The notes under the pieces: model-generated | The model's input: only the letters and a program-made list of their open reading frames with translations | Told to the model about the DNA's origin: nothing | Databases searched by the model: none | In this document: piece by piece, positions 1 to 32,973 of the stretch | Numbering within the stretch: position 1 is the first letter of the stretch | How the letters are laid out: each line of letters opens with the position of its first letter | From: Hwanghaeella sp. | GTDB lineage: Bacteria; Pseudomonadota; Alphaproteobacteria; UBA8366; Aestuariispiraceae | Length of the DNA stretch: 32,973 bases | Reading direction: 5' to 3' | Assembly: GCA_028282025.1 (NCBI GenBank) | Contig: JANQIT010000324.1 | Location: forward strand, 1 to 32,973 | Made by a program: the position numbers and the translations under genes

Positions 1-48
1 TGGAACAGAGAACACTACAAACAATCGACACACCGTTCGGCTCGAGTG

Positions 49-95
49 TGTTACCCATGTCTTAGGTACGTTCTGTTACCTATGTCTCCGGGTCG
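49..95. repeat. Two direct repeats TGTTACC[C/T]ATGTCT (49-62 and 74-87), 25 bp apart; possible solitary IS481/IS3-type end
   Basis: Both copies read directly from sequence; resemblance to IS481-type terminal sequences is from memory. Confidence 0.35.
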
Positions 96-110
96 GACAG
101 GCTCTTCTGC

Positions 111-186
111 TGGAGGACCTGCTCGGATTCGAACCGAGGACACGCGGGTTAAGAGCCCACTGCTCTGGCCTCTGAGCTACAGGTCC
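111..186 (-). tRNA. tRNA-Lys (anticodon CTT), encoded CCA, U73 discriminator
   Basis: Reverse complement folds as a 76-nt cloverleaf: acceptor GGACCTG/CAGGTCC, anticodon arm GTGGG-CTCTTAA-CCCGC, T arm CTCGG-TTCGAAT-CCGAG, 3' TCCA. Confidence 0.88.
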
Positions 187-398
187 ATGTTTCTGTTTCT
201 CTGGCGACGTCGGCGACTGTGTCGCTACTCACTTCCGCTTTGCCCGGGCCCGGTAATCCACTGCCCGTAAGGCATTCACCCCACCTTCTGCGCGACAGGT
301 ACGCCATTCGATACGTCGCCTGGGGAATGGGCGGACGATAGGGCCGCCCTTTCTCGTTCTCTTCGCATCGAAGCTCCTTGCTCGCTGAATCCAGGCAT

Positions 399-433
399 TA
401 AAAAACCGCCCGGCGGGGTCGCGGGGCGGTTTG
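399..433 (-). terminator. Rho-independent terminator
   Basis: On - strand: AAACCGCCCC...GGGCGG followed by a T run; lies downstream of the tRNA-Asn gene. Confidence 0.7.
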
Positions 434-805
434 AGCTTCCTGTACGTGGGGAGGTTTTATCTCATCTCCCTCGCATGCACACGAAACCAACCGCCGCTGG
501 ATTCATTCCGGCGGAGCATATTTATCGCGGTCGAATTTATTTTAAGGAAGCGCATGGCTCGTCCCTTCAGTTGAAGCGTACTGTTAACATTCCAGGTTGT
601 TAAAATCAACCTTCATTCTTTCATCCCGAAACGAAACCGCGAAGCGCGGTTGGCATGGACGGCAACCTTTCGAACTCCTCGCACACCTCACCTGTTGCAG
701 GGGCGGGTCGGTCACGGCCGGCTGAGGAGCAGGTTGTCCGATTGCATCGACGGATCGGTGTCGATATCCGGTCTGTACGTGTCACCTCCATACCGTCGCG
801 CCATT

Positions 806-882
806 TGGCTACAGGGCCCGGCCTCGAACCGGCATCGTCCGGATTAACAGTCCGGCGCTTTGCCTTATTAAGCTACCCTGCA
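806..882 (-). tRNA. tRNA-Asn (anticodon GTT), divergent D arm, encoded CCA
   Basis: Reverse complement: acceptor TGCAGGG/CCCTGTA (one G-T pair), D stem GCTT/AAGC, anticodon arm CCGGA-CTGTTAA-TCCGG, T loop TTCGAGG, 3' GCCA. Confidence 0.85.
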
Positions 883-1101
883 GCGGTCTGCTCATCTCGT
901 CTGCGGCGGGCGGGCAGAGGATCGAAGGCCCGCAACCATTCCAGGGTGTCGTTCGATCTAAAGCCGGTCGCCGCGCTGCTCATCCGCCGTTTCGTCTCCA
1001 TCCAATGCCTCGACTTAAACTTCCTCCTTCTTCGGCCCGGCCCCGGGGCGCGCTTTTGGGAGAGGGGTCCAATCGCCCCGAGGCCGCCGCGTACAGACAC
1101 G

Positions 1102-1137
1102 AAAAAAAAATCGCCGCGCTTTCTTCAAGCGGGCGGT
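1102..1137 (-). terminator. Rho-independent terminator
   Basis: On - strand: CCGCCCGCTT-GAAGA-AAGCGCGGCG followed by T9. Confidence 0.6.
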
Positions 1138-1661
1138 TCCCTGCGTCTTCGGTTTTTGAGGTGCTACCTTATTCTCATCGCACCCCATCCGAGACATAAC
1201 GAACCGACCCGCCCACGCTTTCCGTGAGCTGCCAATTGCTGATCCTGCAATTATGGTGGGTCGTTTTCGTCATAGTGGTCGATATATATGGAAACTTAAG
1301 CAAACTGTCAATCGAATGTTAACAAAAAATCCCAGCCTTCCAACGCCAGCGGGGATTGACCGTTTCCGATAGGCGCCGAGCAAGGCCAAAGACAGGCCGG
1401 GTATCTTCGAATTGAATGGCCAGCGCGCGTAAGCCCCGCATAGCGAACTCATCGGGAGAAGAAGTTATGGCCCCGAAGACGCTATTGCCTGCTGAGCGCT
1501 GTTCCGGCGTCGGTTCGGCTTTTGCGGGGATATTGAAGTGAATGACGGGGCGTGGGCGGGCTACACCTCCGCCCCGCGTGCCTGGCCGCCGACTGGGGTA
1601 TTGCCGTGATTCCCGTACAGGGATGTCACAACGCCTTCGACGTCCGTAAGCACTATTACTA

Positions 1662-3053
1662 TTACGAATCCGCCAGGCCGAACGGCGCCGAAGGCCGGCG
1701 GTTGTCATCGGAGAGAAGCGACCGGCCGATCGGGGGTTCGGCCCGGGCCAGACAATCCGCGCGGTGGCACAGCCGGCAGGAGATCCCGATCGGCGTCGGT
1801 TTGGCGTTCGCCGTGTTTTCATGTTTCGTGTAAATCAGCTTGTTCGCATGCTGTGCGGAACAGCACAGGGCGACGGCCCGCTCCACCCGTTGCTTACCGA
1901 ACCCTCCGCCGCCCGCCGTAACCGTTCGGACAATGGAGAAGAATTTTTCCCCGTCGGGCAGCTCCAGCCATTGGGTTAGGATGCGGCGTGGATTGTTGAA
2001 GGCGCTGTGCAGGACCCAGAGCGGGCAGGATCCGCCATGCCGGGCGAACGGGAACCCGGCGCCGTCCAACCTTTTTGACACATTGCCCGCGGCGTCGACC
2101 CGGATGAAGAAAAAGGGCACGCCCTCCTGTCCCGCTTTCTGAAGCGTCGTCAGGCGGTGCGCCACTTGCTCAAAACTGGCGCCAAACTGGCGTCCGAGCG
2201 CTTCGATGTCGTAGTGACAGGCCTCCGCAGCGCGTGAGAAGGTGCGGTAGGGCATCATTATCGCCCCAGCCGCATAGCTTGCGAGCGACCGGCGTGTCAG
2301 CTTCATCCCATCTTCGGTTTCAAAATGCGCGCCGCCCAGCAGGCCGGCAATCGTGTCCGCCAAGACCATGTATGCGGCCTGCAGAGCGAGTTGAAATGTC
2401 GCGCTTGCATGATCCAGCGTAGCATCCAATACAATTTCACGGCGATGGGGTTCGTAGCGCCGTGTAAATCCGGTCATGACGTCGGGGGGAAGATGCCGAA
2501 CCTGGAGGCCCTGGTCTGCGAAAAACTCTTCCAGCCCGCCCAGACTCTTGATTCTCTTGGCCAGATCTTCGGCCGCTTTGTCAATCTCAACAAAAAAATT
2601 CTGACGCGCCGCTAGAAACCGCCGCGCTTCGTTCACCGGATCCGGCCCGGCAGGGGAACCTTCGGTGTGATCGGCAAGCGCCAGCTGACCTTCCTGATAC
2701 GCGGTGTAAAGGCGGAAGACCGCCTCGGCGGTGGCGGGAAAGCTTGTGCTGAAATCCTGTATCTCCAAGGGCGACAGGTTGAGATCCGCGAACAAAGGAT
2801 CTTTGAAGGCCGCCACCATGCGCGAACTGAATTCTTCCCCGGCGCCCCGCGTGAGAGAGGCGATGTCGGTCCCGTAAATCTCCGCGAGTTTGATGAGCAT
2901 GGACGCGGTTACCGGCCGCTGATTGCTCTCGATCAACGCGATGTAAGACGGCGAAACATCCAAGTCTTCGGCCATGACAACCTGCGTCAGGCCCAGTTCA
3001 CGCCGCAAGCGGCGAATACGCTGCCCCATGAAGGTGCTGCGATCTTTGCTCAC
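1662..3053 (-). CDS. XRE-family transcriptional regulator of ScfR/RamB type (short-chain fatty acyl regulator; HTH plus ImmA/IrrE-like and DUF2083-type regions)
   Basis: N-terminal HTH 'MGQRIRRLRRELGLTQVVMAEDLDVSPSYIALIESNQRPVTASMLIKLAEIYG'; C-terminal 'TPIGISCRLCHRADCLARAEPP'; divergent from isocitrate lyase. Confidence 0.9.
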   Translation of the reverse strand: MSKDRSTFMGQRIRRLRRELGLTQVVMAEDLDVSPSYIALIESNQRPVTASMLIKLAEIYGTDIASLTRGAGEEFSSRMVAAFKDPLFADLNLSPLEIQDFSTSFPATAEAVFRLYTAYQEGQLALADHTEGSPAGPDPVNEARRFLAARQNFFVEIDKAAEDLAKRIKSLGGLEEFFADQGLQVRHLPPDVMTGFTRRYEPHRREIVLDATLDHASATFQLALQAAYMVLADTIAGLLGGAHFETEDGMKLTRRSLASYAAGAIMMPYRTFSRAAEACHYDIEALGRQFGASFEQVAHRLTTLQKAGQEGVPFFFIRVDAAGNVSKRLDGAGFPFARHGGSCPLWVLHSAFNNPRRILTQWLELPDGEKFFSIVRTVTAGGGGFGKQRVERAVALCCSAQHANKLIYTKHENTANAKPTPIGISCRLCHRADCLARAEPPIGRSLLSDDNRRPSAPFGLADS

Positions 3054-3084
3054 TCCCTGTCTCCTTTTTCAGCGGGATAGAGTG

Positions 3085-3142
3085 TTACATTTCAAATGTT
3101 ACAAACATTACAATATTACAAATTATTTTGTAACGATTTACA
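3085..3142. promoter_or_regulatory. Cluster of TTACA/TGTAA motifs in the regulator-aceA intergenic region
   Basis: TTACA at 3085, 3099, 3108, 3116 and 3138, and the inverse TGTAA at 3129. Confidence 0.55.
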
Positions 3143-3301
3143 AGTTCACTTTTTAAGGGGTGCGCGACGCAAAACAAGCGGTTATCTCCTGTTTGGACAC
3201 GCCGCCCGCCGCCAGGGATGCGGAATGGGAACGCAGCCGGCGAGTGGCGCAAGAAATACTTTCGCGACGAGATTTACAGACGAACCGATGGAGTTTCAGT
3301 G

Positions 3302-4894
3302 ATGGGATACCAAACCGAGATTCACTCTGTGCAGGACCGGATCAAGAGCTTTGGCGGCGCTTGGGACGGTATTGACGCCGAAGCCGTCGCCCGCATGCGG
3401 GTCCAGAACCGTTTTCACACCGGCCTAGATATCGCCCGCTATACGGCGAAAATCATGCGTGAGGATATGGCGGCCTATGACGCCGATCCCGCCGCCTACA
3501 CACAGTCGCTCGGTTGCTGGCACGGCTTTATCGGTCAGCAGAAACTGATTTCGATTAAGAAGCATTTCGGCAGCACGAAAGGCAAATACCTCTATCTGTC
3601 CGGTTGGATGGTCGCGGCCCTGCGCTCTGAATTCGGCCCGCTGCCCGACCAGTCGATGCACGAGAAGACCTCCGTCCCGGCCCTGATAGAGGAGCTTTAC
3701 ACCTTCCTGAAACAGGCGGACGCCCGCGAACTCGGCATGATGTTCCGCGACCTCGACGCCGCGCGGGAAGCGGGCGACATGGTCAAGGAGAAGAGGGTTC
3801 TTTCCAAGATCGATAACTATGAGACCCATGTCGTGCCGATCATTGCCGACATCGACGCGGGCTTCGGAAACGCCGAAGCCACCTATCTTCTGGCGAAGAA
3901 GATGATTGAGGCGGGCGCCTGCGCCTTGCAGATCGAGAACCAGGTGTCGGACGAGAAGCAGTGCGGCCACCAGGACGGTAAGGTTACGGTTCCGCACGAA
4001 GACTTCATCGCGAAAATCCGCGCCTGCCGCTACGCGTTCATGGAGCTTGGCGTCGAAGACGGAATCATTGTGACCCGGACGGACAGCCTTGGCGCCGGTC
4101 TGACCAAGCAGATCGCGTTTTCCAGCGAGCCCGGCGACCTGGGCGACCAGTATAATTCCTTCCTCGACTGCGAGGAAGTGACCGCGGATGATTTGTCGCC
4201 CAGCGATGTGGTGATCAAGCGCGACGGCAAATTGATGCGTCCGAAACGCCTTCCGTCCAATCTGTATCAGTTTAAAGCCGGCACGGGCGAGGACCGTTGC
4301 GTCCTCGACTCCATCACCTCGCTGCGCAACGGGGCGGACCTGCTTTGGATCGAGACGGAGAAACCGCATGTGGAGCAGATCGCCGGTATGGTGGATCGCA
4401 TCCGGGAAGCCGTTCCAAATGCAAAGCTGGTCTACAACAATTCCCCGTCCTTCAACTGGACTCTGAATTTCCGCCAGCAGATCTTCGACGCCTGGAGCGA
4501 AGAGGGCAGGGATGTATCGGCCTATGAACGCGCCGATCTGATGAACGCGGACTATGACGGGACCGACCTTGCCGCGGCCGCGGACGAGAAAATCCGCACC
4601 TTCCAACGCGATGGATCGAAGCGCGCCGGTATTTTCCATCACCTGATCACTCTGCCCACTTACCACACCGCGGCGCTGTCTACGGACAACCTGGCCAAGC
4701 GCTATTTCGGCGATGAAGCCATGCTTGGTTATGTGGCGCAGGTGCAGCGCCAGGAAATCCGCCAGGGCATCGCCTGTGTGAAGCACCAGAACATGGCTGG
4801 TTCGGATATCGGCGACGACCACAAAGAGTATTTTGCCGGCGACGCGGCATTGAAGGCCGCCGGCGAAGACAACACCATGAACCAGTTCGGCTAA
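3302..4894 (+). CDS. aceA: Isocitrate lyase (ORF opens at 3218; ATG at 3302 'MGYQTEIHSVQDRIKSFGG' preferred)
   Basis: ICL sequence including 'IIADIDAGFGNAEATYLLAKKMIEAGACALQIENQVSDEKQCGHQDGK' (KKCGH-type active-site motif). Confidence 0.95.
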   Translation: MGYQTEIHSVQDRIKSFGGAWDGIDAEAVARMRVQNRFHTGLDIARYTAKIMREDMAAYDADPAAYTQSLGCWHGFIGQQKLISIKKHFGSTKGKYLYLSGWMVAALRSEFGPLPDQSMHEKTSVPALIEELYTFLKQADARELGMMFRDLDAAREAGDMVKEKRVLSKIDNYETHVVPIIADIDAGFGNAEATYLLAKKMIEAGACALQIENQVSDEKQCGHQDGKVTVPHEDFIAKIRACRYAFMELGVEDGIIVTRTDSLGAGLTKQIAFSSEPGDLGDQYNSFLDCEEVTADDLSPSDVVIKRDGKLMRPKRLPSNLYQFKAGTGEDRCVLDSITSLRNGADLLWIETEKPHVEQIAGMVDRIREAVPNAKLVYNNSPSFNWTLNFRQQIFDAWSEEGRDVSAYERADLMNADYDGTDLAAAADEKIRTFQRDGSKRAGIFHHLITLPTYHTAALSTDNLAKRYFGDEAMLGYVAQVQRQEIRQGIACVKHQNMAGSDIGDDHKEYFAGDAALKAAGEDNTMNQFG

Positions 4895-4917
4895 TCCGGC
4901 CGAAGCTCGATTGAGTG

Positions 4918-4956
4918 CCGCCGCCCTTTCCCCCATTGGGAGAGGGCGGCGTTTTC
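4918..4956 (+). terminator. Rho-independent terminator of aceA
   Basis: GCCGCCCTTTCCC...GGGAGAGGGCGGCGTTTT hairpin plus T-rich tail, just after the aceA stop. Confidence 0.85.
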
Positions 4957-5260
4957 TTGCCTATCCGGTGCAGGGCCGGACACCGCCCCACGGGCCGAAA
5001 ATCCGTTTCAAGGTGGAAGCCATCCTGCTTGCATCGGCCGCGCCGGGAAAACCTGTTCTTTGGAAATTCGAGAAGTCGCTTGATTGGAAAGTCGACAGAG
5101 GCCGTCAACTGATGAAAAAGCTCCATGCGTGTGGCTGGCCTTGCCGCCACGCCGTGACATGAAAGAACTCTGATTTGGTCCCTGAAGGGTCCTAAATCAC
5201 AATAGCCGAAAGTGAGGCCAGGGTGCGCTTGCGCCCTTTCGGCGCTTTCTTCTTCTATCA

Positions 5261-5422
5261 ATGACTTCACTCACGACTTCTCACGCCCCAGTCGATGAAG
5301 AATTGGCGGATCGTATTCACGCGAGAATGGCTCGAAATGTGGTGGCGCGGTTTCCGGTTGATTCCGATCTCTGCGCACTTGAGTTATTCGCTTGTCGTAT
5401 TGCCTTATGTCCGTATCCCTAA
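5261..5422 (+). CDS. Small ORF (53 aa), hypothetical
   Basis: Hand translation MTSLTTSHAPVDEELADRIHARMARNVVARFPVDSDLCALELFACRIALCPYP*; below the ORF-track length cut-off. Confidence 0.25.
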   Translation: MTSLTTSHAPVDEELADRIHARMARNVVARFPVDSDLCALELFACRIALCPYP

Positions 5423-5883
5423 CCAGTGGCGTCCGCGGTTAGCATGCGCGACACAAAGAAGATGTTGGAAATCCGTGACTGCCTCGTTGCCGAGTCGGAT
5501 GGCGATCATCGGCTCATAGATCTTGCACGTGATGTCGGAATCAGACTGTCGGGCTAAACAATGAAATTCAGCGCCGTTTTCGGACAGTCCATTGCTTCAT
5601 TTCTCCGAGATGCCCGGCTGGGGAGTGCACGGGCTGGTATTTGAAGTTGAAGGCCGCACTCGTCGTCGCAGTGAGAGGATCAAGAGATGGAGACCGGACC
5701 CTGGTTGCGCGAAAATCATTTTCGGAGAAAGGCAATTGACTTCATGATTGCGAGTGCGTCGCATTCGCGTTGACGGAATGCGTTTTGCTGCATAGAGTGC
5801 GACGCAGTTTATTGGAGCCGTTTGCCTCTAGGAAATACAAGCTGGAAGCGTTCTTGAAGGCGGTGCGTCGACGGGGGTGCTAT

Positions 5884-6843
5884 ATGACAACGGATGTTAC
5901 TGATTTTTCTCAAGAGGCTTTTTCGGATACCGCGCACAGTTTCGGTTACGAATACACCGACTTGAGGCTTGCCTCCTCATCTCCTGACGGCAACGAGCCT
6001 CTCTTTACCGGAAAGCTTGGCTTTTGGTCTTTACCTTGTGGGGCCGACTTGTGTGTGAGCGATCTGACCAGCCTGCATGATTCCGAGCATGAGGGAACCA
6101 TAGGCCGCTCGCTGACGATAGCCGTCACGGTGGAGAGCGGCGTTACCGATTGTGCATTCAACGACACCGACCGCCTGCACCTGCTTCGGAATGATGCCGC
6201 GATTGTTTCCGTTGCCGACGGTGCGCGGCTTGCGAGCCGTATCCGGGCGGGCGACCGTTCGCGCTGCTTCCTCATGCGGGTGCATCCGGATGGATTGATG
6301 GACGGCCAGATCGCGGAAGATGTCGACAAGACCCTGAACGCAACAAGCATCAAGCCCTTGCATTTGTCGCCGCGTGTATTGGCCTTGATCACGGAATTGA
6401 TGGGGCCGGCTTCTGTGGGCGGGGCCGGCCGCCTTTTGGCGGAAAGCTGTGCGCTTGAACTTCTGGCAAGGGCGCTGCAAGCCGATGATAGTTATCACGG
6501 CTTTGAACAAAGCCGCTTGACCGCAAACGATCATGCCAAGGTAATGACGGTCCGCGACAGGCTTCTGGCCGACCCCGCCGCCGAGGTCACGCTGGGCGAT
6601 CTGGCGCGGGAGGCGGGCATGAGTTTGACCGCTTTGAAGTCGAAGTTTCCCGCTGCATTCGGCGTACCGGTCTTCTCTTTTCTGCGCGACGTCCGCCTGC
6701 AGCACGCGAAGAAACGTATGGAAGACGACGGCTGGACGGTTTCACAGGCGGCGTTTTTTGTCGGCTACCGCCATCAAAGCAACTTCTCGACTGCGTTTCG
6801 GCGCAAGTTCGGCATCGCGCCGAGTGACCTACGCCGAAGGTAG
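5884..6843 (+). CDS. AraC-family transcriptional regulator (ORF opens at 5770)
   Basis: C-terminal HTH 'VTLGDLAREAGMSLTALKSKFPAAFGVPVFSFLRDVRLQHAKKRMEDDGWTVSQAAFFVGYRHQSNFSTAFRRKFGIAPSDLRR'. Confidence 0.92.
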   Translation: MTTDVTDFSQEAFSDTAHSFGYEYTDLRLASSSPDGNEPLFTGKLGFWSLPCGADLCVSDLTSLHDSEHEGTIGRSLTIAVTVESGVTDCAFNDTDRLHLLRNDAAIVSVADGARLASRIRAGDRSRCFLMRVHPDGLMDGQIAEDVDKTLNATSIKPLHLSPRVLALITELMGPASVGGAGRLLAESCALELLARALQADDSYHGFEQSRLTANDHAKVMTVRDRLLADPAAEVTLGDLAREAGMSLTALKSKFPAAFGVPVFSFLRDVRLQHAKKRMEDDGWTVSQAAFFVGYRHQSNFSTAFRRKFGIAPSDLRRR

Positions 6844-7012
6844 CGGGCCTTCCGCATAAAAGAACGGACCTTCCCCATATGCCTGCGGTCTGGCGTCTGC
6901 CGAACCAGGCCGATAGTCAATTCACGCTTTTGATTTGCATTCGCAAGAAGCGGGCTGCGCCCCGTAAGACGGTTCGTCGTTCTTGCGACTTTTTTGGTGG
7001 GGAGCGTGAACC

Positions 7013-9193
7013 GTGAAGATGACCGAGCATTCTAACCGGTATGTGTGGAGCAGAAGGATCATCGGCGCGACGATGGCAAGTGTTGCTGTCCTGTGGAGCG
7101 CGGGGGCCGCGACCGGGGTATCGGCTCAAGAGAACGGGAATACCTTGATCCTCGACCCAGTCGTCGTTACGGCGCGAAAGATCGAGGAATCCGTTCAACG
7201 GGTGCCTTTCGGCATTAGCGTCTTCGATAAAAACAGTATCGACCGTCAACGGCTGCGCGATACGCGCAGCTTCGCGGGTGAAACGCCGGGGCTCAATTTC
7301 GTCGATACCGGCGTGCGCGGTTCGAACATTCCCAATATTCGCGGCGTGGGTTCGTTTTTCCCGCAATCCTCCGATGACGCCTCTGTCCCCGTCTTCATCG
7401 ATGGCGTTCCGGTTCCGTTGCGCGCGCAAGATCGGGAGTTCTTCGATATTCAACGGATCGAAGTGCTGCGCGGGCCGCAAAACACGGTCTATGGGCGAAA
7501 CGCCCAGGCCGGTGCGATCAGCATCACGACCGCAAACCCTACTTCCGACCGGGAATTCGAAGTCGGTGGAGAGATTGCCAATCTGGGTGCGCGTCGCGCG
7601 ACCGGATTGGTCGGCGGTCCACTCGGCGAGCATGCGGCTGGACGGCTTGCTGTTCAGTATGACACGAGAGACGGAGACATTCCTGACCTTAATCTGGGAG
7701 ACGACGCCCGTGATCGGGATCTGGTGAATGCAAACAGCAAGCTCCTTTGGTATCCGTCGGATGCAACCGATGTATCCTTGGCGCTGCGCTACGGCAATTA
7801 TGACGAACAACCGACCGTCGGCGCCTTTTTCGAGAATCCCGACTTTCCACAAATCTTCCTCGATACGCCGCATTCCTACGACCTGGAGACTTTGGGAGGC
7901 GGCCTTACAGTACGCCATGAGTTGGGGAATGCCACACTGACTTCCGTGACGGGCTTCAATCGCTACACATCCGATCTTTTCTCCGATGATAGCGACGGCC
8001 TCGTTTTTCAAGCCCTCACCGGCCTGCCCGCAGCACAGTTCAATAATCCCAATGCGAATTTTCGCATCATCTCTGAAGATGACATTCTCTTCTCTCAAGA
8101 AATCCGCCTGGACGGCGAGTTGGCGAACGGTGTGCGTTGGTTGGCGGGTGTCAATCTGTTCCGGTCTGAATTGGATTTCGATTTCACGTTTAACAGAACC
8201 GGTTTCATCCTGGGCGATTTCAGCAACCGTTTCACGACGACAAGTTATGACGGCTTCGGCGAAACCACGATCCCTCTGACGGACAGTTTCTCCGTCAGCG
8301 CCGGCGTCCGGTACGCTCATGAGGTGCGCGACTTCGACGGGCGGTTCGCCGATCGGTCCGGTGGAACGCTCGGCGCCGATGCCCGGGAGTCTGCCAGCCA
8401 ATCCTTCAACCTTGTCACGGGCCGGGCCGCGCTGACTTACGATATTCATCCCGAACTGACGGCATATGCCTCGACCGCGCGCGGGGCGAAGGCCGGCGGT
8501 TTCCAGCTTGCCGACACCGATGTCGCCCGTGGATTCAACACCAGCCGCTTCGACCCCGCCTATACCTGGAGCTACGAAGCCGGTCTTCGCGGATCCGCCC
8601 TGAAGGGCGTGATTAGCGCAAGCGCTTCGGCCTTCTTCACCGACACCGAAGGCGAGCATGTTCAGGTTTTCGAGCCTCTGACCTTCCAATCCGTTATCCG
8701 TAACATCGATACGCAATCCTATGGCATTGAGCTGGAAGGGACGGTTCGCCCAACCCGTGGCCTGACTCTGTCAGGGGGATTGGCGTTGCTGGACACCGAA
8801 ATCACGGGTTCGGAGGACCCAGCGGTCCGATCGGGCAATGAAGTTCCCTTCGCCCCGTCGCTGGCGTTCAATCTCGCCGCAGAGTACGAGCAGCCCCTCA
8901 CCGTGTTCGGCCAGTTCGGCGACGTCTTTACCCGTGTCGAGTATCGGTATGTCGGTGCGCGTACGGTCGATCCTCAGAACAGTTTCGATCTGAGTTCCTT
9001 CGACCTGATAAATCTGAGAGTCGGTTGGGATTCCGAACGGATGTCGATCTACGGGTTTGTCACCAATCTGACCGATAACACTTATGCCGAGACGGCCTTT
9101 GCGTTCGGGACCGGCCCCAACGGCGAACGGGTTTCCGTCGGCATTCCCGGACAACCGCGCCGGTTTGGCGTGGGTGCCAGTTTGCGCCTCTGA
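7013..9193 (+). CDS. TonB-dependent siderophore receptor (FyuA-like)
   Basis: TonB box/plug 'LDPVVVTARKIEESVQRVPFGISVFD', 'IEVLRGPQNTVYGRNAQAGAISITT', C-terminal beta-signal ending in F-type strand 'PRRFGVGASLRL'. Confidence 0.94.
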   Translation: MKMTEHSNRYVWSRRIIGATMASVAVLWSAGAATGVSAQENGNTLILDPVVVTARKIEESVQRVPFGISVFDKNSIDRQRLRDTRSFAGETPGLNFVDTGVRGSNIPNIRGVGSFFPQSSDDASVPVFIDGVPVPLRAQDREFFDIQRIEVLRGPQNTVYGRNAQAGAISITTANPTSDREFEVGGEIANLGARRATGLVGGPLGEHAAGRLAVQYDTRDGDIPDLNLGDDARDRDLVNANSKLLWYPSDATDVSLALRYGNYDEQPTVGAFFENPDFPQIFLDTPHSYDLETLGGGLTVRHELGNATLTSVTGFNRYTSDLFSDDSDGLVFQALTGLPAAQFNNPNANFRIISEDDILFSQEIRLDGELANGVRWLAGVNLFRSELDFDFTFNRTGFILGDFSNRFTTTSYDGFGETTIPLTDSFSVSAGVRYAHEVRDFDGRFADRSGGTLGADARESASQSFNLVTGRAALTYDIHPELTAYASTARGAKAGGFQLADTDVARGFNTSRFDPAYTWSYEAGLRGSALKGVISASASAFFTDTEGEHVQVFEPLTFQSVIRNIDTQSYGIELEGTVRPTRGLTLSGGLALLDTEITGSEDPAVRSGNEVPFAPSLAFNLAAEYEQPLTVFGQFGDVFTRVEYRYVGARTVDPQNSFDLSSFDLINLRVGWDSERMSIYGFVTNLTDNTYAETAFAFGTGPNGERVSVGIPGQPRRFGVGASLRL

Positions 9194-9198
9194 TTGTA

Positions 9199-10962
9199 AT
9201 GAAAATGCAAAAGGCCGTGAAGGTCTCGCCGACATCACGTCTGATTGCCCCGGTTCGAGGGCGGCTGCGGCTGGCCTGCGCGATCCATGCGGTCGGCTCG
9301 GCTGCCGGTGTCGCCCCCTTCATTGCGGTAGCGGAATTGGGGCGGGCCCTGCTTGCCGATGGAGAAGGCAGTCCCTTGGCTGCGTGGTGGGCCGCCGGAC
9401 TCGCCGCCGCCGCATTGGCGGTGCGGCTCGTCTGTCTTATGGCTTCCAGCGGACTAACGCACCTTGCCGACCTCGACCTTCAATTGGATCTGCGCCGGCG
9501 TATCGCCGCCCGCTTGTCGAAAGTGCCGCTCGGTTGGTTCGATACTCATGCCGCTGGGGCGGTGAAGAAGATCCTTCAGGATGATGTCGCCGTCCTGCAC
9601 CACATGGTCGGGCATGCCTACACAAACATGATCGGCGCCGTCGTCACACCGCTTGTGTCACTTGGTTATCTCATCTGGATCGATTGGAGATTGGCGGCTG
9701 CGGCCACAGGGCCGCTTATGCTCGGTGTTTGCCTCTATGCGTTCCAGTTTCGCGGCTACGGTGCGAAAATGGACGCCTACAATGCGGCGCTCGGCGACGT
9801 GAATACGGCTGCGGTTGAGTTTGTGCAGGGCATTGCCGTGATCAAGACCTTCGGTCAGGCGCATCGGGCCTACGGACGTTTCCTCAATAGCGCCGGCGCT
9901 TTTGTCGAACATTTTTGGAATTGGGTGCGTGGGTTGCTGGCGGTGTCGGCAGCGTCGGAAATCGCGCTCTCGCCGCTATTTTCTGTCCTGATAGCGATGT
10001 CGGCGGGGCTGGTATTTGTCGTTGCAGGTTGGGCGGGGCCTGCTGAAATTCTCGCCGTAATCGTGCTTGCGCCGGCGCTGACTGCGCCGTTCCTGACGCT
10101 CGCCTTTGCTCAGAACGAGATGATGCTGGCCAAGGACGCGGCGATGCGGATCGCCGGCCTTTTGGATACGCCCGGCCTTTCCGACTCGGCGCATCCGGAC
10201 ACGCCTGCGGGCAGCCGCGTTGTCTTCGAACAGGTTGGATTTTCGTATGACGGCGAGACGGAGGTGCTCAAAGACATCGATCTTGTCCTGGAGCCGGGAA
10301 CCGTAACGGCACTGGTGGGGGTGTCCGGGTCGGGCAAATCGACCCTGGCGCGTCTCTTGCCTCGGTTCCAGGATGTCGACGCCGGACGCATTACCGTCGG
10401 TGGGATGCCAATCGACGCAATAGCGCAGAGAACATTGTATCGTCACGTCAGCTTTGTGTTTCAGCACGTTCAGTTGCTGCGCATCTCAATCGCGGAGAAC
10501 ATCGCGCTCGGCCGACCCTGCGCGTCCGAGGAAGAGATTGAGGCCGCCGCCCGCGCTGCGCAGATCCATGAACGCATCCTGGCCTTGCCGCATGGATACC
10601 AATCGATAGCCGGGGAAGACGCGCGCCTGTCCGGCGGGGAGGCGCAGCGCGTCTCCATAGCGCGCGCTATTCTCGCCGATGCGCCTATTCTCGTTCTCGA
10701 TGAAGCGACCGCTTTTGCCGATCCGGACAGCGAAGCAGCGATCCAGCAGGCGCTCGCCCCGCTTATGGCCGGGCGCACGCTTCTGGTGATTGCCCACCGT
10801 CTGAACACGGTAACCGGCGCGGATCAGATTTGCGTCATGGAAGAAGGCCGCATCGTCGAACGCGGCAGACACCAGAGTTTACTGGCCCAAGGCGGCCTGT
10901 ATGGCCGGCTTTGGGCAGCGAGTGAAGCTGTCCAGGCCGCACCGGAGGAGACGGTACCATGA
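9199..10962 (+). CDS. ABC transporter, fused TMD-NBD half transporter (YbtP/IrtA-like)
   Basis: Walker A 'GVSGSGKST', signature 'LSGGEAQRVSIARAI', Walker B 'ILVLDEAT'; N-terminal exporter-fold membrane domain. Confidence 0.92.
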   Translation: MKMQKAVKVSPTSRLIAPVRGRLRLACAIHAVGSAAGVAPFIAVAELGRALLADGEGSPLAAWWAAGLAAAALAVRLVCLMASSGLTHLADLDLQLDLRRRIAARLSKVPLGWFDTHAAGAVKKILQDDVAVLHHMVGHAYTNMIGAVVTPLVSLGYLIWIDWRLAAAATGPLMLGVCLYAFQFRGYGAKMDAYNAALGDVNTAAVEFVQGIAVIKTFGQAHRAYGRFLNSAGAFVEHFWNWVRGLLAVSAASEIALSPLFSVLIAMSAGLVFVVAGWAGPAEILAVIVLAPALTAPFLTLAFAQNEMMLAKDAAMRIAGLLDTPGLSDSAHPDTPAGSRVVFEQVGFSYDGETEVLKDIDLVLEPGTVTALVGVSGSGKSTLARLLPRFQDVDAGRITVGGMPIDAIAQRTLYRHVSFVFQHVQLLRISIAENIALGRPCASEEEIEAAARAAQIHERILALPHGYQSIAGEDARLSGGEAQRVSIARAILADAPILVLDEATAFADPDSEAAIQQALAPLMAGRTLLVIAHRLNTVTGADQICVMEEGRIVERGRHQSLLAQGGLYGRLWAASEAVQAAPEETVP

Positions 10963-12701
10963 TCGGCGCTCTGTATTCCATCGCCGGGCCGGAAGTACAG
11001 GCACGGCTGCGTGGCAATCTCATCGGGCTCATTGCCGAAGCGTTCCTTACCGGCGTGGGTTTTGTTTTGCTGGTCCCATTCCTTCGCGCGCTGCTGAACG
11101 GCGAGACGGAAAGAGCCGCAACGTGGCTTGCGGCGGGGACAGGCGTGTTCGTGCTGTATGCCGGGACGCGCTATCGCACCCAGCTCGCCGGCTATCGGGC
11201 TGCAATCAGTCTTGCACGGGCCCTCTTTGCGCGCTTGGGCGACCACATCGTGCGTCTGCCGTTGGGGTGGTTCGGGCCGGGGCGCGTCGGGCGGCTTGGT
11301 CGTCTCACCAGCCAGGGCGTGATCGATGTCATGGGCGTTCCCGCCCATCTTATGCGCCCGCTGGTCTCGGCACTCATCACGCCGGCGACGGTTATCGTCT
11401 TCATGTTTGTTTTCGATTGGCGACTGGCGCTCGCCGCGCTGGTCACAACACCGGTCGCCCTGCTCACTTATCGTTGGTCGGGAGATCTTGTTCAACGTAC
11501 GGAAAGGCGTGTCGACGCCGCCGCCGCGGAAGCGGCCGGGCGCGTCGTCGAGTTCGCGCAAGCGCAAGCGGTACTGCGCGCCTTCGGTCAAGGAGAGATC
11601 GGTTTTCGGCAACTCGATGCGGCTCTGATTGAACAGCACGCTGCCGGTCGGGCGCAACTGCGGACCGCCGCACCGGGACTGGCGAGCTTCGTATTGGTCG
11701 TTCAACTGGCCTTTACCGTGATCGTGCTGTTCGGCCTCAACCTCGTCCTTGGCGGGGAGATCGAAGTCGCCGAACTCATCGCGTTACTCGTGCTCTCCGT
11801 GCGTTATGTGGAGCCGTTGATCGGCGCGGCCGATTTGGAAGGGACGTTGCGCATCTCCCGCAACAGCCTTGCACGGATGGACGCGTTACTCGCAACAAAA
11901 CCGCTCCCGGAACCGCAAGGGGCTAAGGCGATCCAGGGTACGGAGATTACCTTCGCGCGAGTTGGGTTCGCATATGACGGCACGCCGCTCCTGCGCGATG
12001 TCAGTTTTACCGCGCCCGCGCGCGCTATAACGGCAATCGTCGGCGTATCGGGCTCCGGTAAAACAACGCTTTTGCGCCTCATCGCGCGGTTTTGGGATGT
12101 CGATACCGGCGCCGTACTGATCGGCGGCGCGGATGTGCGCGATGTAACTACCGCAGACCTGATGGCCCATGTCTCCGTTGTCTTTCAGGATGTCTATCTG
12201 TTCGACGGCTCCATCGCCGACAATATCCGGGTCGGCCGCCCAGGCGCATCGGACGCTGAAATCGCCGACGCCGCGCGGATGGCGCGTGTCGATGAGATTG
12301 CGGCGCGGATGCCCGGCGGTCTCAACGCGGGTGTCGGTGAAGCCGGTGGACGCCTCTCTGGTGGCGAACGCCAACGCATCTCTATAGCCCGCGCGATCCT
12401 CAAGGACGCCCCTATCGTCTTGCTCGATGAGGCGACCTCCGCGCTTGACCCCATCAACGAAGCGGCGATCCAGGATGCGCTCCGGGCGCTGACTCGCGGT
12501 AAGACGCTGATTACCGTCGCGCACTGGTTACAGACAGTCCGGTCGGCCGATCGGATCCTTGTGCTGGACGAGGGGCGAATTGTCGAAAGCGGAAGTCATG
12601 ACGAACTTATAACCGCTGGAAGGCGCTACGCCGCATTCTGGAAAAAGCGCGCGCGCGCCGCAGGTTGGCGTATCGACGGACACGGTGAAGGGGCGTCATG
12701 A
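10959..12701 (+). CDS. ABC transporter, fused TMD-NBD half transporter (YbtQ/IrtB-like)
   Basis: Walker A 'GVSGSGKTT', signature 'LSGGERQRISIARAI', Walker B 'IVLLDEATSALD'; ATGA overlap with the previous gene. Confidence 0.92.
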   Translation: MIGALYSIAGPEVQARLRGNLIGLIAEAFLTGVGFVLLVPFLRALLNGETERAATWLAAGTGVFVLYAGTRYRTQLAGYRAAISLARALFARLGDHIVRLPLGWFGPGRVGRLGRLTSQGVIDVMGVPAHLMRPLVSALITPATVIVFMFVFDWRLALAALVTTPVALLTYRWSGDLVQRTERRVDAAAAEAAGRVVEFAQAQAVLRAFGQGEIGFRQLDAALIEQHAAGRAQLRTAAPGLASFVLVVQLAFTVIVLFGLNLVLGGEIEVAELIALLVLSVRYVEPLIGAADLEGTLRISRNSLARMDALLATKPLPEPQGAKAIQGTEITFARVGFAYDGTPLLRDVSFTAPARAITAIVGVSGSGKTTLLRLIARFWDVDTGAVLIGGADVRDVTTADLMAHVSVVFQDVYLFDGSIADNIRVGRPGASDAEIADAARMARVDEIAARMPGGLNAGVGEAGGRLSGGERQRISIARAILKDAPIVLLDEATSALDPINEAAIQDALRALTRGKTLITVAHWLQTVRSADRILVLDEGRIVESGSHDELITAGRRYAAFWKKRARAAGWRIDGHGEGAS

Positions 12702-13441
12702 TGAAGGATGCGTCCGATCGACCCGTTCAGGATGACACAAAGCCGGCGCAGGGCGACACCCGATGGTTGCGATTGGCGGTACGCATCGTCTTGGGCTTGA
12801 TCGGTCTCGGCTTGGTCGGACTTGCGGTTTTGCGCTGGGAAGCCAACGGTTGGCACTCGCTCGTCTGGCTCACCGGCATGGCGGTCATGGCCATTATCCG
12901 GATTCCTTACGCCAGCCGCGCCGCGGGCAAGCCGGTTGCTGAAAGGCGCGCCGTCATCACCGAACGAATACTGTTGGCGTCAGTGATGCTCGGCGGCACG
13001 GTTTTGCCGCTTGTCCACCTCGCAACGGGCGTATTCGACTTTGCCAACTATGCCTCACCGGACTGGGCGGCGATGGTCGGCGCATGCCTTCTCATACCCG
13101 CTTTCTGGCTATTCTGGCGCTCCCACGCCGACCTCGGCGGCAACTGGAGTGTGACCACCGAACTACGTGAGCAGCATGAATTGGTTACAGCCGGCGTCTA
13201 TAGCCGCATCCGTCATCCTATGTATGCAGCGATCTGGCTAATCTTTCTTACCCAGCCGCTTCTCGTGCAGAACTGGGTCGCTGGACTGGCGGGCCCGACA
13301 TCTTTTGCGGCGATGTACGCTATCCGTATTCGCTATGAAGAGGCGATGATGTGCGCTCAGTTCGGCGGCGCGTATGAAGACTATGTCCGGCGCACAGGCC
13401 GCCTCTGGCCGAGCATACGCTTTGGCGCGCGTACTTTCTGA
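12698..13441 (+). CDS. Isoprenylcysteine carboxyl methyltransferase (ICMT)-like integral membrane protein
   Basis: Multi-TM; 'GGNWSVTTELREQHELVTAGVYSRIRHPMYAAIWLIF' and C-terminal 'RIRYEEAMMCAQFGGAYEDYVRRTGRLWP'; ATGA overlap with the ABC gene. Confidence 0.85.
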   Translation: MMKDASDRPVQDDTKPAQGDTRWLRLAVRIVLGLIGLGLVGLAVLRWEANGWHSLVWLTGMAVMAIIRIPYASRAAGKPVAERRAVITERILLASVMLGGTVLPLVHLATGVFDFANYASPDWAAMVGACLLIPAFWLFWRSHADLGGNWSVTTELREQHELVTAGVYSRIRHPMYAAIWLIFLTQPLLVQNWVAGLAGPTSFAAMYAIRIRYEEAMMCAQFGGAYEDYVRRTGRLWPSIRFGARTF

Positions 13442-13828
13442 CCGGACGATTTTGAAAACGGGTAGATTTGCCATTTCGCCGGCATGTCTCGGCCGTATCG
13501 GTCATTGTCGCCGTGGCCGGTTTGTCCATGATGCGGTCCGTCGCCCTCTCGGTTCCGGGGCTTAGAGTCCACAAACGCAGCGAAGAGAAGTAGCCGCCGG
13601 CCGGAAAGGGGCTCGGAGTGCTGGGGGGTGTTCCGCGGGCCGATTGACGGGGCAGGGTTAACCTGCGATCTCACTTCGCATGACTGACCGGCCGCCGCCT
13701 GGTGAAACTACCGCCTCGGCCCTAGTCGGTCGGAAATTATTTATGCCTAGTCCGTGCGGAAGAGTGCAAACCGCCGCTGACAAAGTTGCAAACCGAATTG
13801 CGTAACACCACCTAAGTTATTGATTTTA

Positions 13829-13876
13829 TGGTGGGCTGTATAGGATTCGAACCTATGACCCGCTGATTAAGAGTCA
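13829..13876 (-). repeat. attL: displaced 3' segment of tRNA-Lys
   Basis: TGGTGGGCTGTATAGGATTCGAACCTATGACCCGCTGATTAAGAGTCA, identical to 24163-24210. Confidence 0.95.
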
Positions 13877-14004
13877 CTTTTTTGTAATTATCTTACAATG
13901 CGCTAACTTTCGCGAAAATAACGTAAATAGTTGTTATGTATATAAAAAGAAGCTTCCTCTTTACGCTCACCTTTACATCTAATACGCTCAAATTCGTTTC
14001 TTGG

Positions 14005-14025
14005 TGCTTACCTATTGCTTACCCG
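14005..14025 (+). repeat. Candidate integrase arm-type site pair (left)
   Basis: TGCTTACCTATTGCTTACCCG, exact 21-bp match to 24096-24116; a related pair lies at 14095-14114 (TGCTTACCCGAATGCTTACC). Confidence 0.65.
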
Positions 14026-14160
14026 AATGCTGAAAATCGGCCTTGCTGATAATGCGCTGAATAGGGTTAGTCGAGAGAGCGCCACAACAAGCCCTGCTTA
14101 CCCGAATGCTTACCTGACAATGGTAGCGCCGATTCCTGGGGAGGTCAGCGGCGCTAAAGT

Positions 14161-14547
14161 TTGAGGAGGAGGGGACGTACCTTGGGAACGCATTTAAGGA
14201 AATGGGCGGGTTGGTATGTGTCGTTATTGCTCTTGTTGGCACTCCTTATCACAAACGCTTTCTGGCTGTACGCGGTCTTGAGCCAAGCCGTGGGTTTGGA
14301 TCACCAAGCCAGATATCGTGAGAACTTAATGAATGATCGCGCGGCATTGATAACGGCGATCACGCATGACTTCCGCACAAAGACGATAGATCAGGCTCAG
14401 GCCCTCTTGGATGACCCAGTGAGGAAGACAGAGAACGGCGATGAGATGCTGTCAGCGGATCAGGTGGTCTTTTGGTACCGTGACGGGCGCTTGCATCATA
14501 TCGAAGACCTAGCCTCTCGCCCTTTCGCGACGTTCGAAATGGAGTGA
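14161..14547 (+). CDS. Small single-TM membrane protein, hypothetical (TTG start)
   Basis: 'GWYVSLLLLLALLITNAFWLYAVL' TM helix; ends 6 nt before the integrase ORF. Confidence 0.5.
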   Translation: MRRRGRTLGTHLRKWAGWYVSLLLLLALLITNAFWLYAVLSQAVGLDHQARYRENLMNDRAALITAITHDFRTKTIDQAQALLDDPVRKTENGDEMLSADQVVFWYRDGRLHHIEDLASRPFATFEME

Positions 14548-14553
14548 GGACGG

Positions 14554-15693
14554 ATGCCGAAACTCACCAAGCGATTTGTCGATATAGTCCGGCCTGCCGA
14601 GAAGGATGTCTTTCACTGGGATGATGACATTCCGGGTTTTGGATTGCGTGTCAAACCGTCAGGGGTGAAGAGCTACCTTGTACAGTACCGACAGGGGAAA
14701 CGGTCCAGGCGCATGACGTTGGGGCGGCACGGCGTCATCACAGCCGACGAAGCCCGCAAGCTCGCCAAGAAGGAACTCGGGGCCGTAGCACACGGCAAAG
14801 ACCCGGCTCAGGAGCGTGCAGACGACCGGCAAGCACCAACTGTAGGAGAGTTGGCCGCCGACTACATGGAGCGCCACGCGCGGCCCAATAAGCGCCCCTC
14901 GTCGATCCGTAACGACCGGCAGATGTTGGACAACCAGATCCTTCCCAAACTGGGCGCACAGAAGGTTGCCGATGTGACACGGCGCGATGTGGAGTCGATC
15001 TTCCTTGGCCTGTCCAAAACGCCATACCGGGCCAACCGGGTTCGCGCACTGCTGTCGAAGATGTTCTCCCTCGCCGTTCAGTGGGGCTGGCGCGCCGACA
15101 ACCCGGTTCTTGGCCTCCCCAAGTATCAAGAGGAAATGCGGGAGCGTTGGCTTCGGCAAGAGGAACTGGATCGGCTATTCGAGGCCCTCGATAAGCACCC
15201 AAATCAGAAATGCGCCAACATCGTCCGCTTGCTCGTCCTGACCGGTGCACGGAAGAGCGAAGTCCTAAAAATGACATGGGACCAAGTGGACCTTGACCGT
15301 GGCGTCTGGACTAAACCCTCGCATCTTACAAAACAGAAAAAGAACCAGCATTTCCCACTGTCGGATGCAGCGATGCAGATCTTGGCCAGCATAGATGCCG
15401 CACGGGGGGATCGCAGCGCCTACGTCTTTCCTAGTCGCCTCTCAGCGGATGAGCCGACACAAGACATCAAACGTTTCTGGCAGGAGATACAGCGCGACGC
15501 CGATCTAACCGATGTTCGAATGCACGATCTTCGTCACACCTTCGCATCACATCTTGTGTCGAGCGGTACTAGCGAGGCTATCGTCGGGCGTCTATTGGGG
15601 CACACGCAACCTCAAACCACGCGGCGTTATGCACACTTGGCCGACGATCCGCTAAGGGAAGCAGCGAACAGGTTCGGCCGTACTGCTGGTTGA
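14554..15693 (+). CDS. int: Tyrosine-type site-specific integrase (P4-like, N-terminal DUF4102)
   Basis: DUF4102 'DIPGFGLRVKPSGVKSYLVQYRQGKRSRRMTLG'; catalytic 'TGARKSEVL', 'HDLRHTFASHLVSSG', 'LLGHTQPQTTRRYAHL'. Confidence 0.95.
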   Translation: MPKLTKRFVDIVRPAEKDVFHWDDDIPGFGLRVKPSGVKSYLVQYRQGKRSRRMTLGRHGVITADEARKLAKKELGAVAHGKDPAQERADDRQAPTVGELAADYMERHARPNKRPSSIRNDRQMLDNQILPKLGAQKVADVTRRDVESIFLGLSKTPYRANRVRALLSKMFSLAVQWGWRADNPVLGLPKYQEEMRERWLRQEELDRLFEALDKHPNQKCANIVRLLVLTGARKSEVLKMTWDQVDLDRGVWTKPSHLTKQKKNQHFPLSDAAMQILASIDAARGDRSAYVFPSRLSADEPTQDIKRFWQEIQRDADLTDVRMHDLRHTFASHLVSSGTSEAIVGRLLGHTQPQTTRRYAHLADDPLREAANRFGRTAG

Positions 15694-15849
15694 AGGTTGG
15701 CCAGATCGAAGAATGCAGGCGCAAGAGTTTGGATACATACCAAGCCGGACAATACGCTTCCGTCGAGGAGCAATTCACTCGCTTGTCTTGTTTGGATCTT
15801 GACTTTTACTACCATGTCGGGATTTGGTTTCGCTGGGAGTGCGTCCAAA

Positions 15850-16428
15850 ATGCCGAAAGTGATTTACGTTACCGGTGCGCCAGCAGCAGGCAAGAGCTCA
15901 ACGCTCAGCCAAATTTCTGCCCGCATACCAACCGTCAGCGTTTGGGAGTATGGTGAAAAACTCACAGAGCATGTGGCGCAAAAAAGTTCGAGCCAACTCA
16001 ACCAGACCGACCTTCGTTCGCAATCTTCACAAGTCGTGACGACGAAAGATGTTGCTGAAGTAGATGCAGCGCTTCTTGCGTTTGTCGAAAACGAACGAGC
16101 CCGAAAACACATTCTAGTCGACAGCCACCCAGTCACAAAAGAGTCCTACGGTTTTCGGGTGACGCCATTTTCACTTCACCAGTTTTCGTCCCTACGACCG
16201 GATGAAATCTGGATGCTATTTGTCTGTCCCCAAACAACAAGACAGCGGATCGAAAATGACCCAGGTGGGCGTCCAATGGTCACTGAAGAAGAGGCTCGGA
16301 CCCATACACTAATCCAGGCATCAGTTGCAGCAACGTATGGGATGTCCACCGGGTGTCCGATTTACATGTTCGACACCTCATGTCCTCAGGAAGAGTTGGT
16401 AGAGCGCCTAATTGGGCGACTCACATGA
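15850..16428 (+). CDS. P-loop kinase resembling archaeal-type adenylate kinase (AdkA) (ORF opens at 15697)
   Basis: Walker A 'VTGAPAAGKSS'; 'LVDSHPVTKESYGFRVTPFSLHQFSSLRPDEIWMLFV...RQRIENDPGGRPMVTEEEARTHTLIQASVAATYGMSTGCPIYMF' parallels the AdkA C-terminal architecture. Confidence 0.7.
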   Translation: MPKVIYVTGAPAAGKSSTLSQISARIPTVSVWEYGEKLTEHVAQKSSSQLNQTDLRSQSSQVVTTKDVAEVDAALLAFVENERARKHILVDSHPVTKESYGFRVTPFSLHQFSSLRPDEIWMLFVCPQTTRQRIENDPGGRPMVTEEEARTHTLIQASVAATYGMSTGCPIYMFDTSCPQEELVERLIGRLT

Positions 16429-17348
16429 ATAAGGTATCGGACAAGGCAAGAAGAATGAAAAGCCCCGAAAGCCCAAAATCTGTTGGTAGACAGGAAAGTG
16501 GTGCAGCGAGAGCAGAGAGCCGCAGGGTAGATCTGCGAAAAGCCATAAACGCTGTCTCCGACGTAGTTCAAAATAGGCCTCGGCCCCTCAGAGTCTTCGA
16601 TCAGATACACATGAAGACTGGAGATATGGTCTTACAGAGTGAGATGATTGCTGACTGGGCCGACGGGAAGCGGTTGGCTTTTATTGGTGATGGAGATGCG
16701 ATCAGCGTTTGCGTAGCTTATCTCCACGCTCGAGAGGTGCTTACGTTTGGCCCGTCCCTAATCACAGTATTCGATTTCGACGAACGGACAGTTGAGGCTG
16801 TCAAGAATTTTGCTGACCGGGAAGGTATTACGAAACTGGATGCACAACTCTACAACGTTCTTGATGCTTTCCCGGAGATGGGACGCTTTGATTGTTTCTA
16901 TACCAATCCCCCTTGGGGAGCTTCAAACAACGGAGAGAGTGTAAACGTGTTCGTAGAACGCGGCATAGAGGCGACAGGCCATATGGGGGAAGGCGTTGTT
17001 GTAATTGCGGATGATGACGAACTTGATTGGCCAAAACAGGTTCTAGCAAATGTGCAAGGATTTGCAGCGGGGCATGGGTTCTATGTTTCTCGTATGCAGC
17101 GAAAGATTCACGAATATCATCTTGACGATGCACCGGAGCTGAGGTCGTGCAATTTGTATCTTGCTGCACTACCGGACAACCGCGTTCCCGCATCGAGTGT
17201 GCCAATTACGGATGCACAGCGTCTCGAGAACTTCTATGGTCTGTCGCAAAATCCGAGGGTTCGGTATGTCCTTGCTCGGCGGCGATTGGACTATGGTGTC
17301 GCGCATGAAGACGAGTACGAGCTGGAGTATTTAGAAGATGACGACTAA
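16425..17348 (+). CDS. BpsA/DUF43-like Rossmann-fold enzyme (SAM- or dcSAM-dependent) with NPPWG motif (ORF opens at 16353)
   Basis: 'LAFIGDGDAISVCVAYL', 'ITVFDFDERTVEAVKNFADREGI', 'FDCFYTNPPWGASNNGESVNVFVERGIEAT'; ATGA overlap with the upstream gene. Confidence 0.65.
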   Translation: MNKVSDKARRMKSPESPKSVGRQESGAARAESRRVDLRKAINAVSDVVQNRPRPLRVFDQIHMKTGDMVLQSEMIADWADGKRLAFIGDGDAISVCVAYLHAREVLTFGPSLITVFDFDERTVEAVKNFADREGITKLDAQLYNVLDAFPEMGRFDCFYTNPPWGASNNGESVNVFVERGIEATGHMGEGVVVIADDDELDWPKQVLANVQGFAAGHGFYVSRMQRKIHEYHLDDAPELRSCNLYLAALPDNRVPASSVPITDAQRLENFYGLSQNPRVRYVLARRRLDYGVAHEDEYELEYLEDDD

Positions 17349-17922
17349 TGAAATAATAAGACCTGGCGCTGGTGTGCTTTTCATGAAAGTGGGTACCCAT
17401 GCAAATGAGAGTCTCGCAGACATAATCGAGCGTAAGAAAGAAGAGATCGATAGTACTGGATTTGGGATGTGGGGCTATGGTGGGAACACTTGTCATCCAG
17501 GGTCGATGGTTCAGCCATTTGCTCGAAGCTTCGCGGAACGAGATCAATCCATTTATCTGTGTATGGAAGAAATCGAGTCCAAGCATTTTGCCAGTGGCGT
17601 TGCGGCCGAATACTCTGTTGACGGCGAAACTTGGGAAGAAATACCGGATACAGTTGAGGTTAGAGGTTCGCGCTATGCATTGGTTGTCGATGAGTTACAC
17701 GAGCAACACTTCATGCTGCCACTGGAGAAAACACGAGTTCCAGTAGGCCCGAGTACGGGCCGGCTCGGGAGCCGTTACATTAAAGGGCAAGTAGACAAAG
17801 CTTGTTTGGAGATCCTCGACGAACCTGAGCGGTCAAATGAAGAAGATCAACGCGAAGTCGAGATCCACCTCGTTTCTAGATTGAGAGATCCTTATGCGGT
17901 GTTTCTGAGAGGCGAAAGGTGA
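17338..17922 (+). CDS. Conserved-looking hypothetical protein, 'SL..II.RK..E...WG.GGN' family
   Basis: 194-aa ORF overlapping the upstream stop by 11 bp; motif shared with the 20445-21194 product. Confidence 0.6.
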   Translation: MTTNEIIRPGAGVLFMKVGTHANESLADIIERKKEEIDSTGFGMWGYGGNTCHPGSMVQPFARSFAERDQSIYLCMEEIESKHFASGVAAEYSVDGETWEEIPDTVEVRGSRYALVVDELHEQHFMLPLEKTRVPVGPSTGRLGSRYIKGQVDKACLEILDEPERSNEEDQREVEIHLVSRLRDPYAVFLRGER

Positions 17923-17971
17923 AGTGGCCGCTGGAATGGGACCAGTTACGCCCGCTTTCCACATGCTATAG

Positions 17972-18682
17972 ATGACGAAGGTGCTTTTGGAATCGCCGGT
18001 GTTGATAACTGACGCACTCGGCTTTTCTCAAACTATAGGATCCACAAGTATAGGTGACCTCAAAGAACTTGGGGAGAACCTCGAGCGTCAATTTCACGAG
18101 TTCGATGCAAAAGTACCTCGTAAGTTTGCCTTGGTCTCCGGCTCGAAGGTCATTGGCACGCGTGAGTTTGCAACGCTTCGCTTCAATGACATGTTTGTTC
18201 TGCATGCGACCCGGAAGATACAGGATAGCGCACTAGCTTTCCTCATTAGCGGATCACTTTTGTTTCATAAAATGCTCTTGGAAGGGCAAATTCCTAGAGG
18301 TGGCCTTGGTTTTGGTGAGATCTACCGGTCTGGGGATTTGCTCATAGGTAATGGTTTTCTTGATGCCTACCATGCAGCAGAGAAGCGCGATGACAGATCG
18401 CGCAACATATGTGCCGTGCAGTTGTCGCTAACGTTTTTGAGAACCATACCAAACACGGAACATGTCTATAGGTTGCTCTGTAGATATGACGGAAACTTTT
18501 ACATTCACCCATACACGCTGACCGATCCGGATATGGGGTTATTTTCGCCAGGACGAGTATTGAGGTTATTGCAAGCGTCTGGCGCAAATGGCGAAAAGCT
18601 TGTTGCGACCGAACGGTTCCTGGAGGGGTTGGAGGACTACGACTCGGCCAAACTGGATAGATCGGATGATAGACCAGGGTAG
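17972..18682 (+). CDS. Divergent class III nucleotide-cyclase-like protein
   Basis: 'VLITDALGFSQTI' (metal-Asp strand), 'LRFNDMFVL' (second Asp), 'GQIPRGGLGFGEIYRSGDLLIGNGFLDAYHAAEK' typical of degenerate cyclase homology domains. Confidence 0.55.
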   Translation: MTKVLLESPVLITDALGFSQTIGSTSIGDLKELGENLERQFHEFDAKVPRKFALVSGSKVIGTREFATLRFNDMFVLHATRKIQDSALAFLISGSLLFHKMLLEGQIPRGGLGFGEIYRSGDLLIGNGFLDAYHAAEKRDDRSRNICAVQLSLTFLRTIPNTEHVYRLLCRYDGNFYIHPYTLTDPDMGLFSPGRVLRLLQASGANGEKLVATERFLEGLEDYDSAKLDRSDDRPG

Positions 18683-18742
18683 GGAGTAGGTTGCGCGCCT
18701 TCGACGCAGCCACTTAGTCATCGTAAGTAAAGATCCAGTCTT

Positions 18743-19408
18743 TTAGCGGTGAAGAATGGAGAAGTCTTCACCGGGTACCAGCACCTTAGGTGCTTCTTTC
18801 CGCAAGCTCTCAATGTAGCTAGTGAGGGCGTTCAGAATGAGTGGAGGCTCTGTTTCGTCGCTAGTGCAGCTGAAGCATATACTGATTGCACGATCAACGT
18901 TCGGCTCGGCACACACCCTGTCTCGTGTGGAAGGAATCCAGTAATTTAGTACTAGGTGGGCGATAAGCTGTTCGAAGCAGCCAATGCATTCTGTTACTTT
19001 ACCATCACCAACAACGGAAATTGCACGGATTGCGCGTTTGTCTCCGGTAACCATGAGTTTTCCAGAACGATTGATGAGTATTGCTAGTAGCTGGCTTTCA
19101 CCTCCATCAAGCTCGAGATTGATGCGGCGTGCTTCCGCCTCGAAGTCTGCAGCGATCGCTAGTTCGCTTTCATCTGGTTCCAAGAAGGAGATTTGCTTCA
19201 GGATCGCTCCAAGCGCCGCCTTTGCTGTTTCGGCGCTTTGTATCCTCGAGCTTCGGTCGATCTTGTTGGTCACGACGTAACGTCCGACACCCAGCATAGA
19301 TGGAGACGCACCTGACGGAGAGAGTGCCTCAAGCATCTCTTGCTCTAGAGAGAAGCAAGCAGTCTTTAGAACGACATCGTTATCTAACAGAACTAGGTCA
19401 GCCATCAT
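18743..19408 (-). CDS. PIN-like domain protein (putative nuclease)
   Basis: 'MADLVLLDNDVVLKTA', 'LELDGGESQLLAILINRSGKLMVTGDKRAIRAI' match PIN acidic motifs; overlaps the ImmA-like gene by 11 bp. Confidence 0.65.
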   Translation of the reverse strand: MMADLVLLDNDVVLKTACFSLEQEMLEALSPSGASPSMLGVGRYVVTNKIDRSSRIQSAETAKAALGAILKQISFLEPDESELAIAADFEAEARRINLELDGGESQLLAILINRSGKLMVTGDKRAIRAISVVGDGKVTECIGCFEQLIAHLVLNYWIPSTRDRVCAEPNVDRAISICFSCTSDETEPPLILNALTSYIESLRKEAPKVLVPGEDFSILHR

Positions 19409-20390
19409 TCCCGGTCATAACCTCCTCCAGGTAGTAGGCTGAACCGTCACCTAGCGCTTCCCAGTTTATTTCCCCGTGTGCGATACCGTTCACTTCCTTC
19501 CAAGTCGGTTTCTGTTCTGAATATATAAACCTCATGGCTGCCATAGCGGCCGGCCACGCATTGCGCTGATACGCCAAGCACAATGCGAGTGTGCCGGGCT
19601 CTATCGCGTATTCCTTAGCGGCTGTGAGGGCCGACCTAGCCAACGTAGGAGCGTTGAAGCGATCAACATTGGTTTCAATTAGGGGCTGTGATGACCCAGT
19701 TAAGAGGGTGAGCGCAAACCGATCTGCTTCGTTCTCTTGTTCGTCATCGCCCTTGGCACGGGCTGGGTCTTCCAGATCCACAAGGGCTGGTGCGTCTGCT
19801 AGGTGTCTGAGCACTATGTGGCCCAATTCATGCGCCAACGTGAATGCAACCGGTGCCGGGTACAGTGCATTCCGGCCCAGTAGGATCGCGTAGCGATCTC
19901 CAATTCGCACGGCCATAGCATGCATAGACTTCGCTTCTAACGGGAATACGCGGAGGTAGATGACAGGAATTCCAATAGCCCAGCATGTCGCTATCAAAGT
20001 GCGTAGGTCGACAAATTCGTTTTTTGCTAGGATTGCTCCTCGCAGTTGCTCTGCAGTATCAATTGTTGTGTGTGGGGTATGTAGGGTACGGAGTAAGACT
20101 CCCCCAATAGACATCCCAAATGAAGTTAGAGCTCCTTTTTGGAGTTCGTCTTTCGCTGAGAGGTTCTTAAACAGCGCTTCGTCATTCCAGACAAACTCGA
20201 CCCTTTCACCTAGTAGTGGTTTCGGCTCCAAGCCGAGGCGTCGGGCAATTGCAAAACGCAGCTCTGCCCGGCCGGAGGGCGATTGGGCGGCTTCGTCCGT
20301 CCACCACTTTGGCCAAGCAGCTTCAATTGCACTTCGACTAATTCCTGCTTCCAGCAGCAGTTCAACCAGCGAACTCTCATCCTTGCCCAA
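19398..20390 (-). CDS. ImmA/IrrE-family metallo-endopeptidase
   Basis: 'PVAFTLAHELGHIVLRHL' HExxH motif and 'DEQENEADRFALTLL' third zinc-ligand region. Confidence 0.88.
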   Translation of the reverse strand: MGKDESSLVELLLEAGISRSAIEAAWPKWWTDEAAQSPSGRAELRFAIARRLGLEPKPLLGERVEFVWNDEALFKNLSAKDELQKGALTSFGMSIGGVLLRTLHTPHTTIDTAEQLRGAILAKNEFVDLRTLIATCWAIGIPVIYLRVFPLEAKSMHAMAVRIGDRYAILLGRNALYPAPVAFTLAHELGHIVLRHLADAPALVDLEDPARAKGDDEQENEADRFALTLLTGSSQPLIETNVDRFNAPTLARSALTAAKEYAIEPGTLALCLAYQRNAWPAAMAAMRFIYSEQKPTWKEVNGIAHGEINWEALGDGSAYYLEEVMTGNDG

Positions 20391-20444
20391 AATTCCCCCC
20401 TAGAAGCTCATAAAGCTTGCCGCATTTGGGCGCGAATGATGGTA

Positions 20445-21194
20445 CTACAGCAGCGCGCCTTGAGCTTGTGCTCCCCTTAGCATGCTTGGGCCGCTGCGAA
20501 TATACTCTACAGCCTCGTGCCATTCGTTTGGGTTGCAGCCTTCAATTGAATTAAGGAGAGATACTTTATCACTCTGCAGCTCCAAGGGGTCCAACAATCG
20601 AACCCAATAACTATCTGTGAGAAAGGCAGAGAGATTTACTTCATAGTCCGCATTTTCGGTATCGCTCGCGACCTTCTCAAGTAGTGCAGTTACTTGTGAT
20701 GGGCCCACCGGGGCACGATTTCCGCCAGCATTTCGGTACGCTGACGGGTCAAATGGGACTTCGTGCTGAACTGAAAGACGATGATCGGATCGGCAAATGA
20801 GCGCATTGTGTCTACTTTTAGGCCCTTTTGCGCTGTCTCCACGGCTGGTTACTAGTGCACTTCGTGGGAGAGGCTTAACGACACCATACATGTCAATGTA
20901 TGAGCGCCAAACTACGGTTCGCGTCGGCTCCACATCGACCATTTTTGGCTTCGACTTCATGACAGAAAAGACGGCGCTTACAGGCGTCTTCGAACGGGCT
21001 AAGGCGCTTGTGATAGTTGCAGGTGGGTTGCCAACACCCCAAAAGAATACTCCGCCGCTTGCTACTCGTTCCGTCTCTTTTCGTGAGACAATGCTGCTGA
21101 GCGATTGTCCCGCCTCGGCCTGCATACGGGACCAGCATACGAACTCCCCTATCTCTTTGTGTTTGCGAAGTTCACCCACTGCATTAACCGACAT
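20445..21194 (-). CDS. Hypothetical protein, second member of the 'SL..I..RK..E...WG.GN' family
   Basis: 'AEAGQSLSSIVSRKETERVASGGVFFWGVGNPP', C-terminal 'DYEVNLSAFLTDSYWVRLL'; 54 bp upstream of and co-directional with immA-like. Confidence 0.6.
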   Translation of the reverse strand: MSVNAVGELRKHKEIGEFVCWSRMQAEAGQSLSSIVSRKETERVASGGVFFWGVGNPPATITSALARSKTPVSAVFSVMKSKPKMVDVEPTRTVVWRSYIDMYGVVKPLPRSALVTSRGDSAKGPKSRHNALICRSDHRLSVQHEVPFDPSAYRNAGGNRAPVGPSQVTALLEKVASDTENADYEVNLSAFLTDSYWVRLLDPLELQSDKVSLLNSIEGCNPNEWHEAVEYIRSGPSMLRGAQAQGALL

Positions 21195-21295
21195 AGAATA
21201 CTGACCCTCTCCCTTAGCTTGAATGTCGCACGTGAGCTTTCCCGGCTCAACCGAATCGTTGGTTGATGAGGGGCAATTGGACGCCTTAGCCCTGC

Positions 21296-22441
21296 CTATT
21301 CAAGGAACACTAAACGGTCGCGGGTCCGCCGAATTGCTTGTTGGAGATCGTAGCTGTTGCCCTTGAGCCGTTTGGTTACTTCGCGTGCGACGAGCTCTGG
21401 CATTTTGGCCTCAATTTCTTCGTCACTAAGGCCCTTTGAAACGGCCAGACCCACCGCATTGCCGGTGCAAAGGGCGAGGTAGGTGTCGTGGGCGTCTCCT
21501 CGTGCAATCTCTTTTACCTGGTTTGGGGTCAGCCCTGACCGGAGTTCGCTCAGTTCTTGGGCTGCGATGCTCTGTGCCGCGTGCCAGATCGGGTGCAGTT
21601 CTTGTCGCGAAACGTTGCTGTCGCCCTGATGGTCCGCGAGGTATCGCACTTCTTGCAGGGCGTTCGCGATGACATCGCCTATGCCTGCCCCTAGATCGTC
21701 AATTGTCCGGATTTGATACTTGTCCTTCAGCTCCTTCTTTCCGGCGCGAACCTCGATCCGCCAGACCTCCAGATCAGGATCTTTACGGTCCTTGCCCCAG
21801 GCGGCGAACCAGAAGTGTTTGCGCCTCTCGATGGCTTCGCGCCTTTTGTTGTAGAGAATGATTTGGCGGCCTGGCTGCTTGCCGATTGTAACGCTCTCCG
21901 CGCGCCGTCCCCGGAAAACGGTTGCGGGCTGACTGCGGTCGTCTGTAGCGGCCTGGTCGCCCCAATAGGGCATGACCTTGCAATGCGAGTGCGCGACTAC
22001 TTGTTCCGGGTGCAGTTCAAAGCTGTGGGTCTGAAAATCCATCGCGAAGTCCACCCGGTTAATCGCGTGATTTACGATCCGGCCACCCATACCGATGAAT
22101 TCGGTATGCAGATTTGCGACGCAGGTTTGCCATCCATGAGCGAGTAAGGCGGTTGCGTGGGGTGAGGCGAACAAGTTCCACTGGCTTGCGTCCGCATTCT
22201 TTTTGACCATCCATTTCGCGCCTAAGGGGCCGGTATCAAGAAGATAGCGGTATCCGCCCTTCATGCCGTGACCAGCAATGTGGGCCTGAACCTTTTCTGG
22301 CCCGATTTCGACCAACACTTTGTCTTGCCGTGTTTCCGCTTCTTCGCGGGCTGCGTCCAGTTTCTCCATCACATCGACAGGCAGGGCACCCGTGAACGCG
22401 ATGTCCAATGTATCGAACCCGGCATAAAGCAAATTCGCCAT
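21296..22441 (-). CDS. Replication initiation factor / MobT-like protein (Rep_trans, PF02486-like)
   Basis: 'FDTLDIAFTG' start, 'NRVDFAMDF', 'GRQIILYNKRREAI', 'DLEVWRIEVRAGKKELK' motif order. Confidence 0.75.
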   Translation of the reverse strand: MANLLYAGFDTLDIAFTGALPVDVMEKLDAAREEAETRQDKVLVEIGPEKVQAHIAGHGMKGGYRYLLDTGPLGAKWMVKKNADASQWNLFASPHATALLAHGWQTCVANLHTEFIGMGGRIVNHAINRVDFAMDFQTHSFELHPEQVVAHSHCKVMPYWGDQAATDDRSQPATVFRGRRAESVTIGKQPGRQIILYNKRREAIERRKHFWFAAWGKDRKDPDLEVWRIEVRAGKKELKDKYQIRTIDDLGAGIGDVIANALQEVRYLADHQGDSNVSRQELHPIWHAAQSIAAQELSELRSGLTPNQVKEIARGDAHDTYLALCTGNAVGLAVSKGLSDEEIEAKMPELVAREVTKRLKGNSYDLQQAIRRTRDRLVFLE

Positions 22442-22644
22442 TTCATACGCTCCACTACGCTCGTGTAATTCTAGAGGGGGGTGTTACAAGGACCCCCTCT
22501 TGGTCTTGCCGTGCTGAATTCCTAACCCCAAATCCGATTACCAAGCCGCGCTGACGCGCAGTACGGCGCTCCGCGCCGGGGCCGCTTTGTGTTTTAGGGG
22601 CGGGGAGGGGGAAGGGGATTTGTTGGGAAGGGGGGTGGGATTGC

Positions 22645-22783
22645 GCGTACCGTTACGCAAACCCTTGGGGTTTGAGAAAGCCTTAGGGTTTTGGACCCCG
22701 TTACGATACGGGTTTGGGAACTTCTTAGGCCCTACGTTACGTAACGTAACGTTAGGGCCGGATGCCGTAACGGCACCCGGCCC
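22645..22783. repeat. Iteron-like and palindromic cluster; candidate replication or transfer origin
   Basis: Six CGTTACG/CGTAACG copies (22651, 22699, 22735 forward; 22740, 22745, 22766 reverse) plus five inverted repeats upstream of the Rep/MobT-like gene. Confidence 0.6.
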
Positions 22784-22941
22784 GTAAGGTGAATACCGGA
22801 GGTACGGGGCGGGACGATACCCGAAGCCCAAACCAGCCTTAGCCGTTTCCGATATCCGCCCCCAAAATCCCCGACGGCGCGGCCAGCCCCGCCAGGGCAA
22901 AACCCTTACGTACGCATCGGGGGTGATGCACACCTGGAATG

Positions 22942-23187
22942 TCACGTGGCTGCCTTGGACGTATGGGCGCAGCGCAGCCGCTCGCACCATTCAATCAGAT
23001 CCCGACGGCGATATCGTACGGACCGCTTCGACACTTTAATGAAATGAGGCCCGCCCCCTTTCACGCGCCACCCCTGTAAGGCGCGTATCGTATAGCTGAG
23101 AAATCCGGCTGCTTCGGTTTCGTCTATCAGGCGGTCCAGGTAGTCAGGATCGCGCGCCAGGTTTTCCGAAAGGTGCTGAAACTGCAT
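22942..23187 (-). CDS. AlpA/excisionase-type HTH protein
   Basis: 'LSYTIRALQGWRVKGGGPHFIKVSKRSVRYRRRDLIEWCERLR'. Confidence 0.8.
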   Translation of the reverse strand: MQFQHLSENLARDPDYLDRLIDETEAAGFLSYTIRALQGWRVKGGGPHFIKVSKRSVRYRRRDLIEWCERLRCAHTSKAAT

Positions 23188-23274
23188 TCGCTCACTCCGT
23201 GTGCGTTGCTGGCGGGTGAGCGATATGTGCGGCAGTTCTACGCCAAGAAAAATGCCAATAAATTGGCGCGCAAT

Positions 23275-24048
23275 TTATTGTTTTTGGGCGCGTTGCATCT
23301 CTTTGAATTCAGGGGAAATCACCTGACGAATGGTTTCGTCCGAGGTGGTCTTGAATTGGCCTGCACGGTCAGGGTGAATCTTACAGAGATGGCTGCGGAT
23401 CGGTTCGTAATGCGATGCCATGCTCTTCGAAGGGTCTATGGCACCTTGTTGCTTCAGGCTCTGGTAGGCGTTGAATATATCTTCCTTCTGGGAAGGCCGC
23501 TCACGTGCCGGTGCCACGACCTGTAACGGACCGGAAGGAAGAGCCGCGTAACGCTGTTCGACGTCCGCAAGAGCGGCAATCCGAACGGCGACGAACTTCA
23601 TCCCGTTACCGGAAACGGTTTCCGTGTCCCAGTCCACCGAGACATTCCAAACGTCGGTCGGAATCCGTACCGGTGTGCAGGTCGGGGACCGCGGAAGGGC
23701 ATATCCAATCGCCAGCAATTTTCCGCCTATCACCCGGCTATGAAGGTAGTCCTTCAGGTTCTGCTCGGCCTCGCGGAGGTTTTGGTTACGGTTCACGGTC
23801 GGCCTCAGTTGTTTCAGGCTGACGGCGAGCCCTTTTACCCAGCTTGAGTTCTCCGGCAAGTCTGGCATCTCTGGCTGCGCGATGGGCCTTGCTTGAAGGG
23901 CGCGTAAGGCTTCCAGGAGCTTCTCAGGTGCGAGTTCGTGGGGCGCTTTGCGCAAGGGAACGCCTGCTGCCCAAACCTCCCGCCAGATTTCTGTTTCATC
24001 ACCCGGTTGCATGCATAGAAGGTGTAAGGAGTCGGTCGCGATCCACAA
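23275..24048 (-). CDS. Element-borne hypothetical protein
   Basis: 257-aa ORF filling the interval between the AlpA-like gene and the right arm sites. Confidence 0.55.
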   Translation of the reverse strand: MWIATDSLHLLCMQPGDETEIWREVWAAGVPLRKAPHELAPEKLLEALRALQARPIAQPEMPDLPENSSWVKGLAVSLKQLRPTVNRNQNLREAEQNLKDYLHSRVIGGKLLAIGYALPRSPTCTPVRIPTDVWNVSVDWDTETVSGNGMKFVAVRIAALADVEQRYAALPSGPLQVVAPARERPSQKEDIFNAYQSLKQQGAIDPSKSMASHYEPIRSHLCKIHPDRAGQFKTTSDETIRQVISPEFKEMQRAQKQ

Positions 24049-24095
24049 CTGGAAATTATCCGGGTGTCTGGTGCACTCAGAAGCGGGCGTCCGCT

Positions 24096-24116
24096 TGCTT
24101 ACCTATTGCTTACCCG
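24096..24116 (+). repeat. Candidate integrase arm-type site pair (right)
   Basis: Exact direct copy of 14005-14025, 46 bp inside attR. Confidence 0.65.
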
Positions 24117-24162
24117 GACAAATCCAGGTTCAAGGTGATAGGCCATAAGTCATTGAAATAAT

Positions 24163-24238
<76 letters not shown>

Positions 24239-24376
24239 CCGGAGCATTGCGTTGCTGGCGCGCGAAAAATGCTCTTGATTGGGATGCCCTTGTTCAGGCA
24301 GGCGCGGTTTCTAGCAAAGCGGCGGGCTGTTGCCAAGGGGGTAGGGCCGGGAGCGCCGTTGCGGGCCGAACCCATC

Positions 24377-24988
24377 CTAGCTTGTGGGGAACAGCCAGAG
24401 CGAAACCAGGTACGAGCCCGCCATGATCCAGACGCATGCGCAGATCGAAAAGAAGATCTTCGTCAGTTTATACGTGCTCTCCCACCATCTGGTCGTTCCG
24501 GACCTTTGAAGCCCGAGACCCTTCAAGGCCGTTTCCAAGTCTTCGGGCGGCGGGGCCAGGCGCCGGCCGGTCCCGGGGTCTTTTTCTGAAAAGAACACAT
24601 AGGTGGAGGAAGGGGACATGCGGTGTTTCGCCTCCAGTTCAACCGCCATCATCACCAGTCGGTCCATCCGTTCGGTCAGATAATCGTGGACCGTCGAAGC
24701 GCCCAAATTGAAGATCACACCGAACAGGGCGATCAACAGGCCGAAGAAGGCCAGATAGACGGACCCGCCCACGCCTGTCTTATCCGCCCCTCCCACGACC
24801 AGGCCGGAAACGACCGCCGAAACCGCGTTCAGTGTGACGACATTCCGCGTCAGGTCGAAATGCCGTCCATGCAGCACCGAAACCCTGTCGATGATCACGT
24901 CCCGGGCCGCCATTGGATCCTCCGGTTCTAGCATGGGCACTCCATTTGGGCCTGTCCGCCCGGATCCGGCATAGCACTCTCCCTTCAC
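24377..24988 (-). CDS. Hypothetical membrane protein
   Basis: Multi-TM ('GSVYLAFFGLLIALFGVIFNLGAS', 'IFFSICACVWIMAGSYLVSLWLF'). Confidence 0.6.
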   Translation of the reverse strand: MKGECYAGSGRTGPNGVPMLEPEDPMAARDVIIDRVSVLHGRHFDLTRNVVTLNAVSAVVSGLVVGGADKTGVGGSVYLAFFGLLIALFGVIFNLGASTVHDYLTERMDRLVMMAVELEAKHRMSPSSTYVFFSEKDPGTGRRLAPPPEDLETALKGLGLQRSGTTRWWESTYKLTKIFFSICACVWIMAGSYLVSLWLFPTS

Positions 24989-25141
24989 CCCGCCCTCTCG
25001 GGCGAGGATGTTTCGGTATGCACCGCAGGAGAGGATACAGGAATACCGTGTGGCTGTCGCGTGCCGGCCGGCGGTTCATGCCGCGGGCAGGTGCGGCCGG
25101 GTCCGGGGGGATGGGAATTGGCGTCTTTCAGGGCGCGCGCG

Positions 25142-26296
25142 TCAATGCACCGTCTCGTCCCACCGTCTTCCGATCTTGGTGTCGCGGTGGATATAAACGT
25201 TCATCAGCAGACCGAAGCCGATCATGATGGTCAGCATCGCGGTACCGCCATAGGAGATCAGCGGCAGGGGCACGCCGACGACCGGTATCAGGCCCAGCAC
25301 CATGGCGACATTGATGAAGACGTAAAGCGAGAGAGTGGAGACGACCCCCATCGCCAGCAGCCGCCCGAACTGGGTCCGCGACCGCACCGCGATGAACAGG
25401 CCGTAGATCATCACCAGGGCGAAGAGCGCCAACACCAGTGCGCCGCCGATCATGCCGAATTCTTCCGCCAGCATGGTGAAGATAAAGTCTGTCTGTTTCT
25501 CGGGCAGGAAGTTGAGGTGGCTCTGCGTACCTTTCAGGAACCCCTTACCGCTCAACCCACCGGAGCCGACGGCGATCTTGGACTGCAGAATGTGATAGCC
25601 CGCGCCCAATGGATCGCGCTCCGGATCCAGAAAGGTCATGATCCGTTGTTTCTGATAATCGTGCAGAAAGCTCCAGCCGAAGGGCAACGCTCCCAACCCC
25701 AACCCGATCACGGTCAGAAATTTCCAGATCCGCACGCCGGCCAGGAAAAACAGAATGCCGCCGCCCGCGACCAGCATCACGGCGGTTCCCAGATCCGGTT
25801 GCCGCAGGATCAGGGCGACCGGCGCCAGGATCATGATCAGGGGCACGATCAGAAAGGCGGGCCTGCCCACATCCTCCAGCGTCAGGCCGTGGAAATAGCG
25901 CGCCAGCGCCAGCACCAGCGCGATCTTCATCAGTTCGGAGGGCTGTAGCTGAAAGACCTTCAGATCGATCCAGCGTTGCGCCCCCATGCCGATCACGCCC
26001 ATGAATTCGACCGCCACCAGCAGGCCCAGCGCCCCGAAATAGAACAGATAGGCGAAGCGCATCCAAAGCCGGATATCGATCAAGGCAAGCACGAAGATGA
26101 TGCAGAGGCCGACGCCGAACCGCACCGCCTGGCGCGAGGCCCAGGGTTGCCAGTCGCCGTTCGCCGCCGAATAGAGCATGGCGAAACCGACCGCGGCGAT
26201 GGCGCAGACCAGAAAGATCAGCAGCCAGTTGATCTGAAAGATCTTTTGCTGAAGCGTCAACTCCGGCGCGCCGAATTCGCTGAGGCCCGACCGCAT
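25142..26296 (-). CDS. rodA: Rod shape-determining protein RodA (SEDS); start MRSGLSEFGAPE
   Basis: SEDS family: 'GFLKGTQSHLNFLPEKQTDFIFTMLAEEFG', 'LIPVVGVPLPLISYGGTAML'; overlaps the mrdA stop. Confidence 0.95.
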   Translation of the reverse strand: MRSGLSEFGAPELTLQQKIFQINWLLIFLVCAIAAVGFAMLYSAANGDWQPWASRQAVRFGVGLCIIFVLALIDIRLWMRFAYLFYFGALGLLVAVEFMGVIGMGAQRWIDLKVFQLQPSELMKIALVLALARYFHGLTLEDVGRPAFLIVPLIMILAPVALILRQPDLGTAVMLVAGGGILFFLAGVRIWKFLTVIGLGLGALPFGWSFLHDYQKQRIMTFLDPERDPLGAGYHILQSKIAVGSGGLSGKGFLKGTQSHLNFLPEKQTDFIFTMLAEEFGMIGGALVLALFALVMIYGLFIAVRSRTQFGRLLAMGVVSTLSLYVFINVAMVLGLIPVVGVPLPLISYGGTAMLTIMIGFGLLMNVYIHRDTKIGRRWDETVH

Positions 26297-28218
26297 CAGC
26301 CCTGTCCTTCCGCGTCTGCCGGATTGGGTGTGACCGTGGGCCCGCCGCCGGTCTCGCCGTTTGCGGCGCCTGTTCCGCCGGCCGCCACCTCGTCGGCGAA
26401 GAGCCGCTGGGTTTCCAGCAAGACATCCTTGGCGATCGGGGCCGCGACGCTGGAGCCGCCGCCGCCATGCTCGACAATCACCGACACGACGAAGCGCGGG
26501 TCGTGCACCGGCGCATAGCCGACGAACAGCGCATGGTCGCGCAGCCGCCATTCCAGGTCTTCGGACTTGCGCACGCCGGTCTCGCGTTCCGCCTTGCTGA
26601 TCCGGCGCACCTGGGCGGTGCCGGTCTTGCCGCCCATGCCCCAGCCCGGATCGTCGATGGCCGAGCCGCGCGCGGTGCCGCGCCTGTGATTCACCACCTC
26701 ATCCAGGCTTTGCAGGATGATCCGCAGGTGTTCGGGATTGAGATTGAGGGAAGGGATATCCTCCGGCTTGCGCCCGCGCACCGTCCGCCCGTCGATATCG
26801 TCCATCGCCAGATAGGGCGTCACGGCCTTGCCGCCGTTGACGATGCGCGCCGTCATCACCGCCAGTTGCAGCGGCGTGGTCAGGACATAGCCCTGGCCGA
26901 TGCCCACCACCAGCGTCTCGCCCGCATGCCAGGATTCGCCGAGCGCGCCGCGTTTCCAGGCCTTGGTCGGGATCAGGCCGCCTTTCTCGCCCAACAGGTC
27001 GATTCCGGTTGGGTCGCCCAGGCCCAGCTTCCTGGCCGTCTCGGCGATCTTGTCCACGCCGATCTTGCGGGCGACGTCATAGAACCAGATGTCGCAGCTT
27101 TCCCGCATGGCGTCGACCAGATCCATATGGCCGTGCCCGTGCCGTTTCCAGCAATGGAAGCGGCGGTTGCCGAGTTGCATATGGCCGGGGCAGAAGGTCG
27201 AATGGTCCGCCGGAATGCCGTTTTCCAGCGCCGCCAGCGCGACGGCGATCTTGAAGGTGGAGCCGGGCGCATAGCGGCCCGCCGTGGCCTTGTTGGTCAG
27301 CGGCGAATAGGGGTTGTTGACCAACTCGTTCCATTGCTTGGTGCTCAACCCGGCGCTGAAGGCATTGGGATCGTAGGCGGGCGTGGAGGTGATGGCGCGG
27401 ACCGCGCCGGTATGGGCGTCCAGCACCACGACGGCGGCGGCGCGTTCGTCCTTGATCCGGGCGCGGATCATCTGCTGCAGGCGCATATCCAGCGTCAGGC
27501 GCACTTCCCGGCCGGGCTGGCCTTCCTGGCGGTCGATCTCCTTGATCACCCGACCCAGTGCGTTGACCTCCACCTGGCTGGTGCCGCCGGTGCCGCGCAG
27601 CGCCAGATCGTATTTCTTTTCGATTCCGTTCTTACCGATCCGGAAGCCCGGCAGTTCCAGCAGCGGGTCGTCGGTCAGGTCCTTTTCCGAAACCGAAGAG
27701 ACATATCCCACCACATGCGCCATGTCCGGGCCGTAGGGATAGTGGCGGGTCTGGCCGACTTCGATGCTGACGCCGGGTAGGTCCGGGGCGTTGACGCCGA
27801 TGCGGCTGACTTCCTCCCAGGTCAGGTTGTCGCTGACCGTGATCGGCACGAAACCGCGCCGGCGTTTGGATTCCTTCAGGACACGGGCGACCTCGTGATC
27901 CTGCAAATCGATCACTTGGGTGAGCCGGTCCAGCACCGCGGCCACGTCCTTGGCCTGTTCGCGGACCAGGGTCACCTGATAATTCTGAATGTTGATCGCC
28001 AGATAGTCGCCGTTTCGGTCGACGATGAAGCCGCGCGGCGGGGCCAGCAGCCGGAAATTGACCCGGTTTTCCTCGGCCAGCGTCTTGTACTTCTCCGACT
28101 CGACGACCTGAAGATAGTACATCCGCCCCAACAGGCCGCTCAGCAACAGCATCTTGCCGCCGGTCAGCAAGGCGGCGCGGCGGGTAAAACTTTTCGAACG
28201 GGTGCGTTCCGGCTTCAT
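26296..28218 (-). CDS. mrdA: Penicillin-binding protein 2 (peptidoglycan D,D-transpeptidase)
   Basis: 'APGSTFKIAVALAALE' (SxxK), 'SCD', 'GGKTGTAQV' (KTGT). Confidence 0.96.
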   Translation of the reverse strand: MKPERTRSKSFTRRAALLTGGKMLLLSGLLGRMYYLQVVESEKYKTLAEENRVNFRLLAPPRGFIVDRNGDYLAINIQNYQVTLVREQAKDVAAVLDRLTQVIDLQDHEVARVLKESKRRRGFVPITVSDNLTWEEVSRIGVNAPDLPGVSIEVGQTRHYPYGPDMAHVVGYVSSVSEKDLTDDPLLELPGFRIGKNGIEKKYDLALRGTGGTSQVEVNALGRVIKEIDRQEGQPGREVRLTLDMRLQQMIRARIKDERAAAVVVLDAHTGAVRAITSTPAYDPNAFSAGLSTKQWNELVNNPYSPLTNKATAGRYAPGSTFKIAVALAALENGIPADHSTFCPGHMQLGNRRFHCWKRHGHGHMDLVDAMRESCDIWFYDVARKIGVDKIAETARKLGLGDPTGIDLLGEKGGLIPTKAWKRGALGESWHAGETLVVGIGQGYVLTTPLQLAVMTARIVNGGKAVTPYLAMDDIDGRTVRGRKPEDIPSLNLNPEHLRIILQSLDEVVNHRRGTARGSAIDDPGWGMGGKTGTAQVRRISKAERETGVRKSEDLEWRLRDHALFVGYAPVHDPRFVVSVIVEHGGGGSSVAAPIAKDVLLETQRLFADEVAAGGTGAANGETGGGPTVTPNPADAEGQG

Positions 28219-28311
28219 CGGGTTCTATCTTTCACGAACCCGGCCCGGCCGGCTTGAACAGGCCGCAAGCCGTTCGGGGGCCGCCGTCCGATGTTCGAAA
28301 CGAAACCCATC

Positions 28312-28833
28312 CTACGGATGCCCCGGTACGGGCAAAATGCGGTGCAGCGCCGCGAACAGCAGCGACAGGACCGGATAGAGCGCGATTGAGGAGATATAGG
28401 CGAACAGTCCCGGCATCGGGTCGATCACCAAGCCGCCCAGGGCGGAAATCAGCATCCAGCGTAAAGCTTCAGCCGCGCCGGCGACCAGCATGAAGCCCCA
28501 CCAGACAACGCCGAAGGACTTGCCCAGGAAGACCCGGCGCTGTCCGGCGACCAGACCGAACGCGATCAGATAGATCGAGGCGTTTACACCCATCGGCGCC
28601 CCTGTGACGATGTCCTCGAAAAGTCCGATCAGAAAGACCACCCATAGGGGCGTCATGGTCGGCCGGTAAATCGACCAATAATACAGCGAGGCCAGAACCA
28701 TCATCGGCGCGACGGGGGCGAAACCGGGCGCATGCAGGGGAAGGATGTTGATCAGCGCAAGCAGCAGGGTCAGCAAAGCGGGTAGGGCGCAGCGGCACCC
28801 GATATCCACTCTTTGCAGCACCGTGACCTGCAT
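28312..28833 (-). CDS. mreD: Rod shape-determining protein MreD
   Basis: Multi-TM 173-aa ORF between mreC and mrdA; 'PMMVLASLYYWSIYRPTMTPLWVVFLIGLFEDIVTGAPMG'. Confidence 0.9.
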   Translation of the reverse strand: MQVTVLQRVDIGCRCALPALLTLLLALINILPLHAPGFAPVAPMMVLASLYYWSIYRPTMTPLWVVFLIGLFEDIVTGAPMGVNASIYLIAFGLVAGQRRVFLGKSFGVVWWGFMLVAGAAEALRWMLISALGGLVIDPMPGLFAYISSIALYPVLSLLFAALHRILPVPGHP

Positions 28834-28873
28834 TGCCTTGCCTTATTCAATGCCCGGGAGCGTGTCGTTCCCG

Positions 28874-29749
28874 CTATTCGTTCGAGGTTGCCGCCGCCGC
28901 TTCAGCCGCCAGGATCCCATCCCGGCCGAAATCGACCAGACGGACCAGCTCCAGGCGGTCCTCACTGGCGAAGGGGCGGACCCGCACGCCGTTTTCGCCC
29001 ACTTTGGTTATTTCCCCAACCGGAATTCCCGGGGGAAATGCGTCGCCGTGGCCCGAGGTAACGATCCGTTGTCCGACTTCCAGGGCCGCGTTGGCGGAGA
29101 CGAACAACAGGCGCGGGCTGCTGGAATTGTCGCCGGCCAGTACTGCGCGCACGCGGGTTTCTTCCACCATCACCGGAATCCGGCTGTTCAGGTCGGTTAT
29201 CAGCAGGACCCGGGCCGAATGGTCGCCCACGGACGCGACCCGGCCGAGGAGTCCGTCGTCCAGGATCGCGGCCTGGCCTTTTTCCACGCCGCCTTGCGCG
29301 CCCTCGTTGATCAGCACGCTGCGGACGAAGGCGCCGCCGCGTTCGCCGACCACGCGGACGGTGACATAGGTCACGGAATCTTTTGGATCGTAGGAGAGGA
29401 GGCCGCGGAGCTGACGGTTCTCCGCCTGCAGGTGCAGCGCCGCCGCCTGCCATTGTTTCAGCCGGGCGTTTTCCTGCCGCAACCGCTCGTTTTCCTGTTG
29501 CAGATGGGCCAGATTTTCGACCCGGTCGACCATATGCGCGGCGGTCGCGACAGGGCGAGAAGCGGCGTCAAGCAGCGGGGCGATTGCATCGGTAACCGTT
29601 GTGCGGGCTTTCTCGAAGGCTTCCGGGTCGGATTTGCCCACCGCCATGATGGCGGCTGCGCCCCCCAGAAGCAGGACGAACGCAAACCGCTGCGCGAAAG
29701 AGCGCAACGGCAGTGCAATTCGTGTAACGGCTCCGGGTCGAAGGGCCAT
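28874..29749 (-). CDS. mreC: Rod shape-determining protein MreC
   Basis: Coiled-coil plus 'VTVRVVGERGGAFVRSVLINEGAQGGVEKGQAAILDDGLLGRV'. Confidence 0.93.
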   Translation of the reverse strand: MALRPGAVTRIALPLRSFAQRFAFVLLLGGAAAIMAVGKSDPEAFEKARTTVTDAIAPLLDAASRPVATAAHMVDRVENLAHLQQENERLRQENARLKQWQAAALHLQAENRQLRGLLSYDPKDSVTYVTVRVVGERGGAFVRSVLINEGAQGGVEKGQAAILDDGLLGRVASVGDHSARVLLITDLNSRIPVMVEETRVRAVLAGDNSSSPRLLFVSANAALEVGQRIVTSGHGDAFPPGIPVGEITKVGENGVRVRPFASEDRLELVRLVDFGRDGILAAEAAAATSNE

Positions 29750-29832
29750 GCGCCCAACCTCAACTTAACAAGATACGCTATTATTCTACCGTTATACTTA
29801 AGATACCGTTAAGAGTCTTAAGTAATCGACTA

Positions 29833-30981
<1,149 letters not shown>

Positions 30982-31275
30982 TTAAGATGGGAATTTACTG
31001 GTAAACACTAAACGAAGCAACGGGGAACACCGCAGAAACCCTAAAATTCAAGGTTTCGCTTAATATAGTAGTTGTTATGACAACATAATTTGAATTTCTA
31101 TATAAAACAAAGGCTTAAATATTTGCTGATAATGGATATCGGCTAGCCGCTCCGGTTTGGCAGTAGATAACAAATACAAAGCCTGCGGACGATCAATTTT
31201 CTGGCCAAAAATAAACAGTTGTTGTGACAACCAGTGTCTGGTTTCGGCGGTTTCCCGGGCGGTGGAGCCGGTAAA

Positions 31276-31300
31276 GAAAACGGGGCGCCGAAGCGCCCCG
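31276..31300 (-). terminator. Rho-independent terminator of ilvC
   Basis: On - strand: GGGGCGC-TTCG-GCGCCCC-GTTTT. Confidence 0.85.
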
Positions 31301-31355
31301 CTTGGATCGATCCGTCCGATCCCCGTTGAGCGTGCGCCCGGCGGGGGGACTTGTC

Positions 31356-32513
<1,158 letters not shown>

Positions 32514-32564
32514 TCACAAACCCGCCGCAGCGGTCTTCCTCTCCGGTTTTCCCTAAGTGACGGT

Positions 32565-32973
32565 TCAGGGCGTGGTGACGTGGGACCCGCGCGACATGGC
32601 GACGACGCCCGACCGTGCGATTTCGGTTTCGCCGAGCGCCCGCATCAATTCGACGAAACTATCGACTTTGTCCGGCGACCCGCTGATCTGGAAAATGAAG
32701 GACTCCAGCGTGGTGTCCGCCACCGTCGCCCCGAAAATGTCGGCGATCCGCAGGCTCTCCCGGCGCTGATGATCCTGCGCCTTGACCTTGACCAGGGCCA
32801 GTTCCTTTTCCACCGACGGTCCTTCGATGGTCAGATCGTGGACATTGTGGATCGGGACCAGACGGTCTAGTTGCGCCTTGATCTGCTCGATGATCATCGC
32901 GGTGCCGGTGGTGACGATGTTGATGCGGCTGACGGACTCGTCCTCCGTCACCGTGCTCACCGTAAGGCTTTCG
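32565..32973 (-). CDS. ilvN: Acetolactate synthase small subunit, 5' end beyond the window
   Basis: 'ESLTVSTVTEDESVSRINIVTTGTAMIIEQIKAQLDRLVPIHNVHDLT'; frame stays open through 32973. Confidence 0.93.
   Translation of the reverse strand, partial: ESLTVSTVTEDESVSRINIVTTGTAMIIEQIKAQLDRLVPIHNVHDLTIEGPSVEKELALVKVKAQDHQRRESLRIADIFGATVADTTLESFIFQISGSPDKVDSFVELMRALGETEIARSGVVAMSRGSHVTTP

Follow-up and report, generated by a model that had tools for sequence, protein, structure and literature searches.

The window, a stretch of 32,973 nucleotides from Hwanghaeella sp., carries a cassette whose conserved unit comprises five genes: B and C on one strand, followed tail-to-tail by E, F and G on the other. 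We put at about even odds (roughly 0.5) the reading that these five genes form one mobile conflict cassette, probably anti-phage and of the abortive-infection type, to which A and sometimes D are added. If true, this would add a system of five genes, present in Pseudomonadota, Actinomycetota and Acidobacteriota, that is built from a relative of polyamine synthases together with a new protein family, C/G; each cassette has two members of this family, which is also found by itself on phage-like contigs. A sequence-only reading of this DNA had proposed an undescribed multi-gene system on a mobile element, possibly for defence, and the present results support a recurrent, mobile and undescribed cassette with the look of a defence system; the boundary of four genes (A to D) that the earlier reading drew was not upheld.

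The gene block and its conservation across genomes

Four plus-strand genes, A, B, C and D, directly follow the integrase gene (Table 1), and their predicted positions were all confirmed, as were the ATGA overlap of A and B (16425-16428), the 11-bp overlap of B and C (17338-17348) and the 49-bp gap between C and D (17923-17971). All four are genuine genes: A-C are kept in dozens of genomes and D in two (translated search). No family was found for C or D in Pfam, NCBIfam or PADLOC. The start codon of G is uncertain, and conservation of this protein starts near residue 17.

Table 1. Features of the cassette and of the element that carries it (positions in the window)
Feature	Position	Strand	Basis
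Attachment-site repeat, one element end	13829-13876		48-nt perfect direct repeat of 24163-24210
Inner 21-nt repeat, within both ends	14005-14025 / 24096-24116		perfect repeat
Tyrosine integrase	14554-15693	+	Pfam Phage_integrase 1.2e-32; Arm-DNA-bind_3
A: AdkA-like P-loop kinase, optional component	15850-16428	+	AAA_17; AdkA structure matches
B: BpsA/DUF43-fold SAM- or dcSAM-dependent transferase, core	16425-17348	+	BpsA_C
C: candidate nucleic-acid sensor, core, homologue of G	17338-17922	+	AlphaFold2, Foldseek, hhalign
D: divergent class III nucleotidyl-cyclase-like protein, rare accessory	17972-18682	+	hhalign via intermediate family
E: PIN-domain nuclease, core, predicted effector	18743-19408	-	Pfam PIN; invariant acidic residues
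F: ImmA/IrrE (COG2856, M78) zinc metalloprotease with extra N-terminal domain, core	19398-20390	-	Peptidase_M78
G: second candidate sensor, core, homologue of C	20445-21194	-	hhalign with C; AlphaFold2
Rep-like protein of the element, weak	21296-22441	-	Rep_trans E 0.0099; phrog_1159 3.8e-5
Excisionase-like protein of the element	22942-23187	-	phrog_66 excisionase 1.6e-4
Attachment-site repeat, other end (3' part of tRNA-Lys(CTT) gene)	24163-24210		perfect repeat
tRNA-Lys(CTT) gene	24163-24238	-	

Searching 84,980 species genomes with B retrieved 45 loci (n = 46 with the window), onto which all window proteins were mapped; loci with at least 11 kb of sequence are referred to as long (n = 40, including the window). 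B, C, E and F were present in all 40 long loci, and full-length G in 39, the contig of the remaining locus (L039) ending inside G. The arrangement was nearly always B-C followed tail-to-tail by the three convergent minus-strand genes E, F and G, with G inverted and diverging from F in nine loci and in the incomplete L039. A was found in 24 of the 40 long loci, lying downstream of G in L022, L040 and L045 and upstream of B in the others. D occurred in 3 of the 46 loci at two positions, namely between C and E (the window and L005) or beyond G (L012). The neighbourhood comparison therefore bore out the linkage of B with C, but A is optional and D rare, and the conserved unit is B-C plus the E-F-G genes that the sequence-only reading had left out.

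The spacing of the genes was also conserved. B and C overlapped by about 10 nt across loci, E and F were coupled (mostly at -8 nt), and the stops of C and E overlapped (median, 11 nt), their distance being at most 54 nt in 37 of 41 loci; the four loci with wider spacing had D (L005) or inserted genes (L002, L003 and L042) at this junction. The protein distance matrices correlated pairwise (r = 0.66-0.90, with 0 of 500 permutations as high), to which shared host phylogeny may contribute, and this co-inheritance indicates that the two opposite-strand halves travel together.

The hosts were mostly Alphaproteobacteria but also included Lysobacter, Dyella, Pseudonocardia, Nocardioides, Antrihabitans, Microbacterium and two Acidobacteria-group metagenome-assembled genomes. 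The distribution was rare and patchy, C being detected in 2 and G (clear matches) in 3 of 385 genomes of the class, and the B-C pair was not found in E. coli. A Pseudomonas koreensis plasmid carried a divergent copy (identity of B, 49%) in which A, B, C, E and F were all present. There, B, C and A follow one another in the same orientation, G lies on the opposite strand, and F-E is preceded by a separate HTH gene. In that copy, G (L136, 10016-10787) was split over two frames, reflecting a frameshift in either the gene or the assembly.

In two loci a further, divergent B-C pair was present that shared about 45-60% identity with the pair of the window and had no E-F-G of its own (L011, 4584-6022; L019, 5865-7252), suggesting that B-C acts as a pair. 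The genes inserted in L002 (9432-11022), L003 (9420-11013) and L042 (9444-12476) lay exactly at the C/E junction, and some of those in L002 and L003 resembled mercury-transport proteins (MerT/MerP-like, by eye). The junction, where D also lies in the window, thus seems to tolerate cargo.

Protein families encoded by the cassette

B was assigned to the family of BpsA (N4-bis(aminopropyl)spermidine synthase), as had been proposed: it matched Pfam BpsA_C (1e-17), and its profile matched the BpsA structures 2qm3 and 5xnc (~5e-11) and, further away, METTL5 (1e-3). The motifs GDGD, DFDER and NPPWG were invariant in the 29 aligned B members. In Tk-BpsA, Asp159 and Asp160 of the GDDD motif position the aminopropyl group of dcSAM (PMC12979288). 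Several motifs are common to B and BpsA, which have the same type of catalytic domain, whereas the first of these Asp residues was Gly in 29/29 B members (GDGD), the DPPE-type motif of BpsA was replaced by NPPWG, and B belongs to a cassette and is not a polyamine gene. The loss of one dcSAM-positioning Asp, together with NPPWG, favours the use of SAM and N-methyl transfer, and B may, judging from these motifs, be a methyltransferase. Its acidic C-terminal tail, conserved in composition and without alignment to BpsA, resembles the aminopropyl-carrier region of that enzyme, so a polyamine-type reaction is conceivable. In view of these findings, B should not be annotated automatically as a spermidine-type synthase.

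C and G are homologous (hhalign, 96.4%, E = 1.2e-9), and their profiles also gave cross-matches, that of C reaching G members down to 2.5e-8. Both AlphaFold2 models (pLDDT, 91 and 92 for C and G, respectively) showed a strand-helix-strand-helix-strand arrangement followed by further strands. YTH domains, which are readers of N6-methyladenine, accounted for most of the best 50 PDB matches of C in Foldseek, none of which was significant (best E = 0.098, TM = 0.26), and the matches of G were at noise level, with YTHDC1 among the best probabilities (0.11). Neither protein matched a Pfam family or showed similarity to the EVE profile, and PDB sequence searches with C, G and E returned nothing convincing. 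C and G are regarded as candidate nucleic-acid sensors with a putative fold. The structure and profile comparisons that the sequence-only reading had suggested supported the AdkA-like character of A and the BpsA-like character of B, and yielded no significant fold match for C.

Among 35 E members, 3 matched Pfam PIN (best, 9e-4), and D9, D11, E82, E104 and D123 were invariant in 42/42, leaving the acidic PIN active site intact. F matched Peptidase_M78 (PF06114, 3.7e-8), and H187, E188, H191, D216 and E219, which include HExxH and the third ligand (H187, E188, H191 and E219), were likewise invariant in 42/42. Profile searches with F gave no HTH match, and an N-terminal HTH was supported by no profile; the P. 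koreensis copy has its separate HTH-like gene before F. The earlier remark that no TIR or classical TM effector adjoins the block overlooks the PIN nuclease and the ImmA/IrrE protease, which are encoded directly downstream in 40/40 long loci.

The AdkA-like character of A was confirmed by matches to AAA_17 (3.4e-13) and to the archaeal AdkA structures 7owe (1.2e-13) and 1ki9 (2e-12), and its P-loop residues G9, G14 and K15 were invariant. For D, direct profile comparison with class III cyclases was not significant, and no PDB sequence match was found; its profile matched an intermediate 'FMDVLGFS' family (hhalign, 2.8e-10), which in turn matched class III cyclases (2e-6), with corresponding motifs aligned to each other. 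This chain supports the proposed cyclase assignment of D, which keeps both metal-Asp motifs. D was not found in annotated phages, plasmids or IMG/VR. The intermediate family was found in a Dyella genome and on plasmids; a Dyella cyclase-like gene considered as adjoining the cassette was ruled out, its locus not matching L041. The 'FMDVLGFS...RGG' family is widespread and annotated only as hypothetical (L126, 1345-2172; plasmid matches H6-H35).

Mobile element and defence neighbourhood

The attachment-site repeats, the integrase, the excisionase-like and weak Rep-like genes and the inner repeat (Table 1) together delimit an integrative element of ~10.3 kb in a tRNA-Lys gene, with the cassette as its main cargo. 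Other copies were located on plasmids, in Tn7-like elements and, as full cassettes, on IMG/VR contigs, one of which (L055) also encodes a primase/helicase and a ParB-methyltransferase gene. B and G were not found in annotated phages.

Known defence genes adjoined three rhizobial plasmid copies, comprising GajA/GajB-type (Gabija) genes on the Agrobacterium plasmid pLN1, AbiEi/AbiEii with an SMC-like ATPase in Rhizobium AB2/73, and Lamassu LmuA-LmuC-LmuB in Sinorhizobium fredii NXT3 (1e-108, 4.5e-50 and 1e-161, respectively). The 103 nearest neighbours of the genome loci had PADLOC matches that included GajA-type proteins and Pfam matches that included McrBC. This neighbourhood supports the defence reading qualitatively.

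When the eight window proteins were screened with PADLOC, as had also been suggested, no named system was matched at the system level and none of the proteins matched Pycsar; partial single-gene matches were obtained for B (mad2, 8e-8) and for F (capP, RmrA and PD-Lambda-2_B, 1.3e-5). No published description of the cassette, and no paper tying DUF43/COG1568/BpsA_C to defence, was found in the literature covered, which mostly excludes subscription papers and recent preprints.

Proposed function and comparison with known systems

In the toxin-antitoxin-like defence mechanism that we infer, including the reading of modified bases by C and G, the PIN RNase E would be the effector, and the ImmA/IrrE protease F would hold or release E, or cleave a repressor of E, as has been proposed for known PIN-COG2856 pairs (PMC2701414). 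B, drawing on SAM or dcSAM, would modify nucleic acids or nucleotides and would most likely act like an N-methyltransferase. The homologous proteins C, which would be co-translated with B, and G, which is encoded next to F, would be paired sensors of the modification state. Infection would alter this state, whereby F would be activated, E freed and RNA cut. As a specific writer-reader-executioner form of immunity, in which a repurposed BpsA-fold enzyme puts an unusual methyl or aminopropyl mark on nucleic acid, a homologous YTH-like pair from a family without a previous name reads whether the mark is present or lost, and the ImmA-type protease frees the PIN RNase, this scheme is tentative and, taken whole, rather unlikely. 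The cassette nevertheless makes testable both the control of a PIN RNase by an ImmA/IrrE protease and the wiring of such toxin-antitoxin pairs to the modification state of nucleic acids. Even if the idea of reader proteins is wrong, the linkage provides a defined unit for phage-challenge tests.

A plain addiction (toxin-antitoxin) or maintenance module, with E as toxin, F as antitoxin or regulator, B, C and G regulating expression and defence being incidental, seems possible, if somewhat improbable. The overlap of the E and F genes, the classing of PIN-COG2856 pairs as toxin-antitoxin (PMC2701414) and the presence of the cassette on integrative elements, plasmids and Tn7-like elements all accord with it; yet such pairs need two genes, whereas the long loci retain C, G and also B, with its invariant active-site-type motifs, and a location beside Gabija, AbiE and Lamassu is typical of defence. 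It is unlikely that B is a true aminopropyltransferase making a branched polyamine or an aminopropylated nucleic acid to which the other proteins respond: the Gly at the first GDDD Asp and NPPWG in place of the DPPE-type motif argue against this, despite the homology to BpsA, an acidic tail like the C-terminal aminopropyl carriers of Tk-BpsA (PMC12979288) and the annotation of plasmid copies as members of the bis-aminopropyl spermidine synthase family.

The sequence-only reading had suggested a nucleotide-modifying or signalling operon. A system of the Pycsar or CBASS kind, with A and D producing or adjusting a nucleotide signal, now appears very improbable. It draws on the AdkA-like nature of A and on the link of D to class III cyclases with both metal-Asp motifs kept, but A and D are missing from many loci (D present in 3/46, A in 24/40), no PycTM, PycTIR or Cap effector was found, and the PADLOC screen gave no Pycsar match. 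A Pycsar-like core was rejected because D occurs in so few loci and is absent from the other 384 genomes of the class that were searched, and the PIN nuclease and ImmA/IrrE protease of the long loci likewise mean that such signalling does not describe the core. The likeness to Pycsar is limited to the class III cyclase-like D, which is non-core and has the core genes C and E as its neighbours.

Returning to the conflict cassette, the closest parallels are found among modules with a PIN nuclease or an ImmA/IrrE peptidase. PIN and COG2856-Xre genes form putative operons that were proposed to be protease-controlled toxin systems (PMC2701414, Makarova 2009); the mobile PIN/RelE-COG2856 (ImmA/IrrE-Xre) modules have the same overlap of the PIN and ImmA/IrrE genes, whereas in the five-gene cassette this pair is tied to B, C and G, and F is without a detected standard Xre domain. 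PD-lambda-2, a three-gene system of the Xre-peptidase type that protects against phage (PMC9519451, Vassallo 2022), similarly combines a toxin-like protein, an ImmA/IrrE-type peptidase and a third protein, but its toxin is HigB rather than PIN, it is without a BpsA-like enzyme or C/G-type proteins, and F matches its B component weakly (1.3e-5). The closest concept in the literature is that of the (PIN)-GNAT-EVE, ASCH and AAA_17 operons (PMC7641849, Bell 2020). These mobile, defence-linked operons also bring together a PIN nuclease and a transferase with two proteins thought likely to bind modified bases, the second being PUA-like, and optionally an AAA_17 ATPase; the cassette differs in having a BpsA-like enzyme instead of GNAT, an added ImmA/IrrE protease, separate proteins rather than fusions and a homologous C/G pair unrecognisable as EVE or ASCH by sequence. 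Since it contains neither GNAT (no Pfam match) nor EVE (no profile similarity), it falls outside that group. We rate the cassette as a conflict module of the PIN-ImmA kind to which a BpsA-like enzyme and a new family of paired proteins have been added.

Homologues of G were also observed outside the cassette. IMG/VR contigs, including one of 411 kb, carried G homologues without B, C and E, at 8001-8609 in L057, 8001-8663 in L058, 8001-8561 in L059 and 8001-8591 in L063; in L057, the homologue adjoined a fragment whose match to F was confined to the initial ~60 residues. These copies are possibly decoys, counter-defence genes or remnants. On a Rhizobium phaseoli plasmid (L137, 3677-7909), a DUF4258 gene and a further gene of unknown type precede a G homologue, and tcmP, DUF5131 and restriction-modification genes come after it, so that G may serve in other systems as well.

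Follow-up and report, generated by a model that had tools for sequence, protein, structure and literature searches.

Regulator/antitoxin pairs of an XRE protein and an ImmA protein (COG2856) are known together with a toxin, and ImmA-ImmR of ICEBs1 and IrrE-DdrO belong to the same circle of systems. Another group are the (PIN)-GNAT-EVE operons with ASCH, an AAA_17 ATPase and XRE-HTH, which are sporadically distributed in defence neighbourhoods and predicted to act in toxin-antitoxin or defence functions (Bell et al., 2020, PMC7641849). A further point of reference is the N4-bis(aminopropyl)spermidine synthase BpsA, in which Asp159 of the GDDD motif is essential to position dcSAM and an acidic tail carries the aminopropyl group (PMC12979288). 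We describe here a five-gene unit found in a window (the whole stretch of DNA analysed, 32,973 nucleotides) from Hwanghaeella sp. The unit consists of a methyltransferase-like protein (MT), the paralogs P1 and P2, a PIN-type nuclease (PIN) and an ImmA/IrrE-type metallopeptidase (ImmA). Similar to the XRE-ImmA pairs, it occurs on mobile elements, where its ImmA/IrrE-type peptidase and PIN-type gene can be accompanied by a small XRE repressor, but it adds MT, P1 and P2 as constant members. With the (PIN)-GNAT-EVE operons it shares PIN, an AAA_17 P-loop protein, an XRE-type regulator and two putative readers of modified bases (PMC7641849). However, the unit has no GNAT, it includes a PF01861 MT-like protein and ImmA, and P1 and P2 are not EVE-like in sequence; the likeness is one of parts. 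In the part of the literature that we searched for the gene combination the unit is not described, which is no proof of absence; a paper on Rhizobium conjugation (PMC4294206) surfaced via DUF433, not DUF43, and is unrelated.

Anatomy and distribution of the five-gene unit

MT is encoded on the forward strand at 16425-17348 (likely start ATG 16425, ORF open from 16353) and belongs to PF01861 (Pfam BpsA_C, 1.3e-17, 64.3 bits vs a gathering cut-off of 27). Its best solved relatives are BpsA enzymes (PDB 5xnc, 1.6e-7), that is, polyamine aminopropyltransferases. Both share the motif layout and an acidic C-terminus, which is conserved in MT with at least five acidic residues among the last 15 in 74 of 89 sequences. 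MT differs from BpsA in that Asp159 of GDDD is replaced by Gly (GDGD in 88/89) and Asp225 of DPP by Asn (NPPW in 86/89), in its shorter length and in its constant coupling to P1. The database label "bis-aminopropyl spermidine synthase family protein" is probably misleading for the MT clade. The gene for P1 (17338-17922, forward strand, 194 amino acids) overlaps MT by 11 nt. On the reverse strand, PIN (18743-19408) and ImmA (19398-20390) likewise overlap by 11 nt, and P2 is encoded at 20445-21194 (249 amino acids). PIN is without a Pfam match and was assigned by its motif pattern (D9, D11, D101xGE104, TGD123K), with the acidic set D9, D11, D101, E104 and D123 conserved over 85 sequences. ImmA is an M78-type peptidase (Pfam 3.7e-8, 33.6 bits vs a cut-off of 22), in which HExxH is present in 87 of 89 sequences. 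Relatives of both proteins are borne by phages, as judged from PHROGs (PIN, phrog_15597, 1.5e-12; ImmA, phrog_18577, 3.3e-51). The PADLOC models gave zero matches for PIN, P1 and P2, generic peptidase matches for ImmA and a partial mad2 match for MT.

A scan of about 85,000 genomes with P1 recovered 80 loci, 70 of them with enough flanking sequence, and MT, P1, PIN, ImmA and P2 were all present in 70/70. The gene order has MT followed by P1, converging on PIN, which is preceded on the opposite strand by ImmA, plus P2. The unit is spread over at least six phyla, and its arrangement is identical on three rhizobial plasmids. Protein distances of the five genes correlate across the 80 loci (r 0.63-0.87), a level reached in 0 of 500 permutations, and the correlation also holds between the two halves (MT-ImmA, r 0.87; P1-ImmA, r 0.81). 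Among 399 genomes drawn independently, three had P1 and four had P2; all three with P1 also carried P2, which shared a contig with it at least where the locus was intact (two cases). Thus, P1 and P2 are two fixed paralogous subunits of one mobile unit. The initial annotation had seen P2 as the head of an ImmA-PIN operon, a description that fits the 34 of 70 loci in which P2 is codirectional, but not the other 36, where it is divergent from ImmA.

Ancient divergence of the paralogs P1 and P2

The homology between the products of 17338-17922 and 20445-21194, proposed initially from motifs aligned by eye, is borne out along their length. Pairwise BLASTP of P1 and P2 gave E = 2e-5, covering the N-terminal motif, and comparison of small profiles (five and eight sequences) gave 1.3e-5. 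With profiles of 73 and 74 sequences, hhalign reached E = 3.8e-11 at a probability of 97% over 165 columns, while control profiles (methyltransferase, PIN, ImmA, kinase, EVE) against P1 or P2 stayed at E values of at least 0.026. Profile-profile comparison, which could have refuted the claim, thus found significant similarity, and the proposed C-terminal motif falls within the same colinear alignment. Iterated HMMs seeded with a single P1 or P2 absorbed the other family (93 to 181 and 99 to 183 hits), so each protein recovers the other. The similarity of the profiles is colinear and full-length, and on this basis we define a P1/P2 superfamily. When 14 sequences from the two families are aligned, I29, R32, K33, E36, W45, G46, G48, G96, A114, L115 and L190 (P1 numbering) do not vary, and the tree separates P1 from P2 with a support of 1.0. 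In the confident AlphaFold models (pLDDT 93.5 and 91.6), compared at the level of secondary structure, the elements are colinear. The duplication leads to the prediction that both proteins bind the same kind of ligand.

P1 and P2 have no match in Pfam, NCBIfam, PADLOC or PHROGs. Searches of P1, P2 and joint profiles against PDB sequences gave chance matches only, and a BFVD fold search with P2 found nothing. Sequence does not support them as EVE domains (profile E 0.47 and 0.12, no Pfam hit). YTH, an m6A reader of the PUA superfamily, is the most recurrent fold among the Foldseek matches of both models and resembles P1 and P2 in the N-terminal order beta-alpha-beta-alpha-beta and in Trp residues at W45/W52 and W99/W96. 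However, the fold matches are non-significant (best E 0.17, probability 0.18, TM 0.24; best YTH match of P2, E 0.32), with an rmsd above 10 Å for most hits and no sequence similarity, and P1 and P2 cannot be assigned to YTH. A YTH resemblance first noticed in the motif failed against shuffled controls: hhalign to a 60-amino-acid YTHDC1 fragment was no better than with shuffled fragments. PF04146 (YTH) matched none of the 73 or 74 family members. Searching 142 genomes from the class for YTH proteins gave no match, and none for the controls either. That P1 and P2 might be readers of modified bases is kept here as an inference.

Carrier element and optional genes

Plasmids and integrated elements carry the unit, and its surroundings are defence islands. 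In the window it is carried by a 10.3-kb element inserted at tRNA-Lys and bounded by identical 48-bp attachment repeats at 13829-13876 and 24163-24210, the right one inside the 3' part of the tRNA gene (24163-24238, reverse strand). A tyrosine integrase is encoded at 14554-15693 on the forward strand (Pfam Phage_integrase 1.2e-32, Arm-DNA-bind_3). On the reverse strand, outside the unit, the carrier contributes a replication-initiation-factor-like protein (21296-22441; Rep_trans E 0.0099, weak and below cut-off) and an AlpA/excisionase-like helix-turn-helix protein (22942-23187; HTH_17 7.2e-5, below cut-off). A GC content of 53% vs 59-62% also speaks for mobility, the unit is absent from the 98 relatives examined, and a search for RNA families in the element returned tRNA only. 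On the rhizobial plasmids, GajA/GajB (Gabija), LmuA/LmuB (Lamassu) and AbiEii (AbiE) genes adjoin the unit; 139 flanking ORFs, counted without a matched control set, include PtuA/PtuB, IetA, SoFic, restriction enzymes and DndB. A tblastn search with P2 of 50,697 phage records found none.

Several genes accompany the unit without being constant. An AAA_17/archaeal-adenylate-kinase-like P-loop kinase (15850-16428, forward strand, likely start ATG 15850, ORF open from 15697; Pfam AAA_17 7.6e-13, PRK04040 4e-10) occurs in 32/70 loci. An XRE repressor (HTH_31 1.6e-11) was detected in 24/70, among them 22 of the 36 divergent loci, where it lies between ImmA and P2; in the P2-codirectional class, including the window's locus, it was not detected. 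The third gene is a class III nucleotide-cyclase-like accessory gene (17972-18682, forward strand), assigned by motif reading without a Pfam match. Its Asp14 and Asp73 are invariant in three homologs. It was detected in no more than three loci out of about 90, the window included, and in one of these it lies at the opposite end of the unit, hence the earlier label "cyclase operon" is misleading. P2 itself is also found without MT, P1, PIN and ImmA, and Methylomonas and Burkholderia have P2+XRE pairs that stand alone, therefore MT need not be the source of its ligand. A frameshift disrupts P2 in S. fredii NXT3 and P. koreensis P19E3 while the other genes look intact, so P2 may be dispensable in some hosts.

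Possible functions of the unit

Our main reading, to which we assign a probability of roughly 0.4, is that the unit is a conflict system, either anti-phage or toxin-antitoxin-like. The constancy of the five genes as one unit, the paralogy of P1 and P2, the gene overlaps of MT with P1 and of PIN with ImmA, the intact enzyme motifs of MT, PIN and ImmA, the defence context and the mobility count in its favour. Beyond the observed anatomy, the mechanism that we infer would use PIN as a toxic effector cleaving RNA, and ImmA, together with XRE where present, as a proteolytic switch that keeps it in check or sets it free. MT and P1 may form a stoichiometric writer complex that transfers a methyl or related group to an amino group of nucleic acid, with P1 providing substrate recognition. 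On the sensing side, P2 would recognise a ligand of the same class and pass its state on to the ImmA-PIN arm; if the mark were lost or altered, as might happen when a phage takes over, the nuclease could be unleashed. The sensor arm is in line with XRE between ImmA and divergent P2 and with the stand-alone P2+XRE pairs; P2 without the other four genes, its frameshifts, the aminopropyltransferase relatives and BpsA-like acidic C-terminus of MT, and the failure of P1 and P2 to match EVE or YTH in sequence, with non-significant fold hits, count against the proposal. Its weakest steps are MT chemistry, the P1/P2 ligand and the direction of signalling. A more specific version, in which MT-P1 writes a base mark on RNA, P2 reads it and ImmA frees a PIN ribonuclease when it is missing, seems rather unlikely; such self/non-self discrimination would derive writer-partner and reader from one duplication and would be an RNA-level counterpart of restriction-modification.

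A possible, though doubtful, alternative is an elaborated toxin-antitoxin or addiction module, with PIN as toxin, XRE-ImmA as antitoxin, and MT-P1 and P2 as immunity or regulatory add-ons that stabilise the carrier, for which phage sensing would be unneeded. Toxins accompanied by an XRE-ImmA pair are well known, and the overlap of the PIN and ImmA genes, the occurrence on plasmids and an integrated element, and the phage-borne relatives of both proteins fit this explanation. However, all complete loci have an MT with intact motifs together with P1 and P2, which exceeds what a PIN toxin and its antitoxin would require, and a defence-island setting is frequent. We consider a small-molecule system improbable, in which a BpsA-like MT acts as an aminopropyl- or methyltransferase on a polyamine or nucleotide and that P1 and P2 bind the product, which then gates the ImmA-PIN arm. 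The kinase and, in the window, the cyclase would also act on nucleotides, the closest solved relatives of MT are BpsA enzymes, and its acidic C-terminus resembles their aminopropyl-carrying tail (PMC12979288), but Asp159 and Asp225 are replaced in nearly all MT members, and neither kinase nor cyclase is a constant part. The initial annotation had suggested a module shared by two neighbouring conflict systems, of which the homology of the proteins stands and the existence of two systems does not. P2 exists alone, mercury-resistance genes are inserted between the halves in three loci (L013-L015), and L032 and L041 contain extra MT-P1 pairs that lack the other genes, which marks MT-P1 as a sub-module. 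Nevertheless, both halves co-occur in all 70 complete loci and we therefore reject two separate systems; the correlated distances between the halves leave independent neighbours with hardly any credibility.

If the conflict-system reading is true, the unit is a compact and widespread immunity-like system, built around two proteins of a family for which Pfam, NCBIfam, PADLOC and PHROGs have no entry. Its five genes with predicted active sites could be mutated one by one, and the stand-alone P2 pairs offer a natural control. It would also suggest that the name "bis-aminopropyl spermidine synthase" is wrong for one clade of the genes that bear it.

Homology of P1 and P2

The window contains the two open reading frames P1 (17338-17922, +) and P2 (20445-21194, -) where the initial annotation had placed them. 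It had proposed that they are homologs and suggested profile comparison and HMM searches as checks, and both checks bear the homology out. Overall identity is low, yet BLASTP alone reaches an E-value of 2e-5 over the N-terminal motif. A profile of 73 P1 sequences matches a separately aligned profile of 74 P2 sequences with E = 3.8e-11 over 165 columns, while control profiles run in the same program (MT, PIN, ImmA, kinase, EVE) gave E-values of at least 0.026. Iterated HMMs seeded with P1 or P2 expand until the other family is included. The AlphaFold models are confident (pLDDT 93.5 and 91.6, respectively) and have an identical order of secondary-structure elements. A combined tree places a very long branch between the two families, the split having support 1.0, which indicates that the duplication is old.

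A five-gene unit and its variants

The homology had been read as a module shared by two neighboring conflict systems. This part does not hold, since the genes for the methyltransferase-like protein MT, P1, the PIN-type nuclease PIN, the ImmA/IrrE peptidase ImmA and P2 occur together. In tblastn searches P1 and P2 are co-located on plasmids of Sinorhizobium fredii, Rhizobium sp. AB2/73 and Agrobacterium tumefaciens, in the gene order of the window except for the cyclase-like gene. When ~85,000 genomes were scanned using an alignment of P1, 103 relatives were confirmed, and the best 80 were fetched. As labelled in the records, where many are metagenome-assembled and single assignments may be wrong, they belong to Alpha-, Beta- and Gammaproteobacteria, Actinomycetota, Acidobacteriota, Chloroflexota, Cyanobacteriota and Bacteroidota. 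All five genes are present in 70/70 loci with sufficient flank (at least 3.5 kb right and 1 kb left of P1); as the scan retained the best 80, this count describes the nearer relatives of P1. Protein distances of the five genes correlate across the 80 loci (r 0.63-0.87; observed value reached in 0/500 permutations), with shared species history adding to this correlation. When 399 genomes of the phylum were drawn independently, three contained P1 and four contained P2, those three included. In our judgement the five genes form one unit, with high confidence (about 0.95).

MT and P1 run tail to tail with PIN and ImmA, and 11-nt overlaps join MT/P1 and PIN/ImmA in the window. P2 lies upstream of ImmA on the same strand in 34 of the 70 loci, including the window, and is divergent in 36; in 22 of these 36 we detected a gene for an XRE-type repressor between ImmA and P2. 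A few loci, among them Pseudomonas koreensis, have a rearranged unit. An AAA_17 kinase accompanies 32/70 loci at varying positions. Three Sphingomonas-related genomes (L013, L014, L015) carry mercury-resistance genes between P1 and PIN, an insertion point consistent with the junction of two transcription units. In S. fredii NXT3 (L003, 12260-13071) and P. koreensis P19E3 (L006, 11166-11937) a frameshift or sequence divergence has split P2, with the other core genes apparently intact. A second MT-P1 pair without its own PIN, ImmA and P2 adjoins a complete unit in L032 (6936-8751; the extra P1 appears broken) and L041 (5685-7147). In Methylomonas and Burkholderia loci (L007 9552-10762, L009 9577-10894, L010 9593-10903) P2 occurs on its own, oriented divergently to a small XRE-like gene; the two may form a sensor-regulator pair.

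The cyclase-like gene (17972-18682), so called for D14 and D73, invariant in three homologs, has no Pfam match. It was detected only in the window, Sphingomonas panni and Neorhizobium petrolearium, among fetched loci solely alongside the unit. Because it occurs in three loci only and sits at the unit's opposite end in N. petrolearium, giving two positions in all, we regard it as accessory.

Carrier element

In the window the unit lies in a 10.3-kb integrated element (13829-24210) with a tyrosine integrase, located at tRNA-Lys(CTT). Its ends are 48-bp perfect direct repeats (13829-13876 and 24163-24210), the second inside the tRNA gene. Two further genes of the element encode a protein resembling Rep_trans (21296-22441) and an AlpA-like HTH protein (22942-23187). 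The element has 53% GC compared to 59-62% in the flanks. P1 and P2 were not found in 98 relatives searched; in a same-genus genome lacking both, the tRNA adjoins homologous downstream DNA.

Predicted activities and proposed role

MT carries GDGD (88/89) and NPPW (86/89), the latter being the version of the motif found in methyltransferases that target planar amino groups. ImmA keeps HExxH in 87/89; its known relatives inactivate repressors, as in ImmA-ImmR and IrrE-DdrO. The predicted active site of PIN is conserved (D9, D11, D101xGE104, D123). These motifs suggest a transferase modifying something, a nuclease and a protease. PIN and ImmA (18743-20390) match phage protein families that lack a functional assignment (phrog_15597, phrog_18577), a hint that phages may carry ImmA-PIN pairs.

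Since P1 is fixed to the transferase gene and P2 stands beside the repressor/protease side, the simplest account is that the paralogs would bind the same ligand type, P1 on the writing side and P2 on the sensing side. That they may read modified bases is suggested by non-significant YTH fold matches of both models and by analogy to the described (PIN)-GNAT-EVE/ASCH/AAA_17 operons (Bell et al., 2020; PMC7641849); sequence tests for such a reader identity (EVE, YTH) were negative. Alternatively, MT could act on a polyamine or nucleotide, with P1 and P2 binding the product. MT (PF01861) is related to BpsA, in which Asp159 and Asp225 are important (PMC12979288); in MT these are Gly and Asn, but the BpsA-like acidic C-terminus is retained, which leaves some probability to the small-molecule alternative. 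The acidic tail (DDEYxLELLE, about 17290-17345) is conserved almost throughout the MT proteins; it may act as a carrier site, like its BpsA counterpart, or provide a docking peptide to which P1 binds.

On annotated plasmids the unit adjoins GajA/GajB-type genes, LmuA/LmuB (Lamassu) and AbiEii. PADLOC models matched in the flanks include Septu, IetA, SoFic, restriction enzymes, DndB and others (139 ORFs, many probably not genes); our impression, as opposed to a measured result, is that defence genes are enriched there. A defence or toxin-type role of the five genes is probable, and any specific mechanism is tentative at best. The unit itself is unnamed, widespread and mobile.
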